Part shown: positions 1 to 64,000 of the stretch, in pieces
Layout of the letters: each line of letters begins with the position of its first letter
Numbering within the stretch: the stretch's first letter is position 1
Assembly (NCBI RefSeq): GCF_000687915.1
Contig: NZ_JHZY01000004.1
Span: forward strand, 1,250,001-1,314,000
Reading direction: 5' to 3'
DNA length: 64,000 nucleotides
DNA from: Leeuwenhoekiella sp. MAR_2009_132
GTDB taxonomy: Bacteria > Bacteroidota > Bacteroidia > Flavobacteriales > Flavobacteriaceae
Position numbers and translations under genes: made by a program
The notes under the pieces: generated by a model
The model's database searches: none
Told to the model about the DNA's origin: nothing
The model's input: the letters and a program-made list of their open reading frames with translations, nothing else

Positions 1-1200
1 CTGAATATTTGAGTTATCAAAACATTCTATATGTCTGGGCTCTACAGATAGTCTTAGATCTAACTTCATTTGAGCCATTAGGCGATTCACATGCCGGTCT
101 GGATCTACGATTTTGGTTTGTTTGAAGCGCTCCATTCTAAAATACTTTGCATTACGCTCAGACAATTCTACTATGCGCTTTTTATCACCTAATTTTGGAA
201 CTGTAACTCTAAATTTTTCACCTAAATCAACAGGAATCGGCGTGTATATTTCTGGAGATTGAGAATTGAAACGCTGTCGTATTTCTATAATTCCTATTTC
301 GAGTAACTCTTGATCAGACTCCTCTAATTTTTTCTTTAGCTCCAGTGTGTGCGATCTAATAATCGCCCCGTGAGAAAGTTGTAAGAAGTTTACATACCCA
401 TACCCCTCATCAGATACGATACTAAAAACATCTACATTATTAATGAGTGGGTTTACCACTGTGCTCTTTGCCTGATAGCCCTCTAAAATATCTATTTTCT
501 CTTTAATACGCTGTGCATCTTCAAACTCCATAGCTTCGGCATGAGCCTTCATTTGTAGGCGAAAACGATGCAACGAGTCTTTAAAATTTCCTTTTACAAT
601 ATCGCGTATCGCATCTATATTCTCATGATACGTCTCTGCGGAAATATTATCCTCGCAAGGCCCCAAACAATTGCCCAGATGATATTCTAAACAAACTTTA
701 TACTTGCCAGATTCTATTTTATCTTTAGAAAGATCATAGTTGCAAGTACGTAAAGGATACAACCCTTTTATGAGATCAAGTAGGGTATGTACAGTTTTCA
801 TACTGGTGTATGGCCCATAATATTCACTACCATCTTTTATTAATCTTCTGGTGGGAAAAACCCGCGGAAAGCGCTCATTTTTAATACAAATCCAGGGATA
901 ACTTTTATCATCCTTAAGCATTACATTGTAACGCGGCTGATAATTTTTTATCATATTATTTTCAAGCAGGAGCGCATCTGTCTCACTGTCAACAACAATA
1001 TGTTTAATTTCGACTATTTTCTTAACCAGAAGATTCGTTCGGGCATTATCGTGTCTCTTGGTAAAATAAGAAGAAACACGTTTTTTTAAATTTTTAGCCT
1101 TTCCCACATAGAGCAACTTGCCTTTCTTATCATAGTATTGATAAACCCCGGGGCTGCTGGGAAGTGTTTTTAATTGTAAGTCTAAATCAGGTATTTCCAT
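1..1200 (-). CDS. uvrC: UvrABC excinuclease subunit C (5' part only)
   Basis: UvrC makes both incisions around bulky DNA lesions after UvrA/UvrB recognition. Reading from the ATG at 1200, the protein starts MEIPDLDLQLKTLPSSPGVY and shows the GIY-YIG nuclease (GVYQYY, then LLYVGKAKNLKKR, about residues 16-45), a Cys-rich segment (about 160-190), the UVR helix pair that contacts UvrB (around 200-235), and the opening of the RNase H-like endonuclease domain with ECFDNSN just before the window edge. About 400 of the usual roughly 600 residues are present, so the C-terminus lies outside the window. No frame break was seen. The family assignment is very secure. Confidence 0.97.
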   Translation of the reverse strand, partial: MEIPDLDLQLKTLPSSPGVYQYYDKKGKLLYVGKAKNLKKRVSSYFTKRHDNARTNLLVKKIVEIKHIVVDSETDALLLENNMIKNYQPRYNVMLKDDKSYPWICIKNERFPRVFPTRRLIKDGSEYYGPYTSMKTVHTLLDLIKGLYPLRTCNYDLSKDKIESGKYKVCLEYHLGNCLGPCEDNISAETYHENIDAIRDIVKGNFKDSLHRFRLQMKAHAEAMEFEDAQRIKEKIDILEGYQAKSTVVNPLINNVDVFSIVSDEGYGYVNFLQLSHGAIIRSHTLELKKKLEESDQELLEIGIIEIRQRFNSQSPEIYTPIPVDLGEKFRVTVPKLGDKKRIVELSERNAKYFRMERFKQTKIVDPDRHVNRLMAQMKLDLRLSVEPRHIECFDNSNIQ

Positions 1201-1263
1201 CTCATTCAAATTTACAGCTTCTTGAGCAAATAAAAATTAGCAACCCTAATATACAGGCGCTAC

Positions 1264-1292
1264 TTTGGTCGTAATTATAGGCTGTATCTTTA
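1264..1292 (+). promoter_or_regulatory. Probable promoter of the protease/RimK cluster
   Basis: TTTG at 1264-1267 is followed after 17 bases by TATCTTTA at 1285-1292. This is close to the Bacteroidota pattern of a -33 TTTG and a -7 TAnnTTTG. It lies about 100 bases before the first ATG of the cluster, so a leader of roughly 95 bases is implied. The last base of the -7 box deviates from consensus. Confidence 0.45.
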
Positions 1293-1393
1293 CAGATTAA
1301 AACATAATTTTACCAAAGAATATTAAGACTACATTAACCTAGTTTTAGAAGGTATTACCAATTAACAGCTATGCTTTTATTAAATTGCAACCT

Positions 1394-1819
1394 ATGGAAA
1401 AAGTAATTATAGGACGTATAGACCGTGCCGATTTTCCTAAACTGGGCTTGTCTGACATTGATATCAAAATAGATACCGGTGCCTATACATCTTCAATACA
1501 CTGTAATCATATACGAGAAGAAGATAACATTTTATGCTGTACATTTCTAGATCCTAAACATCCTGAATATAACGGTAAAGAAATGCGCTTTTCATCCTAT
1601 GATATTACAGCTGTAAAGAGCAGTAATGGCGAGATTCAATACCGGTATGTTGTACAGAGTAACATTACTATTTTTAAAAAAACATTCAAAATATCGCTCA
1701 CACTAAGTTCTCGCGAAGACATGCGGTTCCCGGTTTTGATAGGGCGTAAATTCCTTACTAAAAAATTTATCGTAGACACAGAACTCACTGATGTCTCACA
1801 CGCTCAAAAAGCCTTATGA
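1394..1819 (+). CDS. Retropepsin-like protease, RimK-associated (PF05618 type)
   Basis: This small protein of about 141 residues belongs to the group usually named 'ATP-dependent zinc protease', although its fold is that of a retropepsin-like aspartic protease. The active-site signature [12 protein letters not shown] is visible near residue 27, followed by a beta-rich segment and a closing [13 protein letters not shown] block typical of the family. I chose the ATG at 1394 over an in-frame TTG nine bases upstream. It overlaps the next gene (RimK-like ligase) by four bases, so the two are co-translated. Comparative work on ATP-grasp amidoligases places such proteases beside RimK-like ligases, suggesting they process or reverse the peptide tag. 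That role is an inference here. Confidence 0.85.
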
Positions 1820-2688
1820 ATATAAAAATCTTATCCCGTAATGGTAATTTATACTCTACTGCGCGTCTTGTAGAAGCTGCAAAGAAGCGCAAGCATAATG
1901 TAGAAATAATAGATCCCCTTAAATGTGATTTAATTATTGAAAAGAAGAAACCCTCTGTATATTACAAGGGACGTTACCTTTCAGACACCGAAGCAATAAT
2001 ACCGCGTATTGGAGCTTCGATTACCTACTACGGTACCGCTGTAGTTAGACAATTTGAAATGATGGGTTGTTTTACCACTACAGAGTCACAAGCACTCGTA
2101 CGTAGCCGTGATAAATTACGCAGCCTTCAAATTTTATCTCGGGCACGCTTGGGACTTCCTAAAACTGTTTTTACCAATTATTCGCGCGATGTAGGTGAGA
2201 TTATAGACCATGTAGGTGGCGCTCCTTTAATCATTAAACTTTTAGAAGGAACACAGGGATTAGGTGTCGTTTTAGCCGAAACCAAAAATGCAGCAGAATC
2301 TGTAATTGAAGCATTTAATGGATTACAGGCACGTGTAATTGTACAGGAGTTTATTAAGGAAGCTAAAGGTGCAGATATTAGAGCCTTTATAATAGACGGC
2401 CACGTAGTGGGCGCTATGAAGCGTCAGGGTAAAGAAGGCGAGTTTAGATCTAATTTGCACCGAGGTGGTACCGCAGAAGTCATCACGCTTTCTGATGAGG
2501 AAGAAATTGCTGCTATTAAAGCAGCAAAAGCAATGGGGCTAGGCGTAGCCGGTGTAGATATGCTACAAAGTGCTCGAGGTCCTTTAATTCTTGAAGTAAA
2601 TTCTTCGCCAGGGTTAGAGGGCATAGAACGTGCTACGGGAAGAGATATCGCAAAAGAAGTCATTAAATATATTGAAAGAGGCGTCTAA
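1816..2688 (+). CDS. rimK: RimK-family ATP-grasp alpha-L-glutamate ligase
   Basis: An ATP-grasp enzyme of 290 residues that would form amide bonds between an amino acid (glutamate in the E. coli RimK paradigm) and a protein or small-molecule carboxylate. The RimK N-domain is seen at [20 protein letters not shown], the ATP-grasp lysine region at [19 protein letters not shown], and the metal-binding end at [15 protein letters not shown]. Length fits the family. It overlaps the upstream retropepsin-like gene by four bases and sits four bases before an aspartoacylase-like hydrolase. The trio suggests a modification and removal cycle acting on one substrate. Ribosomal protein S6, the E. coli target, cannot be assumed. 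Confidence 0.92.
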
Positions 2689-2692
2689 AATT

Positions 2693-3676
2693 ATGACAGG
2701 TATAGACGAAGACAATATTTTACACATACTGGGCGAGAAAATTCCTCCGGGAACAAGGCGCACACTTAATTTTAATCTCGCAAAATTATATACGACCACA
2801 TCTGTAGAGGTGCCTATTATAATACAACGCGCAAAAAAACCCGGACCCTGCATTTTAATTACGGCAGGTATTCACGGTGATGAGATTAATGGTGTAGAAA
2901 TTGTACGTCAGGTTATTTCAAAAAAAATAAACAAGGTTCTACGGGGTACTGTTATATGTATTCCGGTTATAAATGTCTTCGGTTTTTTAAATATGGAACG
3001 TGCTTTTCCTGACGGAAGAGATCTAAACCGTGTTTTTCCCGGAACTCGTAAAGGTTCTTTGGCAGGCAGATTTGCATATCAATTTAGTAATAAAATACTG
3101 CCTGCTGCAGACTTTTGTCTTGATTTTCACACCGGCGGAGGAAGCCGGTTTAATGTAGCTCAAATACGTGTAGATCCTGATAAAAAAGAACTTATAGAAT
3201 ATGCTGAAATTTTTGGAGCTCCATTTACTGTTTACTCAAAAAACATCGCAAAATCCTATCGTTCTACCTGCGAAAAATTAAATATACCTATTTTACTTTT
3301 TGAAGGCGGAAAGTCGCAAGTAAGTGACAAAGATATTGCGCGGGAAGGAGTGTTTGGGGTGATGCGCATTCTAGACCATTTTAAAATGCTCTCAAAAGAA
3401 TTTACGGCTCCACCACTAGTAAAAAAATCAACAACCATTGTGACGAGTTCATGGTTACGAGCAAAATACAGCGGCCTACTTCATCTTAAAAGTAATTGCG
3501 GTGACTTTGTAGAAAAAAATGAGGTAATTGCAACAATAACAGACCCATACGGATCGTTTAGACATAAAGTAAAAGCTACAAATGACGGGTATATTATAAA
3601 CTCTAATGAAGCTTCTTTAGTGTATCAGGGTGATGCGATATTTCATCTTTCTACTTCAGAAATTAAACATGACTAA
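2693..3676 (+). CDS. Succinylglutamate desuccinylase/aspartoacylase-family hydrolase
   Basis: A zinc-dependent M14-like amidohydrolase of 327 residues. Metal ligands are visible in AGIHGDEINGVEIVR (His and Glu near residues 61 and 64) and CLDFHTGGG, the usual AstE/AspA sites. A C-terminal beta domain follows. The open frame extends 21 codons further upstream inside rimK, but the ATG at 2693 starts four bases after the rimK stop and gives the family's normal N-terminus. The context, retropepsin-like protease plus RimK-like ligase, implies hydrolysis of an amide bond in the same pathway, not arginine catabolism: no other ast genes are present. Confidence 0.88.
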   Translation: MTGIDEDNILHILGEKIPPGTRRTLNFNLAKLYTTTSVEVPIIIQRAKKPGPCILITAGIHGDEINGVEIVRQVISKKINKVLRGTVICIPVINVFGFLNMERAFPDGRDLNRVFPGTRKGSLAGRFAYQFSNKILPAADFCLDFHTGGGSRFNVAQIRVDPDKKELIEYAEIFGAPFTVYSKNIAKSYRSTCEKLNIPILLFEGGKSQVSDKDIAREGVFGVMRILDHFKMLSKEFTAPPLVKKSTTIVTSSWLRAKYSGLLHLKSNCGDFVEKNEVIATITDPYGSFRHKVKATNDGYIINSNEASLVYQGDAIFHLSTSEIKHD

Positions 3677-4229
3677 AGCAGAATACCGTAAAATATATAA
3701 AGAAAAGCGTAACAATTTAAGCTTATCAGAAATAGATGAACTAAGCCTTTCTATCGCAAATCAGCTACTCAAACTCCCTATTTGGGACTATGAGTTTTAT
3801 CATATCTTTTTAAGCATAGAACATTTAAAGGAAGTTAATACCGATTATATTTTGAATATACTCAACGGAAAAGATAAACATATTGTCATTTCTAAAAGTG
3901 ATTTTCAAGATTCTACTATGCGTCATTATTTGCTTACAGACAGTACACGCTTAATTATAAATAAGTGGGGAATCCCCGAACCTCAAAATGGTATTGAAAT
4001 TACGCCCACACAACTTGATGTCATATTCATACCCCTACTCGCTTTTGATCAAATTGGATCACGAATTGGATATGGCAAAGGGTTTTACGATCGCTTTTTA
4101 AATAGATGTAGACCAGGCGCTTTAAAGATAGGTTTATCCTTGTTTGAAGCTGAGAAAAACCTACCTCACAACAACAAAGACATCACGCTAACTCACTGTA
4201 TAACACCTAATAAAACGTATAATTTTTGA
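3669..4229 (+). CDS. 5-formyltetrahydrofolate cyclo-ligase
   Basis: Converts 5-formyl-THF to 5,10-methenyl-THF with ATP, recycling an inactive folate. The start MTKAEYRKIYKEKR gives the N-terminal basic helix, and the signature DQIGSRIGYGKGFYDRFL is complete near residue 140. The length of 186 residues matches the family. The ATG at 3669 overlaps the preceding hydrolase stop by eight bases (ATGACTAA arrangement), favouring this start over one 39 bases upstream. It is probably translationally coupled to the cluster, although no functional link with the RimK trio is obvious. Confidence 0.94.
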   Translation: MTKAEYRKIYKEKRNNLSLSEIDELSLSIANQLLKLPIWDYEFYHIFLSIEHLKEVNTDYILNILNGKDKHIVISKSDFQDSTMRHYLLTDSTRLIINKWGIPEPQNGIEITPTQLDVIFIPLLAFDQIGSRIGYGKGFYDRFLNRCRPGALKIGLSLFEAEKNLPHNNKDITLTHCITPNKTYNF

Positions 4230-4283
4230 CACGATGTCGATTTTTTTGCTATCTTCATCCTCATTTTTAAAAATCCAATTCGC

Positions 4284-5426
4284 ATGTCAGTTACCAAACA
4301 AAATGGAATTCTTTCCTTTTTATCTAAAAAATCAGTTCCTGAGACCGCAGAGTCAAGAGAAAGCTTTTTTTACGAGCAAATAGCTGAAATGGTAGGCGCC
4401 GGTGGCTGGAGAATAGATTTTATTAATAAAAAAAGTTACTTTGATAAACAACTGCAAAAAATCTTAGAAACTCCAGATAATTACAAACCCTCAATAAAAC
4501 ACGCACTGCATTTTTTTGATATGAATTATCATGAGTCTGTAATTGCCAGTTATCATAATTTAGCAAATGGAACTCCCATCTTTGATGAAGTTATCAAAAT
4601 GGTTACCTACACGAATAAGACCTTTTGGGCTCACGCGATTAGCAGACCAGATTTTGATCGTAAAGGTCAAATTATAGGCCTTAAGGGAGTAGTGGTAAAT
4701 GTAAATAAAGAAAAAGAGCGTGAGCTTATGCTTGAAAAAGCCATAGACCTGGTAGAAGCCAATAACTCTCGCCTATTCACTTTTGCAAATTATGTGTCAC
4801 ACAATATAAAATCTCACGTTAATAATCTTGAACTTACAAGCCAGTTAGTAGAAACTCAGAAATTTACAGACGATCAAAAAGAACTGTTTAACAATTATAA
4901 GGAGATTGCACAAAGCTTAAACCGAACTGTAGCCCGACTTAACGAGGTTGTATCAATACAAACAAAGGCAGCAGAGCCTAAAGTAACCATAGATCTAGAA
5001 GAAACCCTAGACCAGGTAAAATCTAATTTAAGACCACTTATTGACCGCGAGGAAGCGTACATATACTCAGACTTTTCAGAGGTTCCGGAAATTGAATACA
5101 ATCAAGAGTTTTTGACAAACATTTTTACCATATTAATTAAAAATGGAATTATTAATAAAAGCCCAAGTCGTAAACCTGAAATTAAAGCTTACTGTCTTGA
5201 AAACAATAAAAAGCTATCACTCATTATAGAAGATAATGGTACAGGCTATGATTTATCAGATAAAAATGCTGAGCAGATTTTTCATATGTCTAGAAGTACA
5301 GATAATAATGAAAACAATCAATCTGTAGGCTTATTTATAGTAAAAAATCAAGTAGAAGCACTAGGAGGCAAGGTAGAAGTCACGAGTAAATTAGGATACG
5401 GAACCAAATTTATTATTACCATCTAA
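4284..5426 (+). CDS. PAS-domain sensor histidine kinase
   Basis: A cytoplasmic-looking kinase of 380 residues without predicted membrane segments. A PAS domain fills about residues 35-145 and includes a PAC-like end (GQIIGLKGVVVNVNKEKE). The phospho-acceptor helix reads FANYVSHNIKSHVNNL, in which SHN-[IL] is the variant H-box common in Flavobacteriia. The HATPase has N (NIFTILIKNGI), G1 (EDNGTGYDL) and G2 (SVGLFIVKNQVEALGG) boxes. No response regulator lies next to it, so it is an orphan kinase. The signal it senses cannot be read from the sequence. Confidence 0.9.
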   Translation: MSVTKQNGILSFLSKKSVPETAESRESFFYEQIAEMVGAGGWRIDFINKKSYFDKQLQKILETPDNYKPSIKHALHFFDMNYHESVIASYHNLANGTPIFDEVIKMVTYTNKTFWAHAISRPDFDRKGQIIGLKGVVVNVNKEKERELMLEKAIDLVEANNSRLFTFANYVSHNIKSHVNNLELTSQLVETQKFTDDQKELFNNYKEIAQSLNRTVARLNEVVSIQTKAAEPKVTIDLEETLDQVKSNLRPLIDREEAYIYSDFSEVPEIEYNQEFLTNIFTILIKNGIINKSPSRKPEIKAYCLENNKKLSLIIEDNGTGYDLSDKNAEQIFHMSRSTDNNENNQSVGLFIVKNQVEALGGKVEVTSKLGYGTKFIITI

Positions 5427-5435
5427 GTTAGTTGA

Positions 5436-5461
5436 GGCTTAGTTGATCTAAACGCTAAGCC
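5436..5461 (+). terminator. Possible terminator of the histidine kinase gene
   Basis: GGCTTAG and CTAAGCC form a 7-bp stem with a 12-base loop, followed by GTTTTCTCTTTT on the + strand. It overlaps the 3' end of the convergent lspA gene. The stem is modest, so confidence is limited. Confidence 0.45.
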
Positions 5462-6063
5462 GTTTTCTCTTTTGCAAAAGCTCTTTTGTTAAACACAAGA
5501 AGCAAACCCACTCCGGTACTAATCGCCATATCTGCAATATTAAAAACTGCATTGAAAAATGTAAAATAATTACCCCCCCAGATAGGCAACCATTCTGGCA
5601 AATACCCTTCCCATATTGGAAAATACAGCATATCTACTACACGACCATAAAATAAACTAGAGTAACCCCCGTCTTGAGGTAAAAAAGTTGCCAGTTGCCC
5701 TGCACTACTGTCAAAAATAATTCCGTAAAAAACAGAATCAATAATATTTCCAAAAGCTCCCGCAAAAATCAATGCAACACCAACAATAAGAATTCTCGAC
5801 ATATTTTTTCTTACACTATCATAAAGCCAGTATCCTATTAAGGGAAGAATACCTATTCTAAAAAGGGTAAGAATTATTTTTCCGTAATCACCGGGTATTT
5901 TTGTCCCCCAGGCCATGCCTTCATTTTCAACAAAAAGAATTCTAAACCACTCAAAAACCTGTACTTGCTCTTGTAATTGAAAATGTGTTTTAATATAAAT
6001 TTTACTAATTTGATCTATAAGTAAAATAAGAACTATAATGCCTACGGCCTTCTTTAATGACAT
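5455..6063 (-). CDS. lspA: Lipoprotein signal peptidase (signal peptidase II)
   Basis: Inner-membrane aspartyl protease that cuts prolipoproteins before the lipidated cysteine. It opens with MSLKKAVGIIVLILLIDQISK, the conserved first helix. The two catalytic aspartates sit in GNIIDS (about D109) and FNIADMAIS (about D178), with conserved asparagine in FVENEGMAWG. The length of 202 residues is slightly above average because of a longer periplasmic loop, common in Bacteroidota. Its many likely substrates include the lipoproteins in this window. It lies downstream of ileS, as in many bacteria, but two genes intervene. Confidence 0.95.
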   Translation of the reverse strand: MSLKKAVGIIVLILLIDQISKIYIKTHFQLQEQVQVFEWFRILFVENEGMAWGTKIPGDYGKIILTLFRIGILPLIGYWLYDSVRKNMSRILIVGVALIFAGAFGNIIDSVFYGIIFDSSAGQLATFLPQDGGYSSLFYGRVVDMLYFPIWEGYLPEWLPIWGGNYFTFFNAVFNIADMAISTGVGLLLVFNKRAFAKEKTA

Positions 6064-6101
6064 GAGCTGTTTTTGATTAGCGAAAGGTAAAAATAATTAA
6101 A

Positions 6102-6734
6102 TTATTGAGATTGCGATACGCTTATATTACCGTCAACGCTTTTAAGCTTTAAGTGATACTTTCCATTAGGTCTTGTGGCTACTTTCTGAATTCCGTTACG
6201 GGTTAACGCTTCAATACGCGTATTGCGAGTCTCTACTTCAATAGCACCTCTAAGCGTATTGATAATACCGCTTCCGCAGAAATCAAACAATTTACAATCT
6301 CCTCCCGAAAGATTCATGTTTATATACTCATAATTACCTCGAGCCTGCACCGAAGCTAAACTTGAATTCACCCAAACCTCTTTATCTTTAGGTAATTCTA
6401 TATGTAACACAATAGAGACTACTTTGTGAGCAGCCAGTTTATCGTCTATAGCCTCAAAACCTAAAGACCTGCTTACCTTTATTAGCCACAACCCATTTTC
6501 GACAACAGGATCTATTATTATAGTTTCAAAAGTCTCTCCTTCAACTTCTGCTCGTACACTAATATTTCTTGTATCTGTAGTTTTAATGAAAATCTCAAAA
6601 ACATCATCAGAAGCCACAAAAACACCTTTTGCAAGATTTGATGGAATACGATATTCTAGTTGCTTCTGGCTATAAATCGTACCCAAAAATAGAAGAACCA
6701 TTATAAGAGCAAAACTAGTTTTAGATGTATTCAT
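6102..6734 (-). CDS. Exported protein, DUF4097-like beta fold
   Basis: A secreted protein of 210 residues with an N-terminal signal (FALIMVLLFLGTIYS) and short alternating beta-strand repeats after residue 120, where each strand ends in phrases such as VQARGNYEYINMNL, CGSGIINTLRGAIEVE and VATRPNGKYHLKL. This resembles DUF4097/adhesin-like beta-helix proteins. No catalytic motif is visible. It lies between the DksA-like gene and lspA but is separated from the former by a strong terminator, so it is probably transcribed separately, possibly with lspA 38 bases downstream. Confidence 0.7.
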   Translation of the reverse strand: MNTSKTSFALIMVLLFLGTIYSQKQLEYRIPSNLAKGVFVASDDVFEIFIKTTDTRNISVRAEVEGETFETIIIDPVVENGLWLIKVSRSLGFEAIDDKLAAHKVVSIVLHIELPKDKEVWVNSSLASVQARGNYEYINMNLSGGDCKLFDFCGSGIINTLRGAIEVETRNTRIEALTRNGIQKVATRPNGKYHLKLKSVDGNISVSQSQ

Positions 6735-6748
6735 AGTTTATTCAAAAT

Positions 6749-6780
6749 AAAAAACGCTTCAGAAGATACTGAAGCGTTTA
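6749..6780 (-). terminator. Rho-independent terminator of ileS/dksA-like operon
   Basis: AAACGCTTCAG and CTGAAGCGTTT form an 11-bp stem with a 6-base loop. Read on the minus strand it is followed by a T-rich run, directly after the DksA-like stop codon. Confidence 0.85.
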
Positions 6781-6803
6781 TATATTATTTAAAATATACA
6801 GAA

Positions 6804-7184
6804 TTACTGCATATTTTTTGCCTCGATACTCAATGTAGCATGAGGTACAAGCTTAAGACGCTCTTTATTAATTAATTTACCTGTAACACGACAAATACCA
6901 TACGTTTTATTTTGAATGCGGTTTAATGCATTTTTTAAATCACGTATAAACTTTTCCTGACGTATTGCAAGGGCAGAATTCGCTTCTTTACTCATGGTTT
7001 CACTACCTTCTTCAAAAGCTTTAAATGTAGGAGAGGTATCATCTGTACCGTTGTTACCATCATTCATATAAGCACTTTTTATAAGATCAAGATCATTCTG
7101 AGCCTTATCGATTTTAGCCTGTATAAGAACTCTAAACTCTTCTAATTCTGCGTCGCTAAAACGTTCTTTAATTTCTGCCGCCAT
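6804..7184 (-). CDS. DksA/TraR-family protein lacking the zinc cysteines
   Basis: A 126-residue coiled-coil protein of the DksA/TraR family, which binds the RNA polymerase secondary channel. Two helices (about 5-40 and 65-92) frame an acidic turn (TDDTSPTFKAFEEG). The C-terminal module YGICRVTGKLINKERL, then VPHATLSIEAKN, aligns with the zinc finger, but only the first of the four expected cysteines (C98) remains; the others are T101, S119 and A122. Related flavobacterial proteins share this, so it is probably a functional zinc-free version. The start lies seven bases after the ileS stop, so the two form an operon. Whether it responds to ppGpp is unknown. Confidence 0.88.
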   Translation of the reverse strand: MAAEIKERFSDAELEEFRVLIQAKIDKAQNDLDLIKSAYMNDGNNGTDDTSPTFKAFEEGSETMSKEANSALAIRQEKFIRDLKNALNRIQNKTYGICRVTGKLINKERLKLVPHATLSIEAKNMQ

Positions 7185-7191
7185 ATTCTAT

Positions 7192-10100
7192 TTACTGTTT
7201 TTTTATAGCCAACTTTGTTTCTACATCGTCAAATGCAATGGCTATACCGTTAGTAACTTGCTCTGCAACCTCGAGTTTTGCGGTGAGCGTTTCCATTTTA
7301 ATATAGTCTAAATTATCAATAACGGCTTGCTCGATCTTACCGTCACGTTGTATTTGTACTTCTATTTTGTCTGTTACCTCAAAACCAGAGTCTTTTCTAA
7401 GATTCTGAATACGGTTAACCAGCTCTCTGGCAATACCTTCATTTCTTAAAGCATCGTTTAGCGTTACGTCAAGTGCTACTGTTAAAGAACCACTGCTTGC
7501 AACTAACCACCCTTCAATATCTTGAGAAGTTATTTCCACATCTTCGGGCGCCAAAGTAACACTTTTTCCATTAATGTCCACGGTGATTTTTCCTTCATTT
7601 TCAATCGTAGTAATATCTGCCGCGCTCATTGCATTAATAGCATTTGCTACTACCTTCATGTCTTTACCAAATCGTGGTCCCAGCGCTTTAAAGTTGGGCT
7701 TAATAGATTTTACGAGAATTCCTGAAGCATCATCAATCAATTCAATCTCCTTAACATTTACCTCAGACTTTATCAAATCCTGTACCGCAAGTATCTCTTC
7801 GCGCTGTTCATTATCTAAAATAGGAATCATTATACGTTGCAAAGGCTGGCGCACTTTAATCTTTTCTTTAGCACGTAATGAAAGTGTTAATGAAGAAATA
7901 GTCTGTGCTTTCTGCATTTTATGTTCAAGCTTTCTATCTATATAAGATGCATCGCTTACCGGAAAATCAGATAGGTGAACACTTTCTGAAGTCTCTAAAC
8001 CGGTTAGACCGTTTAAATCTTTATACAACCGATCCATAAAAAATGGAGCGACAGGAGCACCTAATTTTGCAACTGTAATCAAACATTTATAAAGGGTTTG
8101 ATATGCCGAAATTTTATCGTGTGCATAATCACCTTTCCAGTAACGGCGACGACTTAATCGCACAAACCAGTTACTTAGATTTTCCTGTACAAATTCTGAA
8201 ATCGCTCGTGTAGCCTTTGTAGGCTCATAATCTGCATAAAACTTATCTACTTCGGCAATTAACGTATGTAATTCTGAAAGAACCCAACGATCAATCTCTG
8301 GTCTGTCTTTAAGTTCAATATCTGCTTCAGAGTAGTTAAAACTATCAAGATTAGCATACAATGAAAAGAACGAATAGGTATTGTACAGTGTACCGAAGAA
8401 TTTACGTTGCACTTCCGTAATACCATCAAGGTCAAACTTTAAGTTATCCCAAGGATTTGCGTTGCTAATCATGTACCAGCGTGTCGCATCGGGACCGTAG
8501 GTATTTAAGGTCTCAAAAGGGTCTGCGGCATTACCCAAACGTTTAGACATTTTCTGACCATTCTTGTCTAAAACAAGACCGTTAGAAACAACGTTTTTAT
8601 AAGCAACATCGTCAAAAGTCATCGTTGCAATCGCATGAAGCGTATAAAACCATCCACGCGTTTGATCTACACCTTCAGCAATAAAATCTGCCTTACGCCA
8701 GGTACTTTCAACCTTTTCTTTATTTTCAAAAGGATAGTGCCATTGTGCATAGGGCATACTACCACTGTCAAACCAAACATCAATTAGATCTGCTTCGCGA
8801 CGCATGGGTTTTCCGGTAGGTGAAACTAACTTAATCTCATCTACAATATTCTTATGCAAGTCAACTAGATCATAGTTTGCATCTGTCATATCTCCTGCAA
8901 CAAAACCTTCAAAAGGATCTGTTTGCATAACACCGGATTCTACTGCTTCAATGATTTTTTCTTTTAGTTCGGAAACCGAACCAATGATAATTTCCTCTTT
9001 ACCATCTTCAGTTCTCCAGATAGGCAACGGAATTCCCCAATAGCGTGAGCGGGATAAGTTCCAGTCATTGGCATTTGCGAGCCAATTCCCAAAGCGGCCT
9101 TCTCCGGTAGCCTTTGGCTTCCAGTTTATACCCAAATTCAGCTCGTGCATACGATCACGCACATCGGTTACTTTAATAAACCAGGAATCTAAGGGATAAT
9201 ATAAAATAGGTTTATCGGTACGCCAGCAATTGGGATAACTGTGCACATACTTTTCAACTTTGAAGGCTTTGTTTTCTTCTTTGAGTTTTATTGCAATCTC
9301 AACATCTACGCTTTTCTCTGGTACTTCGCCGTCATCGTAGTATTCATTCTTCACATATTTACCTCCCAATTCCTGCAACTCTGGTCTAAAACGACCTTGT
9401 AAATCTACAAGTGGTACTAGGTTCCCATTCTCATCTTTTATGAGCATAGGCGGCACCTCTGGCTCTGCCTGCTTAGCGACCATTGCATCATCTGCACCAA
9501 AAGTAGGTGACGTATGTACAATACCGGTACCATCTTCTGTAGTAACAAAATCGCCAGAAATTACCCGGTATGCATTCTCAGGATTATCGTGAGGTTTCAC
9601 ATAATCAATCACCGGCTCATAACGCAGCTCTAATAAGTCGCTACCCTTAAATTCTGAAAGGATTTGATATGGTATTTTTTTATCGCTTTCTTTAAAATTT
9701 GAAAAGTCTTCCTCACTTTCCGAAGCAAAGAATTTTTTATCAAATTGTTTGCTCACCAAAGCCTTAGCAATAACTACATTGATAGGCTCAAACGTATATT
9801 GATTAAATGTTTTTACCAGCACATAATCAATCTTTTTGCCAACTGTCAAAGCTGTATTAGAAGGCAATGTCCATGGAGTGGTGGTCCAAGCCATTAAGTA
9901 TTTCTGTCCTTCAAATGCTGCTAAGGGAGAGGCTTTAAAAGTCTCATCTTCTACAACCTTAAACTGTGCCGTTACCGTAGTATCCGTAACATCTTGATAG
10001 GTACCCGGCTGGTTTAGTTCGTGCGAACTTAAACCGGTTCCTGCCTTTGGTGAATAGGGTTGTATTGTATAGCCTTTGTAAATAAGGCCCTGGTTGTAAA

Positions 10101-10602
10101 TATTTTTTAGAAGCCACCATACTGACTCCATATATTTTGGCTTGTAGGTAATATAGGGGTCTTCCATATCTACCCAATATCCCATCTGCTCGGTAAGATT
10201 ATTCCACACATCGGTATAGCGCATCACCGCATTTTTACATGCTTCATTGTATTCTGAAACGCTTATTTTTTTACCGATATCTTCTTTGGTAATACCCAGT
10301 TCTTTCTCAACACCTAACTCAACGGGAAGTCCGTGCGTATCCCAACCGGCTTTACGCTTAACTTGTTTTCCTTTTTGAGTTTGAAAACGGCAAAAGATAT
10401 CTTTAATCGCACGCGACATAACGTGGTGAATACCAGGCATTCCGTTTGCAGATGGCGGTCCCTCAAAAAAGATATAAGGGTCGTTACCTTCTCGTGTAGA
10501 AATACTTTTTTCAAATATGTCGTTTTCCTTCCAATAGGCTAAAATTTCTTCGGCCACTTTAGGTAGGTCAAGTCCTTTATATTCAGGGAACTTTGTGCTC
10601 AT
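7192..10602 (-). CDS. ileS: Isoleucyl-tRNA synthetase, type 2
   Basis: Class I synthetase of 1136 residues charging tRNA-Ile. Seen in order: the first signature motif at residues 57-60 (GIHH within NGMPGIHHVMSR), the large CP1 editing domain (about 200-430, with TTPWTLPSNTAL), KMSKR at about 684-688, the helical anticodon-binding domain and a long C-terminal extension. The length and the swapped GXHH in place of HXGH identify the eukaryote-like type 2 enzyme, known to be insensitive to mupirocin. Motifs look intact. It heads an operon with the DksA-like gene. Confidence 0.97.
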   Translation of the reverse strand: MSTKFPEYKGLDLPKVAEEILAYWKENDIFEKSISTREGNDPYIFFEGPPSANGMPGIHHVMSRAIKDIFCRFQTQKGKQVKRKAGWDTHGLPVELGVEKELGITKEDIGKKISVSEYNEACKNAVMRYTDVWNNLTEQMGYWVDMEDPYITYKPKYMESVWWLLKNIYNQGLIYKGYTIQPYSPKAGTGLSSHELNQPGTYQDVTDTTVTAQFKVVEDETFKASPLAAFEGQKYLMAWTTTPWTLPSNTALTVGKKIDYVLVKTFNQYTFEPINVVIAKALVSKQFDKKFFASESEEDFSNFKESDKKIPYQILSEFKGSDLLELRYEPVIDYVKPHDNPENAYRVISGDFVTTEDGTGIVHTSPTFGADDAMVAKQAEPEVPPMLIKDENGNLVPLVDLQGRFRPELQELGGKYVKNEYYDDGEVPEKSVDVEIAIKLKEENKAFKVEKYVHSYPNCWRTDKPILYYPLDSWFIKVTDVRDRMHELNLGINWKPKATGEGRFGNWLANANDWNLSRSRYWGIPLPIWRTEDGKEEIIIGSVSELKEKIIEAVESGVMQTDPFEGFVAGDMTDANYDLVDLHKNIVDEIKLVSPTGKPMRREADLIDVWFDSGSMPYAQWHYPFENKEKVESTWRKADFIAEGVDQTRGWFYTLHAIATMTFDDVAYKNVVSNGLVLDKNGQKMSKRLGNAADPFETLNTYGPDATRWYMISNANPWDNLKFDLDGITEVQRKFFGTLYNTYSFFSLYANLDSFNYSEADIELKDRPEIDRWVLSELHTLIAEVDKFYADYEPTKATRAISEFVQENLSNWFVRLSRRRYWKGDYAHDKISAYQTLYKCLITVAKLGAPVAPFFMDRLYKDLNGLTGLETSESVHLSDFPVSDASYIDRKLEHKMQKAQTISSLTLSLRAKEKIKVRQPLQRIMIPILDNEQREEILAVQDLIKSEVNVKEIELIDDASGILVKSIKPNFKALGPRFGKDMKVVANAINAMSAADITTIENEGKITVDINGKSVTLAPEDVEITSQDIEGWLVASSGSLTVALDVTLNDALRNEGIARELVNRIQNLRKDSGFEVTDKIEVQIQRDGKIEQAVIDNLDYIKMETLTAKLEVAEQVTNGIAIAFDDVETKLAIKKQ

Positions 10603-10626
10603 GGTGTGCGTTTTCTAATAAGTGTG

Positions 10627-10634
10627 CAAAATTA
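10627..10634 (-). promoter_or_regulatory. -7 promoter box of ileS
   Basis: The minus strand carries TAATTTTG, an exact TAnnTTTG match, 25 bases before the ileS ATG. No clear -33 TTTG was found. Confidence 0.55.
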
Positions 10635-10718
10635 CGGAATTTTGATAAGAAATCTACCGTTTTGAAACACCCATAAAAAATGAAGAATAAATGGCTATTC
10701 AACGCAGTTTAACAATCC

Positions 10719-10949
10719 TTAAAATGTGTATTTCACTGCCAAAATCAAATTCCTACCCGGCGCAGAGATTCCTGAAGAATACGGGCGGTAGCGCTGATCT
10801 GTAATGTTTTCTAAGGCAGCGGTAGCTTTCCAGTTTTTGGCGATCTGGTATTCGCTATACAAATTAAGCGTGTACCAACGCGGCGAGTAGGGATTACCAT
10901 TAGCGTCAAGCGCGTACAAATAGGCATTGCCTACCTGCGACGGTGCGAG
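10719..10949 (-). pseudogene. 3' remnant of a second TonB-dependent receptor
   Basis: The last 76 codons match the C-terminus of the intact receptor at 13308-15713 without gaps: about 66 of 76 residues are identical, including NWKATAALENITDQRYRPYS and the final aromatic residue (KYTF versus KYSF). Nucleotide divergence is considerable, so this is an old paralogue and not a recent copy. Upstream of residue LAPSQ the similarity stops, and the in-frame extension to 11012 has no receptor-like sequence. Only the last few strands of the barrel remain, so it cannot function. It probably marks a deletion or insertion in a former tandem receptor pair. Confidence 0.85.
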
Positions 10950-11043
10950 TTCGTCAAAACCTCTTCTTGATAAATTAGATATTACATCAAAAGAATTCGA
11001 AACTAAAATCATATAGATTCTAAAGTATTTTTACTCTTTTCAC

Positions 11044-11457
11044 TTACTTCATTCTTACCCCATAAGACACTTTATAAAACAGTTTTCTCTTACATTGGTT
11101 ATCTACCATATAAACTATGTAGTTTTGATTTAAATAGTTCAGGAATTTTTCAATATCAGGTATTATCCCATGATCGTTCGAATAAAATTGTGACGGCTCT
11201 ACAAATTCTTTTAAATCCCACATTTTGTCGTATTCCTCGGTTAATGAAATCGAGTCAATTTTAAAAAATATACCTTCACTAGGCGTAAGTTTTTCCAAGA
11301 AATACATATTTGGATCCCAAAATGCTTGTTTATAATACGTTGTATCGAGCATTATAAACAACTTTTCTTTTTGAGTTTCAGTTACTGATATTTCTTGCGC
11401 AAATGAAGAAATAGTTATTATTTGAAATATCCCGAAAACTATAAAAAATGATCTCAT
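11044..11457 (-). CDS. Small exported protein of unknown function
   Basis: From the ATG at 11457 the protein has 137 residues and a signal peptide (RSFFIVFGIFQIITISSFAQ, cleavage after SFA likely). The open frame begins further upstream, but that extension overlaps the preceding gene and lacks a signal peptide. The mature part is rich in aromatic and acidic residues and has no motif I recognise. It begins five bases after the broken HExxH lipoprotein gene, so the two were probably one operon. No frame damage is visible, but with its partner broken it may also be decaying. Confidence 0.55.
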   Translation of the reverse strand: MRSFFIVFGIFQIITISSFAQEISVTETQKEKLFIMLDTTYYKQAFWDPNMYFLEKLTPSEGIFFKIDSISLTEEYDKMWDLKEFVEPSQFYSNDHGIIPDIEKFLNYLNQNYIVYMVDNQCKRKLFYKVSYGVRMK

Positions 11458-11461
11458 ACTT

Positions 11462-13185
11462 TTAATTACAATTTTTTGTGAGCATGTTAAGTTTACCGCT
11501 TTCGACATCGATAGCTTGCTTTTCTTTAGGAGTAAGATCCTTCCAAGCCTGTACATCCCCGTCCTTAAGCCCTCGCCAAGCAAGAGCTTCGTAGAATGTA
11601 CTGTTTGGTGGAGTCCCGTAGTAATTAATAAAATCGTTATAATCAGAAGACAATGCGTTTTTATGAAAATCCTCCAAAGCTTTGGCCATTTCTACTACAT
11701 AAAGTTCGGCCATAGTTTCGTGGTGGGTTTGAGAGGGATTAAAATTTTTATCTTTAAAATGCTCATATACCAATTTAAAATTCATTTCTTCAAGGTTTAG
11801 TAACTGTTTAGAATTCAGCTTACGAAGCATATCAGCGTGTATACACTCGTGTAGATTTGTTCGCGCCACTCCTAGTGAGATTCTATATTTTGCAAGATTA
11901 GAATTTATTTCTATCAAAATGTTTTTAGTTCCTGGAATAAATGTAGTTGCCCCATTTATCTCAGTACCGTCTTCTTCTTATACATATGATTCCGATGAAA
12001 CGTAAATATCGAATTCTGACTCTCCCTGAAAATTTTTAAGTAAATTCTTTACATAATTATTTCCTTCAGAAGTTAGTTTTGTATGTAAACATTTTTCTTT
12101 TCCTTTCAGTGTATTAATTATCCTATCCTCCAAAAAAACTTCTCCACCACCTTCTATCCCAACAGCAATCACCTCACGCACAAATCCTTTAGCCTCTGGA
12201 CTTTTATTATTTTGATCTAGAAAAGCTCTTATTTGATACAGTAATAGGCTTTCATTAGGTAGGTTATCAAGATATTGTTCTTCTTGCAGTGTTAATTGTA
12301 AATCAGACAATAAGCTTAGCATTACAGAACTACTAGGAGAAACATTCTCGGGCCAAAAGGGATCTGGTGAAATCACTGCATCTGGCAAATTGTTTCCATT
12401 TCCACCACCGGTATTTGACCCACTGCCACCACCTGGAATAAAACCATCATCAACAGCAGGTATGTAAAAATCAGTATAGCCATTTGTCGAGGTATCCATT
12501 CCACCACCACTTGTATCCACCACTACAGTTGTCCCGCCAATACATTCTCCTTGAAAAAATTTTTCATAACCCTGAATTCCATAAACAGTTAAATACGCTA
12601 TTCTATCCTCCACACAATCGCTATCTGTAGATTTGTTATTTGCTGTTTTATTAGGATTAGACATAGCTCTTTTAATTAGTTTACCATTCTTATAGGCTGA
12701 GGCTGATTCAAAATCACCCTCAAGATTGTGAACAAATAAAATACCGCTTAAAGACTCAATACTGGGCTCGTCTAAATAGGCTAAAGTAATCACCTTTGAA
12801 ACTAAACTGTCATTTACTAATACTGACGCAATGAAGCTTTTAATCCGCTGATTTGATTTATACTATATATGTGTATAAAGTATGTTAAATTGACGATCAG
12901 AATCGTAAATAGCTTCGTGAGAATGCTCCCAGTCCACATTAATCTGCAAGTCTTCGTCTATTGTTGATTTAATTGAACCAGAACTCTGAAAGAGTTTTTT
13001 GACAGATGCTTTTGATTTAAGTTACGTTGTACCGCATTAAGATTGGGTACTTCAACTTTATTTACGGCATCTTCCTTATCAATGCTTTCAGTTATAATAA
13101 ATTCTTCTTCCTGTTCACAGGAAAAAAATAGGAGTGTGAAAATCCCAATTACTAATACACGGTTCAAAACGTAAAACTGCCTCAT
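11462..13185 (-). pseudogene. Broken lipoprotein gene with C-terminal HExxH zincin motif
   Basis: One ancestral frame of about 574 codons can be reconstructed. The N-terminus (from ATG 13185) has a lipobox (FTLLFFSCEQEE). A frameshift near the A6 run at about 12995-13005 moves the frame; the continuation reads SIKSTIDEDLQINVDWEHSH, then hits TAG at 12863-12865, continues as IASVLVNDSLVSKVITLAYL, and hits an in-frame TAA at 11978-11980 before the C-terminal part with HECIHADML. A Gly/Ser-rich linker sits midway (about 12370-12540). HECIH followed by a distal Glu (HETMAELY) suggests a former metalloprotease. Two stops plus a frameshift make sequencing error unlikely. Confidence 0.8.
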
Positions 13186-13236
13186 AAACTATTTTTAAAT
13201 TATTACGAGCAATCTAAATAATCCTTCAAAATAATT

Positions 13237-13246
13237 GGGGGGGGGG
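13237..13246. repeat. Poly-G/C tract of ten bases
   Basis: Ten consecutive G on the + strand (C on the minus strand) in an AT-rich gap. On the minus strand it lies two bases upstream of TTATTTTG (13227-13234), a near match to the TAnnTTTG -7 box, and 52 bases before the start of the broken lipoprotein gene. Such tracts are prone to slipped-strand length change. Confidence 0.9.
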
Positions 13247-13307
13247 TATTTTACATCTTAACGGCTTCTTAACATACACTGAGCTATTAACGAAACCATC
13301 TTTAATT

Positions 13308-15713
13308 CTAAAAACTATACTTCAACGCCAAAATCAAATTTCTACCTGGTGCAGAAATCCCCGAAGAATAAGGTCGGTAGCGCTGATCTGTAATGTTTTC
13401 TAAAGCTGCGGTGGCTTTCCAGTTTTGTGCCACTTGATACTCACTATACAAATTTAAAGTATACCATTTGGGCGAGTACGGATTCCCCTCTGCATCAAGT
13501 ACATATAAATAATCATTTGCAATTTGAGAAGGTGCAAGATCTGCATAAGCAATCTCCCCATTGTATTCTGCAGAGGCGTCAAACTTCCATTTTTTGAGTC
13601 GGTAAATTAAATGCGTATTCCCAAATAATGGAGCCGCATGGCGTAAGGGCGCATCGCTGCCATCATCTTCTTCCTGGCTACCTTCTGTAATATTGATATG
13701 AGCGGTGAACTTCACATTTTTAGCAAATAAATACTCTAAACCGGCTTCGATACCATAAACCTCAGCACGTGCTGCATTTTGAATCGCCTGCACATTGCTG
13801 GGCTCGCCCTGATAATCAATAACAGTTACCCCTTCAAGATTAAAATCGCGACGCACTAATGCATTTTCTAAATGTGTGTAATAAGTTGTTAAATCCAATC
13901 TGAGTGATTCGCCAACTTTAAGTGCCGCACCTATCTCTGCATTGTAGGCGTACTCTGCTTTCAAATTAGGATTAGGCACCACAACAGAACCCGCCTCACT
14001 ATCAAATATTTTACCTATATCGTCTATGTTAGGTGCTCTAAAGGCCGTCCCCAGATTTAATTTTAAATCGAGCATGTCACTAGTCTGCCAGTTTAACCCT
14101 GCAGAACCGGTGAGGTTTCCAAAGTTTACATCTGCTTTTTCAAAAGGGAAGTCATAAAAAGTATCGTCAAACGCAGCGTTAATTAAAATATGATTGTAGC
14201 GCAAGCCTGTTTGAAGGGTTAATTTTTCAGCAAGATTAAATTGGCCACTTAAATAGGCAGCTAGAGATTGCCAACTCGAATTATCAGGATATCTACTGGC
14301 TGTTGCAGCCCGCTCACCAGTTTCTACATTGGTTTGATTTCCGAAGGAATTTACTTTGTTGTACACATATTCTAAACCGTAAAATAACCTGTTTTCAGAA
14401 AGTTTTTTAGTAAAGTCTAGTCCTAAGGAATAGGCATTTACCTGCTCTTCGGTTGAATATAGTGTAGGTTTTCTAAAATCCCGGTCGTTTCTACTTTCTT
14501 TAAAATATTGGTAAGCCGCGGTTACTTTTGCGTCATCATAAATATCACCATTCCCCTTTTTATCTACCTGAATATTTCCTAAAAACCATGTCTGCGGACC
14601 GTAATACCACTCAGCAGAACGCAATTGATCACCGCGTTTACGTGTTAAACGATCGTATCTAGAATAGTCTGAAGTGGTGCTATAATGCAAACCCAAATTA
14701 AAATCCCAAATACTATTAGGCATAAAACGCACTTTCTGAGTGAGGTTAAGCAATTCAAATCCTGTAGGAGTCTGAATTTTAGGGTCTTTATTATCTACAA
14801 CAGTATCAACACCATCTATAATTTTAACGTATTCTGGTCTTAGATAATCATCGGGACCATGCCCACCCATACGCAGGTCGTCAAAGTCAGAATAACTTAT
14901 ACTACTTAGAAAAGCCCACTTTTTTAAACCGAAATTAATATCAAGGTGTCCTGTCTTTTCGTTATTTGCGGTTGCATACCTACTTAAGGCCATTCCGGAA
15001 AAAGAAGTTCCTTCTTCAAAAGAAAATGACGGCTTTTTTGTATAAAAATTCATCACACCACCTACCGCATCACTACCATAAACGACAGAACCGGGACCTA
15101 GAATAACTTCAGTTTGATCTATAGTAAATGGGTCTATATTGATTACATTCTGAAGATTTCCCGATCTAAATATGGCGGTATTCATACGTACACCGTCAAC
15201 GGTAATCAACAAACGGTTTGTAGAAAAACCTCTAATCATAGGGCTGCCACCGCCCAACTGACTTTTCTGCACAAAGACCTGCCCACTCTGACTCAAAAAA
15301 TCTGCAGCAGTCTGCGGGTTTTTAAGTTCTACATCTTCTGCATCAAGCCGAATAACTTTTTGAGTGATATCACGTGCTTGTTGTTCAAATTTTGAAACCG
15401 AAAGCACCACTTCATTCAGTTGGTTCTCATCATCTATCAAAAACACTTGATTACCCGAAGCAATCAGAGCCGCCTTAGTTGTTTTTTTAAGAATATGTGA
15501 AACGTGAGAAATATAAATGGTTTCAGAATTTGTAAATAGTGATATATCTACGATGCCCTTATCATTTGTTACTGCAGTGCTTGTTTTTGTCGCATTATAA
15601 AGTGCCGCACCTTCAACCGGAACCTGACTCAAATTATCATAAACTGTAATTTTCTGAGCGTGAACAAGGCAAAAGCTTAGTAAAAAAAATACCGAAATAT
15701 AAGGTAAGCGCAT
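13308..15713 (-). CDS. TonB-dependent outer-membrane receptor, haem/haemoglobin type
   Basis: An 801-residue outer-membrane importer powered by TonB. It has a signal peptide (VFFLLSFCLVHAQ), a carboxypeptidase-regulatory-like domain (about 20-95), a plug (about 115-235) with SPMIRGFSTNRLLITVDGVR and ILGPGSVVYGSDAVGGVMNF, and a beta barrel ending in an aromatic residue (KYSF). The plug wording is typical of the haemoglobin/transferrin/lactoferrin receptor group, so haem or another iron complex is the likely ligand, but siderophore specificity cannot be excluded. It lies nine bases after recO and may be read with porZ and recO. A remnant of a paralogue lies downstream. Confidence 0.9.
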   Translation of the reverse strand: MRLPYISVFFLLSFCLVHAQKITVYDNLSQVPVEGAALYNATKTSTAVTNDKGIVDISLFTNSETIYISHVSHILKKTTKAALIASGNQVFLIDDENQLNEVVLSVSKFEQQARDITQKVIRLDAEDVELKNPQTAADFLSQSGQVFVQKSQLGGGSPMIRGFSTNRLLITVDGVRMNTAIFRSGNLQNVINIDPFTIDQTEVILGPGSVVYGSDAVGGVMNFYTKKPSFSFEEGTSFSGMALSRYATANNEKTGHLDINFGLKKWAFLSSISYSDFDDLRMGGHGPDDYLRPEYVKIIDGVDTVVDNKDPKIQTPTGFELLNLTQKVRFMPNSIWDFNLGLHYSTTSDYSRYDRLTRKRGDQLRSAEWYYGPQTWFLGNIQVDKKGNGDIYDDAKVTAAYQYFKESRNDRDFRKPTLYSTEEQVNAYSLGLDFTKKLSENRLFYGLEYVYNKVNSFGNQTNVETGERAATASRYPDNSSWQSLAAYLSGQFNLAEKLTLQTGLRYNHILINAAFDDTFYDFPFEKADVNFGNLTGSAGLNWQTSDMLDLKLNLGTAFRAPNIDDIGKIFDSEAGSVVVPNPNLKAEYAYNAEIGAALKVGESLRLDLTTYYTHLENALVRRDFNLEGVTVIDYQGEPSNVQAIQNAARAEVYGIEAGLEYLFAKNVKFTAHINITEGSQEEDDGSDAPLRHAAPLFGNTHLIYRLKKWKFDASAEYNGEIAYADLAPSQIANDYLYVLDAEGNPYSPKWYTLNLYSEYQVAQNWKATAALENITDQRYRPYSSGISAPGRNLILALKYSF

Positions 15714-15722
15714 AGGTTGTGA

Positions 15723-16439
15723 TTAGTTAAAAAGCGTGCTTAAAACCGCCAGAGACCGGGGTTTTTTAAAGCTGTGCAAATGTAATTCATAATAGCTCAA
15801 AAGCATATTTACAAAGGCCGCCCTGCGTTTCTGGTTCAATTTTATGCCAGATAATGCATCAAAATTTGTACCCAGAAGACTTTTTAATGTGTCTAAATTT
15901 TCTTCGGAAATACTGTATAAAGTTTCTATACGCTCAAAATTACCCGACTCCAGATTAAAATTTGGTAAATCTATATTTGAAGTATCGGGATAAAAGCCCA
16001 AATACTTAGTGAGCTCCAGAAGAAATAATAAATGAAAATTAGCGGTGTGCGTATGCAAATCGAGCCACATAAAAGCATGTTCTAAATAGGCATACATCGG
16101 CCTATTCTCTTCTTCTTCCTGAATAACATTACGCAACATTTCTGAAAGAAAAAGAACAATACTCGACTTCAAAATATCTGTATGTAAGCTCACATAGGGT
16201 TGTATAACTTTTGCCTCACGAATACTTTCTAAAGTACCTTTATCTTTGTGCATCGCAACGATTTCAAGCTGCGTTGCAGGTTGAAACATAGCCGTACGAA
16301 GCTTTCCCTTTTTTGACTTTAAAATAGAACGCAACAAATAAGATTTAAGACCCGCTTCTTCGGTAAAACATTTAACAATTAAATCTGCCTCGCCATATTT
16401 TAAAGCCGAAATCACTAACGCACGTGTGGTTACTAACAT
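15723..16439 (-). CDS. recO: DNA repair protein RecO
   Basis: RecO loads RecA onto SSB-coated single strands with RecR and anneals DNA. The 238-residue protein starts MLVTTRALVISALKYGEADL with the N-terminal OB fold (about 1-80) and continues with the helical domain. The zinc cysteines seen in some RecO proteins are absent, as is usual in Bacteroidota. Its ATG overlaps the porZ stop by one base (TAATG arrangement), showing translational coupling. Confidence 0.94.
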   Translation of the reverse strand: MLVTTRALVISALKYGEADLIVKCFTEEAGLKSYLLRSILKSKKGKLRTAMFQPATQLEIVAMHKDKGTLESIREAKVIQPYVSLHTDILKSSIVLFLSEMLRNVIQEEEENRPMYAYLEHAFMWLDLHTHTANFHLLFLLELTKYLGFYPDTSNIDLPNFNLESGNFERIETLYSISEENLDTLKSLLGTNFDALSGIKLNQKRRAAFVNMLLSYYELHLHSFKKPRSLAVLSTLFN

Positions 16440-18712
16440 TAGCGTATAATCATGAGTTTAACGATTTTAGTTTCCGTGGCATCTTCTCCAGTAATCAGAA
16501 TAAAATAAACACCAGAGGCAACTCTGTATTTTCCAAAAGCGGTTGTATCCCATTGTATACTTCCTCCTTCAGAAACCTCTTCATACACCAGATTACCATT
16601 AAGATCTGTGATTTTAATGTTTGCATTTTCCGTTAATCCATCTACAGTTACTAAACCATTAAATCCCGGTCTAACAGGATTGGGATAGACCCGGGCATTG
16701 TCTAAGGTTTCTTCTGGAGCTACCGCATTTCCTCTAAAAGAAACTAAGCCTAAAGGAGTTGCAAAAAAGACCTCACCAGACGCATCATCAATGGTAATAT
16801 CCTGAATATTATCTGAAGGCAAGGGTGAATTGCGTCGGTTAAATTCTTGTAGGGTTTCCTGACCATTAGCATTAAAGCTAAACGCACCGCTAGATACAGT
16901 CCCAATCCATTTATTATTATTACCGTCAACAGCAATAGCGCGTATTACCTGCTCACTAAGTAGCTCTACCGCTATACCATTGTCTTCTATAATAATTTCC
17001 CGCGCTTGAATTTCGGGATTTTCAAACATTTGAGAAGGATTAAATAATACCCGTAAACCTGCTGAAGTACCCATCCATAAACTACCATTAGCATCAATCG
17101 CCAAAGAAAGTACCGCATTAGAAGGTAAGTTTGAGCGCTCTGCATTAAGACGGGCAAAGGTATTGGTAGCAGGGTTGTAACCTAATAATCCGCGGTTTGA
17201 TGACCCAAAATATACAAAGCCTCTTCGATCTGTGACTAATTGCGTATAGCCGTTAATTTGATTAAAATCTGGTAAAATATCTTCTACAGAAATTCCTTGA
17301 ATAGTAGCACCCGTTTTTTTAGCAAGTGCGTTTTTTACAAGACTATTTGTAAGCCATAAATTACCCTCTCGATCAAATGCTGCACCATTAATACGCACAT
17401 CTGTAGGATTTACAGGTACATCACTTAGCCCACTATTAGTCTCATCGTAAAGCTGTACAGGTATTTTATTTGCAAACTCTAATAGTCCCGAATTGTATGA
17501 GCTCATAAACACCTTACTGTTATCTTCTGGATTAAAAGTGATATTTGTAATGTTATTTGCCCCTAAAAGCTCATTAAACGGAATATTTAACCAACCCTCT
17601 TCGCTTAAATTGCTCACTCCGCGTTGTTTTAAAGGATACGGATTATAGGCATCACTATAATCCCCGTATGCAACCCATAATTCTCCCGGGGCAGCTTCAA
17701 TCGCAAAAGGATCATTGCGCGATGGCCCGTCTGGAATGACTCTAATCGCATCTTCAAGCGTAGTTTTAGAGCTAATTAATAGTCCGTTTTGTTGTGTACC
17801 GGTATACAGTTGGTCTTCAAAAGTGAGAGCTGCATTAAAATTATCAGGATATTGAGAACTCGACATAATCCTAGAAATCAAACTTCCCTGAGCATTGAAT
17901 AATAGAATCTCGTCATTAAGAGTTACAATCAAATCACTATCAGAAGCTTTTAATTGTTTTGGTAGTGTTGAAAAAGATGCAACTGCATTAAATGAATCTG
18001 CTGCTAATTGTTGCAAATTTTGATCTGCTGTTATACCGAAAAGAGAATTTTCTAATGTTTGTATTCCCAGCCAACTCCTGGAATCTACGGTCTCCCAGTT
18101 TCTAAAATCAATAAGATTGTCGGCAGTTGCCAAAGCCCTTCGCAAACCACCTGTAGGTGACGCTGCATAAATATAATTTTCAAAAATTGTAGTTTGTAAA
18201 ATAGGAATGCGCGCACCATTATCACCTATAAAGTACGAATCATCAAATTCTAATCTCGCAAGGTCAAAAAGAGAAATACCAAAACCCGTAGCAATGTAAA
18301 GGGTGTTGCCGTTTTCATAAAAATCATTTATCTTTTTTTCTGACGGAAGAATTGCCGGTTTATCACGTATTGCCACTAAAGTTGAAACACTGCCGTCTGG
18401 TTTTACCAGATCAACTAATCCTGAAAAATAGCCTACAAAGAGAATTCCGGTTGATTTACTGTAGTGTATGGTACTTATCGCTTCACCTGTTAACCCTTCA
18501 ATTGTAGAAAAGGTTTTAATTGCGTTTGAATTAAGCGCGTAACTAAATACAGAATTTTGTGATGCCGCATAAATTTCAGCATCTCCCTCAGAAATAGAAA
18601 CAATAGTATTGTAAGAAAAATAACCCGTCCAGAAATCTGCATAACTCTGTGCCTTTATACACAGTAAAGGGAATAAAAAAACCAATATAAAAAGGATTTT
18701 TTTGATCATCAA
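16439..18712 (-). CDS. porZ: PorZ-like type IX secretion protein with C-terminal sorting domain
   Basis: A 757-residue surface protein. After the signal peptide (ILFILVFLFPLLCIKA) come two beta-propellers built from repeats such as INDFYENGNTLYIATGFGIS and LSLAIDANGSLWMGTSAGLR, then a type A sorting domain starting at VYPNPVRPG (about residue 670) and ending KIVKLMIIR. Layout, length and the YADFWTGYFSYN opening match PorZ, part of the T9SS attachment complex that delivers anionic LPS to the sortase in Porphyromonas. A second ATG is one codon downstream. Linkage to recO supports the assignment. Confidence 0.88.
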   Translation of the reverse strand: MMIKKILFILVFLFPLLCIKAQSYADFWTGYFSYNTIVSISEGDAEIYAASQNSVFSYALNSNAIKTFSTIEGLTGEAISTIHYSKSTGILFVGYFSGLVDLVKPDGSVSTLVAIRDKPAILPSEKKINDFYENGNTLYIATGFGISLFDLARLEFDDSYFIGDNGARIPILQTTIFENYIYAASPTGGLRRALATADNLIDFRNWETVDSRSWLGIQTLENSLFGITADQNLQQLAADSFNAVASFSTLPKQLKASDSDLIVTLNDEILLFNAQGSLISRIMSSSQYPDNFNAALTFEDQLYTGTQQNGLLISSKTTLEDAIRVIPDGPSRNDPFAIEAAPGELWVAYGDYSDAYNPYPLKQRGVSNLSEEGWLNIPFNELLGANNITNITFNPEDNSKVFMSSYNSGLLEFANKIPVQLYDETNSGLSDVPVNPTDVRINGAAFDREGNLWLTNSLVKNALAKKTGATIQGISVEDILPDFNQINGYTQLVTDRRGFVYFGSSNRGLLGYNPATNTFARLNAERSNLPSNAVLSLAIDANGSLWMGTSAGLRVLFNPSQMFENPEIQAREIIIEDNGIAVELLSEQVIRAIAVDGNNNKWIGTVSSGAFSFNANGQETLQEFNRRNSPLPSDNIQDITIDDASGEVFFATPLGLVSFRGNAVAPEETLDNARVYPNPVRPGFNGLVTVDGLTENANIKITDLNGNLVYEEVSEGGSIQWDTTAFGKYRVASGVYFILITGEDATETKIVKLMIIR

Positions 18713-18751
18713 ATGGCCTTAATAAGAAGCTAAAAGTACAATTTATGCCAT

Positions 18752-18779
18752 AAAAAAACCCCGAAGCGGTATCGGGGTC
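18752..18779 (-). terminator. Terminator of gdhA
   Basis: ACCCCGATACCGCTTCGGGGT on the minus strand folds into a GC-rich hairpin followed by seven T residues, 27 bases after the gdhA stop codon. Confidence 0.88.
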
Positions 18780-18806
18780 TTAATCTATTTGAAAAGAAAT
18801 CTTTTC

Positions 18807-20150
18807 TTATACAATTCCCTGCGCCAGCATAGCATCTGCCACTTTTACAAAGCCTGCTATGTTTGCACCTTTTACATAATCTACAAAACCATCTTCTTGA
18901 GTACCATATTCTACACAGGCTTTATGAATATCGTACATAATCTCGTGAAGTTTTTGATCTACTTCTTCTGCAGACCAGTTGTATCTGATACTGTTTTGAG
19001 ACATTTCTAACCCTGATGTAGCAACACCACCTGCATTAGAAGCTTTACCTGGTGAGAATAAGATTTTAGCTTTTACAAAAACCTCAACAGCTTCTGGTGT
19101 ACAAGGCATATTCGCCCCTTCACCTACGCTCATTACTCCATTTTTAACCAGTAATTCTGCGTCTTTTTTGTCTAACTCATTTTGAGTTGCACACGGAAGC
19201 GCAATATCACATTTGACACCCCAAGGTGTTTTACCTTCATGAAATTCTGCATCAGGATATTTATCTATATACTCCTTAATACGGCCGCGACGCTCATTTT
19301 TAATTTCCATTATGTAAGCAAGCTTGTGCTTATCTATACCGGCTGCATCGTAAATAAAACCGTCAGAATCTGACATGGTAATAACTTTTGCATCAAGCTG
19401 CGTTGCCTTTTCTGCTGCATATTGAGCAACATTTCCAGAACCGGAAATGACTACCGTTTTACCGGCAAGCTTCTCCCCTATATTATTCAACATATATTTA
19501 GTAAAATATACATTTCCATAACCTGTAGCTTCAGGACGTATTTTAGAACCTCCGTAGGAAAGCCCCTTACCGGTAAGAATACCTGTAAATTCATTACGTA
19601 TACGTTTGTATTGACCAAACATATAACCTATTTCACGACCTCCCACACCTATATCACCGGCAGGAACATCTGTATTAGGACCTATATGACGGTATAATTC
19701 TGTCATAAAACTCTGGCAAAAACGCATAACCTCAGCATCACTCTTACCTCTGGGATTAAAGTCTGAACCGCCTTTACCACCACCCATAGGTAGGGAAGTA
19801 AGGCTGTTTTTAAAAACCTGCTCAAAACCTAAAAACTTAAGAATACTTAAATTTACTGAAGGATGAAAACGAAGACCACCTTTATAAGGACCTATAGCCG
19901 AATTAAATTCTACACGATACCCTTTATTTATTTGCGTTTCTCCTTTATCATCTACCCAGGGTACTCTAAATAAAATTGCACGCTCTGGTTCTACCATGCG
20001 CTCTAACAATTTTTTATCTTGATATTTTGGGTTATTCTCTATAAAAGGTATTACAGTTTCTGCAACTTCCTGAACCGCTTGAATAAATTCTGGTTCATTA
20101 GGATTTGCCTTTTCTACAGAGTCAACGAACTTCTTAATGCTATCTGACAT
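18807..20150 (-). CDS. gdhA: NADP-specific glutamate dehydrogenase
   Basis: Hexameric enzyme forming glutamate from 2-oxoglutarate and ammonium. The catalytic lysine block LPMGGGKGGSDFNPRG and DVPAGDIGVGGREIGYMFGQ are intact, followed by the Rossmann domain (VISGSGNVAQYAAEKATQL). Its 447 residues match the small hexameric bacterial class, which is usually NADP-dependent. It has its own promoter box and terminator, so it is monocistronic. Confidence 0.97.
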   Translation of the reverse strand: MSDSIKKFVDSVEKANPNEPEFIQAVQEVAETVIPFIENNPKYQDKKLLERMVEPERAILFRVPWVDDKGETQINKGYRVEFNSAIGPYKGGLRFHPSVNLSILKFLGFEQVFKNSLTSLPMGGGKGGSDFNPRGKSDAEVMRFCQSFMTELYRHIGPNTDVPAGDIGVGGREIGYMFGQYKRIRNEFTGILTGKGLSYGGSKIRPEATGYGNVYFTKYMLNNIGEKLAGKTVVISGSGNVAQYAAEKATQLDAKVITMSDSDGFIYDAAGIDKHKLAYIMEIKNERRGRIKEYIDKYPDAEFHEGKTPWGVKCDIALPCATQNELDKKDAELLVKNGVMSVGEGANMPCTPEAVEVFVKAKILFSPGKASNAGGVATSGLEMSQNSIRYNWSAEEVDQKLHEIMYDIHKACVEYGTQEDGFVDYVKGANIAGFVKVADAMLAQGIV

Positions 20151-20195
20151 ATTAAAGTTTTTACTATTTATAATATTCTACACGCTAATGCAGTG

Positions 20196-20203
20196 CAAAT
20201 ATA
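20196..20203 (-). promoter_or_regulatory. -7 promoter box of gdhA
   Basis: The minus strand reads TATATTTG, an exact TAnnTTTG match, 46 bases before the gdhA ATG. Confidence 0.6.
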
Positions 20204-20325
20204 TAATATCAATAAAAATAAGGGTATAAATTTTCCATATTCTTAATATAGCGTCTGTATTTTTATATTTTTTAAATGTAATATTCTGGGAAGTGCATAA
20301 TTTTAGGTTAAATCGGATGTTTTAG

Positions 20326-20333
20326 TATATTTG
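20326..20333 (+). promoter_or_regulatory. -7 promoter box of the barrel-protein gene
   Basis: TATATTTG, an exact TAnnTTTG match, lies 25 bases before the ATG at 20358. Because the box overlaps an upstream in-frame TTG, it argues that translation starts at 20358. Confidence 0.6.
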
Positions 20334-20357
20334 TCGTATAAATATCCCCAATTATCA

Positions 20358-21164
20358 ATGAATACCAAAATCCTCTTTGCGGTATTATTCATCTGTTTGT
20401 CAATGCCTTTCAAAAGCAATGCTCAGTTTGGCTTCTCAAATGAAGTAGGAATAATCGCAGGCCCCTTACTTTTTCAATCTGATTTTGGTTTGCGCGAAAA
20501 TGTAGATACAAATTTGAATAATATAGGGATTGGGGTTGGTATTGTTCATTATATGAACTTCGCTTATCGCTCTGATTGTAACTGCTATACACGGGATAAA
20601 TACTTTAACGACCATTTTAAATTAAGAACGGAAGCAGATTTACACTACTCCAAGTTTACACACGAGGGTATTGAGTCTCAAAAAGAAACCCCCGAAGGTT
20701 ACGACTTAAGAGATCACAAAGGGTCTTCTCTCGTTTTTGAATTAGGTATGCAGATTGAATATTTCCCTAAAAGTATTCGTGATTTTCAAGCAGGTGGCTA
20801 TAAAGTAGCACCCTATATAAGTTTAGGAGCTCACTATGTAGGCTTTAACCCATCCTACTCTTCTATTCAGGATGTTGAAGGAGCAACGCCTGAAGATATC
20901 TATTTTGATGATTTTCTTATAGGTGATGGTAAATTAGGCGGTATTGACGATAGCTCTGGCAATACCTGGGCGCTCACAGGAAGCGTAGGTATCAGATACA
21001 AAATAGGCGAATTAAGCGATATAAACCTAGAGCTGCGCTATCACAAATATTACTCTAACTGGGTAGATGGCCTAAATCCTGATGAAGAGTTTTACCCGCC
21101 CAATAGATATGATGATTCTATAGTCTGGCTAAATATTGGGTATATCTACTATCTCAATTTCTAA
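20358..21164 (+). CDS. Predicted outer-membrane beta-barrel protein next to gdhA
   Basis: A 268-residue exported protein with signal peptide (ILFAVLFICLSMPFKSNAQ) followed by strands of alternating hydrophobic residues (FSNEVGIIAGPLLFQSDFG, GSVGIRYKIGELSDINLELR) and a terminal aromatic residue (IYYLNF). This suggests a small barrel of 8-12 strands. Similar flavobacterial proteins occur beside gdhA and are sometimes mislabelled as glutamate dehydrogenase; I believe they correspond to the THC0290_0291 family, but from memory. A Cys pair (DCNCYT) near residue 74 is unusual. Function is unknown. Confidence 0.72.
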   Translation: MNTKILFAVLFICLSMPFKSNAQFGFSNEVGIIAGPLLFQSDFGLRENVDTNLNNIGIGVGIVHYMNFAYRSDCNCYTRDKYFNDHFKLRTEADLHYSKFTHEGIESQKETPEGYDLRDHKGSSLVFELGMQIEYFPKSIRDFQAGGYKVAPYISLGAHYVGFNPSYSSIQDVEGATPEDIYFDDFLIGDGKLGGIDDSSGNTWALTGSVGIRYKIGELSDINLELRYHKYYSNWVDGLNPDEEFYPPNRYDDSIVWLNIGYIYYLNF

Positions 21165-21177
21165 AACTACAATTATC

Positions 21178-21192
21178 GCTCTAGTTTAGAGC
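21178..21192 (+). terminator. Possible terminator of the barrel-protein gene
   Basis: GCTCTA and TAGAGC form a short stem with a 3-base loop followed by TTGTTTT. It overlaps the 3' end of the convergent cystathionine gamma-synthase gene. Confidence 0.4.
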
Positions 21193-22323
21193 TTGTTTTA
21201 AATCTTCTAGAAGATCATCTATATCTTCTATACCCACACTCAATCGTATTAAAGAATCTTTTATTCCTAAATTTTCACGCTCTTCTTTGGGTATACTTGC
21301 ATGCGTCATACTCGCCGGGTGTCCCGCAAGACTTTCAACGCCTCCTAAACTTTCAGCAAGAGTAAATACTTTTAAATTTTCAACGACTGAAACTGCGCCT
21401 TCAAGCGAATCATTTTTAGTTGTAAAAGAAACCATTCCGCCAAAATCGTTCATTTGCCTCATTGCGATATCGTGGTTAGGGTGATCTTCAAAACCAGGCC
21501 AGTAAACCTTATCAACTTTAGGATGCTCTTTTAAGAAATGTGCAACTGCCTTTCCATTTTCACAATGACGCTGCATACGTACATGAAGTGTTTTAATTCC
21601 GCGTAGCGCTAAAAAACTATCCTGTGGTCCACAAACAGCTCCACTTGCATTTTGAATAAAGTATAACCTATCTGCCAGCTCTTTATCTTTTACAATAAGT
21701 CCCCCCAGAACTAAATCGCTATGACCGCCCAGGTACTTTGTTACACTGTGCATAACGATATCTGCGCCCAGATCTAAAGGTTGTTGCAAGTAAGGTGTGG
21801 CAAATGTATTATCTACAGCTAAGAGTAAATTATGTGCTTTTGCTACTTTTGAAACTGCCTCTATATCTATAATATTCATCATTGGGTTTGTAGGTGTTTC
21901 TACCCAAATAAGTTTTGTTTTATCTGTTATTACATTTTCAATCTTTGAAGTATCCTGCATCCCTACAAAACGAAATTTTAAACCAAAACCTTCAAAAATC
22001 TTTGTAAATAACCGGTAGGACCCACCATACAAATCGTTTGTAGAAATAATCTCATCACCGGGCTTAAAAAGCTTTAAAATTGCGTCTATTGCTGCTAATC
22101 CTGAACCAAAAGCCAAACCAAAATTTCCATTTTCAATACTTGCCAATGCATTTTCAAGAGCTTTACGTGTAGGGTTACCACTACGGGAATATTCAAAACC
22201 TTTATGACCACCCGGGGTTGTTTGAGAATAAGTAGAAGTTTGATAGATAGGAGGCATTACACTACCATAAGCAGGATCTGTGTTGTGCTGACCACCGTGT
22301 ATCGTCTTAGTATTGAATTTCAT
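21181..22323 (-). CDS. metB: Cystathionine gamma-synthase (trans-sulfuration PLP enzyme)
   Basis: A Cys/Met-metabolism PLP enzyme of 380 residues joining cysteine to an activated homoserine. The PLP lysine lies in HSVTKYLGGHSD (about residue 196) and the substrate region in YSRSGNPTRKALE; ETPTNPMMNI and SLGGVESLAGHPASMTH are complete. Sequence alone separates cystathionine gamma-synthase from gamma-lyase or O-acetylhomoserine sulfhydrylase only weakly, so specificity is tentative. No other methionine genes adjoin. Confidence 0.88.
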   Translation of the reverse strand: MKFNTKTIHGGQHNTDPAYGSVMPPIYQTSTYSQTTPGGHKGFEYSRSGNPTRKALENALASIENGNFGLAFGSGLAAIDAILKLFKPGDEIISTNDLYGGSYRLFTKIFEGFGLKFRFVGMQDTSKIENVITDKTKLIWVETPTNPMMNIIDIEAVSKVAKAHNLLLAVDNTFATPYLQQPLDLGADIVMHSVTKYLGGHSDLVLGGLIVKDKELADRLYFIQNASGAVCGPQDSFLALRGIKTLHVRMQRHCENGKAVAHFLKEHPKVDKVYWPGFEDHPNHDIAMRQMNDFGGMVSFTTKNDSLEGAVSVVENLKVFTLAESLGGVESLAGHPASMTHASIPKEERENLGIKDSLIRLSVGIEDIDDLLEDLKQALN

Positions 22324-22404
22324 AAATTTTAAACTTTTATTAAATCGTACCGTAAATGTACCTTGCTAAGTAAGCTTTGCCAAAAATCAATGTACCTTTA
22401 TCCT

Positions 22405-23193
22405 ATGTTTAACAGGCAAAAAATTATTAATTTGAAAAAATACTTCTGCTTTTACGTAATACTATCTGTTGTAATTAGCTGTCAAAAAAAGGAATCTCCG
22501 TTAGCTTTTAAAAATACCATTTACAATGCAACCACTCTAGAAACATGTAAAAATGGCATATGTCCTGAAATTGAAATTAATAAATTAACTGCTCAGGGTC
22601 CAGACGAATTATCTGATTCTATCAATAATGCTATAGAGCGCATTCTTATAAGCAATCTTATCATCAACCCAGACGAAAGCCCCGAAATAAAAACGCTAGA
22701 TAAGGCCATCGCAAATTTTATTTCAAGTTACAGAAGTTATCAGGATGAGTTTCCCGAAACAAGTGCCGGCTATGTATTTACCAGCAACTCGACAACCAGC
22801 TACAATGGCGAAGAACTACTAAGTATCATTTTTGACACTTATAGTTTTTGGGGAGGAGCACACGGTTATGGAAGCACCACCTATCTAAATATTGATAAAC
22901 AAAACGGAAAATCTCTTAGCCCGGAAAATCTAATTAATGATCTACCCGCTTTTCTAAAATTAGTGGAGCAAAAATTTAGAAATCAAAAAGAAATTCCTGA
23001 AAATGAAAGCATTAACAGTACTGGTTATTTCTTTGAAAATGATAGCTTTATTTTACCGGCTAATATAGGATTTACTGAAAACGAAATGATTTTAATTTAC
23101 AACCCATATGAAGTAGCTTCCTATGCTGAAGGTCAAATAATAATTAAGATCGCGTTAAGCGAGGTTGCTCCGTTTATTAAACCAAACCTATAG
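22405..23193 (+). CDS. Lipoprotein with DUF4163/DUF3298 (RsiV-like) domain
   Basis: From the ATG at 22405 the protein has 262 residues, with a lipobox (ILSVVISCQKK) placing it in the cell envelope. The DUF4163 part (about 45-150) is followed by DUF3298, marked by FDTYSFWGGAHGYGSTTYLN and LSPENLINDLPAFLKLVEQK. The same pair forms the extracytoplasmic part of the anti-sigma factor RsiV, which binds lysozyme, but no anti-sigma segment exists here. The 14-residue extension upstream of 22405 is unlikely to be used. The 3' end overlaps the convergent DinB gene by 17 bases. Confidence 0.8.
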   Translation: MFNRQKIINLKKYFCFYVILSVVISCQKKESPLAFKNTIYNATTLETCKNGICPEIEINKLTAQGPDELSDSINNAIERILISNLIINPDESPEIKTLDKAIANFISSYRSYQDEFPETSAGYVFTSNSTTSYNGEELLSIIFDTYSFWGGAHGYGSTTYLNIDKQNGKSLSPENLINDLPAFLKLVEQKFRNQKEIPENESINSTGYFFENDSFILPANIGFTENEMILIYNPYEVASYAEGQIIIKIALSEVAPFIKPNL

Positions 23194-23653
23194 CATGGCG
23201 TAAGGCCAGTACAGAGCCTAAATGAATGCCTTCATGAAAATTATTAAAAGCCAATGCATCGTCTACATTACTTAAGGTGCTTCCGGTAGATACCGTATAT
23301 TCTTTAAATTCATTAAATACACCAGCGACATAATCTGTAGCTGTATGGTCTATGGTAATGCTTAAGAGTTCACATATCTCAACTAATTCTTCCTGAGAAA
23401 TATCGCGTTCAGGTTTAGTTCCTTTGCGGTACATTTCTATAAACTCTGAAGATACACGAGGCTTTACACCAGAAAGGATATACACCAAAACCTGCTGTGT
23501 AGCGATAACGTGCGCAATATTCCAAATGATGTTATTATTGAAGCCCGCAGGTATTTTATTTAAATCTTTGAGCGATATTGTCTTTAGAAAACCTTTAAAT
23601 ATTTCGCGATTCTTACGACTTATATCGAGTGTATACTCTAATGTAAAGGGCAT
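23177..23653 (-). CDS. DinB-family protein
   Basis: A 158-residue four-helix-bundle protein of the DinB/YfiT group. The putative metal histidines lie in IIWNIAHVIATQQ (His48) and in FNNFHEGIHLGSVLALR near the end. Proteins of this fold include thiol-dependent S-transferases, but most flavobacterial members are uncharacterised and the name does not imply DNA damage response. Convergent with, and overlapping, the DUF3298 lipoprotein gene. Confidence 0.85.
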   Translation of the reverse strand: MPFTLEYTLDISRKNREIFKGFLKTISLKDLNKIPAGFNNNIIWNIAHVIATQQVLVYILSGVKPRVSSEFIEMYRKGTKPERDISQEELVEICELLSITIDHTATDYVAGVFNEFKEYTVSTGSTLSNVDDALAFNNFHEGIHLGSVLALRHAIGLV

Positions 23654-23736
23654 GGTTTTAAATTTTTTCTAAAAGTACTATTTTAGAAGTAAAAGCAATT
23701 ACTTTGTAACTTGAAGAATATTTTAAACTTCGTATT

Positions 23737-24090
23737 TTGAAAAAAGTCTATTATTTATCTACCTGCGATACCTGCGCCCGCATTTTAAAAGAAATCGCAC
23801 TGCCTTCAGCATTTATTAAGCAGGATTTAAAAACCGACCCCATATCTGAGGAGCAACTTAACGAATTGCATAATCTAACCGGAAGCTTTGAGATGCTCTT
23901 CAATAAGCGCGCACGACTCTACAGAGAACGTGGTTTAAATACACAAAAACTTGAGGAGCCTGATTTTGAAGAACTTATTTTAGAACACTATACCTTTCTA
24001 AAAAGACCGGTAATTGTAAACAATGACAAAATTTTTATAGGCAACAGTAAAAAAGTAGTAGAAGAAGCTAAAGCTTCAATACACTCATAA
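23737..24090 (+). CDS. ArsC/Spx-family thioredoxin-fold protein
   Basis: A 117-residue member of the arsenate-reductase (ArsC/YffB/Spx) family. A CxxC motif (C10-DT-C13) in YYLSTCDTCARILKEI is followed by the typical FNKRARLYRERGL and a FLKRPVIVNNDKIFIGN block with the cis-proline region. No ars operon is near, so arsenate reduction is unproven; YffB-like reductase roles are possible. It starts with TTG: no ATG lies upstream in frame and the CxxC position fits the family only with this start. Six bases separate it from the EamA transporter. Confidence 0.85.
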   Translation: MKKVYYLSTCDTCARILKEIALPSAFIKQDLKTDPISEEQLNELHNLTGSFEMLFNKRARLYRERGLNTQKLEEPDFEELILEHYTFLKRPVIVNNDKIFIGNSKKVVEEAKASIHS

Positions 24091-24096
24091 GCTGAT

Positions 24097-24993
24097 ATGA
24101 ATAAACGCGTATTAGCGCTTCTCGCAGCAACCGGTGCCAGCACCATTTATGGTATAAATCATACATTAGCAAAAGGAGTCATGCCTAATTACATAGGAGC
24201 TTATGGCTTTATACTATTGCGCGTTGTAGGCGCAGCTGCTTTATTCTGGTTGGCGAGTATTTTTACAAAATCAGAAAAAATAGATTCTAAAGATTATTGG
24301 AGATTACTTGGTTGCGCTGTTTTTGGTATGTTTATTAATATGCTTGCATTTTTTAAGGGATTAAGCCTTTCTACTCCTATTAATAGTTCGGTTATTATTA
24401 CACTTTCTCCAGTAATACTCTTAGTACTTTCTGCAATTTTTCTTAAAGAAAAAATAAGCCTTATTAAAATTTTAGGAATCGCTATAGGGATGCTTGGAGC
24501 ACTGGTACTTGTACTATTTGGCGCATCGCAGCAACCTAATGCACCTAATATACCCTTAGGTAATGTGTTGTTTTTTGTAAATGGGGCAACATATGCAGTT
24601 TACCTTATTTTAGTCAAACCCATCACTCACAAGTACTCAACAATAACATTAATGAAATGGCTATTTCTTGGCGGTGTTATTCTTAACTTACCTTTTACGC
24701 TAAACGAATTTACCGCTGTAAACTGGTTAGAACTGCCATCAAATGCAATATGGATTATGATATTTGTAGTTGCCGGCACCACATTTTCTACCTATTTTCT
24801 CAACCTCTACGCCTTAAAAACTTTAAAAGCTTCTACTGTGGGAGCCTTTATCTATTTACAGCCTCTAATAGCTGTTATTTTTGCAGTTCTAGTAGGTGCA
24901 GATAAGATTACTCCCATACGCGCAATAGCAGGACTTTTAATATTTGCAGGTGTCTATTTATCTACCCGCACAAGTAAAGCCGCTATTTCTTAA
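24097..24993 (+). CDS. EamA/DMT-family transporter
   Basis: Ten predicted membrane helices in two EamA repeats over 298 residues, the second starting near residue 155 (GNVLFFVNGATYAVYLILVK). The drug/metabolite transporter superfamily carries amino acids, nucleotide sugars and other small solutes; nothing here indicates the substrate. Six bases downstream of the ArsC-like gene, likely co-transcribed. Its last four bases overlap the convergent thioesterase gene. Confidence 0.9.
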   Translation: MNKRVLALLAATGASTIYGINHTLAKGVMPNYIGAYGFILLRVVGAAALFWLASIFTKSEKIDSKDYWRLLGCAVFGMFINMLAFFKGLSLSTPINSSVIITLSPVILLVLSAIFLKEKISLIKILGIAIGMLGALVLVLFGASQQPNAPNIPLGNVLFFVNGATYAVYLILVKPITHKYSTITLMKWLFLGGVILNLPFTLNEFTAVNWLELPSNAIWIMIFVVAGTTFSTYFLNLYALKTLKASTVGAFIYLQPLIAVIFAVLVGADKITPIRAIAGLLIFAGVYLSTRTSKAAIS

Positions 24994-25466
24994 CTTAAAT
25001 CCTGGGGTTTCTTGCCGTATCTGCGTGTATCTTCTTTGGTAAGAATTTTAAAATCTTCTGTATGTTCTAATTTAGCAAGATTAGCGATAAGCTCTTCGGA
25101 CAATGCCGTAAGTTTTCGTTCTTTTAAATCAATCCAGGCACCCATCATTTCGCAACTTGCAAAATTTCGGCCATTATGATCGTAAAAATTATGCAAGAAT
25201 TCAAAATACATCCCGTCTTCTGCGATACCCTTTAACTGTAGGGATACCGTCACAGGCTTCCCTGCAAATACTTCTTTAAAATAATACATATGCTCATAAA
25301 ATACTACCGGGCCTATGTTATACTTAGCCATTTCTTGATGACCAAATCCATTTTCCATTAAGAAAGCCATTCGTGTATGACTCATAAAATTTATATATGC
25401 GCTATTCGCCAGATGTCTATTTGCATCAATATCACTCCAGCGTATTTCAAATTGTTTAGTGTACAT
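24990..25466 (-). CDS. Acyl-CoA thioesterase, 4HBT hot-dog fold
   Basis: A 158-residue hot-dog thioesterase. The family signature with the catalytic aspartate is RWSDIDANRHLANSAYINFM near residues 9-28, in the place of the DxxGHxNN motif of YbgC/4-hydroxybenzoyl-CoA thioesterases. The substrate chain is not predictable. It has its own promoter box and is convergent with the transporter gene. Confidence 0.87.
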   Translation of the reverse strand: MYTKQFEIRWSDIDANRHLANSAYINFMSHTRMAFLMENGFGHQEMAKYNIGPVVFYEHMYYFKEVFAGKPVTVSLQLKGIAEDGMYFEFLHNFYDHNGRNFASCEMMGAWIDLKERKLTALSEELIANLAKLEHTEDFKILTKEDTRRYGKKPQDLS

Positions 25467-25483
25467 AAGTCTCTATTAAAACG

Positions 25484-25491
25484 CAAATATA
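25484..25491 (-). promoter_or_regulatory. -7 promoter box of the thioesterase gene
   Basis: TATATTTG on the minus strand, 18 bases before the ATG at 25466, implying a very short leader of about 10-14 bases. Confidence 0.55.
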
Positions 25492-25561
25492 TTGAAATAT
25501 CCTATGCGTGCATACTATTTAAAATTACCTTAATACGTATTACAGTCGCATCAAATGCCTT

Positions 25562-25569
25562 TATCTTTG
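25562..25569 (+). promoter_or_regulatory. -7 promoter box of the bestrophin gene
   Basis: TATCTTTG, an exact TAnnTTTG match, 21 bases before the ATG at 25590. Confidence 0.55.
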
Positions 25570-25589
25570 GCTGAAATAATATTATTTAT

Positions 25590-26612
25590 ATGTTAATTAG
25601 AAGAAATATAAGCTGGAAATTAATCTTGCGATACACGTGGAAAGAGCTTCTGTTTTTTCTGGTATATTCTTTAGCTATTTTTTTTGTTTACCACTATTTA
25701 GGCTGGTATTTTATAGATATTCCCTTTGAACCTCTAACAGTTATTGGTATTGCTGTTTCCTTTTACCTTGGCTTTAAAAACAGTCAGAGTTATGATCGCT
25801 TTTGGGAAGGTCGTAAAATTTGGGGAATGATTGTAAACTGGAGTCGCACCTGGGGTATACGAGTATTAAGTCTTATAAGTATAGATGACCCTATTGCAGA
25901 GAAAGAAATAAGGAGAGATTTATTTTACAGACATATCGCCTGGCTCAATGCATTACGCGTTCAATTGAGACAGCCTCGTACCTGGACCCTTCAGGAAGGT
26001 GCCTTAGTAGAACGTCTTTTTGACCGTCATGCAGAGCGCAATCAAGAAAGTAGTGAAGTACATCAATATGTAGGGCAAAGCGAGTATGAGGAGACAAAAG
26101 ACCGGGCAAACCCTGCTACACACCTTTTAAAAAATCAGGCATTAATAATACAGCGTTTGAGAAAAGATCAGGTTATAGATGGCTTTCAAGAAATGCAGTT
26201 ACAGGAAGCCTTAGCAAAATTCTATGATTTTCAGGGAATGTGTGAGCGTATAAAAAACACCCCATTTCCCAGACAATACGGTTATTTTTCAAAAGTTTTT
26301 ACGTGGATATTTGTATTACTGCTTCCGCTGGGATTACTAAATATTTTTGAAAATCACGTTTCAGAAGATATCGAACCCGCTAGGCAAATTGCTTTTATGT
26401 TTTTACAAATGATCCCATTTACCATTCTAATTATGTGGATTTTTACCACTATGGAATATGTAGGAGATAACAGTGAAGATCCTTTTGAAGGCAAAGCTAA
26501 TGATGTGCCTATGACCGCCCTCTGTCGTACTATTGAAATAGATTTACGGGATATGCTTGATGAAGAAAATTTACCCGAAAGTATAAAACCTAAAGACGAT
26601 ATTCTCTATTAA
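25590..26612 (+). CDS. Bestrophin-family (UPF0187) ion channel protein
   Basis: A 340-residue membrane protein. Two helices lie at about 18-60 and two at about 235-290, with the family signature GFKNSQSYDRFWEGRKIWG between. Bacterial bestrophins form pentameric channels; the Klebsiella homologue conducts cations while animal ones conduct anions, so ion selectivity cannot be assumed. The stop overlaps the next gene's start (TAATG), indicating coupled translation with the alpha/beta hydrolase. Confidence 0.9.
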   Translation: MLIRRNISWKLILRYTWKELLFFLVYSLAIFFVYHYLGWYFIDIPFEPLTVIGIAVSFYLGFKNSQSYDRFWEGRKIWGMIVNWSRTWGIRVLSLISIDDPIAEKEIRRDLFYRHIAWLNALRVQLRQPRTWTLQEGALVERLFDRHAERNQESSEVHQYVGQSEYEETKDRANPATHLLKNQALIIQRLRKDQVIDGFQEMQLQEALAKFYDFQGMCERIKNTPFPRQYGYFSKVFTWIFVLLLPLGLLNIFENHVSEDIEPARQIAFMFLQMIPFTILIMWIFTTMEYVGDNSEDPFEGKANDVPMTALCRTIEIDLRDMLDEENLPESIKPKDDILY

Positions 26613-27589
26613 TGCCATTAATTGAATCTACATATACAGCTAAAGGCCCTTTCAAAAACGCACATTTTAACACTATTTTTGCCGCCAAGTTAAGACGCGT
26701 GTATGGCGTTTACCAAAAACGGGAACGCGTTATTTTATCTGACGGTGATTTTATTGATATCGATTGGAGTTATTCTAAGAGTACCAGTAAACTGTCAAAA
26801 ACTGTATTACTCTTTCACGGTCTTGAAGGCACCGCTAAAAGGACCTATATGTTAGGAACCGTAAAGCAACTCATACAACATGGTTATGATTGTGCAGCCA
26901 TAAATTTACGCAGCTGTAGCGGTGAGATTAATACTAAATTAAGATCGTATCATTCTGGAGCATCAGAAGATGTGGCTGAAATTATTAGTCACATTAATAG
27001 CTTAAAGAAAAACACCCAATTATATTTATGTGGCTTTAGTCTTGGCGGCAATCTCATTTTAAAATATTTAGGAGAAAACCGAGAGCGACCAGATAACATT
27101 ATTGCTGCTGTTGCCATATCTACTCCCATAGATTTATTTGATTCTTTAGGCGCCTTAGAAAGAAGTGGAAACTGGATTTACCGATGGTCATTTCTTAAAG
27201 ATTTACGAGCTAAATACAAGATGAAACTCACTAATTTTCCCGGAGAGTTAAATGCAGAAAATTACAGGAAAATTAAATCGCTGCGCTTATTTGATGAGTA
27301 TTATACAGCTCCTGCCCACGGCTTTAAAGACGCTCTTGACTATTACACAAAGAGCAGCAGCAGTCAGTTTTTAAATCAAATAAAAGTACCGGTATTACTT
27401 TTAAACGCTAAAGACGATAGTTTTCTTAATGAGAAATGTTATCCTGTTTCTGTTTCTAGATCGCATCCATTTATACATCTTGAGATGCCCGAAAAAGGGG
27501 GGCATGTAGGTTTTATGACTACACGAAGAACTACGTATAATGAAGAGCGCACATTAGCATTTTTTAACGTGCACACCCTTAAATCTTAA
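26612..27589 (+). CDS. YheT-like alpha/beta hydrolase
   Basis: A 325-residue hydrolase of the YheT/ABHD1-3 group. The oxyanion region LLFHGLEGTAKRTYM and nucleophile elbow CGFSLGGNLILKYLGE (Ser about 148) are intact; the acid lies in LLLNAKDDSFL and the catalytic His in MPEKGGHVGFM. Eukaryotic relatives act as lipases or acyl hydrolases; the bacterial substrate is not established. Coupled to the bestrophin gene, which may suggest a membrane-lipid role. Confidence 0.88.
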   Translation: MPLIESTYTAKGPFKNAHFNTIFAAKLRRVYGVYQKRERVILSDGDFIDIDWSYSKSTSKLSKTVLLFHGLEGTAKRTYMLGTVKQLIQHGYDCAAINLRSCSGEINTKLRSYHSGASEDVAEIISHINSLKKNTQLYLCGFSLGGNLILKYLGENRERPDNIIAAVAISTPIDLFDSLGALERSGNWIYRWSFLKDLRAKYKMKLTNFPGELNAENYRKIKSLRLFDEYYTAPAHGFKDALDYYTKSSSSQFLNQIKVPVLLLNAKDDSFLNEKCYPVSVSRSHPFIHLEMPEKGGHVGFMTTRRTTYNEERTLAFFNVHTLKS

Positions 27590-27601
27590 AGTATTCCTAT
27601 T

Positions 27602-27628
27602 AACACTCAGAGAGTGTTGGCACACTCT
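27602..27628 (+). promoter_or_regulatory. Two mutually exclusive hairpins upstream of azurin
   Basis: AACACTC (27602-27608) can pair with GAGTGTT (27612-27618), while AGAGTGT (27611-27617) can instead pair with ACACTCT (27622-27628). The stems share bases, so only one can form. They lie 41 bases before the azurin ATG. A regulatory role is conjecture. Confidence 0.3.
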
Positions 27629-27668
27629 AAATTGTTACGTATATTAGCCCTTACCTAAATAAAAACTA

Positions 27669-28181
27669 ATGAAAACATTTAAACTCACACTTATTTTTGC
27701 ACTTTCTCTATTACTTGTAAACTGCGGAGATAAAGAAAATAAGGAAGAAAAAGAAACTGTAAAAATTGGCGCTAACAATACATCTACGTCAAAAAAAGCT
27801 GACGAAAATGTAACTGAAGTTGTTCTTCTAGCTACAGATTTAATGCAGTTTGATAAAAATGAAATACGCGTTGCTGCGGGTAAAAAAGTAAAATTAACCT
27901 TACGTCATACTGGTAAACAACCTGTTGAAGTTATGGGTCATAATTTTGTTTTATTAACCCAAGGCACAGAGATTCCTGCATTTGGAGCTAAAGCTTCTGC
28001 AGCAAGAGACAATGGCTATATTCCTGAAGGTACAGACGCGGTAATCGTAAATACAAAAATGCTAGGTGGCGGCCAGTCAGATACTATAGAATTTGATGCA
28101 CCAGAGCCTGGTACTTATGACTTTATCTGTAGTTTTCCCGGTCATTATAGTGTAATGAAAGGTAAGTTTATTGTAGAGTAA
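27669..28181 (+). CDS. Azurin, blue copper lipoprotein
   Basis: A periplasmic type 1 copper protein that carries electrons. The lipobox LLLVNC (Cys19) anchors it to a membrane and a charged linker follows. The cupredoxin domain (about 48-170) has all copper ligands: H91 in VMGHNF, then C154, H159 and M163 in DFICSFPGHYSVMKG. The YIPEGTDAVIVNTK segment is typical of azurin. Flavobacterial azurins are often lipid-anchored. It precedes trehalase by 88 bases, but a strong terminator separates them. Confidence 0.94.
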   Translation: MKTFKLTLIFALSLLLVNCGDKENKEEKETVKIGANNTSTSKKADENVTEVVLLATDLMQFDKNEIRVAAGKKVKLTLRHTGKQPVEVMGHNFVLLTQGTEIPAFGAKASAARDNGYIPEGTDAVIVNTKMLGGGQSDTIEFDAPEPGTYDFICSFPGHYSVMKGKFIVE

Positions 28182-28207
28182 AGCTGCAACACTTAAATAC
28201 AAACTAT

Positions 28208-28249
28208 AAGCCCAAAAGTTATCAGAACTGATTAATTTTTGGGCTTTTT
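28208..28249 (+). terminator. Terminator of azurin gene
   Basis: AAGCCCAAAA pairs with TTTTGGGCTT across a 21-base loop region, followed by TTT. It lies 27 bases after the azurin stop. Confidence 0.75.
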
Positions 28250-28269
28250 AGCACTAAATAAAATCTGAT

Positions 28270-29874
28270 ATGATTAAATGCTATTCCCTAATACTCGCAA
28301 TCCTAATGACGTTATCAGTTACTTCCTGTAAAAAAGAATCACAAACAGATTCTGCAATACAGGAACCAATAAATTTTCCTAATAAAAATCTAGATCCTAT
28401 AGATCGTTACGGAGATCTCCTTATAGACGTACAAACTAATCGCATATTTCCTGACGGAAAAACATTTGTAGATTGCGAGCCTAAATTTCCTTCAGACAGT
28501 ATTTTAGCAAATTACAAACGTCTTAAAGATCTTCCTGATTTTGATTTAAAAGCATTTGTACTTGAGAATTTTACACTACCTGAGATTTCTACTTCAACTT
28601 TTGAATCTGATACTACTCGTACAACAGCAGAACATATTAATGCACTTTGGCCCTATTTAAAAAGAGATGCAGATGCGGTAGAAAATGGTTCTAGAATCTC
28701 ATTACCCAAAGCCTATATTGTACCCGGCGGTCGTTTTCAAGAGGTTTATTATTGGGATAGTTATTTTATTTTATTAGGATTGAAAGATGCCGGTGAGGTT
28801 GAATTAATTGAAAATATCTTAGACAACTTTGCATATCAAATAGAGACTATAGGTTTTATCCCTAATGGTAACAGAACTTATTATCTAGGCAGATCACAAC
28901 CTCCATTTTTTGCAGAAATGGTAAACCTTCTTGCAAGTATTAAAGAGGAAAAAGAAGTGTTTTTAAAATACCACGATGCTCTTGAAAAAGAATATGATTT
29001 TTGGATGAAAGGAGGAGAAGGTCTTACCGAAGATTCTGCCATAGACCGTGTTGTAAAAATGCCAGACGGAAGCTTATTAAACAGATATTACAGTAATACC
29101 ACTACCCCTCGTGCAGAAAGTTATCTTGAAGATGTGACTACAGCAGAAGAGTCTGGTAGAAATGCCGCAGAAGTATATTTAAATATTTCAGCTGCGTGCG
29201 AGAGTGGATGGGATTTTAGCAGCAGATGGTTTGAAGACCCTAATGATATTGCGACCATACAAACTACTCAGATCATCCCTGTAGATTTAAATGCACTTCT
29301 TTATAATCTTGAACAGATGCTTGCTAAGGCACGCAGGTTTAATGACAACACAGAAGGTGCCGAAGAATTGGTCGCAGCCGCAGGCGCTCGTAAGGACGCA
29401 ATTGACTCCTATTTATGGGATGCAGATAAAGGGGTTTATACAGATTACAACTTAACAAAAAAAGCTGCATCTCCTACCCTTTCTCTAGCTATGGTCTATC
29501 CGCTGTATTTTAAAGTGGCCTCACCTCAACAAGCAGAATCTGTAGCTAAAGTTTTAGAAAGTCAATTTTTAAAACCGGGAGGTCTGGTTACCACTCTTAA
29601 AATTAACACCCAGCAATGGGACAGTCCTAACGGGTGGCCGCCTCACCAGTGGCTTGCTGTACGTGGTCTTGAAATCTACGGAAAGAATACTCTTGCTGAA
29701 AAAATTTCTTCAAGATGGTTACACCTAAACGATCAGGTTTATAAACGCACCGGTAAAATGCTTGAAAAATATAATGTGATTGACACCTCACTTGTTGCAG
29801 GTGGCGGTGAATACCCTACTCAGGATGGTTTCGGGTGGACAAATGGGGTTTATTTAGACCTTAAAAAGAATTAA
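28270..29874 (+). CDS. treA: Alpha,alpha-trehalase (GH37), lipoprotein
   Basis: Hydrolyses trehalose to two glucoses. Both family signatures are visible: PGGRFQEVYYWDSY near residue 150 and QWDSPNGWPPHQW near residue 448; the Gly-rich GGGEYPTQDGFGWTNGV near the end is also typical. The N-terminus has a lipobox (LMTLSVTSC, Cys20), so it is envelope-located, probably periplasmic. The length of 534 residues fits. It stands beside a putative 3-keto-glycoside cluster, which raises the possibility of two trehalose routes at one locus, but it has its own terminator. Confidence 0.96.
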   Translation: MIKCYSLILAILMTLSVTSCKKESQTDSAIQEPINFPNKNLDPIDRYGDLLIDVQTNRIFPDGKTFVDCEPKFPSDSILANYKRLKDLPDFDLKAFVLENFTLPEISTSTFESDTTRTTAEHINALWPYLKRDADAVENGSRISLPKAYIVPGGRFQEVYYWDSYFILLGLKDAGEVELIENILDNFAYQIETIGFIPNGNRTYYLGRSQPPFFAEMVNLLASIKEEKEVFLKYHDALEKEYDFWMKGGEGLTEDSAIDRVVKMPDGSLLNRYYSNTTTPRAESYLEDVTTAEESGRNAAEVYLNISAACESGWDFSSRWFEDPNDIATIQTTQIIPVDLNALLYNLEQMLAKARRFNDNTEGAEELVAAAGARKDAIDSYLWDADKGVYTDYNLTKKAASPTLSLAMVYPLYFKVASPQQAESVAKVLESQFLKPGGLVTTLKINTQQWDSPNGWPPHQWLAVRGLEIYGKNTLAEKISSRWLHLNDQVYKRTGKMLEKYNVIDTSLVAGGGEYPTQDGFGWTNGVYLDLKKN

Positions 29875-29914
29875 TTACTAGGTACTTAAACTTTTTTAAA
29901 GCAGAATATAACAC

Positions 29915-29948
29915 GGGGTGACTTTTAAAAAAGTCACCCCTGTTTTTT
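29915..29948 (+). terminator. Terminator of trehalase gene
   Basis: GGGGTGACTT and AAGTCACCCC form a 10-bp stem with a 6-base loop, followed by TGTTTTTT. The reverse strand lacks a clean T-run, so it is mainly a + strand signal. Confidence 0.9.
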
Positions 29949-29960
29949 GATGCAAATCTT

Positions 29961-30884
29961 TTAAAGAAAATTGTCACAAGCAACATAGGCATCTATAACA
30001 GCTTGCTCTCCGGCAATACCAGGTTGTGAATTGCCATGTTCCATCCCTAAAATACCTTTAAATCCTTTGCTGTGTATATGCTTAAATATATTCTTATAAT
30101 TAATTTCACCAGTAGTTGGTTCTTTTCGCCCAGGATTATCCCCCATTTGAAAATAAGCTATCTCATCCCAGCAGGCGTCGATATTAGGTAAAAGGTTACC
30201 CTCCTGAATTTGCTGGTGATAAATATCAAATAGAATTTTACAAGCAGGACTATCTACTGCTTTACAAATTTGAAAAGCCTGCGCGCTTTCTTTTAAAAAC
30301 AAACCAGGATGATTATAAAAATTAAGCGGTTCTAAAACCATTACTAAATCTTCAGGTTCAAGAAGCCCAGCGGCCTGTTTTAAAGACTCAATAACATGTG
30401 CTGTTTGATAATTTATATTCTGAGACATATCTACATAACCGGGAACAACGGTCATGTATTTTGCACCCACTCGTTTGGCAACTTCTATAGAAGCCTTTAT
30501 ATCTTTGAGAAACTCATCACGAAGATCTAATTTTCCACTTGTAAGGTTTGGGGCTGTCCAATAAATTTTATGCGCGACAAAAACACCCATTTGCATATTG
30601 CGCTGTTGCATAACCTGAGCCATTTTCTTTTGCAATGCAACTTCACGATTACGCATTTCATTATCTTCAAAAGCAGTAAAACCTTGATCTGCCATAAAAT
30701 GAAGCTGCGCTATTGGATCATCACCTGCGCTATTTTTAAACATCCCCAAATGTGGTGCATAATGCAGATTAAATGTATGCTGAGGCAATTCAATCTCGTT
30801 TTGCATCGCAAATAATTGAGAACCACCCAGAGCTAAAAAGGAGCCACTAAGGGCTCCTTTTTGTATAAATACACGTCTTTTCAT
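29961..30884 (-). CDS. Hydroxypyruvate isomerase-like TIM-barrel protein with Tat-type signal
   Basis: A xylose-isomerase-like TIM barrel of 307 residues. The N-terminus MKRRVFIQKGALSGSFLALG has an RR motif and hydrophobic stretch like a Tat signal, so export as a folded metalloprotein is likely. Candidate metal ligands are the Glu in MVLEPLNFYNHP, Asp in KILFDIYHQQ, His in the next strands and Glu in ILGMEHGNSQ. Named hydroxypyruvate isomerase by similarity only. It is coupled by one base to the small-subunit gene, so it belongs to the GMC oxidoreductase operon and probably acts on its sugar product. Confidence 0.83.
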   Translation of the reverse strand: MKRRVFIQKGALSGSFLALGGSQLFAMQNEIELPQHTFNLHYAPHLGMFKNSAGDDPIAQLHFMADQGFTAFEDNEMRNREVALQKKMAQVMQQRNMQMGVFVAHKIYWTAPNLTSGKLDLRDEFLKDIKASIEVAKRVGAKYMTVVPGYVDMSQNINYQTAHVIESLKQAAGLLEPEDLVMVLEPLNFYNHPGLFLKESAQAFQICKAVDSPACKILFDIYHQQIQEGNLLPNIDACWDEIAYFQMGDNPGRKEPTTGEINYKNIFKHIHSKGFKGILGMEHGNSQPGIAGEQAVIDAYVACDNFL

Positions 30885-31522
30885 TAGAGTGACATCACTT
30901 TTCCGCCACCTGCTTCAGATTCTGGCAAACAGCCAATGTAAGCTCCCGGTATAGGATCATACCATAGTACGTTTTCACCCACTTCTTCACTATTTTTCCA
31001 GGCCCAAACTCCTAAATCACGTACGGCATTTAAATATGCATACGATCCTGCATGTGCATCAAAATCTGCCTTAGGAGCATCTGGATCCTGAGTTTCAGAA
31101 ATTTGCTTCACGTAACCATCACGTGTTTCTTTATCTGCACCAAGATATTTTGCAACGGCACTTTCAAAATCTTCATCTTTACCGTCTATTAGTTCTTTAT
31201 CATAGTTTTCTTTAAAGCTTAAGGCAAAAGCATTTGCTCCAGACTTAAACTCTTCTTTTTGCTTATCTCCTGCGACTTCATTCATGTAACTGTCAATAAA
31301 CTGAGCCAAGTTTAGATCTGATGCTCCCGGAGTATCGCCTTTAGGCAAAATCACATCGAGCACTTTAGTTAGGGCATAACCATTAGTAGCGTTTAAAAAA
31401 ACGGGCTCCCAATCACTTTTAGGTTCGCTTTTACAACTTTGCAATAAGTTAAAAACAGCAGGGGCTACCATAACATAACCAGCGCCCAGACCAATATTTT
31501 TTAAAACCTGTCTTCTTTTCAT
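30884..31522 (-). CDS. Gluconate 2-dehydrogenase subunit 3-like small subunit
   Basis: A 212-residue partner of FAD-dependent GMC sugar dehydrogenases. The N-terminus MKRRQVLKNIGLGAGYVMVA has an RR Tat-like motif and ends at a lipobox-like cysteine (NLLQSCKSEP). In FAD-glucose dehydrogenases this subunit carries the export signal and takes the catalytic subunit along. The typical ILPKGDTPGASDLNLAQFID block is present. It lies two bases after the GMC gene and overlaps the TIM-barrel gene by one base. Confidence 0.9.
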   Translation of the reverse strand: MKRRQVLKNIGLGAGYVMVAPAVFNLLQSCKSEPKSDWEPVFLNATNGYALTKVLDVILPKGDTPGASDLNLAQFIDSYMNEVAGDKQKEEFKSGANAFALSFKENYDKELIDGKDEDFESAVAKYLGADKETRDGYVKQISETQDPDAPKADFDAHAGSYAYLNAVRDLGVWAWKNSEEVGENVLWYDPIPGAYIGCLPESEAGGGKVMSL

Positions 31523-31524
31523 AA

Positions 31525-33234
31525 TTAAGCGAATTTTCCGTTTTTAAATTGTTCTGCTGCGTGTGCTGCAGCTCTTGCAGTAAAAGCCATATATGTTAAT
31601 GATGGGTTCACACAACTTGCTGAAGTCATAAAAGAACCGTCTGTAACATAAACGTTAGGTACTGCATGTACCTGATTATTACCATTTAGAACCGAAGTTT
31701 TAGGATCTCTACCCATACGCGCAGTTCCCATTTCATGAATACCTAATCCCGGTGCTCCCGGATTATCATAGGGCTTAACATCTTTAAAGCCAGCATTAGT
31801 AAGCATTTCTACAGCTTGCTGCTTCATATCTTTTCGCATTTCCCACTCGTTCTCTTTCCACTCTGCATCAAAAGTGATGGTAGGTAGTCCCCACTTATCT
31901 ACTTTATCATAATCTAAGCTCATTTTATTCTCGTGATACGGTAAGCATTCCCCAAAAGCGGTAATACCTATCGTCCAGCCGCCCGGCTCAGAAATTGCTT
32001 TTTTAAGATCTTCACCATATTTCATTTCGGCTACAGCTTCAGTCCAGTCACCACGGCTTGCACCTCCTTGATACCCATAACCTCTTTTAAAGTTAGGTTG
32101 ATCTGTATCGCCACCTACATTCCTAAAGCGAGGAATGTAAAGTCCGTTTGCACGGCGACCTTTGTAATATTTATCTTCAAAACCATCAAACTTTCCAGAA
32201 GCTCCTACCTGAAAATGATGGTCCATTATATTGTGTCCTAATTCTCCACTGTCGTTTCCTAATCCATTTGGAAAGCGTTCAGATTTTGACTGCATTAAAA
32301 TAGATGCAGAAGCAATTGCAGAAGCACATAAGAAGATAACTTTTGCATTAAAAGTCATTTCTTCTTTAGTTTCAGCATCAATAACTTTAACCCCTGTTGC
32401 TAATTTTGTAGTATCGTCATAAACCACCTCCTTTACGATGCTAAACGGTCTTAGCGTCATATTACCTGTTTTTTCAGCAGCAGGTAATGTAGAAGAGTTA
32501 CTACTAAAATAAGCTCCAAACGGGCAACCACGCATACAGCGATTTCTGTATTGACACGCAGATCTACCTTCAAAGGTTTTGTCTGTATAGGTAATATGTG
32601 CGGTACGTCCTATAGTAACCAAACGGTCTTTATAGTTCTGCGCCATGTTTTTCTTAAGATGTTCTTCAACGCAGTTAAGATCCATTGGCGGGCCAAAATG
32701 ACCATCAGGTAATTGAGGTAATCCTAAATTCTCACCACTTACTCCTATATATTCTTCAACCTTATCATACCAGGGTGCAATATCACTGTAACGCACCGGC
32801 CAGTCAACAGCTATCCCTTCTTTTTTATTTGCTTCAAAATCAATGTCGCTTAGACGATAACTCTGGCGACCCCACATAATAGAACGACCACCCACGTGAT
32901 AACCACGCATCCAGTCAAAACGTTTGGTCTCATTATAGGGGTGTTCTAGATCATTTACAAAAAAGTGGCTGTGCGCCTTGTTTGTGGTATATCCTGTACG
33001 CGCTTGCTTAAATTGCTTGGCCTCCTCTTCTTTTGTAGGCTGTCCTTTAAATTTGAAATCCCAGGGATCCATATTCATAGTAGGATAATCTTCAATATGC
33101 CTCACCATACGGCCGCGTTCAAGAACTAAAGTCTTAAGACCTTGCTCACTTAATTCTTTGGCAGCCCAGCCGCCGCTAATTCCAGTACCTACCACAATGG
33201 CATCGTACATCTCTTCAGGTTTAATACTACTCAC
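31525..33234 (-). CDS. GMC-family FAD oxidoreductase (sugar dehydrogenase type)
   Basis: A 569-residue flavoprotein. The FAD Rossmann motif VVGTGISGGWAAKEL is near the N-terminus and the GMC C-terminal part includes GLGIHEMGTARMG (catalytic His) and NVYVTDGSFMTSASCVNPSLT. Three cysteines spaced C-x5-C-x3-C lie mid-protein (32524-32556), a possible Fe-S site as in FAD-glucose dehydrogenases. It has no signal peptide; the downstream small subunit probably carries it out by Tat. I chose the GTG at 33234 because a TAnnTTTG box covers the more upstream TTG; ATG at 33210 is possible. Oxidation of a sugar at C3 is the favoured role. Confidence 0.85.
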   Translation of the reverse strand: MSSIKPEEMYDAIVVGTGISGGWAAKELSEQGLKTLVLERGRMVRHIEDYPTMNMDPWDFKFKGQPTKEEEAKQFKQARTGYTTNKAHSHFFVNDLEHPYNETKRFDWMRGYHVGGRSIMWGRQSYRLSDIDFEANKKEGIAVDWPVRYSDIAPWYDKVEEYIGVSGENLGLPQLPDGHFGPPMDLNCVEEHLKKNMAQNYKDRLVTIGRTAHITYTDKTFEGRSACQYRNRCMRGCPFGAYFSSNSSTLPAAEKTGNMTLRPFSIVKEVVYDDTTKLATGVKVIDAETKEEMTFNAKVIFLCASAIASASILMQSKSERFPNGLGNDSGELGHNIMDHHFQVGASGKFDGFEDKYYKGRRANGLYIPRFRNVGGDTDQPNFKRGYGYQGGASRGDWTEAVAEMKYGEDLKKAISEPGGWTIGITAFGECLPYHENKMSLDYDKVDKWGLPTITFDAEWKENEWEMRKDMKQQAVEMLTNAGFKDVKPYDNPGAPGLGIHEMGTARMGRDPKTSVLNGNNQVHAVPNVYVTDGSFMTSASCVNPSLTYMAFTARAAAHAAEQFKNGKFA

Positions 33235-33276
33235 GTTTTTTCTAGTTTTTTGATAATATATTCTAGCCAATGCTAT

Positions 33277-33284
33277 CAAATATA
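33277..33284 (-). promoter_or_regulatory. -7 promoter box of the GMC oxidoreductase operon
   Basis: TATATTTG on the minus strand, 43 bases before the GTG start. It overlaps an in-frame TTG at 33279, which therefore is unlikely to be the start. A TTTG lies 28 bases upstream, further than usual. Confidence 0.5.
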
Positions 33285-33403
33285 TAAATTTTAAGTTATT
33301 TTTTAGTTAAACCAAAAAAAGTATAATTTAGAGATCTTATATCTTTTGCACCTTTTTCATCCAATTTTGAGACTCGTGCAAATCAACCTAATTTACTCAA
33401 CCA

Positions 33404-34381
33404 ATGAACGTTAAACTCTTACTAACAACCCTAATACTACTCGCAGTTATCTCGTGTAAAAACAAAAATAAAACTGAAAATAATGTAGATGAAAGCGTTG
33501 TAGTTACTCAAAAAGAACCATTTTTCAAGATTTCTCTCGCACAGTGGTCACTTAACAAAGCAATTCGCAGCGGAGAAATGAACCCTCTAGACTTTGCAGA
33601 AAAAGCACACGAAATGGGTTTTGAAGGTATTGAATATGTAAGTCAGTTATACACACCCTTAATGGAAACATTTTCTGATGATAAAACCGCATTAGATTCT
33701 ATTCTTCCTAAATTGAAAGCCAAGTCTGAAGAATTTAATGTGCAAAACGTTTTGATAATGGTTGATGCAGAAGGAGATCTTGCTGTAGCAGATGACGATG
33801 AGCGTAATACCGCTGTAGAAAATCATAAAAAATGGATTGATGCCGCCGCTTATTTAGGCTGTCACGCAATTCGCGTTAATTTGATAGGCGCTCCAGATAA
33901 GGAGGTTTGGAAAACTAGCGCAATAGATGGTTTGGGGAAATTAGCAGAATATGGAGCTTCTAAAAACATAGACGTAATTGTCGAAAATCACGGCGGCTTT
34001 TCTTCTAACGCAAAATTATTAATGGAAGTTATCAATACGATTGATAAACCCAATTGCGGTACGCTTCCTGACTTTGGTAATTTTTGTGTAAAACGTGAAA
34101 ATGGTGCGCAATGGGATGGTGCTTGTGTTGAGGAATATCCAAGGTATCAAGGTATTGAAGAAATGATGCCAAAAGCTTTAGCCGTTAGCGCAAAGACTTA
34201 TAACTTTGATGAAGCAGGAGAAGAAACCATTATGGACTTTACCAAGATTCTTCAACTTGTAAAAAATGCGGGATACACAGGCTTTATAGGTATTGAATAT
34301 GAAGGTGAAAACCTCACCGCCGAAGAAGGAATTATAAAAACTAAAGAATTACTACTTTCTGCAGCACAAAATCTTAACTAA
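33404..34381 (+). CDS. Sugar phosphate isomerase/epimerase-like lipoprotein
   Basis: A TIM-barrel protein of 325 residues with a lipobox (LLAVISCKNKN), so it is anchored in the envelope. Family features include SLAQWSLNKAIRSGEMNPLD at the first strand, GFEGIEYVSQL, and the metal-type residues in IDVIVENHGG and TLPDFGNFC, then GFIGIEYEGEN. A periplasmic location makes phosphate esters unlikely substrates; a keto-sugar epimerase or isomerase is more plausible. It opens the forward arm of the cluster and is followed nine bases later by the MFS permease. Confidence 0.85.
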   Translation: MNVKLLLTTLILLAVISCKNKNKTENNVDESVVVTQKEPFFKISLAQWSLNKAIRSGEMNPLDFAEKAHEMGFEGIEYVSQLYTPLMETFSDDKTALDSILPKLKAKSEEFNVQNVLIMVDAEGDLAVADDDERNTAVENHKKWIDAAAYLGCHAIRVNLIGAPDKEVWKTSAIDGLGKLAEYGASKNIDVIVENHGGFSSNAKLLMEVINTIDKPNCGTLPDFGNFCVKRENGAQWDGACVEEYPRYQGIEEMMPKALAVSAKTYNFDEAGEETIMDFTKILQLVKNAGYTGFIGIEYEGENLTAEEGIIKTKELLLSAAQNLN

Positions 34382-34389
34382 TCTTTTTT

Positions 34390-35622
34390 ATGAAATCATT
34401 TATTCGCGTACAGCTATCAATCATGATGTTTCTGGAGTTTTTTATCTGGGGTGGCTGGTTTGTTACATTAGGTACCTTTATGGGACAAAATTTAAATGCT
34501 ACCGCCGGCGAGATAGGCGCTGCATTCTCAACACAATCCTGGGGAGCAATTATTGCCCCATTTATAATTGGGTTAATTGCAGACCGGTACTTTAATGCAG
34601 AACGTATTCTGGGTGTCCTACATCTTATAGGCGCTGTTCTTATGTATCAAATGGCAAATGCTACAGATTTTGCGGCTTTCTATCCCTATGTTTTAGGGTA
34701 TATGATTGCCTATATGCCAACTCTTGCCTTAGTAAACTCAGTATCTTTTAGACAGTTAAAAGACCCTGCAAAAGAGTTTTCTTACATACGTGTATTTGGC
34801 ACAATAGGGTGGATTGTTGCCGGGGTGGTTATTAGCTATATATTTTTCTGGGATAGTACCGAAGCATTAGCTGCAGGCGCTCTTAAAAACACTTTTTTAA
34901 TGACCGCTATTGCTTCGGCAGTATTGGGTATTTTTAGTTTTACATTACCTAAAACACCTCCTGTTGTTGCTAAAGGAGAAAAAATAGGATTACGTGATAT
35001 ATTAGGACTTGATGCGCTTTCACTTCTTAAAGACCGAAACTTTCTTGTATTCTTCCTATCTTCTATTCTCATTTGTATTCCGTTAGCATTTTACTATCAG
35101 AATTTGAGTCCGTTTTTAACTGAAATAGGTATGGAAGGTTCAACCGCCAAGGCAGCCCTGGGTCAGGTATCTGAAGTGTTATTTATGCTTTTACTACCAT
35201 TATTCTTTAAACGTTTTGGTGTAAAATTCACCTTACTTATAGGTATGGCGGCGTGGGCAGTTCGGTATTTATTATTCGCTTATGGCAATGCAGACGAGCT
35301 CGTATTTATGCTGTTTATAGGTATTGCATTGCACGGTATTTGCTATGATTTTTTCTTTGTTTCAGGACAAATTTATACAGATAGTAAAGCAGGAGAGAAG
35401 TTTAAAAGTTCAGCTCAAGGCCTTATCACATTAGCCACCTACGGTGTAGGTATGTTAGTAGGCTTCTTTATAGCAGGTAAAGTAACAGACAGCAATTTAT
35501 TGAGTGAAGGGGTACACGACTGGAATGGAATTTGGACATTTCCGGTGCTGTTTGCTGTAGCTGTTATGGTTCTTTTTGCTATATTCTTCAAGAACGAAAA
35601 AGTAGAAGAAAAACATTTATAA
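34390..35622 (+). CDS. NupG-like MFS permease
   Basis: A 410-residue transporter with about 12 membrane helices in the nucleoside:H+ symporter (NupG/XapB) branch: FLEFFIWGGWFVTLGTFMG at the N-terminus and GICYDFFFVSGQIYTDSKAG in the C-half are typical. In Bacteroidota such permeases often lie beside Gfo/Idh/MocA and TIM-barrel genes and are thought to take up sugar derivatives. Here it most likely imports the keto-sugar or its product. It lies one base before the next gene. Confidence 0.87.
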   Translation: MKSFIRVQLSIMMFLEFFIWGGWFVTLGTFMGQNLNATAGEIGAAFSTQSWGAIIAPFIIGLIADRYFNAERILGVLHLIGAVLMYQMANATDFAAFYPYVLGYMIAYMPTLALVNSVSFRQLKDPAKEFSYIRVFGTIGWIVAGVVISYIFFWDSTEALAAGALKNTFLMTAIASAVLGIFSFTLPKTPPVVAKGEKIGLRDILGLDALSLLKDRNFLVFFLSSILICIPLAFYYQNLSPFLTEIGMEGSTAKAALGQVSEVLFMLLLPLFFKRFGVKFTLLIGMAAWAVRYLLFAYGNADELVFMLFIGIALHGICYDFFFVSGQIYTDSKAGEKFKSSAQGLITLATYGVGMLVGFFIAGKVTDSNLLSEGVHDWNGIWTFPVLFAVAVMVLFAIFFKNEKVEEKHL

Positions 35623-35623
35623 G

Positions 35624-36775
35624 ATGAAAAAATTAAAAATGGGAATGGTAGGCGGTGGCCAGGGTTCTTTTATAGGAGATGTACACCGTAGAGCTTCCAG
35701 AATAGATGGGATGATAGATTTAGTTTGTGGTGCCTTTAGCAGTGATGCAGAACGCAGCATCAAATCTGCCGAAGCATTAGGTGTTGCTCCTGAGCGCGCT
35801 TACAAAAGTTTTGAGGAAATGATTAAAAAGGAAGCAGAGCTTCCTGAAGCAGAACGTATGGATTTTGTTTCTATCGTAACTCCAAATCATATGCACTTTC
35901 CACCGGCAAAAATGGCCTTAGAACATGGTTTTCACGTTATTTGCGATAAGCCGGTTACACTTACGCTAGAAGAAGCTTTTGAACTTCAAAAAGTAGTTAG
36001 AAGCAGCGGAAAAGTATTTGCTTTGACACACAACTACACCGGTTATCCTATGGTCAAGCAAGCACGATTAATGGTTGCAAATGGTGAACTTGGAGAAATA
36101 CGCAAAGTAGTTGTACACTACTTACAAGGGTGGATGTCTACCGCTGTTGAAGAAACCGAAAACAAACAAGCCAGCTGGCGCGTTGATCCTAAAAAATCTG
36201 GAATTGGCGGTGCTTTAGGCGACATAGGTACGCACGCTGAAAACTTAACCGAATATATCACGGGTAAAAAAATTGTAGAAGTTGCTGCTGACCTCAGCAG
36301 TTTTGGCGCAGGGCGTGTTTTAGATGATGACGGTAATATTTTATTGCGTCTTGAAGGTAATACTAAAGGCTCTTTGAGTATTTCGCAAATAGCAACCGGT
36401 GAAGAAAACAACCTCGGCATACGTGTTTATGGTACAAAAGGAAGTGTCGCCTGGTATCAGGAAAACCCTAATGAGCTTACCGCATATTGGTTAGACAAGC
36501 CGAAACAGATTTACACACCGGGTGGAAACGGCACTTATGCAGAATCTACCGAATATACCCGAGTTCCTCCCGGCCATCCGGAAGGTTATTTAGAAGGTTT
36601 CGCTACCATTTACAGAAGCTTTGCTAAAGAAGTTCTCGCCGTAAAAGACGGAGCAGCTTGCTCTGAACGACCAGATTTTCCAACTATAGATGACGGTTTA
36701 AGAGGTATGCAGTTTATTTACGCATCTGTGGCATCAAGCGACAATAATGCCGCCTGGGTAAGCTTAACAAATTAA
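35624..36775 (+). CDS. Gfo/Idh/MocA-family oxidoreductase
   Basis: A 383-residue NAD(P)-dependent sugar dehydrogenase. The Rossmann motif GMVGGGQGSFIGDVHRRA is at the N-terminus; the catalytic-type lysine lies in CDKPVTLTLEEAF and the acid/histidine pair in LGDIGTHAENL. No signal peptide is seen, so it is cytoplasmic. Inferred role: interconversion of a 3-keto-sugar and the parent sugar after uptake. Its start is one base after the permease stop. Confidence 0.9.
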   Translation: MKKLKMGMVGGGQGSFIGDVHRRASRIDGMIDLVCGAFSSDAERSIKSAEALGVAPERAYKSFEEMIKKEAELPEAERMDFVSIVTPNHMHFPPAKMALEHGFHVICDKPVTLTLEEAFELQKVVRSSGKVFALTHNYTGYPMVKQARLMVANGELGEIRKVVVHYLQGWMSTAVEETENKQASWRVDPKKSGIGGALGDIGTHAENLTEYITGKKIVEVAADLSSFGAGRVLDDDGNILLRLEGNTKGSLSISQIATGEENNLGIRVYGTKGSVAWYQENPNELTAYWLDKPKQIYTPGGNGTYAESTEYTRVPPGHPEGYLEGFATIYRSFAKEVLAVKDGAACSERPDFPTIDDGLRGMQFIYASVASSDNNAAWVSLTN

Positions 36776-36783
36776 TAATTTAA

Positions 36784-36812
36784 AAACGCAGCGTCACTTA
36801 GACGCTGTGTTT
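36784..36812 (+). promoter_or_regulatory. Strong intercistronic hairpin
   Basis: A 12-bp stem (one G-U pair) with a 5-base loop: positions 36784-36795 pair with 36801-36812. It lies between the Gfo/Idh/MocA gene and the TIM-barrel gene but is not followed by a T-run, so an mRNA-processing or attenuation element is more likely than a full terminator. Confidence 0.6.
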
Positions 36813-36831
36813 GTATAAAACAAACAACCAA

Positions 36832-37887
36832 ATGAAAACCATAAAAGGCCCTGCAGTATTTCTCGCTCAGTTTATGGACGATAAAGAACCCTTCAATTCT
36901 CTTGATGGGTTATGCAAATGGGCAAGCAATCTCGGTTATAAAGGAATTCAAATCCCTACCTGGGAAAACCGGTTAATCGATCTTAAAAAAGCAGCAGAAA
37001 GTAAAACCTATTGCGATGAACTTAAAGGTAAAGTAAACAGCTACGGTCTCGAAATTACCGAACTGTGTACACATCTTCAAGGACAACTGGTTGCAGTACA
37101 TCCCGCTTATGATGAGATGTTTGATAATTTTGCTCCAGAAGGTTTTAAAAACAACCCAAAAAAACGTCAGGAATGGGCTGTTGACCAATTGATGTGTGCC
37201 GCAAAAGCAAGTAGAAATCTTGGCATAGACGTTCACGGTACATTTAGCGGTGCATTACTTTGGCATACCTTTCACCCCTGGCCACAGCGCCCACCAGGAT
37301 TAGTAGAACTAGGATTTAAAGAACTTGCAAATCGCTGGACTCCTATTTTGAATGCTTTTGACGAGCAGGGAGTTGATGTTTGCTATGAAGTGCATCCCGG
37401 AGAAGATATTCACGATGGGGTTACTTTTGAGCGTTTCCGCGAAGCGACAGGTAATCACAAACGGGTAAATATTTTATATGACCCCAGCCATTTTGTGCTT
37501 CAGCAATTAGATTACATTGAATATATAGACAACTACCACGAGTTTATAAAGATGTTTCACGTTAAGGATTCAGAATTTAATCCTACGGGCAAAAAAGGTG
37601 CTTTTGGCGGTTATGGCGACTGGAGAGATCGCGCAGGACGTTACCGCTCTTTAGGTGATGGACAAATAGATTTTAAAACCATTTTTACAAAACTTACCGA
37701 ATACAGCTGTGACGTATGGGCGGTTATGGAATGGGAATGCTGTATCAAATCTCCTGATCAAGGAGCTCGTGAAGGCGCCCCGTTTATTGCCAGTCATATT
37801 ATTGAAGCTACAGAAAAAGCTTTTGATGATTTCGCCGGCGCGGAAACAGACGAAGCTAAATTGAAACGAATTTTAGGCATTAAATAA
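36832..37887 (+). CDS. Sugar phosphate isomerase/epimerase (TIM barrel)
   Basis: A cytoplasmic AP-endonuclease-2-like TIM barrel of 351 residues. Probable metal ligands are Glu in VDVCYEVHPGE, Asp in VNILYDPSHFVLQQ, His in FIKMFHVKDSEF and Glu in VWAVMEWECC. I chose ATG 36832; the frame opens 21 bases earlier inside the hairpin. The family interconverts keto- and aldo-sugars or epimerises them. It follows the Gfo/Idh/MocA gene and precedes two DUF1080 genes, so it fits step three of a keto-glycoside route. Confidence 0.88.
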   Translation: MKTIKGPAVFLAQFMDDKEPFNSLDGLCKWASNLGYKGIQIPTWENRLIDLKKAAESKTYCDELKGKVNSYGLEITELCTHLQGQLVAVHPAYDEMFDNFAPEGFKNNPKKRQEWAVDQLMCAAKASRNLGIDVHGTFSGALLWHTFHPWPQRPPGLVELGFKELANRWTPILNAFDEQGVDVCYEVHPGEDIHDGVTFERFREATGNHKRVNILYDPSHFVLQQLDYIEYIDNYHEFIKMFHVKDSEFNPTGKKGAFGGYGDWRDRAGRYRSLGDGQIDFKTIFTKLTEYSCDVWAVMEWECCIKSPDQGAREGAPFIASHIIEATEKAFDDFAGAETDEAKLKRILGIK

Positions 37888-37895
37888 ATATCACC

Positions 37896-38642
37896 ATGAA
37901 AAAAATCACATTAACCCTAGGCCTTGCTTTAGCACTTTTTGCTTCTTGTAAAGATCAACCCAAAAATTCTGAAAAAGAAGAAGTAGCGCTTACCGAAACG
38001 GAAGAAATACAACAGGAAACTGGCGAGTGGACTGTTCTTTTTGACGGAAGCAATCTAGATCATTGGCACGTTTATAATGGTGCAGAACCTACCCAGTGGA
38101 AAGTAGTTGACGATGCTTTAGTTTTTACACCCGCAGATAACCGGGAGGGAACCGAAAATCTGGTAACAGATAGCACGTATACAAGTTTTGTTTTAAGCCT
38201 TGATTGGAAGATCTCAGAAGGTGGAAACAGTGGGGTATTATGGGGTGTACAAGAAGATCCTAAATTAAACGAGCCGTATTACACAGGTGCAGAAATACAG
38301 GTATTAGACGACGAGCGCCACCCTGATGCTAAAGCAGGAACAACACACCGTTCTGGTGCTTTATATGATATGATTGCAGCTCCTGAAGGTGTTGTAAAAC
38401 CTGCTGGAGAATGGAATACTAATGAGATCACTATTGATTATGATAACAATAAAGGTATTGTAGTTATGAATGGTGAAGAAGTAGTAACATTTCCGGTTAC
38501 TGGTGAAGAATGGGATGCGATGGTTGCAAAATCTAAGTTTGCAGATTGGGAAGCATTTGCTAAGGTAAAATCGGGAAAAATCGCCTTACAAGACCACGGA
38601 AATCAAGTTTCTTACCGAAATATAAAAATCAAACAACTTTAA
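37896..38642 (+). CDS. DUF1080 (3-keto-glycoside hydrolase family) lipoprotein, copy 1
   Basis: A 248-residue lipoprotein (lipobox ALALFASCKDQ) with one DUF1080/PF06439 jelly-roll. Typical marks are VLFDGSNLDHWHVYN, SLDWKISEGGNSGVLWGVQE, GAEIQVLDDERHPDAKAG and KIALQDHGNQVSYRNIKIK. Members of this Pfam family cleave 3-keto-disaccharides. Envelope location suits action on the product of a periplasmic GMC dehydrogenase. Eight bases after the TIM-barrel gene. Confidence 0.9.
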   Translation: MKKITLTLGLALALFASCKDQPKNSEKEEVALTETEEIQQETGEWTVLFDGSNLDHWHVYNGAEPTQWKVVDDALVFTPADNREGTENLVTDSTYTSFVLSLDWKISEGGNSGVLWGVQEDPKLNEPYYTGAEIQVLDDERHPDAKAGTTHRSGALYDMIAAPEGVVKPAGEWNTNEITIDYDNNKGIVVMNGEEVVTFPVTGEEWDAMVAKSKFADWEAFAKVKSGKIALQDHGNQVSYRNIKIKQL

Positions 38643-38643
38643 T

Positions 38644-39456
38644 ATGATGATTAAAAAAACATTTATACTTCCGGCTCTGGCTGCAGGTTTGTTAATCTCC
38701 TGTAATACTTCCGAAGAAAAGAAAACCGACGAGACTACTGCTCCAGTGAAAGACACCACTATGGTGGTTGAAGAAGCCCCCATAACAGATCCTAAAGAAA
38801 CTGAAGTTTGGGAACCAGAACCGGCTGTAGTAAGTTTTAGTGAAAAAGGGATCCCTTCTGACGCGGTTGTATTATTTAATGGTGAAAACCTTGATGCCTG
38901 GAAAAGTGCTACAGACTCTATCGTAAATGCACCGTGGCAAATAAATAAAGACGGTTCTATGACCGTTGTAGGCGGTACAGGAGATATTCAAACTAAAGAA
39001 TCTTTTGGAGATATGCAGCTACACGTAGAATGGCAAGCCCCTCAAGTTGTTGAAGGAGAAGGTCAGGGTCGAGGTAATAGTGGGATCTTTTTACAGGGGT
39101 TATACGAAGTACAGGTTTTAAATAGTTTTGAAAACCGCACCTATTCTAACGGGCAGGCAACAGCAATTTATAAGCAAAGTATCCCGCTAGTAAATGCTAC
39201 AAAACCTACTAAAGAATGGCAGACCTATGACATCATTTATCATCAACCTGTATTTGATGTAGATGGTAACAAGACACAAGCTGCTACCGTAACTGTGTTG
39301 CACAATGGTGTTTTAGTTCAAGATAATGTAGAGATACAAGGTACTACAGAGTATATAGGAAAACCCAAAAATGAAGCCCACGGTGAAGGTCCCATAAAAT
39401 TACAGGATCACGGAAACCCGGTAAGTTTTAGAAATATATGGGTGCGTAAACTTTAA
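38644..39456 (+). CDS. DUF1080 (3-keto-glycoside hydrolase family) lipoprotein, copy 2
   Basis: A second DUF1080 lipoprotein (270 residues, lipobox AAGLLISCNTSEE) that begins one base after the first. The N-terminal linker is Thr/Glu/Pro-rich. The domain shows VLFNGENLDAWKSA, GRGNSGIFLQGLYEVQVLNS and PIKLQDHGNPVSFRNIWVRKL. It differs markedly from copy 1 in the middle, so the pair probably have different glycosidic linkages or anomers as substrates and are not a recent duplication. A perfect-palindrome terminator closes the operon. Confidence 0.9.
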   Translation: MMIKKTFILPALAAGLLISCNTSEEKKTDETTAPVKDTTMVVEEAPITDPKETEVWEPEPAVVSFSEKGIPSDAVVLFNGENLDAWKSATDSIVNAPWQINKDGSMTVVGGTGDIQTKESFGDMQLHVEWQAPQVVEGEGQGRGNSGIFLQGLYEVQVLNSFENRTYSNGQATAIYKQSIPLVNATKPTKEWQTYDIIYHQPVFDVDGNKTQAATVTVLHNGVLVQDNVEIQGTTEYIGKPKNEAHGEGPIKLQDHGNPVSFRNIWVRKL

Positions 39457-39474
39457 GCGTATTATCCCACTATT

Positions 39475-39506
39475 AAAAAACCCACAAGATATCTTGTGGG
39501 TTTTTT
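39475..39506. terminator. Bidirectional terminator
   Basis: A 32-base perfect palindrome: A6, CCCACAAGATATCTTGTGGG, T6. It serves the convergent DUF1080 operon and the small lipoprotein gene. Confidence 0.93.
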
Positions 39507-39509
39507 GTT

Positions 39510-39926
39510 TTAAAGTGTGTCTGCTAATAAAAGTAAACGCCCTACAAGAGGCGCCAGTTTTGCAGGCGGACTACCTTTATCAAATTCTGCTGTACGACTA
39601 TAACTCGCTCCTTTAATCACAAATCTTACAGGAATTGCCGCATCTGTATCTGCAGCATTTGAAGGATTTTCTATATCTCCCGGGGTTGTAATTACAAAAG
39701 CCTGCACGAGTCTATTTAGTTCGTTTACCTCACTAGCCGATAATTCTTTAGTAACCCTATCGCTACCATCTCTGTTGTTATCAACCGTAAGTTTATTTCC
39801 GTCAACCTTGATGTGGCTATAATAACCTCTGGTAGAAGCTTCATAATCTAAAGTTTGATATGCAGCCTGCTCTTCACAACCTTTAGCAGCAAGCAAAACA
39901 AAAAGTAATCCCACTATATAATTCAT
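39510..39926 (-). CDS. Small lipoprotein of unknown function
   Basis: A 138-residue protein with signal and lipobox-like site (GLLFVLLAAKGCEEQ). It contains a short beta-rich domain (YYSHIKVDGNKLTVDNNRDG) and no catalytic motif known to me. It is flanked by two terminators and so is a separate unit. Similar small envelope proteins are common in Flavobacteriaceae. Confidence 0.65.
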   Translation of the reverse strand: MNYIVGLLFVLLAAKGCEEQAAYQTLDYEASTRGYYSHIKVDGNKLTVDNNRDGSDRVTKELSASEVNELNRLVQAFVITTPGDIENPSNAADTDAAIPVRFVIKGASYSRTAEFDKGSPPAKLAPLVGRLLLLADTL

Positions 39927-39950
39927 AATCTATTATTTAAAACTAATGTA

Positions 39951-39980
39951 CAAAAAAGGCGCTCTGCTAAGAGCGCCTTT
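39951..39980 (-). terminator. Terminator of the M43 protease gene
   Basis: AAAGGCGCTC and GAGCGCCTTT form a 10-bp stem; the minus strand continues into a T-run, 24 bases after the protease stop codon. Confidence 0.9.
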
Positions 39981-40004
39981 ACAATTCATTTATGAGTATG
40001 TAGC

Positions 40005-41096
40005 CTAGTTTAAGAAGCTCGCTCTTGGACCTCCTGATCCAAAAATTGCACGCATACGTGATTTTTGACCTTCAGAGAACATATACATACAAGCATCGTC
40101 AACATAATCCATATAATTCATGGTCATATCTGTAGATCTACAATTTACCGTAGGATACGATGGACAACCGTAATTAGGCGCATCTGAAGATGGCGTATCT
40201 GCAACAAAATCATCTTGCTGGCAACGGCCATCACCCCAAATGTGACGTAAGTTTAAATAGTGGCCAACTTCGTGAGTAGCCGTTCTACCTTTATTAAAAG
40301 GAGCAGCAACATAACCGGTGTTTCCGATATATTGAGGAGAAATCACTACGCCATCTGTTGAAGATGAACCTCCAGGAAACTGTGCATATCCTAAAATACC
40401 ACCTCCTATATTACAAATCCAAAGATTTAAATGAGTTTGGGGCGTAACTACATTAGAACCGCCATTTGAAGCAAATTTCATCTCATCTCTTGTTCCCCAG
40501 GAAGTACGTGTAGAAGCTACTCGTATCGTCTGACTTAATGTAAAATTGATGTCTGAATCTGCAACTAAACCTGCAAATTCTGAAGGTACATTGTTTACAT
40601 CTCCATTAGTCGCATTAAAATCTTGATTAAGAATCGCAATTTGAGATTGTATCTGTGCGTCACTTATATTTTCTTGTGAATTACTGTAGATCACGTGAAC
40701 CACAACAGGAATTGTAATAACTCCTAAACCGTCACTCACAGGATCTGTACCACCGCCCGTATTGGTACCGCCTCCATTACCATTACCTGCTCCTGAAGGC
40801 TTTTTTGCATTTATGAATTTTCTTACACCCTTTTCAATCGTGTACATCTTGTCATATAGCTCCTCATTTTCAGATAATTGTCTATTTAAATTAGCCATTG
40901 AATAGCAAACTTTAGAATCTTTACCTACTTTAGATTTTCCATTTTCAAAATCATCTGTATACAAATAAAAGTCGCTCATATCAACAGCAACCTCTTGATT
41001 TTCTGATATTTGAGAATCTTTCAATTCTTCTGCATTTTCTGAACAGGAGATTACGGTTAATAATGCCAACCCGAGTATTAGTGTTACTTTTTTCAT
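40005..41096 (-). CDS. M43-family (pappalysin-like) zinc metalloprotease, lipoprotein
   Basis: A 363-residue secreted metzincin. The lipobox (ALLTVISCSENAEE) is followed by a propeptide-like region, a Gly-rich linker and the catalytic domain. The zinc site ATHEVGHYLNLRHIWGD (HExxHxxxxxH) and Met-turn MTMNYMDYVDD are intact, as are the family's cysteines (CPSYPTVNC). No T9SS sorting domain exists, so it is retained as a lipoprotein. Function is probably degradation of extracellular protein. Confidence 0.92.
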   Translation of the reverse strand: MKKVTLILGLALLTVISCSENAEELKDSQISENQEVAVDMSDFYLYTDDFENGKSKVGKDSKVCYSMANLNRQLSENEELYDKMYTIEKGVRKFINAKKPSGAGNGNGGGTNTGGGTDPVSDGLGVITIPVVVHVIYSNSQENISDAQIQSQIAILNQDFNATNGDVNNVPSEFAGLVADSDINFTLSQTIRVASTRTSWGTRDEMKFASNGGSNVVTPQTHLNLWICNIGGGILGYAQFPGGSSSTDGVVISPQYIGNTGYVAAPFNKGRTATHEVGHYLNLRHIWGDGRCQQDDFVADTPSSDAPNYGCPSYPTVNCRSTDMTMNYMDYVDDACMYMFSEGQKSRMRAIFGSGGPRASFLN

Positions 41097-41243
41097 AAAT
41101 AGTTAATGTTTTAAATTAAGTAGTTTGTAATTTATAAACAATTAACAAAATCTACATATATTTTTCAATAAAATAAATTTCAACTTAATAAATTAACACT
41201 TTATCGTATTATTCAATAAGTACCTCAACCCAGCTTGTTTTGT

Positions 41244-41251
41244 TATCTTTG
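41244..41251 (+). promoter_or_regulatory. -7 promoter box of the yicC-gmk-nadD operon
   Basis: TATCTTTG, an exact TAnnTTTG match, lies 18 bases before the ATG at 41269. Confidence 0.6.
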
Positions 41252-41268
41252 CGCACTAAATAATTCGC

Positions 41269-42129
41269 ATGATAAAATCTATGACCGGTTTTGGGAAATC
41301 TGTTACTCAGCTTCCCACAAAAAAAATAACCATTGAGATTAAATCTCTTAACAGTAAGAGCCAGGATCTTAATGCGCGCATTCCTTCTTTCTACAGAGAA
41401 AAAGAATTAGAATTGCGAAACCTTGTTGCAAAGAAACTGGAGCGTGGTAAAATAGATTTTAGTTTATATGTTGAACTTAATGGTGAAGAAACCAGTACCT
41501 CTATAAATGCAGATGTTGTAAAACAATATATAAAGCAATTGCAAGCTGTCTCTCCAGGTGCAGATGAGGTCGAACTTTTAAAAATGGCCGTGAGACTGCC
41601 TGACGCTCTTAAAACAGAACGAGACGAGATTGACGCTGAAGAATATAAAACCATCTTAGCGGGTCTTGAAACTGCCCTAAATGCCATTGATAGTTATAGG
41701 CTTGATGAAGGCAAGGTTCTTAAAGAAGATTTTGATCTGCGTATTTCTAATATTTCGGCTTACTTAGAAGAAGTTAAAACCTTAGATCCAGAACGTATGC
41801 AAGGAGTACGCGAGCGTCTCATTAAAGCAGTAAGCGATCTAAAAACTGAAGTAGATGAAAATCGTTTTGAGCAGGAACTTACCTACTATTTAGAAAAGTA
41901 CGATATCACAGAAGAGAAAGTACGTTTGAATAATCACCTAGAATACTTTCAGAAATCATTAAAATCTGCAGATTCTAATGGTAAGAAACTGGCTTTTATA
42001 AGTCAGGAAATGGGAAGAGAAATAAATACAATAGGTTCTAAATCTAATTACGCTCCAATGCAACAAGTTGTGGTGCGTATGAAAGACGAACTAGAAAAAA
42101 TTAAAGAACAACTTTTAAACGTGCTTTAA
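41269..42129 (+). CDS. YicC-family endoribonuclease
   Basis: A 286-residue YicC/YloC protein. It starts MIKSMTGFGKSVTQL and retains KSLNSKSQDLNARIPSF, with the C-terminal DUF1732 (LEYFQKSLKSADSNGKKLAFISQEMGREINTIGSK). YicC proteins of several bacteria are endoribonucleases affecting small RNAs. It is followed by gmk one base later, a common pairing. Confidence 0.92.
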   Translation: MIKSMTGFGKSVTQLPTKKITIEIKSLNSKSQDLNARIPSFYREKELELRNLVAKKLERGKIDFSLYVELNGEETSTSINADVVKQYIKQLQAVSPGADEVELLKMAVRLPDALKTERDEIDAEEYKTILAGLETALNAIDSYRLDEGKVLKEDFDLRISNISAYLEEVKTLDPERMQGVRERLIKAVSDLKTEVDENRFEQELTYYLEKYDITEEKVRLNNHLEYFQKSLKSADSNGKKLAFISQEMGREINTIGSKSNYAPMQQVVVRMKDELEKIKEQLLNVL

Positions 42130-42130
42130 A

Positions 42131-42706
42131 ATGACTGAGGGAGGTAAATTAATTGTTTTTTCTGCGCCCAGCGGAAGCGGTAAAACAACCATTGTAAGGT
42201 GGCTTTTAGCTAAAGAAGAATTAAATCTTGAATTTAGTATCTCTGCTGCGTCACGAGAACCCAGACCCACAGAACAAGATGGAGTTGATTATTATTTTCT
42301 TTCTTTAAAAGAATTTAAACGTCGTATTAAATCTGAAGAGTTTTTAGAATGGGAAGAGGTCTACCGAGATAATTTTTACGGCACATTAAAAAGTGAAGTG
42401 GAGCGCATTTGGAAACACGGCAAACATGTGATTTTTGATATAGATGTAGTAGGTGGTTTAGATATTAAAAAATTATACCCAGAACGCACACTAGCCGTAT
42501 TTGTAAAACCCCCAAGCATTGAAGAGTTAAAAATAAGATTGAAAAACCGCAAAACCGAAAGTGAAGACCGCATAAATATGCGTGTCGCCAAAGCCAGTAT
42601 TGAACTTGCCACGGCACCTCAATTTGATCACATTATTGAGAATAACGATCTTGATGTTGCTTTAGAAGAAGCATATAACCTGGTTGAAAAATTTGTAAAG
42701 CACTAA
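42131..42706 (+). CDS. gmk: Guanylate kinase
   Basis: Phosphorylates GMP to GDP. The P-loop SAPSGSGKTTIVRWL and the GMP-binding segment SREPRPTEQDGVDYYFLS are intact, with lid residues KNRKTESEDRINMR. 191 residues match the family. Between yicC and nadD, with gaps of one and eight bases. Confidence 0.96.
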   Translation: MTEGGKLIVFSAPSGSGKTTIVRWLLAKEELNLEFSISAASREPRPTEQDGVDYYFLSLKEFKRRIKSEEFLEWEEVYRDNFYGTLKSEVERIWKHGKHVIFDIDVVGGLDIKKLYPERTLAVFVKPPSIEELKIRLKNRKTESEDRINMRVAKASIELATAPQFDHIIENNDLDVALEEAYNLVEKFVKH

Positions 42707-42714
42707 AATCTGGT

Positions 42715-43293
42715 ATGAAAATAGGGCTATACTTTGGCACTTTTAACCCTATACATATAGGGCATCTAATTATCGCTAATCACTTTGCTGAATACAGCGA
42801 CCTTGATAAAATATGGATGGTTCTTACACCACACAATCCATTTAAAAAAAAGAGTAGTCTTTTAGATAATAATCACAGGTATCAACTTGTATTAGAAGCT
42901 CTAGAAGCATATCCTAAAATTGAGGCTAGCACTATAGAATTTAACCTACCACAACCTAATTATACTACAAACACCTTAGCCCATCTTAAGGAAAAATATC
43001 CGCAACACGAGTTTAGCTTGATTATGGGGGAAGACAATCTCAAAACACTTCATAAATGGAAAAACTATGAAGTTATTTTAGATAATCATGAGATTTACGT
43101 TTACCCTCGAATATCAGAAAAAAAGGAAGAAAATAATTTAATAAATCACACAAACATACACGTTGTTGATGCACCTGTTGTTGAAATTTCTTCAACATTT
43201 ATTCGAAAAGCGCTTAAAGAAGGTAAAAACTGCAGGCCGCTATTACCAGATCCTGTATGGGTTTATATAGATCAAATGAATTTTTATAGATAA
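42715..43293 (+). CDS. nadD: Nicotinate-nucleotide adenylyltransferase
   Basis: Forms deamido-NAD from nicotinate mononucleotide and ATP. The nucleotidyltransferase motif GLYFGTFNPIHIGHLIIA (T/HxGH type) is at the N-terminus and SSTFIRKALKEGK, the ISSTxIR motif, near the end. 192 residues, normal length. Last gene of the yicC-gmk-nadD operon, closed by a strong bidirectional terminator. Confidence 0.95.
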   Translation: MKIGLYFGTFNPIHIGHLIIANHFAEYSDLDKIWMVLTPHNPFKKKSSLLDNNHRYQLVLEALEAYPKIEASTIEFNLPQPNYTTNTLAHLKEKYPQHEFSLIMGEDNLKTLHKWKNYEVILDNHEIYVYPRISEKKEENNLINHTNIHVVDAPVVEISSTFIRKALKEGKNCRPLLPDPVWVYIDQMNFYR

Positions 43294-43329
43294 AAAAAAT
43301 CCGCTTCAACATTGAAGCGGATTTTTTTA
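43292..43329. terminator. Bidirectional terminator
   Basis: AAAAAAATCCGCTTCAA and TTGAAGCGGATTTTTTT form a long stem with a 2-base loop, between convergent nadD and the LysM gene. Confidence 0.93.
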
Positions 43330-43348
43330 TCTATACGTTATTTTAAAC

Positions 43349-43843
43349 TTAATCAAGATTAGGAATACGTAACATTTGACCAGGATAAATCTTGTCTGGG
43401 TCTTTAAGCATAGGTTTGTTAGCCTCAAAAATAACAGGGTATTTCATAGCGTTGCCATAAAACTTCTTTGCTATTTTACTTAACGTATCTCCAGACTCAA
43501 CAGTGTGAAATTGCGCTTCAGGCTCACTGTGATCTACTTCCATACGATCATCTACCTGAGCAATACCCTCTACGTTACCTACGACAAGTACCACTTTTTC
43601 TTTTGTTGTTTGATCTTTAGCTTTACCAGAAACAACAGCAGACTCGCCTGTAATTGTAACTTCAAGATTTTCTACCTCAAGACCTAAATCACTTATAGTC
43701 TCTTTTAAAGAAGATGCTGCCTTCTTGTTTGCTTCAGCCACTGCTGCGGCAGCTTCTGCTTTCTTCTCTGCAGCTTCTTCAGCTGTACTCTTACCGATGC
43801 CTATTTTAGCTCCGGCATTTTTAATAAATGAAAATAATCCCAT
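43349..43843 (-). CDS. BON-LysM protein (Kbp/YgaU-like)
   Basis: A 164-residue soluble protein. An Ala/Glu-rich helix leads to a BON domain (about 45-108) and a C-terminal LysM (about 112-162, FHTVESGDTLSKIAKKFYG to IYPGQMLRIPNLD). The same two-domain layout occurs in Kbp (YgaU) of E. coli, which binds potassium. No signal peptide is seen, which fits Kbp better than a wall protein. Confidence 0.87.
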   Translation of the reverse strand: MGLFSFIKNAGAKIGIGKSTAEEAAEKKAEAAAAVAEANKKAASSLKETISDLGLEVENLEVTITGESAVVSGKAKDQTTKEKVVLVVGNVEGIAQVDDRMEVDHSEPEAQFHTVESGDTLSKIAKKFYGNAMKYPVIFEANKPMLKDPDKIYPGQMLRIPNLD

Positions 43844-43997
43844 AACTTTTATTTCTAGTATTAGTTAGTTTTAAGAATGTAAATTACAAAATAGCATCTT
43901 AAGAGTATAATAAGAGTAATCTAAATCTATGTAAATCTTTCAGGCTGCATTTTAGTAATGATTTTTCAACTCATTACTAAATTAAGTGCTTATAATT

Positions 43998-44034
43998 AAA
44001 AAAACGCCCTAAGAATAAATCTTAAAGCGTTTTT
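43998..44034 (-). terminator. Terminator of the 44 kb lipoprotein gene
   Basis: AAAAACGC and GCGTTTTT, with additional pairing of CTAAGA and TCTTAA inside, 24 bases after the stop codon at 44058. The minus strand runs into T-rich sequence. Confidence 0.7.
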
Positions 44035-44057
44035 CAACTAACCAACCAAAAAATTAT

Positions 44058-44981
44058 CTACTTCTTTAATGTCTTCATTTGCTTAATAGTTTGCTCTATT
44101 TCACTTTGCTTAACCCTACTTTTTCCCTCTTCAGGAGTTTTATAGGCAATATATCCTTTTCCTCTAAATCGATATTCTGTGCCTGATGAAGGTTGATATA
44201 ACGAAATGGTAGAATCATCTAGAATAGAAAGCTCAAAAAATTCATTTTGAAAATAATCATAATCTAGCGTGAGCGTTTTTAAATAGGCATTATTAGCAAC
44301 ATTTTGCACTTCATAAATACCTGTATAATCCCAGTAAATAGAATTTACAGAAGTTCCGTTAGGGTCTTGCGAACTTTCAAAATTCCCACCACTTGAAGCC
44401 GGTAAAAACTGAAGGAAATTCTCTGCGTCAAATTCGTTTGAAGCCCCCTGCTGACTGGTATATATTTTCTCCCACGCTGCATATTCCTGTAAAAAGAAAT
44501 GTATGTTGTCGTAAAAGATGCGGTCGTAATCAAAATTGTTACGTTGATATCCTTTAAGAATATATGAAGTTCGTAAAGGTCTGTTGTACAATTCTATGCT
44601 TCCGTTTGCTAACAAGCTTACTTCAAAAGAGTAAAAACCATCTATATCGTGACTTATATCAAGGTCGTAATCAAACAGATCATAATAACCCACCGGAATG
44701 CCAAAACCATTACCCTGATCACCTATTGCAACCAGATTGTTATTTGCTCTTAAGTTTCCGTTTATAAATGATAACGTAAATGCTTTTTCCATAAAAGGAA
44801 TTGCTCCATTTCCTTTAGTAAGATCTATATCTACATACCACAATTCGTATGCATTAAGAACTTCACCAAGAGATATCTGTGGTTCATTGATTACCTCATC
44901 CTCTAAATATACATCTGTATAACACGATGTAAACATTGAAAGTATAAGAGCAAAACCGCTAAGTAATTTTATAGTTCTCAT
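44058..44981 (-). CDS. Conserved lipoprotein, function unknown
   Basis: A 307-residue lipoprotein (lipobox ALILSMFTSCYTD). Aromatic-rich strands dominate (ISHDIDGFYSFEVSLLANGS, YLKTLTLDYDYFQNEFFELS). I recall related flavobacterial proteins being labelled nicotinic acid mononucleotide adenyltransferase, but no nucleotide-binding motif exists here, so that name should not be copied. No operon partner: nadD's operon is convergent and gpsA is divergent. Confidence 0.75.
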   Translation of the reverse strand: MRTIKLLSGFALILSMFTSCYTDVYLEDEVINEPQISLGEVLNAYELWYVDIDLTKGNGAIPFMEKAFTLSFINGNLRANNNLVAIGDQGNGFGIPVGYYDLFDYDLDISHDIDGFYSFEVSLLANGSIELYNRPLRTSYILKGYQRNNFDYDRIFYDNIHFFLQEYAAWEKIYTSQQGASNEFDAENFLQFLPASSGGNFESSQDPNGTSVNSIYWDYTGIYEVQNVANNAYLKTLTLDYDYFQNEFFELSILDDSTISLYQPSSGTEYRFRGKGYIAYKTPEEGKSRVKQSEIEQTIKQMKTLKK

Positions 44982-45150
44982 AATTATAAGTTTTTAAGTT
45001 AATAACTCAGGGAATCGTTTTCTAAATAACTATTCCTGAAAATTCTTAGCATTGACGTCTGGCTTGTGAATTATATTAACTGTTAACCAAACCGCGTGCC
45101 AAAAAATAATGGAGGTGGTTTTCAAGGTTTTAGGTGGGCTAGAAAATCTG

Positions 45151-45158
45151 TATTTTTG
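45151..45158 (+). promoter_or_regulatory. -7 promoter box of gpsA
   Basis: TATTTTTG, an exact TAnnTTTG match, 22 bases before the gpsA ATG. Confidence 0.55.
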
Positions 45159-45179
45159 AGGTAGTAAACAAATTAGATT

Positions 45180-46169
45180 ATGAGCTTAAAATTTGGGGTT
45201 TTAGGAGGCGGAAGTTGGGCAACGGCAATTGTAAAAATGTTATCAGAAAACCTGAATGAAGTAGGTTGGTACATGCGTAGTAATTATGCTTTAGAACACA
45301 TCAAGAAAGAACAGCACAATCCCAATTACCTAAGTGCGGTAGAGTTTAATCCTGCACAATTAAAACTAAGTAATGATATTAATGAAATTATTGAATACGC
45401 AGACTATTTAATATTTGCGATACCATCTGCTTTTGTGGGTAAAGAATTAGAACAGGTAACCGCTAGTTTTAAGGATAAAATAGTTTTTTCGGCTATTAAA
45501 GGTATTGTACCTGAAACGGGTCAAATTGTAGGGGCTCATTTTCACGATAAATATGACATCCCTTTTGAAAACATAGGAGTAATTACCGGTCCTTGTCACG
45601 CAGAAGAAGTGGCTCTTGAGCGTCTTTCATACCTCACAATTGCCTGTGCAGATGAAGCCCATGCTAAAGTAATGGCAAAACATCTTAGCAGTGATTATAT
45701 TAAAACCACAATAAGCGATGACACTATAGGTACCGAGTATGCTGCAATGCTTAAAAATATTTACGCGATTGCTGCCGGTATTGCGCACGGGCTGGGTTAT
45801 GGAGATAATTTTCAAAGCGTATTAATGAGCAATGCGATACGCGAGATGAAAAAGTTTATCAAAAAAGTACATAAAATGAAACGTAACATTAATGATTCTG
45901 CTTACTTAGGAGATTTATTAGTTACAGGTTATTCTGTTTTTAGCCGCAATAGAATGTTTGGAAATATGATAGGTAAAGGCTACACGGTTAAAAGCGCTCA
46001 AATGGAAATGAGTATGGTTGCTGAAGGCTACTATGCAGCAGAAAGTGCTTTTAAAATAAATGAGAAGTTAGGCGCAAAAACGCCAATTATAGATGCTGTT
46101 TACGATATTCTTTACAAGGGAAAAGACCCTAAAAAGACATTTATAAAACTTACTGAAAAAGTAGATTAA
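45180..46169 (+). CDS. gpsA: NAD(P)H-dependent glycerol-3-phosphate dehydrogenase
   Basis: Makes sn-glycerol-3-phosphate for phospholipid synthesis. The Rossmann motif is GVLGGGSWATAIVKML; the catalytic lysine lies in AAMLKNIYAIAAGIAHGLGYG and NAIREM is present. 329 residues, normal length. Single gene with its own promoter box, convergent with the small unknown gene that abuts its stop codon. Confidence 0.94.
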   Translation: MSLKFGVLGGGSWATAIVKMLSENLNEVGWYMRSNYALEHIKKEQHNPNYLSAVEFNPAQLKLSNDINEIIEYADYLIFAIPSAFVGKELEQVTASFKDKIVFSAIKGIVPETGQIVGAHFHDKYDIPFENIGVITGPCHAEEVALERLSYLTIACADEAHAKVMAKHLSSDYIKTTISDDTIGTEYAAMLKNIYAIAAGIAHGLGYGDNFQSVLMSNAIREMKKFIKKVHKMKRNINDSAYLGDLLVTGYSVFSRNRMFGNMIGKGYTVKSAQMEMSMVAEGYYAAESAFKINEKLGAKTPIIDAVYDILYKGKDPKKTFIKLTEKVD

Positions 46170-46565
46170 TTACTCAGCCAGGATGCCTTCTTTCAGCATA
46201 GCAGGCACAGGTCCCAGATTTTGATCTTTAATGCTGCCCGCAGTAAACACAAAGGTTTTCTCGTAGAGCTTTCCTCCTAAGAAATAGGTGACTGCAAACT
46301 GGTTTGTTAGTTCAAGGACACCGTCTTCAATAAATTCAATTTTAGCAAAGGCTTTTGAAGGTAGCTTTTCTAATTTATGACGCATTTGACTCGTCACTTG
46401 ATCTGCACTATAACCATCAGAAACAATCATGACCAATTCTAATGGCTCGTCTGTATTGTTTATAATATAAGCATTCCAGTCTGTAGTGCGATGTTCTTCA
46501 TTAAACTCCTTTACCGCAGCAACGTAAACATCGTAAACCTCAGGTATATCTATATCTTTACGCAT
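46170..46565 (-). CDS. Conserved hypothetical protein near pheS
   Basis: A 131-residue cytoplasmic protein with no signal peptide. It reads as an alpha/beta fold (DWNAYIINNTDEPLELVMIV, AFAKIEFIEDGVLELTNQFAVTYFLG) without recognisable catalytic residues. It follows a 54-residue membrane protein by one base and pheS beyond, so all three are probably co-transcribed. I do not recognise the family. Confidence 0.65.
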   Translation of the reverse strand: MRKDIDIPEVYDVYVAAVKEFNEEHRTTDWNAYIINNTDEPLELVMIVSDGYSADQVTSQMRHKLEKLPSKAFAKIEFIEDGVLELTNQFAVTYFLGGKLYEKTFVFTAGSIKDQNLGPVPAMLKEGILAE

Positions 46566-46566
46566 A

Positions 46567-46731
46567 TTAGTCGTTTACTTTCCACATAATCCAGAGGGCC
46601 AAAAGCGCAATTGCCATAATCCCTAAGAATATACTGCCTATCATAATTTTAATAGCTGCTATGACAAAAGTCAAATAAGCTACAGCGACAAGTGCGATAG
46701 CAAGAACCGCAATTACAAGATACTTTTTCAT
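46567..46731 (-). CDS. 54-residue membrane protein
   Basis: A short ORF starting MKKYLVIAVLAIALVAVAYL and ending with WIMWKVND, so two hydrophobic segments span nearly its full length (about 4-26 and 30-50). The stop codon is one base before the next gene's ATG, strong support for translation in an operon. It starts 65 bases after the pheS stop. Function unknown; a small inner-membrane protein. Confidence 0.7.
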   Translation of the reverse strand: MKKYLVIAVLAIALVAVAYLTFVIAAIKIMIGSIFLGIMAIALLALWIMWKVND

Positions 46732-46796
46732 AGCAACTACAAATTTTTTAAACCCGGGGAAAAAGTTCCGCAGGAAGGATGTGAAATTATTAAGGA

Positions 46797-47813
46797 TTAA
46801 AGAGCGCTCTTAAACTGATTTAAAAAACGTAAATCATTTTCACTAAGTAAACGAATGTCTGATATCTGATGTAATAATAATGCGATACGATCTATACCCA
46901 TACCAAATGCGAACCCACTGTATTCTTTAGAGTTTATACCGCAATTTTCAAGTACGTTAGGATCTACCATTCCGCAGCCCATTATTTCTAACCATCCGGT
47001 TCCCTTTGTCATTTTATAATCTGTCTCAGTCTCCAGACCCCAGTATACATCTACTTCTGCACTAGGTTCTGTAAATGGAAAATAAGAAGGTCTTAAGCGT
47101 ATTTTACTTTTTCCAAACATCTCTGTCGTAAAATGCTGAAGCGTTTGCTTTAAGTCTGCAAATGAAACATCTTTATCTATATACAAGCCTTCTACCTGAT
47201 GAAAAAAGCAATGTGACCGTGCAGAAATTGCCTCGTTGCGGTAAACACGTCCCGGTGATATGGTACGTATAGGCGGCTTATTGGCTTCCATATAGCGCAC
47301 CTGTACAGATGAAGTATGTGTACGCAACAACACATCTGGATTAGTTTGTATAAAAAAGGTGTCCTGCATATCACGGGCAGGGTGGTATTCTGGCAAGTTT
47401 AGTGCTGTAAAGTTATGCCAGTCATCTTCAATCTCAGGACCTTCAGACACGTCAAAGCCTATACGCGAAAATATATCTATGATTTGATTCTTAACAATAG
47501 ATATGGGATGGCGTGAACCCAATACTACAGGCTCTCCAGGTCTGGTTAAATCACCATAAACCCCATTATCTTCTGCTACCTCCAGGCTGGCCTTTAAGGC
47601 ATCTACTTTCTCCTGAACTACGGTTTTAAGAGTGTTAATCGTTTGACCAAACTCTTTTTTCTCTTCGTTGGGTATATTCTTAAATTCAGAGAAATACTCA
47701 TTGAACAGGCCTTTCTTCCCTAAAAATTTAATTCTGAAAGATTCTGTTTCCTCAAGTGAAGTAGTTGTAAACGCTTCCGCTTCTGCAATAAGCTCTTTTA
47801 TTTTTTCTAGCAT
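46797..47813 (-). CDS. pheS: Phenylalanyl-tRNA synthetase alpha subunit
   Basis: Catalytic subunit of the alpha2-beta2 class II enzyme. An N-terminal coiled coil (about 1-90) is followed by the class II core: motif 1 around [20 protein letters not shown], motif 2 as [20 protein letters not shown], and motif 3 [21 protein letters not shown]. 338 residues, normal length. pheT is not adjacent in this window, as is common in Bacteroidota. It leads a short reverse operon with two unknown genes. Confidence 0.96.
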
Positions 47814-47841
47814 AATTCCTTTAAATTAGGAAGGCACAAAT

Positions 47842-48555
47842 TTAAGAAATATAGGTGGCTTGGGCTTTATTGTCTCTAAAAATATATAAGAGTATAAAGA
47901 AAACAGCTGTGCCGCCAAAGAGGTGCCATAACCAATGGGTTCCCATCCAAAATATTTCAAAATCAAGTCTGTTGTCAAGTACTCTAAACGCTACTGCAAA
48001 GCCAAAAATCACAAAAGCAATGATTGCGGGGCGTGCATTGCGCCAGTTTGTTTTAGATAAATATCCTATTATAGGTATGAGTATGGTAAGCGCACTTATT
48101 AAATATCCCAGGTTATGTTCTAAGCTTTCACTTACTGGTAAGTACCTCAAGCCTATAAAAGCAATACCTATTGCAATTATAAAAAACAGACGTTTCTTCC
48201 AGGTATCTTTCCATTTAAAAACAAAATACAGTATAGCCGCAAAACTAAGACCTCGTATAGGTACCCAATCAATAAGCAAATACGCCTCAGAACTGCGAAG
48301 CCCGTGGTATAATGTGCCTCCTATATACCCTATAAATATAAAGGGAATCGTAAGCATTAAAAACCATTGCTTTTGCGGTTCTTTATAGATACGTATCCCA
48401 AAATAGATAACGATAAATAGAAAAATGAGGTTACTATACGTGTTAAAAGGCTCTACAGGAAATCGCCCTGCAATGGTCTCTTTATAGATGGGGCCGGTAT
48501 CATTAGGAAATACATCTTGCAATAGCGCTAATAACATAGGTTGAATTACTTTCAA
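47842..48555 (-). CDS. Ceramidase-like (CREST superfamily) membrane protein
   Basis: A 237-residue protein with about seven membrane helices. The alkaline ceramidase/CREST motifs can be followed: EPFNTYSNLIFLFIVIYFG, then GGTLYHGLRSSEAYLLIDWV with the His, Ser and Asp positions, and GTHWLWHLFGGTAVFF with the two late His. These residues form the zinc site in ceramidases. Bacterial members act on unidentified lipids; several Bacteroidota make sphingolipids or sulfonolipids, so an amide-linked lipid substrate is plausible. An inner ATG at 48537 may be the start. It abuts the next gene. Confidence 0.75.
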   Translation of the reverse strand: MKVIQPMLLALLQDVFPNDTGPIYKETIAGRFPVEPFNTYSNLIFLFIVIYFGIRIYKEPQKQWFLMLTIPFIFIGYIGGTLYHGLRSSEAYLLIDWVPIRGLSFAAILYFVFKWKDTWKKRLFFIIAIGIAFIGLRYLPVSESLEHNLGYLISALTILIPIIGYLSKTNWRNARPAIIAFVIFGFAVAFRVLDNRLDFEIFWMGTHWLWHLFGGTAVFFILLYIFRDNKAQATYIS

Positions 48556-48912
48556 TTAATGAACTAATTCTTTTTCTAAAAAATACTGCACAATTGCCTC
48601 TTTCATAAGCAGCGCTTGTTCACCTGCTTTAAGGGTAGGTAATTGATCTATAACCTCATAATGAGGCCAACCATCTGCGTCTTGATAATCAAACTTATAA
48701 TAGCCGAAAGGCTCTAACAATCTGCAGATTGCAATATGCATTAAATCAAGCTTATCGTCTTTTTTAAATTTTTTACCGGGTTGTCCCAATTCCTGCACTC
48801 CTATTAAATATATAATCGCATCAAGATCTAAAGTATCACCGTCTGCAAATCGTGCAGAGAGTTTAGTTACTATCTGATCCCAGCGCTCTTTAAGTTGTTC
48901 ATCTCTTGCCAT
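48556..48912 (-). CDS. Conserved hypothetical protein
   Basis: A 118-residue cytoplasmic protein rich in acidic residues (MARDEQLKERWDQIVTKLSA, then LLEPFGYYKFDYQDADGWPH). No known motif. I chose the ATG at 48912: upstream TTG codons lie inside or before the promoter box. It stops one base before the start of the ceramidase-like gene, so both are coupled. Confidence 0.75.
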   Translation of the reverse strand: MARDEQLKERWDQIVTKLSARFADGDTLDLDAIIYLIGVQELGQPGKKFKKDDKLDLMHIAICRLLEPFGYYKFDYQDADGWPHYEVIDQLPTLKAGEQALLMKEAIVQYFLEKELVH

Positions 48913-48917
48913 AGCCG

Positions 48918-48925
48918 CAAATATA
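48918..48925 (-). promoter_or_regulatory. -7 promoter box very close to a start codon
   Basis: TATATTTG on the minus strand ends six bases before the ATG at 48912. Transcription would start almost at the ATG, giving a leaderless or near-leaderless mRNA. Confidence 0.5.
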
Positions 48926-48948
48926 GTCAACAAGCTTCTTAAAAATAG

Positions 48949-48956
48949 TATCTTTA
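48949..48956 (+). promoter_or_regulatory. -7-like box of the CvpA-like gene
   Basis: TATCTTTA, one base from TAnnTTTG, five bases before the ATG at 48961. Confidence 0.35.
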
Positions 48957-48960
48957 ACGC

Positions 48961-49503
48961 ATGAACTATCTTGATATTATTCTAGGAATTTTTTTGATTC
49001 TAGGGCTTTATAAAGGCATTAAAAACGGACTCTTAATTGAATTAGCATCAATAATTGCTTTAGTGATTGGCATCTACGGTGCTATTCACTTTTCATATTA
49101 CGCTGTAGATTATCTTAACGATAAAGTAGCGTGGAGTGAACATACCATAAATCTACTTGCCTTTGCACTTACCTTTATCACCATCGTACTCATAATTAGT
49201 TTGGCTGGGCGCTTATTAACTAAAGTTGCTTCATTAATAATGCTAGGTATAGTAAATAAAATTTTAGGTGGTCTATTCGGTATACTTAAAGTTGCTTTTA
49301 TACTAAGTGTAATTCTTATGTTTAGCTCTGCATTTACGATGACTCTTATAGATGAAAAAATTAGAGAAGAGTCTGTTGTTTACAATGCCATACAGCCTAT
49401 AGCTCCATTAGTACTTCCTAATTTACTCAGAGAAGTAGATAAATTAAAAACCGAAAAACCAGAATCTAATGAAGATTCTCAATTACAACTTGAATCGGCT
49501 TAG
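48961..49503 (+). CDS. CvpA-family membrane protein
   Basis: A 180-residue inner-membrane protein with four hydrophobic segments (NYLDIILGIFLILGLYKGIK, IELASIIALVIGIYGAIHF, LLAFALTFITIVLIISLAG and a last one near 110-125). CvpA is linked to colicin V production and envelope homeostasis in E. coli; the flavobacterial role is untested. The C-terminal tail is charged. Single gene with its own terminator. Confidence 0.88.
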   Translation: MNYLDIILGIFLILGLYKGIKNGLLIELASIIALVIGIYGAIHFSYYAVDYLNDKVAWSEHTINLLAFALTFITIVLIISLAGRLLTKVASLIMLGIVNKILGGLFGILKVAFILSVILMFSSAFTMTLIDEKIREESVVYNAIQPIAPLVLPNLLREVDKLKTEKPESNEDSQLQLESA

Positions 49504-49536
49504 TTTAGAAATAGTGTTAAACAGAATGTTATTAAT

Positions 49537-49566
49537 AAAAAAACGCCGGTAAATTACCGGCGTTTT
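49537..49566. terminator. Bidirectional terminator
   Basis: AAAACGCCGGTAA and TTACCGGCGTTTT form a 13-bp stem, between the convergent CvpA-like and SulP genes. Confidence 0.92.
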
Positions 49567-49586
49567 GAATTTGTACAAAGTGTTTG

Positions 49587-51185
49587 TTATGCTGAAACTT
49601 TCAAGTTATCTTTCTTTTCCTGATTGAAAAACTGCTCGTAACTTTCGGGGTTTTCAATTGTACCGCGCTCAGAGATAATCTTGACATTAATATTTTTATC
49701 CTGCGCTCTAAATCTGAAATCATCTAGAATTTCTATGATATCCTGATCTAAATAACGTGTTTTGCGTACGTCAACCTCTAAATATGAATTTTCATGAAGT
49801 TTGTTTAACTCTTTCATAATCGCTCCCTTATTTATAAAAGTCACTTCTTCGGCTAATGTCATTTTTACAATATCAAGACCTGTTTCCTCTTCTCTTACAA
49901 TATGTAAGAAATGTGAATTTTGATAATTCTTAATAAGAATAACAACAATACCTACAGCCAGACCCAAACTAATACCCACAAGTAAGTCTGCAAATACGAT
50001 ACCTAATACCGTTATGATAAAGGGAATAAATTGTTTCCAACCCAGCGTCCACATACGCTTAAAAGTAGAAGGCTTAGCAAGCTTATAACCCACTAAAAAT
50101 AATACCGCTGCCAAGACAGAAAGTGGTATTAAATTAAGAACATTAGGCACCAGAATCACAGAAATTAATAATAAGAATCCATGAATTATTGCAGACATTT
50201 TAGTTTGCCCACCAGATTGAATATTTGCAGAGCTACGTACGATTACCTGGGTAATAGGCAAACCTCCTATCATCCCAGAAATTATATTACCGGCACCTTG
50301 AGCAAAAAGTTCACGGTTTGTAGGCGTTGTACGTTTTTTAGGATCTAGTTTATCTGTTGCTTCAACACAGAGCAAAGTTTCCAGACTCGCGACCAGGGCA
50401 AGCGTAAATGCAGTGATCCAGATTTGAGGCTCTGTAATAACACTAAAATTAGGAAATGTAAATTGCCCTATAAATGAACTAAAATCATCTGGCACAGGTA
50501 CTTTTACAAGATGATCATTAGAAATACCCCAGGCTTCAGAATCCTGTGTAAATACATAATAAAGAATACCTAACACTACGGCAACTAATGGTCCCTGAAT
50601 TAACTTAAATATTTTACCTTTTTTGCTAAGTACAACATCCCATAGCACTAAAATAAACATCGCGATAAATGCTATTGCTGTTGCACCCGGGCTTATACTA
50701 TCAAATATCTGCCCTATTTCAGTAAACGTATTTCTACCATCTACCTGAAAAAAAGCCCAGTCTCCTTCTGGATCTGCATCATAACCAAAAAAGTGTGGAA
50801 TTTGTTTAAGTATGATAATAATTCCTATACCGGTAAGCATTCCTTTAATTACTGATGATGGAAAATAATATCCTATAATACCGGCTTTTAGAAGACCAAA
50901 TATCAACTGAATGACCCCTCCAAGAACTACAGCAACTAATAAGTTTTCATACCCGCCTAAGGTAGATATAGCCACTAAAACTATCGCAGATAAACCTGCC
51001 GCAGGACCACTAACCCCCAGACTAGAACCGCTCATTGCACCTACTACAATACCGCCAACAATACCCGCAATTAGACCTGAAAAGAGTGGAGCACCACTTG
51101 CTAAAGCAATTCCTAAACACAAGGGTAGCGCTACAAAAAACACCACGACACTCGCCGGGAAGTCGTTTTTTAAATTTTTAAACAT
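49587..51185 (-). CDS. SulP-family anion transporter (bicarbonate type likely)
   Basis: A 532-residue transporter with about 12 membrane helices and a STAS domain (about 440-525). Family features are FPASVVVFFVALPLCLGIAL, GLSAIVLVAISTLGGYENL and GGLPITQVIVRSSANIQSGG. Because a carbonic anhydrase is immediately upstream, bicarbonate transport is more likely than sulfate. A 135-base spacer with repeats separates the two. Confidence 0.87.
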   Translation of the reverse strand: MFKNLKNDFPASVVVFFVALPLCLGIALASGAPLFSGLIAGIVGGIVVGAMSGSSLGVSGPAAGLSAIVLVAISTLGGYENLLVAVVLGGVIQLIFGLLKAGIIGYYFPSSVIKGMLTGIGIIIILKQIPHFFGYDADPEGDWAFFQVDGRNTFTEIGQIFDSISPGATAIAFIAMFILVLWDVVLSKKGKIFKLIQGPLVAVVLGILYYVFTQDSEAWGISNDHLVKVPVPDDFSSFIGQFTFPNFSVITEPQIWITAFTLALVASLETLLCVEATDKLDPKKRTTPTNRELFAQGAGNIISGMIGGLPITQVIVRSSANIQSGGQTKMSAIIHGFLLLISVILVPNVLNLIPLSVLAAVLFLVGYKLAKPSTFKRMWTLGWKQFIPFIITVLGIVFADLLVGISLGLAVGIVVILIKNYQNSHFLHIVREEETGLDIVKMTLAEEVTFINKGAIMKELNKLHENSYLEVDVRKTRYLDQDIIEILDDFRFRAQDKNINVKIISERGTIENPESYEQFFNQEKKDNLKVSA

Positions 51186-51197
51186 AAGCTTAGTATT

Positions 51198-51269
51198 AAA
51201 AATGAGAATTTCAGTTCAAGTCATACGCTTTGCGCAGCACATAAAACTGAAATTGAAAAATGAGAATTT
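51198..51269. repeat. Direct and inverted repeats in the carbonic anhydrase-SulP spacer
   Basis: AAAAATGAGAATTT occurs at 51198-51211 and 51256-51269. Overlapping it, AATTTCAGTT (51207-51216) and AACTGAAATT (51245-51254) form an exact 10-bp inverted repeat. They lie in the short spacer between two genes of a probable operon. Confidence 0.7.
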
Positions 51270-51320
51270 TATGCAGCTTTACACTACACAAATTGATTTT
51301 TTACCGAAAACTAGATGTCA

Positions 51321-51953
51321 TTACAACTCGTCTAATCTGTAAATTTCCATGATGTTTTTAAGAATTGCATCAAAATCAATTTTCAAATCGATCAGTTTTC
51401 CCGAATGAATATCGAAAACCCACCCATGAACTGTAAGCTTACGCTTGCGTATTGCCTTTTGTACATCTGAAGTTTTGATCACATTTACACACTGCTCCTG
51501 AACATTAAGCTCAACAAACTTTTTATAACGTTCTTCCTCGTTTTCAATAAGATTAAGTTCGTCTTTATGAATACGGTATACATCACGTATGTTACGCAAC
51601 CACGGGTTTAAAATACCCAGGTCTGCAGATTGCATTGCTGCTTTAACACCACCACAATAATAATGGCCACATACCACAACATGCTCAACCTCTAGATGCT
51701 CTACAGCATAATTAATTACAGACATGGAGTTTAAGTCTGTATTAGGTACCATGTTAGCAATATTACGATGTACAAAAACGTCACCCGGGCCCACGCCCAT
51801 AAGTTCTTCAGAAGAAACTCTACTATCGCTACAACCTATATATAAAATTTTTGGGGATTGCCCTTCAGACAATTGTTTGAAGTAATTAGGTTCTGACTTT
51901 AAACGACTTGCAACCCACTCTTTATTATTTTCGAAAATTTTTGAAATGTCCAT
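51321..51953 (-). CDS. Beta-class carbonic anhydrase
   Basis: Interconverts CO2 and bicarbonate. The zinc ligands C41, H97 and C100 and the Asp43-Arg45 dyad are visible in GCSDSRVSSEE and VVCGHYYCGGVKAAM. 210 residues, no signal peptide, so cytoplasmic. It lies upstream of the SulP gene; a bicarbonate transporter plus carbonic anhydrase pair is known in many bacteria. Confidence 0.95.
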   Translation of the reverse strand: MDISKIFENNKEWVASRLKSEPNYFKQLSEGQSPKILYIGCSDSRVSSEELMGVGPGDVFVHRNIANMVPNTDLNSMSVINYAVEHLEVEHVVVCGHYYCGGVKAAMQSADLGILNPWLRNIRDVYRIHKDELNLIENEEERYKKFVELNVQEQCVNVIKTSDVQKAIRKRKLTVHGWVFDIHSGKLIDLKIDFDAILKNIMEIYRLDEL

Positions 51954-52046
51954 TTTGATATTTTTTAGTTTAAAATGTATTTAATTAAATATGCAATTAA
52001 ATTGATGCTATACTGAAATTAAAAAAATAATTTCTATACCATCTTA

Positions 52047-52364
52047 TTAAACTAATCGTGGAGGTGGGGATACAGGATCTAAATATACAGAGCACTCAAT
52101 TGAATTATTATGAAAAAATAAAGCCGTTTTCTGCTCTGTCAAGAATGTATTTATAATTAAAATCGAACTTATTAATTTAACGTCTTTTTCAAAATTCTGA
52201 TTAAAACCTTTTCCAGTATTTTCTTCCTCTAAAACAGACACTACCAGCACTTTATCACCACGATTAAGATAGGATACAACAACAGGTGTGACTAAAAATG
52301 TCACAAATAGAATTAAAAAAAATACGGATTGTTGTTTCAACGTTTTTAAAAAATTAAAAAACAA
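52047..52364 (-). CDS. Small membrane protein of unknown function
   Basis: A 105-residue protein with one N-terminal membrane helix (SVFFLILFVTFLVTPVVVSYL) and a short soluble part ending DPVSPPPRLV. No family recognised. It lies between the batE and carbonic anhydrase genes with no coupling to either (44 and 93 bases). Could be a real short gene or a fragment; the long hydrophobic N-terminus argues for real. Confidence 0.5.
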   Translation of the reverse strand: MFFNFLKTLKQQSVFFLILFVTFLVTPVVVSYLNRGDKVLVVSVLEEENTGKGFNQNFEKDVKLISSILIINTFLTEQKTALFFHNNSIECSVYLDPVSPPPRLV

Positions 52365-52408
52365 ATTTAGAAAAGCTCCTTGTATTTCAAGTCAATAATA
52401 AAATAAAT

Positions 52409-53194
52409 CTAAAGAATCTTTATAGCAACACTAGCAACCCAACCTTCTTTACCATCAGCAAGTCGTATTAATTGCCAATCGTCTTTTTGTTCAAGTACTC
52501 TAACTTTAGTACCCTCATGTAAAATAAAAGTCTGCTCGCTGGTGTTGTTCGGTTCACTTTTTACTTCCGCCTCCGGCGAAAAAACAATAGCAAATTCCCT
52601 ATTATTTTCATTTGATTTTGCCTGAAAACTAAGAGCTAAACTCAATACTCCTAGCCCCAGTGCTACAAAAGACACTGTGAAGAAAATACGCTTACTACCT
52701 ACTCCCTTATTAAAAAAATAGATTAAAAAACTCAGTGTAAATATGAGTATAAATACCACCGTTACGGTTGCCCAGCCATCTATAGTAAAAATACCCAGAA
52801 TCTGATTATACCATTTTTTAAATATATTTTGCGGCAACGGGGTTATCGCATCTATGGTCATATTTTGGGCAAACTGTAAATTGTTTTTAATCTCTTTATC
52901 GTTAGGTTTTAAAGCCAGTGCTTTCTCATAATTATAGACACTTGCTGCTATACGGTTAAGTTTATAATTAGCATTAGCCAGATTATAATATACCGCGGCA
53001 GAAGCGTAACCCGACTCTAGTACTTTCTCATAATTAACAATAGCTGCTTCAAAATTATTCTGTGCATACTGGGAGTTTCCGGTTTCAAATAATTGCTCAG
53101 GAGTTTGAGCAAAGCTGCTGCTTATCGTTACTACTCCCAAGAACAGAACAAGAATTAAGTTGCGATAGGTATAATACATATTCTGTGTTATCAT
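52409..53194 (-). CDS. batE: BatE: TPR plus SH3 protein
   Basis: A 261-residue envelope protein. A signal (LILVLFLGVVTISSSFAQ) precedes two to three TPR repeats (about 33-100, YYNLANANYKLNRIAAS), two membrane helices (about 145-190) and a C-terminal SH3-like domain (HEGTKVRVLEQKDDWQLIRL, GKEGWVASVAIKIL). This layout is BatE of the aerotolerance operon. Overlaps batD by four bases (ATGA). Confidence 0.87.
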   Translation of the reverse strand: MITQNMYYTYRNLILVLFLGVVTISSSFAQTPEQLFETGNSQYAQNNFEAAIVNYEKVLESGYASAAVYYNLANANYKLNRIAASVYNYEKALALKPNDKEIKNNLQFAQNMTIDAITPLPQNIFKKWYNQILGIFTIDGWATVTVVFILIFTLSFLIYFFNKGVGSKRIFFTVSFVALGLGVLSLALSFQAKSNENNREFAIVFSPEAEVKSEPNNTSEQTFILHEGTKVRVLEQKDDWQLIRLADGKEGWVASVAIKIL

Positions 53195-54939
53195 AATTGC
53201 TTATCAATTTCAGAGATTACACTGCCGGCATTGTTATAATCCTGTTGCATAGCATCTATACTCGCAGGTGTATATCGTGCAAATTCACAACTCTCAAGTA
53301 ACTTAATAAAATCTGCGGTAGTACTCACGTTTGCGCCACGCTCCTGTAGTAATTTACTTATGCGCTCTTTACTCATATCACTGGTCTGAATATTTAAGCG
53401 TGCTTTTAAGAAATTATGTAATGACTTCTCTAAAGCAAGATAAAACGCTTTCTGGTCTCCTAAATTTTTCTTTGCTTCTCCTAGATATTTTCGGGCAAGT
53501 TTATCTGCCTTACGCAGCCTGTTACCCTTGATATCATTTTGATAAGCTTCACGCTTACGACCAAAAAATATAGCAAACGGAATTAAAACTAACGGAGTTG
53601 CAAGTAGTCCCCAAAACAGCTTACTCATAAAGAATGAATCTTTATTTTGAGCTACTAAATCTGCTTCCGATTTAATATAGTTAAATTGAACAGCTGCTTT
53701 TACAGGAGATTTATTCACTCCACTAGCCGAAGCTAGAGCATCTGGCCCATTTTCTACAGTAATTACAATCTCGTCACTACTTACCGTATTGTATCGCTCT
53801 GTTGCGGGATCAAAATAAGAAAAGCGTATGGGCGGTATAGGATAAGCTCCTTTGCGTTGTGGAACAATCGTATAACGCTCTTCATTTTTACCGGTCATAC
53901 CAGATAAAGATACGTTTACATCCTGTAAATTTTCGGGCTCATAAACCTCTAGAGCACTAGGTAATGTAGGCTTAGGAAGTTTAAAGAGTTTTAAATTTCC
54001 GTTTCCTTTTGCAGTAAGTGTCAAATCTAATGCATCCTGGGCATCCAGTTTAGTTTTACTGGCAGTTACACTAAAATCAAATTTACCTACAGCTCCTGTA
54101 AAATTATCGGGCTTACCTGCTTCTGGCAATTCTCTAACTTTTATTGTTCTCTTAGGTGCAGACACTGTTATTTGTGCCGGTCGCGTAATGCGCATACCAA
54201 AAATATCGCGTCTGTTTGTAGGTGCTTCAACATTAATATTGAGCGCAAGCGATTCAATATCCAATTCACCTGTTTTTTGAGGATATAATAAGGTTCTTCT
54301 CAAAATCACATACCGATATGGCTTGCCGTTAAAGGTCCCGTCGTACACTTTAAATTGCTTCTCATCTAAGCTTTGACTCCAGAAATCGGCAAACTTGGGA
54401 GCGTCTATTTCATTCCATCCGTTTACAGCTGTTTCGCGAGAAACATACAGCTTATAAACAACGGTGATCGCTTCATTTAAATAGGGATTAGATTTAGAAA
54501 CCTCAGCAACTAGATGCACATTTTCGGCCGCAGAAGATGCGGGATCATTAGGATCTTTAGCCAGATCTACTGCTCCCGTAACATTTATTTCTATGGGTAG
54601 GGTTTTATAAACTGTATTATTTATCTCAATTTCTGCAGCACCTATTTGCAACTTACCCGTGCCTTTAGGCTGTAAAAAATACGAGAATGTCTTAGAAAAA
54701 CTAGATTTACCGTTTATCCATTGTTTGCTAATAGATTGATTAGGTCCACCTACAACTACAAACCCTTGAAAACTGGGAGGTCTAAAGTTGTCTCCATCTT
54801 CATTCATCTCAAAATCTACACGTAAGCGCTCATTAACTCCTAATGTTTCTTTACTAACTACGGCATCAAACTTTACCTGAGACCAGGCAGAGAAACCGGC
54901 AAAAAAAACAATCAGCAAAAATTTTAGCTTCATCTTCAT
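53191..54939 (-). CDS. batD: BatD: oxygen-tolerance envelope protein
   Basis: A 582-residue protein of the BatD family (PF13584). After the signal (FLLIVFFAGFSAWS) come three to four Ig-like beta domains, e.g. VNERLRVDFEMNEDGDNFRPP, and a late membrane helix (LLATPLVLIPFAIFFGRKRE) before a cytoplasmic helical tail. Part of the Bat complex proposed to aid envelope or redox stress tolerance; the biochemical activity is not known. Between batC and batE. Confidence 0.92.
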   Translation of the reverse strand: MKMKLKFLLIVFFAGFSAWSQVKFDAVVSKETLGVNERLRVDFEMNEDGDNFRPPSFQGFVVVGGPNQSISKQWINGKSSFSKTFSYFLQPKGTGKLQIGAAEIEINNTVYKTLPIEINVTGAVDLAKDPNDPASSAAENVHLVAEVSKSNPYLNEAITVVYKLYVSRETAVNGWNEIDAPKFADFWSQSLDEKQFKVYDGTFNGKPYRYVILRRTLLYPQKTGELDIESLALNINVEAPTNRRDIFGMRITRPAQITVSAPKRTIKVRELPEAGKPDNFTGAVGKFDFSVTASKTKLDAQDALDLTLTAKGNGNLKLFKLPKPTLPSALEVYEPENLQDVNVSLSGMTGKNEERYTIVPQRKGAYPIPPIRFSYFDPATERYNTVSSDEIVITVENGPDALASASGVNKSPVKAAVQFNYIKSEADLVAQNKDSFFMSKLFWGLLATPLVLIPFAIFFGRKREAYQNDIKGNRLRKADKLARKYLGEAKKNLGDQKAFYLALEKSLHNFLKARLNIQTSDMSKERISKLLQERGANVSTTADFIKLLESCEFARYTPASIDAMQQDYNNAGSVISEIDKQL

Positions 54940-54991
54940 TATAACTTCTGCTTTGCCTTAAACAGGCTAAATTTATATACAACTCTGTTAA

Positions 54992-55861
54992 TTACCAGTC
55001 TTTGTCTGTTTTGACTTTGGCTCCTTTAACTTTCTGGGCATTCATTTTATCCTGAACTTTATTTTCCTCATTCTTCATTGCCTCAAGTAAACTTTTTACC
55101 TGCTGTGGTGACAATTGACCCTGCCCGGGTTGTGGCTGAGGTTGTTCTTTAGGCTTATCGCCGTCTTTACCATCTTTAGGTTTATCACCTTCTTTATCTT
55201 CAGGCTTACCTTTCTCATCTTTATTCTCGTCGCCCTTATCCTTTTTATCGCCTTCATCATCAGAATCTTTTGGCTTGCCATCATCACTTTTCTCATCGTC
55301 GCCGTCCCCATTTTTGTCTTTTTGGTCGTCGCCTTTGTCTTTATTATCATCTTTCTGATCATCACCGCCGCCTCCGCCGTTTTTCTCTTCTTCTTTTTTA
55401 GCAAGAGCTAGATTATAACGGGTTTCTTCATCTGTAGGATCATTGCGTAGAGCATTTTTATAAGCTTCAACTGCTTTCTTATAATCTTTTTGCTGATAAA
55501 AAGCATTGCCTAAATTATGAAAGGCTTTATGTTTTTCGGCTTTAGTTTGTGCAACCTCAGCAGCCTGAATGTAACGCGTCATCCCTTCTGCATATTTTTT
55601 ATTGCGATAGTAGTTATTACCCATATTGTATTTTGCAGTTGCATTAGCAGGATTCTTAGCCACTGCTTTTCTATACGCTGTTTCTGCGGAAGTAAATTCT
55701 TTAGAAACAAACGCTTCGTTGCCATCTGCAACAAAATCCTGCGCCTCTAAAATTGCAGGATCTGGTTTATCGCTTTGTGCCGAAGCACTTAAGGATATTA
55801 GAACTATTAAAATTCCTAAATAATGTATTTTATTTAATAGGTTATGTCTCTTCATCATCAT
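54992..55861 (-). CDS. batC: BatC: TPR protein with acidic/lysine-rich tail
   Basis: A 289-residue envelope protein. Signal peptide (LGILIVLISLSASAQ), two or three TPR units (AKYNMGNNYYRNKKYAEGM, KAFHNLGNAFYQQKDYKKAV), then about 90 residues almost only of Asp, Lys, Gly, Glu and Pro (about 55130-55404), closing with a short helix SPQQVKSLLEAMKNEE. The frame opens 33 bases further upstream, inside batB; I chose the first of three consecutive ATG codons, 11 bases after batB. Confidence 0.85.
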   Translation of the reverse strand: MMMKRHNLLNKIHYLGILIVLISLSASAQSDKPDPAILEAQDFVADGNEAFVSKEFTSAETAYRKAVAKNPANATAKYNMGNNYYRNKKYAEGMTRYIQAAEVAQTKAEKHKAFHNLGNAFYQQKDYKKAVEAYKNALRNDPTDEETRYNLALAKKEEEKNGGGGGDDQKDDNKDKGDDQKDKNGDGDDEKSDDGKPKDSDDEGDKKDKGDENKDEKGKPEDKEGDKPKDGKDGDKPKEQPQPQPGQGQLSPQQVKSLLEAMKNEENKVQDKMNAQKVKGAKVKTDKDW

Positions 55862-55871
55862 CAACTTTTGT

Positions 55872-56921
55872 TTAAGACTTAGTTGTATTCTCATTAAACA
55901 AATTCAATTTTCGCACCCAGGCAGTTTTACGCTCTAAAAGGAATACATCTAAAACAAGCAACAATAATGCCGCTCCTAAAAACCACTGAAACTGATCTTT
56001 AAAGTCTGCAAATTGTTTTGCTTCAAACTCCTTTTTATCCATTTGATTGAGTGCAGTACCCATCTTATCTACGACTTCCTGAGTACTATTCCCATTTATA
56101 TACTCACCATTTGCCGAAGCAGCAATCTCTTGCAAAATTGCAGGATCTAGCTTAGTAATTACCGTTTCTCCATTTTGGTCTTTTTTATAAGATTGAATAA
56201 CACCATTACGTTTCAACGGGATGCGGTCACCAGCCTCTGTACCCACACCAATTGTAAAAATTCTAATACCTACTTCTTCAGCAGATTCTGCGATAGCGGC
56301 AACATCACCTTCATGATCTTCGCCATCTGAGATAATTACCAAAACGCGATTTGTCTGCTCCTCATCATTATAATAGGTTTTAGCGAGCTCAATAGCATCT
56401 TTAATTGCGGTTCCCTGGCTCGATAACATATCTGTATTCATCGAGTTGAGAAACATTTTTGCACTGCTGTAATCTGTTGTTATAGGCAACTGCGGATATG
56501 CGCTCCCTGCATAAGCGATAATGCCTACTCGGTCACTTCCCAGATTATTAATAACCTGCGCGACAAGTTGTTTTGCTTTATCTATACGACTTGGTGCGAT
56601 ATCTTCAGCATCCATACTTTTAGATACATCCACAGCAAAGACTACATCTACCCCTTCTCGTTTTACCGTCTCAAGCTTGGTTCCTATTTTGGGATTAACC
56701 AGCGCAATCACCATAAATGCAATTGCCAAACAAATTATAACCAACTTGAATACCGGCTTAAAAACAGAGCGATTAGGTGTTAACTGATTAAATAACGTTC
56801 TATTTGCTGCAAATCGTTTTTGAGCGCTACGTTTCCATAATGCAACAGCAAAAAAAAGTACTACTACCAGCGGAATTACCAGTAGCGCCCAAAACCATAT
56901 TTTTTCTTCTAGTAAATACAC
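55872..56921 (-). CDS. batB: BatB: VWA-domain membrane protein
   Basis: A 349-residue protein with N-terminal helices (about 8-28 and 55-75), a von Willebrand A domain with the MIDAS motif VDVSKSMDAEDIAPSR and a complete metal site, and a C-terminal helix (FLGAALLLLVLDVFLLER). The VWA domain lies in the periplasm. Paired with BatA in the aerotolerance operon; VWA domains bind partners through a metal ion. Confidence 0.92.
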   Translation of the reverse strand: MYLLEEKIWFWALLVIPLVVVLFFAVALWKRSAQKRFAANRTLFNQLTPNRSVFKPVFKLVIICLAIAFMVIALVNPKIGTKLETVKREGVDVVFAVDVSKSMDAEDIAPSRIDKAKQLVAQVINNLGSDRVGIIAYAGSAYPQLPITTDYSSAKMFLNSMNTDMLSSQGTAIKDAIELAKTYYNDEEQTNRVLVIISDGEDHEGDVAAIAESAEEVGIRIFTIGVGTEAGDRIPLKRNGVIQSYKKDQNGETVITKLDPAILQEIAASANGEYINGNSTQEVVDKMGTALNQMDKKEFEAKQFADFKDQFQWFLGAALLLLVLDVFLLERKTAWVRKLNLFNENTTKS

Positions 56922-56954
56922 AAACTCAATTATTATTGTTATTACTATTTCTAA

Positions 56955-57959
56955 CTATACAAAACTTCTGAAAACTGTATTTCTAAGCAACAACTCAAAC
57001 AGTAGAAGCAAACCTGCCAAAATTACTAATGGACGATACTTTTCTTCGTAATTAGTGTACTTAAACTCCTCAACATCTGTCTTCTCAAGCTTATTAATCT
57101 CAGCATAAATCTCCTCAAGAGACTCATTATCTGTAGCTCTAAAGTAGAGCCCGCCAGTTTTATCTGCGATTTCTTTAAGCAGGGCCTCATCAATTTCTAC
57201 AGGAATACTCCCATATTGAAAACTGCCATCTGGCCGTAGAGCTACAGGAGAAAGCGCAGTACCATTTGTACCTAAACCTATTGTATAAACTTTAATACCA
57301 AACTCTACCGCTAGTTCACTTGCTGTAACCGGCTCAATAAAGCCCGCATTATTAACACCATCTGTCATTAAAATAATGACTTTACTTTTTGCTTTACTGT
57401 CTTTTAAACGGTTTACTGAAGTTGCAAGCCCCATACCTATTGCAGTACCTCCTTCAATAATACTGTTGTACCTAATGTCATTTAGCGAACTCAACACTAT
57501 ACTTTTATCACTTGTGATGGGTGTACGGGTATAACTTTCACCGGCATATTCTACCAGACCTATACGATCATTAGGGCGTTGTTTAATAAACTCTGCAGCC
57601 ACATCCTTAAGCGCCTCAAGTCTGTTTGGCCTTAAGTCTTTTGCAAGCATACTTGCAGACACATCTATTGCGATAGCAATATCAATACCTCGTGTGGTTT
57701 TCGTTCGCGTAGAAACATCTACAGTGCGAGGCCGCGCCAGAGCTACAATGATAAAGGCTATAGCGAGAAGTCTTAATACAAAAAGAATAGACCTTAATTT
57801 TGCTAAAAAACCGCTTCCCGCTTTAAACCCTTTTAAGCTAGAAATTTTGACCTGCGCAGTTACTTTATTACGTTTAACGAAATACCAGACTGCTACTACC
57901 GGAATTAGTAACAGCAACCAAAAAAACTCAGGATTTTGAAATTCAAAATTACTTAACAT
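56955..57959 (-). CDS. batA: BatA: VWA-domain membrane protein
   Basis: A 334-residue homologue of BatB. Two N-terminal membrane helices (FWLLLLIPVVAVWYF; LFVLRLLAIAFIIVALA) lead into the VWA domain with MIDAS motif IDVSASMLAKDLRPNR, and a C-terminal helix closes it (LVILAGLLLLFELLL). Its start overlaps the preceding gene by 11 bases; batB follows after 33. Confidence 0.92.
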   Translation of the reverse strand: MLSNFEFQNPEFFWLLLLIPVVAVWYFVKRNKVTAQVKISSLKGFKAGSGFLAKLRSILFVLRLLAIAFIIVALARPRTVDVSTRTKTTRGIDIAIAIDVSASMLAKDLRPNRLEALKDVAAEFIKQRPNDRIGLVEYAGESYTRTPITSDKSIVLSSLNDIRYNSIIEGGTAIGMGLATSVNRLKDSKAKSKVIILMTDGVNNAGFIEPVTASELAVEFGIKVYTIGLGTNGTALSPVALRPDGSFQYGSIPVEIDEALLKEIADKTGGLYFRATDNESLEEIYAEINKLEKTDVEEFKYTNYEEKYRPLVILAGLLLLFELLLRNTVFRSFV

Positions 57960-59634
57960 CGGTAGGTACTGTTTTTTGTAATTCTACAGAATTAATGATA
58001 CGTGCTGCCATATCTATAGCATATTTATCATCATCTCGCCAGGCGACAAGAACTTGCTGCAATACTCCCGGAGCAGTAAATAATAACATCTCGTAAGTAC
58101 CTGGACTAAATTTCTTATTATTTAGTGCGTCAGGAAATGCTCCTGAGCCAAACACACGAAGTCCCTTTGTTCCTTCGGGTGTGGTATATTCTTCTGTTTT
58201 TACGATAAGATTTTTTGCACCGCTTGCTTCTAAAGTACTTATAAAACCTTGAGTTGCTTTTTCTAAATCTGCCTCTTGATTTCCGCCATAGCGGGTATTA
58301 TTAACAACGACATAAAATTGATCGATTAAGCTTCCGTAGGTAAAGGTGCTCATATCCATCTGTGTTCTTAATGAATCTGGAATAGGAATGTCATTACGTT
58401 CAAGAATACGTGGTGTGCTTACAATAACTGGAGGATAGCCATATTCACTACGCACCCACTCGCCTTCTAATAAGTCTTTTGAAGGATGACCTATAAAATT
58501 ATCTTTTACAAAATCAAAACCTTTAACCGCAATTAAAATACCAGTTGCAAGTACCAGAATAGTAAATACCCCTACAATACCTGAAATAATTAGTCTATGC
58601 TTTCTACGTTTTGCCAGTGCCTCGCGATAAGCAGCATCCCGCATTAACTCTTCTTCTGTAGGTGCCGGAATTGCTTCTTTTGTTTCTTTAACAATCTCTT
58701 CTGCTACAATACGATCTGCTTCAGCCTGACCACTTCTCGGCGACATACGCGCAAACTTACTAAGGTCTGCTCGTTTTAAAATCTGATCTAGTTTGAGAAT
58801 AGTTTCTTTACTCAGGTCTATTTTACCCAGTTGTTTTTCCTGTAATAATTTATCTATTAATTCTGCCGAAGTACTTTCCATAGAACGGCTGTAAACTTCT
58901 TCATCAAGATAACGTCTAACAATATCTGTAAGTTTAGAATAGTAAGCTTTAGTAATCTCATGTTGCTCTATACCGCGAGCGGGTTCTTTAAATTCTTCGT
59001 CAAGTTTTCGCAATGAAAATAAAGCTTGCTCAAAAGGTGGTAATTTGCGTTCTGCCTCTGCTTTTTTACGGCTTCTACGTATTATAAAATATAAGAACAC
59101 TCCTATAAGTAACGCAATAATTAAAAAATACAGCAGATATTCCCACACTTTACTGGTAGCGTGATCAACCTCAACAATATCTTTAATATCATAAAGACCT
59201 TGTTTTGTGGTATCTACCTGCACATTATTAACCTCAACAGCAATAGAATCTGTGTAAAAAGGCTGTTGGTTTATCGTAACAAGTTGGCGTGGTATGGTGT
59301 AAGAGCCACTATCAAATTGGGTAAGGCCATAGCGCTTTATTAGACTCATTTTTGCACCGGCAAATGAGGTATCTACTTTATACGACTCAATCATCTCTAA
59401 AGGAGAAAAAGTTTGTCCTTCGGGAAAAATCACAAGATCCTTAGCGTCTGCCTCTACTTGAAATTCATACGTGATTTGCGCTCCTATACGTATAGAAGTA
59501 CTGTCTATAGTACCTTTAACTTGTTGTGCCTGTGAGATTCCTATTCCGATAAAAAACAGTATCAAGAACAAGAATCTCTTTTTGCAAGCACTTGCGGTAA
59601 TACTATTTAGGGATGTATTGGGGTTATTATTCAT
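57949..59634 (-). CDS. Bat-operon BatD-like protein with two membrane helices
   Basis: A 561-residue protein with a signal peptide (FLFLILFFIGIGISQAQQ), a BatD-like beta domain (about 38-155), a first membrane helix (YLLYFLIIALLIGVFLYFI), a coiled cytoplasmic helical domain (KLPPFEQALFSLRKLDEEF, about 195-340), a second helix (LIISGIVGVFTILVLATGIL) and a C-terminal beta domain. The middle part fits the DUF4381 idea. It lies between DUF58 and batA and overlaps batA by 11 bases. I know no established function. Confidence 0.75.
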   Translation of the reverse strand: MNNNPNTSLNSITASACKKRFLFLILFFIGIGISQAQQVKGTIDSTSIRIGAQITYEFQVEADAKDLVIFPEGQTFSPLEMIESYKVDTSFAGAKMSLIKRYGLTQFDSGSYTIPRQLVTINQQPFYTDSIAVEVNNVQVDTTKQGLYDIKDIVEVDHATSKVWEYLLYFLIIALLIGVFLYFIIRRSRKKAEAERKLPPFEQALFSLRKLDEEFKEPARGIEQHEITKAYYSKLTDIVRRYLDEEVYSRSMESTSAELIDKLLQEKQLGKIDLSKETILKLDQILKRADLSKFARMSPRSGQAEADRIVAEEIVKETKEAIPAPTEEELMRDAAYREALAKRRKHRLIISGIVGVFTILVLATGILIAVKGFDFVKDNFIGHPSKDLLEGEWVRSEYGYPPVIVSTPRILERNDIPIPDSLRTQMDMSTFTYGSLIDQFYVVVNNTRYGGNQEADLEKATQGFISTLEASGAKNLIVKTEEYTTPEGTKGLRVFGSGAFPDALNNKKFSPGTYEMLLFTAPGVLQQVLVAWRDDDKYAIDMAARIINSVELQKTVPTDVK

Positions 59635-59641
59635 TATACTC

Positions 59642-60508
59642 TTATCCTCTTCGTTTAAAATAACCTAATAATTTTTTTACATAACTCTCATCGGTACGCA
59701 CGTCTATAACGCCTGCACCACTGCGTGTAAAGCTTTCTTTGTAATACGCAACCCGCTCTTTATAATATTTTGAGTAGTTGTTACGTACGCTTTTAGAGGT
59801 TGTATTTACAAGAAGTAACTCGCCGGTCTCTTCATCTTCCATCTGCACAACACCTAAACTTGGGATCTCTTCTTCGCGCTGGTCGTAGATACGAATTCCT
59901 GTTATATCATGGCGCTTTGCAGCGATTTTCATAGTGTCTCGGTAACCGTCTGCAATAAAGTCTGAAAGCACAAAAACAATTGCCTTTTTCTTCATCACGC
60001 TCGAAAGAAACTTTAGAGCCTGCGCAACATCAGTTTGTTTGCTTTTTGGTTTAAATTCTAGTAATTCACGTATAATACGTAAAACGTGAGATTTTCCTTT
60101 TTTAGGCGGAATATAAAGTTCGATGCCATCAGAAAATAGAATCAATCCTATTTTATCATTATTCTGCATCGCCGAAAAAGCTAATGTTGCAGCAACCTCG
60201 GTCACGATTTCAGATTTAAACTGCTGGTCTGTACCAAAGAATTCTGAGCCACTTACATCTGCAACAAGCATCATCGTAAGTTCGCGCTCCTCTTCAAAAA
60301 CTTTTACATAAGGTTCGCTGTAACGCGCGGTAACATTCCAATCTATATTACGTACATCATCTCCAAACTGATATTGACGCACCTCACTAAAGGTCATCCC
60401 ACGACCTTTAAATGTAGAATGATATTCACCACCAAAAATATGATCAGATAACCGTCTGGTCTTGATCTCTATTTTGCGTACTTTTTTTAAAAGCTCTTTA
60501 GTATCCAT
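59642..60508 (-). CDS. DUF58 protein (VWA-like)
   Basis: A 288-residue soluble protein. The DUF58 core FGDDVRNIDWNVTARYSEPYVK is complete, then a VWA-like domain (TMMLVADVSGSEFFG). Always found beside MoxR ATPases, and probably an adaptor for its substrate. 95 bases after moxR and seven before the following gene. Confidence 0.92.
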   Translation of the reverse strand: MDTKELLKKVRKIEIKTRRLSDHIFGGEYHSTFKGRGMTFSEVRQYQFGDDVRNIDWNVTARYSEPYVKVFEEERELTMMLVADVSGSEFFGTDQQFKSEIVTEVAATLAFSAMQNNDKIGLILFSDGIELYIPPKKGKSHVLRIIRELLEFKPKSKQTDVAQALKFLSSVMKKKAIVFVLSDFIADGYRDTMKIAAKRHDITGIRIYDQREEEIPSLGVVQMEDEETGELLLVNTTSKSVRNNYSKYYKERVAYYKESFTRSGAGVIDVRTDESYVKKLLGYFKRRG

Positions 60509-60603
60509 AAACCCGCTCTTCCTTAATCCTTTTTCTTAAAAAGAAAAAAGTATTGCTTTTCAGTTTTAATTAAATTTTCAATTTTACTTTGAATTTTTAG
60601 CTC

Positions 60604-61608
60604 TTATGGTACTTCAATCTCGTTTACGATCTTATTAATGATTTCTTCGGTAGTTACATTTTCTGCTTCGGCCTCATAGGTAATCCCTATACGATGGCGC
60701 AATACGTCGTGTATGACTGCTCGCACATCTTCAGGAATCACATATCCGCGTCCTTTAATAAACGCATAACATTTTGCAGCGGTAGCCAGGTTAATACTAC
60801 CACGAGGTGAAGAACCAAAACTTATTAAAGGTTTAAGCTCTGCCAGATTATAATTTTCAGGATAACGGGTTGCAAATACAATATCAAGAATATATTTCTC
60901 GATTTTCTCATCCATATACACCTCACGCACAGCCTCCTGAGCTCTTAGAATCTGCTCTACTGTCACTACAGCATTTACTTTCTCGTAAGATCCTTTTAAA
61001 TTTTGACGTATGATTAACTGCTCATCCTCAATTTTAGGATAATCGATAACTGTTTTTAGCATAAAACGGTCAACCTGTGCTTCTGGAAGCGGGTAAGTAC
61101 CTTCCTGCTCTACCGGGTTTTGAGTCGCCATTACTAAAAACGGCGCATCTAATTTAAAGGTCTCGTCACCAATAGTCACCTGCTTTTCCTGCATCGCTTC
61201 AAGCAACGCACTCTGCACTTTTGCAGGAGCACGGTTTATCTCATCTGCAAGAACGAAGTTTGCAAAAATGGGTCCCTTTTTTATACTGAAATCATTCAAT
61301 TTCATATTGTAAATCAACGTACCTACAACATCTGCCGGAAGCAAATCTGGTGTAAACTGAATACGACTGAAACTACCCTGCACTGCTTGTGCAAGTGTAT
61401 TAATAGCAAGTGTTTTAGCTAAACCGGGAACTCCTTCTAATAAAATATGCCCGCGACCTAAAAGACCTATTAACAAGCGCTCTATCATGTGTTTTTGACC
61501 TACGATGACTTTATTCATCTCCATCGTAAGAATTTTTACAAATGCACTTTCTCTTTCTATCTTTTCATTAAGCGCTCCTATATCAACAGACGCATTGGTG
61601 TTTTCCAT
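60604..61608 (-). CDS. MoxR-family AAA+ ATPase
   Basis: A 334-residue AAA+ chaperone-like ATPase. Walker A is the variant GVPGLAKTLAI, Walker B VLADEINRAP, with sensor TQNPVEQEGTYPLPEAQVDRF. MoxR proteins mature protein complexes; here it probably serves the Bat envelope complex. It is the first gene of the operon (moxR, DUF58, unknown, batA-E). Confidence 0.94.
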   Translation of the reverse strand: MENTNASVDIGALNEKIERESAFVKILTMEMNKVIVGQKHMIERLLIGLLGRGHILLEGVPGLAKTLAINTLAQAVQGSFSRIQFTPDLLPADVVGTLIYNMKLNDFSIKKGPIFANFVLADEINRAPAKVQSALLEAMQEKQVTIGDETFKLDAPFLVMATQNPVEQEGTYPLPEAQVDRFMLKTVIDYPKIEDEQLIIRQNLKGSYEKVNAVVTVEQILRAQEAVREVYMDEKIEKYILDIVFATRYPENYNLAELKPLISFGSSPRGSINLATAAKCYAFIKGRGYVIPEDVRAVIHDVLRHRIGITYEAEAENVTTEEIINKIVNEIEVP

Positions 61609-61764
61609 AATATGTATGCTATTTTTTATATGACTCTAAGGCCTACAAGGTTAAATTTTATTACTAATGATTTTGTTAAGCTATCGTTAAAACCCTACAT
61701 TTTAAAGGCTTAGAAGTCTTCTGAAAGGGCTCTATAACAGACCGCTTTTTTTTAAAAATGTTGC

Positions 61765-61796
61765 AAAAAAAAAGCAACCTTTTTCAGATTGCTTTT
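61765..61796 (-). terminator. Terminator of the DUF4382 gene
   Basis: On the minus strand AAAAGCAA and TTGCTTTT pair across an 11-base loop, followed by a T-run, 24 bases after the DUF4382 stop. Confidence 0.88.
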
Positions 61797-61819
61797 CAAA
61801 TATAAATGTTATTCTAATT

Positions 61820-62644
61820 TTATTCAATAGTTATAATTCCCACTGCAGTATTTTCTCCATTAACAACCGTCACGTCTTCAAGTGTAATTGAGGTTACAAC
61901 ATCTGTTGTAAGTTCTGCATCTATGGTTAAATCGTATGTGCCTTCTGGCAAACCATTTAAGACAAAATCACCTTCTGCATTTACAGCAGTAGAAACTTCA
62001 ACCCCTGCTCCCACGGCGGTAATAGTAGCAGGAATATTTAGAGGTGCAATACTACCCGAAATTATTCCTGTTGCCTCAATAGCCGTTGCTCTAATAACCG
62101 GTTTTAAAGAATATCCCCCATTGCCCTGCTGCACAATAGACTTTTCAACATCAAAATCTAATACGATAGTGTAAAATACACCAGCCTCAAGCGTTTGATT
62201 AAATTGAATTTTAAGACCAGATTGTTGGGCACTTGGAGTATCTAGAGGAAATGTTTCTCCGTCAACAACGACCGTATTATCATCTCCTAAGATTAATCGA
62301 ACCTGACCTATAGATCCTGCAGGTACATCTTGATCTGCTAATAAAGCATAAGTACCACCCGTTAATTCTAGTAAATCATAAATTTTAGCTTCTGTATTTA
62401 ATTCTAATTCTCCATCTACAAGAACATAATCATCATCTATTTCTATATTTTCAAAATCATCATTGTATTTTACAACAACAGATTCTACATCTACATAAAC
62501 ATGATCATAATCTCCCGGAGCATCAACCATACGTATCGAAACTTGTGAAGTACCATTTACAGAATTATTATTTGTATCATCACTACATGAATTTAATCCC
62601 AATAACGACAGTAGGACCAGGCTTATTTTTGCTATATTCTTCAT
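61820..62644 (-). CDS. DUF4382 lipoprotein with carboxypeptidase-regulatory-like end
   Basis: A 274-residue lipoprotein (lipobox LSLLGLNSCSDD). The DUF4382 domain (about 35-175) has SIRMVDAPGDYDHVYVDVES and GQVRLILGDDNTVVVDGE. A beta-sandwich follows (about 190-274, VVNGENTAVGIITIE at the end), resembling a carboxypeptidase-regulatory domain. Surface-exposed or periplasmic and probably binding a ligand; no enzymatic residues. Confidence 0.83.
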   Translation of the reverse strand: MKNIAKISLVLLSLLGLNSCSDDTNNNSVNGTSQVSIRMVDAPGDYDHVYVDVESVVVKYNDDFENIEIDDDYVLVDGELELNTEAKIYDLLELTGGTYALLADQDVPAGSIGQVRLILGDDNTVVVDGETFPLDTPSAQQSGLKIQFNQTLEAGVFYTIVLDFDVEKSIVQQGNGGYSLKPVIRATAIEATGIISGSIAPLNIPATITAVGAGVEVSTAVNAEGDFVLNGLPEGTYDLTIDAELTTDVVTSITLEDVTVVNGENTAVGIITIE

Positions 62645-62789
62645 AGAATTTAATATTTAATGTGTTTCAATTATCCAAAAGTGTTGCAAATTCCTACAGA
62701 ATTAAAATTTCTTAACGTCTGTTAACTAAGTTTAGCATTCTTTTAATAATCCTCTCTAAGAGAATCACCAACTTTATAATCAAAAAACT

Positions 62790-63545
62790 ATGTCAAACAA
62801 AACAGCTCTAATAACCGGTGCTACTAGTGGAATAGGCGCCGCGACAGCACGCATTTTTGCCACAAACAATATTAATCTTGTTCTCTGCGGAAGAAGACAG
62901 GATCGTCTTGAAGCACTACAGAAAGAGTTAAGTGAGCACGTAAAGGTACACACCCTAAGTTTTGATGTGAGAGATAAAGAGATCGTACAACAATCTATTA
63001 ATGGTTTGCCTATAGATTTTCAGCAAATAGATATTCTCATCAACAATGCAGGCAATGCCCATGGGTTAGACACTCTTCAAGATGGTAACACAGACGACTG
63101 GGATGCTATGCTAGATATAAACGTAAAAGGCTTACTTTATGTAAGCAATATGATTATCCCTAAGATGATTAAAGCAAATAGCGGACACATAATAAACATA
63201 GGCTCTACTGCCGCTAAAGAAGTGTATCCCAAAGGAAATGTTTATTGTGCCAGTAAACACGCTGTAGATGCAATAAATCAAGGAATGCGTATTGATTTGA
63301 ATGCTTATAACATTCGGGTAGGAGCAGTACATCCGGGAATGGTAGAAACCGAATTTAGTAAAGTACGTTTTAAAGGAGATGATGATAAAGCCAGCAAAGT
63401 CTATCAAGGATTTAAACCTTTACAAGCCGAAGATATTGCAGATATCATTCATTTTGTAGTTACCAGACCGTATCACGTTAATATTGCAGATCTGGTTGTA
63501 ATGAGTGTTGACCAGGCTTCAAGTACTGTAGTTAATAGAAATTAA
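62790..63545 (+). CDS. SDR-family NAD(P)-dependent dehydrogenase (YdfG-like)
   Basis: A 251-residue short-chain dehydrogenase. The cofactor motif TGATSGIGAATARIF is near residue 9, NNAGNAHG follows, and the catalytic Ser/Tyr/Lys are in INIGSTAAKEVYP and VYCASKHAVDA. The PGMVETEFSKVRFKGD segment is typical of the serine/3-hydroxy acid dehydrogenase branch (YdfG), so L-allo-threonine or serine is possible. Six bases before the next gene, so probably one unit. Confidence 0.9.
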   Translation: MSNKTALITGATSGIGAATARIFATNNINLVLCGRRQDRLEALQKELSEHVKVHTLSFDVRDKEIVQQSINGLPIDFQQIDILINNAGNAHGLDTLQDGNTDDWDAMLDINVKGLLYVSNMIIPKMIKANSGHIINIGSTAAKEVYPKGNVYCASKHAVDAINQGMRIDLNAYNIRVGAVHPGMVETEFSKVRFKGDDDKASKVYQGFKPLQAEDIADIIHFVVTRPYHVNIADLVVMSVDQASSTVVNRN

Positions 63546-63551
63546 TAAGCC

Positions 63552-64000
63552 ATGATCAACAAACGCTTACTTATAAAAAACCTACTCGCACATAATGACG
63601 AGAACAGTTTTTATGATAAGAAGCGTAAAGTAGATATTGGTAATAAAGAAGGTAAAGCTAAATTTTTAAAACATGTTTGTGCGCTTTCTAACTCAAACCC
63701 TAAAAATAACAGCTATATCGTAATTGGTGTTGAAGATGAATCTAATGAGATTGTAGGTGTTCCATTCTTTGACGATAGTAAAATTCAGAATCTCATTAAT
63801 GCCTACTTAAATAATCCTCCTTTAGTTTCTTATGAAAATATACCGTTTCCGCATCTACCTCAAGATCTTGTGGTGGGCTTGGTCACCATTAAACCTAATA
63901 ATTTACTAACCTCTCTTAAGAAGAATATCTGGAAGTATTGGGGAGGAACGGTCTTTTACCGGGACGGAAGCATCTCTATGCCTAAATCTTTTAAAAGCGA
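63552..64000 (+). CDS. AlbA_2/Schlafen-like ATP-binding protein (5' part only)
   Basis: 149 codons run to the window edge without a stop. The start MINKRLLIKNLLAHNDENSF is followed by the AlbA_2 domain: ALSNSNPKNNSYIVIGVEDE, then ALSN and IVGVPFFD, as in Schlafen-type putative RNA-processing or regulatory proteins. The C-terminus, which decides the subgroup, is outside the window. Confidence 0.65.
   Translation, partial: MINKRLLIKNLLAHNDENSFYDKKRKVDIGNKEGKAKFLKHVCALSNSNPKNNSYIVIGVEDESNEIVGVPFFDDSKIQNLINAYLNNPPLVSYENIPFPHLPQDLVVGLVTIKPNNLLTSLKKNIWKYWGGTVFYRDGSISMPKSFKS

Follow-up and report, generated by a model that had tools for sequence, protein, structure and literature searches.

Two divergent operons encode a GMC dehydrogenase pair, three TIM barrels, and two DUF1080 lipoproteins

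The window, the whole 64,000-nucleotide stretch of Leeuwenhoekiella sp. MAR_2009_132 DNA that was analyzed, harbors two divergent operons. An ORF check of the window found the nine genes, here named A to I, as open frames at the following positions:

A, 29961..30884, minus strand: Tat-type TIM barrel, hydroxypyruvate-isomerase/epimerase type
B, 30884..31522, minus strand: Tat-type lipoprotein, GMC dehydrogenase small subunit (Gluconate_2-dh3)
C, 31525..33234, minus strand: GMC flavoprotein, proposed glycoside 3-dehydrogenase
D, 33404..34381, plus strand: lipoprotein TIM barrel of the 4OVX family, proposed periplasmic 3-keto-glycoside eliminase
E, 34390..35622, plus strand: NupG/YegT-type MFS permease, proposed importer
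F, 35624..36775, plus strand: cytoplasmic Gfo/Idh/MocA oxidoreductase, proposed 3-keto-glucose reductase
G, 36832..37887, plus strand: cytoplasmic 2-hydroxy-3-keto-glucal hydratase (8ro4 match)
H, 37896..38642, plus strand: DUF1080 lipoprotein, proposed 3-keto-glycoside lyase
I, 38644..39456, plus strand: DUF1080 lipoprotein of a different subfamily from H

Within the operons the genes are spaced by -1 to 8 bp, except for F and G, which lie 56 bp apart, and the divergent gap between the operons measures 169 bp. The Pfam families, all above cut-off, comprise three AP_endonuc_2 TIM barrels, Gluconate_2-dh3, the GMC N- and C-terminal domains, Nuc_H_symport, Gfo/Idh/MocA, and two 3keto-disac_hyd (DUF1080) proteins. 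With frames and families in place, the nine genes in two tight operons described by a sequence-only reading of this DNA are confirmed. Inspection of the sequence by eye assigned Tat-type RR starts to A and B; a lipobox cysteine was assigned to B as well as to D, H, and I. Protein G starts at ATG 36832, and the start of C is probably GTG 33234 rather than the listed TTG 33279, as most aligned relatives start nearby. Read from GTG 33234, C has no signal peptide and thus its export would need the Tat small subunit B, presumably by hitch-hiking. The Bacteroidetes-type promoter pattern matched twice in the window, compared with 4.4 matches expected by chance, and not in the divergent gap; no Rfam family reached its gathering threshold anywhere in the window. 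In the genus, an azurin-like lipoprotein gene (27669-28181, PF00127) adjoins the GMC operon and a trehalase gene adjoins the locus.

Dehydrogenase, hydratase, and reductase resemble those of an Agrobacterium operon

C contains PF00732 and PF05199 domains and a C-x5-C-x3-C motif, and matches the large subunits of glucose and fructose dehydrogenases. B matches PF13618 with 61.9 bits, and its residues R3, R4, and C30 are invariant in 29 rows. Close homology thus supports the kind of enzyme that the C/B pair represents, with a predicted activity. The whole of G (349/349 residues) matches PDB 8ro4, titled "2-hydroxy-3-keto-glucal hydratase," at 562 bits; G is 64% identical to a plasmid hydratase homolog of Agrobacterium and carries E186, H188, D217, H243, K245, E300, and E302 in 169/169 rows of the alignment. 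Its match to the IolE model is weak (55.7 bits; cut-off 290), and the IolE structure scores 33 bits. The earlier assignment of this cytoplasmic TIM barrel (36832-37887) as an epimerase therefore gives way to a hydratase. F is 49-52% identical to the hydratase-adjacent Gfo proteins of Agrobacterium (about 51%), Pseudoalteromonas, Hymenobacter, and Croceicoccus, and K109, D200, and H204 are invariant in 37 rows; it scores 121.5 against the levoglucosan dehydrogenase model, far below the cut-off of 650, and matches the BT_2158 family weakly. The predicted chemistry of G and F is supported by close homology.

E belongs to PF03825 and matches 8zoj and 7dl9; an MFS gene lies close to the hydratase gene even in loci without a GMC gene (10/21). 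A displays the motifs E185-PLN, D220, Y244-x-Q246, and E282, and its nearest folds, among the matches listed, are hydroxypyruvate isomerase and epimerases. A is possibly a keto-sugar epimerase or isomerase; a role as eliminase was rejected, as it has E-P-L-N in place of E-x-H or H-x-H.

In the Agrobacterium tumefaciens operon GlycDH-TAT-AtOGE-AtHYD-Gfo, the enzymes of which were assayed, the published order of reactions is oxidation, beta-elimination, hydration, and reduction (PMC10628242). The window locus has in common with this operon a GMC protein with its Tat small subunit, a hydratase, a Gfo protein, and the four chemical steps. In contrast, the candidate cleaving enzymes here are the lipoproteins D, H, and I, and the permease is of the MFS type, whereas ABC transporters are annotated in the Agrobacterium plasmid locus, a stretch that shows no GMC gene. 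No AtOGE-type (His-x-His) eliminase is encoded among the nine genes, the TIM barrels having E-P-L-N (A), E-N-H (D), and E-V-H (G). AtOGE is absent from the sequence matches of A and D, and, in the structure comparison, AtOGE (8BVK) is not among the matches listed for A or D, nor is 8ro4 among those listed for D. Because the hydratase G together with the GMC and Gfo proteins corresponds to the published Agrobacterium route, bond cleavage in this locus is most likely an elimination.

D is a candidate eliminase with an altered metal site

Among the matches listed, the structure nearest to D is 4OVX, from a family with a solved structure for which we found no functional assignment, and the alpha-subunits of C-glycoside eliminases are also matched. 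Seven active-site residues are named for AgCGD2 in the available text of PMC8563793, and D retains six of the seven in register. The metal site of the C-glycoside eliminase alpha-subunit consists of one His, two Glu, one Asp, and one Lys. The corresponding positions in D, E194, H196, D223, S262, K264, E298, and E300, are all invariant. The catalytic His is present at the second position past the metal Glu (E194-N-H196), and the E-x-E pair E298-Y-E300 is likewise invariant. The metal-ligand His, however, is replaced by Ser262 in 116/116 rows, and the C-glycoside eliminase metal site is therefore not the one found in D. A second ENH occurs at residues 139-141. Thus D shares with DgpC and the AgCGD2 alpha-subunit, as far as the available text of PMC8563793 describes them, its fold and the Glu, catalytic His, Asp, Lys, Glu, and Glu, but differs in its invariant Ser, in being a lipoprotein, and in lacking a beta-subunit gene in its locus.

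Pfam detected no beta-subunit partner for D among the nine locus proteins. In Croceicoccus, a TIM barrel gene is followed by a gene for DUF6379, which we take to be the beta-subunit of C-glycoside eliminase. This TIM barrel aligns with D across 49 residues of equal span, placing its His258, Lys260, Glu294, and Glu296 opposite S262, K264, E298, and E300 of D. Several epimerases are as close to the D model as the eliminases are and, among the matches listed, the isomerase Art22 is closer. We propose D, which the sequence-only reading did not single out as an eliminase, as a putative periplasmic eliminase that replaced the AtOGE-like TIM barrel of other lineages, here called HNH. Only tentatively do we suggest that the 4OVX family as a whole is a new eliminase class, made up of stand-alone periplasmic enzymes acting on 3-keto-glycosides.

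H and I are DUF1080 proteins

H and I match DUF1080 (PF06439; cut-off 26.8) with 159.3 and 147.3 bits, respectively, and both carry a QDHG motif. H also contains H234 and matches the structures 4jqt, 8rr2, and 8tda, whereas I matches 4qhz (235 bits) and not 8rr2. In Bacteroides, the DUF1080 protein BT2157 is presumably the lyase that also hydrates. The available text of PMC13273386 mentions such an enzyme, a 3-keto-O-glycoside lyase from Bacteroides that can carry out hydration itself. The term "hydrolase," which the sequence-only reading used for the DUF1080 proteins, is a family name; for an enzyme that both eliminates and hydrates, the net outcome would still be hydrolysis.

The gene set recurs across hydratase-bearing genomes

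A set of 68 loci, picked by the hydratase and hereafter the named loci, was compared, with 37 control ORFs counted alongside. GMC and Gfo genes are present in all 68, B in 64, D in 64, E in 62, H in 54, and I in 44, with a DUF1080 protein in 67/68, whereas each control ORF occurs in 8 or fewer. The grouping is far beyond chance. Among 99 relatives, D is found in 34/34 genomes with the hydratase but in 2/65 without it. Single-direction arrangements of the set occur among the named loci, and Pseudoalteromonas has a comparable single-direction set with an HNH gene replacing D.

Hydratase loci of 42 Flavobacteriaceae genomes, excluding that of the window, contain D in 35 cases, HNH in 5, and neither in 2. 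D and HNH were not found together in these 42 genomes, the 68 named loci, or 40 other-family loci (covering 40 of the 45 phylum genomes beyond Flavobacteriaceae that carry the hydratase, two second copies apart), and no HNH-class gene was found in the D-type loci of 31 relatives or in the 64 named D-type loci. The exchange of D and HNH is one switch on the tree. The two types also differ in cytochromes. No CxxCH heme frame of at least 80 aa was found between window positions 20000 and 50000, and a short CxxCH frame lies within 8 kb of the hydratase in 0/30 D-type relatives and 8/66 named D-type loci, compared with 14/15 HNH loci; relatives of the Hymenobacter locus cytochrome numbered 0/33 and 0/68. 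A clean absence of cytochrome c from D-type loci was rejected given the 8/66, and the contrast is strong, not absolute.

Azurin was considered and rejected as electron acceptor, being near 10/68 named loci, compared with 9/68 for an unrelated alpha/beta-hydrolase neighbor. In 21 other hydratase-bearing genomes of the family, it lies beside the GMC operon in 7 and elsewhere in 5, with no stand-alone copy in 9; we read its position as conserved neighborhood. Trehalose, considered as substrate because of the neighboring trehalase, was likewise rejected, as trehalase occurs in only 6/68 named loci.

A proposed two-compartment pathway and its alternatives

We consider it likely that the locus serves glycoside utilization, with its four steps (oxidation, elimination, hydration, and reduction) divided between two compartments, and that it breaks sugar-sugar or sugar-plant-compound bonds. 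The components of the Agrobacterium-type route are present, with the GMC protein in every named locus, B in 64/68, the hydratase, and a linked Gfo, all with predicted activities. In the periplasm, C with B would oxidize the glycoside 3-OH, and D, H and I, or all three, would cleave the 3-keto-glycoside by beta-elimination, which sets free 2-hydroxy-3-keto-glucal together with the aglycone or the other sugar. E would import either this glycal or, if a DUF1080 enzyme has also hydrated it, 3-keto-glucose. In the cytoplasm, G would hydrate the glycal to 3-keto-glucose, which F would reduce to glucose, while A would probably epimerize or isomerize keto-sugar side products. Our inferences are that D is an eliminase and that H and I eliminate rather than hydrolyze, as well as what E carries and what A does. 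Homology supports the earlier view that the inner membrane separates oxidation and cleavage, outside, from reduction, inside, and also the outline of an oxidize-cleave-reduce route, which had left out the hydration step (PMC10628242).

The same pathway could be run with H and I doing all the cleavage, by elimination and hydration, and with D as a periplasmic keto-sugar epimerase or hydratase. The near-universal DUF1080 proteins (67/68), the proximity of the D model to epimerases and, among the matches listed, Art22, the Bacteroides lyase with hydration activity (available text of PMC13273386), and the Caulobacter DUF1080 protein linked to lactose growth (available text of PMC9007349) are all consistent with this arrangement. 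D, however, bears the E-x-H base, Lys, and E-x-E of the eliminases, not the epimerase-like E-x-x-N of A, and the cytoplasmic hydratase retained in the loci would have nothing to do were hydration invariably completed outside; we judge this division of labor unlikely.

An elimination-free, LacABC-type lactose/trehalose locus, combining a dehydrogenase with a periplasmic 3-keto-disaccharide hydrolase, would fit the GMC protein, small subunit, and DUF1080 proteins, as in the available account of Caulobacter, and the trehalase gene adjoining in the genus. Yet it leaves the hydratase unexplained, trehalase is rare among the named loci, and the CxxCH counts of the window and D-type relatives speak against it, though less so those of the named loci, making it quite improbable. 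Inositol loci likewise consist of a TIM barrel and a Gfo protein. If the GMC protein acted instead on a polyol or a non-sugar alcohol, an inositol-like catabolism could be built from the TIM barrels plus Gfo, and the weak IolE match of G might point to this; the far stronger match of G to 8ro4, together with the DUF1080 proteins and the sugar-dehydrogenase-like GMC protein, makes this scarcely credible.

Other known systems resemble the locus in part. The dehydrogenase here is a GMC protein, whereas BT2158 of Bacteroides thetaiotaomicron is of the Gfo type. In the Caulobacter system, LacA is the GMC protein, LacB a cytochrome c, and LacC the small subunit. According to the available text of PMC9007349, LacABC and the Caulobacter DUF1080 protein share with the window locus a GMC protein, a small subunit, and a periplasmic DUF1080 protein, but no cytochrome gene was found in the window locus, which has in addition a hydratase, Gfo, and MFS permease. 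With BT2157/BT2158, as described in the available parts of PMC11300592 and PMC9007349, it would share a DUF1080 enzyme whose substrate, a 3-keto-disaccharide, is supplied by a glycoside 3-dehydrogenase in the periplasm. The levoglucosan pathway LgdA-B1-B2-C (available text of PMC7676230) follows the same logic of oxidation, elimination, hydration, and reduction, but with another oxidase and another substrate.

The pathway itself is already known; what seems to differ in this lineage is the enzyme that splits the bond. No flavobacterial description of the locus was found in titles and abstract openings, a scope outside which Kastner 2024 (Angew. Chem.) and Nasseri 2024 (Nature) lie. In the listed entries, the TIM barrels of the locus are generically annotated as "sugar phosphate isomerase/epimerase," "xylose isomerase," "TIM barrel protein," or "hydroxypyruvate isomerase"; the oxidize-eliminate-hydrate-reduce reading makes concrete predictions for D, and hence 4OVX, and for the permease E. 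The Ser substitution in D provides a natural test of whether elimination needs the third metal His. The locus is kept in many marine Flavobacteriaceae genera, for which this reading predicts the use of glycosides without a glycoside hydrolase.

Organization of the locus and location of its products

The nine locus genes form two divergent operons in a genome of 4.28 Mb (the window is G000:C4:1250001-1314000) whose nearest named records are Leeuwenhoekiella species of the Flavobacteriaceae. Intergenic gaps within both operons are −1 to 8 bp, except for F/G (56 bp), and the divergent C/D gap is 169 bp. The sequence-only observation of these genes in two tight operons is confirmed.

Genes of the locus (Pfam domains in brackets, all above cut-off)
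33234 to 29961, minus strand: operon C-B-A, with GMC flavoprotein C (GMC), small subunit B (Gluconate_2-dh3) and Tat-type TIM barrel A (AP_endonuc_2)
33404 to 39456, plus strand: operon D-E-F-G-H-I, with lipoprotein TIM barrel D (AP_endonuc_2), permease E (Nuc_H_symport), oxidoreductase F (Gfo/Idh/MocA), TIM barrel G (AP_endonuc_2) and lipoproteins H and I (3keto-disac_hyd)

As judged by eye from the protein sequences, A and B begin with MKRR and a hydrophobic stretch of Tat type, and B, D, H and I carry lipobox cysteines; no signal was seen in F or G. The GMC start in aligned relatives lies at or near the residue matching GTG 33234, which leaves C without a signal peptide of its own. Joint export is general behavior of two-subunit dehydrogenases of this kind, and C would thus probably be exported together with B. 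The solved structures nearest to C are FAD glucose dehydrogenases, and we take the C-x5-C-x3-C motif of C, kept in 175 of 176 GMC rows, to be the Fe-S motif of those enzymes. The genome encodes a second GMC and small-subunit pair (L007:8960-11238, on G000:C2), whose GMC is 56% identical and beside which the remaining genes of the locus are absent. One family member (locus L039, genome G048) has D, E, F and G and a GMC match nowhere in its genome.

G is a probable hydratase of a published pathway type

The sequence-only reading had taken the cytoplasmic TIM barrel G (36832-37887) for an epimerase. Comparison with solved structures corrects this assignment: the best match, at 562 bits over all 349 residues, is 8ro4, "2-hydroxy-3-keto-glucal hydratase", with the runner-up at 144 bits. 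We take 8ro4 to be the Agrobacterium enzyme AtHYD. An Agrobacterium tumefaciens plasmid homologue is 64% identical to G, and F shares 50.7% identity with the Gfo adjoining the hydratase on the Agrobacterium plasmid. Residues E186, H188, D217, H243, K245, E300 and E302 of G are identical in 169/169 rows, a set to which single genomes contribute overlapping fragments.

The published Agrobacterium operon comprises a GMC-type glycoside 3-dehydrogenase and its Tat subunit, the Mn eliminase AtOGE, whose product is 2-hydroxy-3-keto-glucal, a hydratase for which the authors term the evidence preliminary, and a Gfo oxidoreductase that produces glucose (PMC10628242). The levoglucosan route follows the same four-step logic (PMC7676230). 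Four of the five parts of the Agrobacterium operon have counterparts in the window, namely C, B, G and F.

The genome's third DUF1080 protein lies at L008:8633-9409 (on G000:C4); its gene follows that of a long, putatively glycosidase-like protein and is surrounded by putative SusC/SusD-like genes. The Bacteroides 3-keto-O-glycoside lyase is presumably the DUF1080 protein, and the histidine in the QDHG motif of H and I presumably corresponds to its H275. The H275N variant of that lyase is reported to be hydration-deficient (PMC13273386), Caulobacter growth on lactose is tied to a DUF1080 protein together with LacABC, and BT2157 is named as a 3-ketotrehalose hydrolase (PMC9007349).

Recurrence of the gene set

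All 13 genomes of the genus, counting that of the window, have the hydratase, as do 21 of 47 other genomes of the family and 57 of 296 drawn from the phylum; it was found in none of 39 genomes from elsewhere in the order. D occurs in all 34 hydratase genomes of genus and family versus 2 of 65 others. In one genome lacking the hydratase (G037, locus L065) D adjoins Gfo and DUF1080 genes, indicating that D can work in another setting.

The hydratase served to select the named database loci, which are the closest 80 of more than 580, so that the set leans towards near relatives; genes were counted only in the 68 loci that span 20 kb or more. GMC and Gfo are each found in 68/68, B and D each in 64, E in 62, H in 54, I in 44 and A in 26, five of these 26 being closer to the Hymenobacter TIM1 relative. 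Controls were 37 ORFs taken from other parts of the window, of which 27 gave no match and the best reached 8/68. The housekeeping neighbors YicC and Gmk appear in 33/68, and part of the signal therefore reflects a common chromosomal position, of which the recurrence of C and F is independent. The set is also found in one-direction form among the named loci, and a Pseudoalteromonas plasmid carries a one-direction version with the H-N-H TIM barrel (HNH) described below. The Gfo at the F position is 41-46% identical to F in many relatives and 58-95% in others, so two Gfo subtypes occupy the same slot.

An azurin-like lipoprotein gene (27669-28181), convergent to the GMC operon, adjoins the locus in the genus and in 7/21 other hydratase genomes of the family, and in only 10/68 named loci. 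A trehalase lipoprotein gene (28270-29874) is inserted beside the locus in the genus and is rare elsewhere (6/68 named loci).

D and HNH occur in different hydratase loci

Many hydratase loci of other Bacteroidota families hold HNH in place of D. Its H-N-H motif is present in 20/20 rows, its His/Asp/His spacing is close to that of AtOGE, and such loci usually include cytochrome c. Among 40 other-family hydratase loci, from 47 places found outside Flavobacteriaceae, a search for D gave 0/40, with HNH in 15 and a Hymenobacter-type cytochrome in 11; HNH is in 14 of the 19 with GMC in reach. Loci of 33 Flavobacteriaceae relatives hold D in 31 and HNH in none, the other two being fragmented assemblies with D on another contig. 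Nine further family genomes divide into four with D and five with HNH and cytochrome, all five from one genus and with HNH assigned there without a re-check of the motif. Within the stretches read, D and HNH occur together in 0/42 family hydratase loci. A quick tree built from 89 hydratases places every one of the 36 D rows within a single 41-row branch (SH-aLRT 99), whose remaining five rows have neither; the D/HNH distribution requires one change, and so reflects one event rather than many.

At another genomic site, the genus retains a protein of HNH type. In the window's genome a lone lipoprotein TIM barrel with H-N-H (L201:7350-8285; G000:C4:547350-548285), an enzyme of the type that the main locus lacks, adjoins a murF-like gene and a two-component system. 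In a Croceicoccus hydratase locus, an E-V-H TIM barrel is followed directly by DUF6379 (L150:2978-4392), and the two look like a C-glycoside eliminase alpha/beta pair.

Transport and gene A

Within 6 kb of the hydratase, 66/80 named loci have an MFS gene, in the same direction in 66/66, and 27/40 other-family loci have one, in the same direction in only 11 of 27. The 21 other-family loci without GMC nearby have MFS in 10 (same direction in five), and locus L152 has consecutive MFS, Gfo and hydratase genes but lacks every other gene that was sought. This arrangement fits, without proving, a role for E as importer of the hydratase substrate. A different MFS (c14) recurs in seven family genomes, either next to NupG or, in those that lack NupG, between D and F. 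Across the genus (window 34390-35622; L010-L021), the identity of E is 93-97% for some species and 69-72% for others, against 88-96% for G and mostly 90-95% for F; the E allele may have been replaced.

A is of the hydroxypyruvate-isomerase type. Its 30%-identical relative Hym_TIM1 occurs in 16/40 other-family loci and 5/68 named D-type loci. We can only guess that A is a keto-sugar epimerase, e.g., on 3-keto-galactosides, or a 2-keto/3-keto isomerase.

The interpretation in the sequence-only reading thus holds for the pathway type and fails for G as an epimerase. The four-step pathway itself is already known, and its D-type arrangement seems to represent a new variant.
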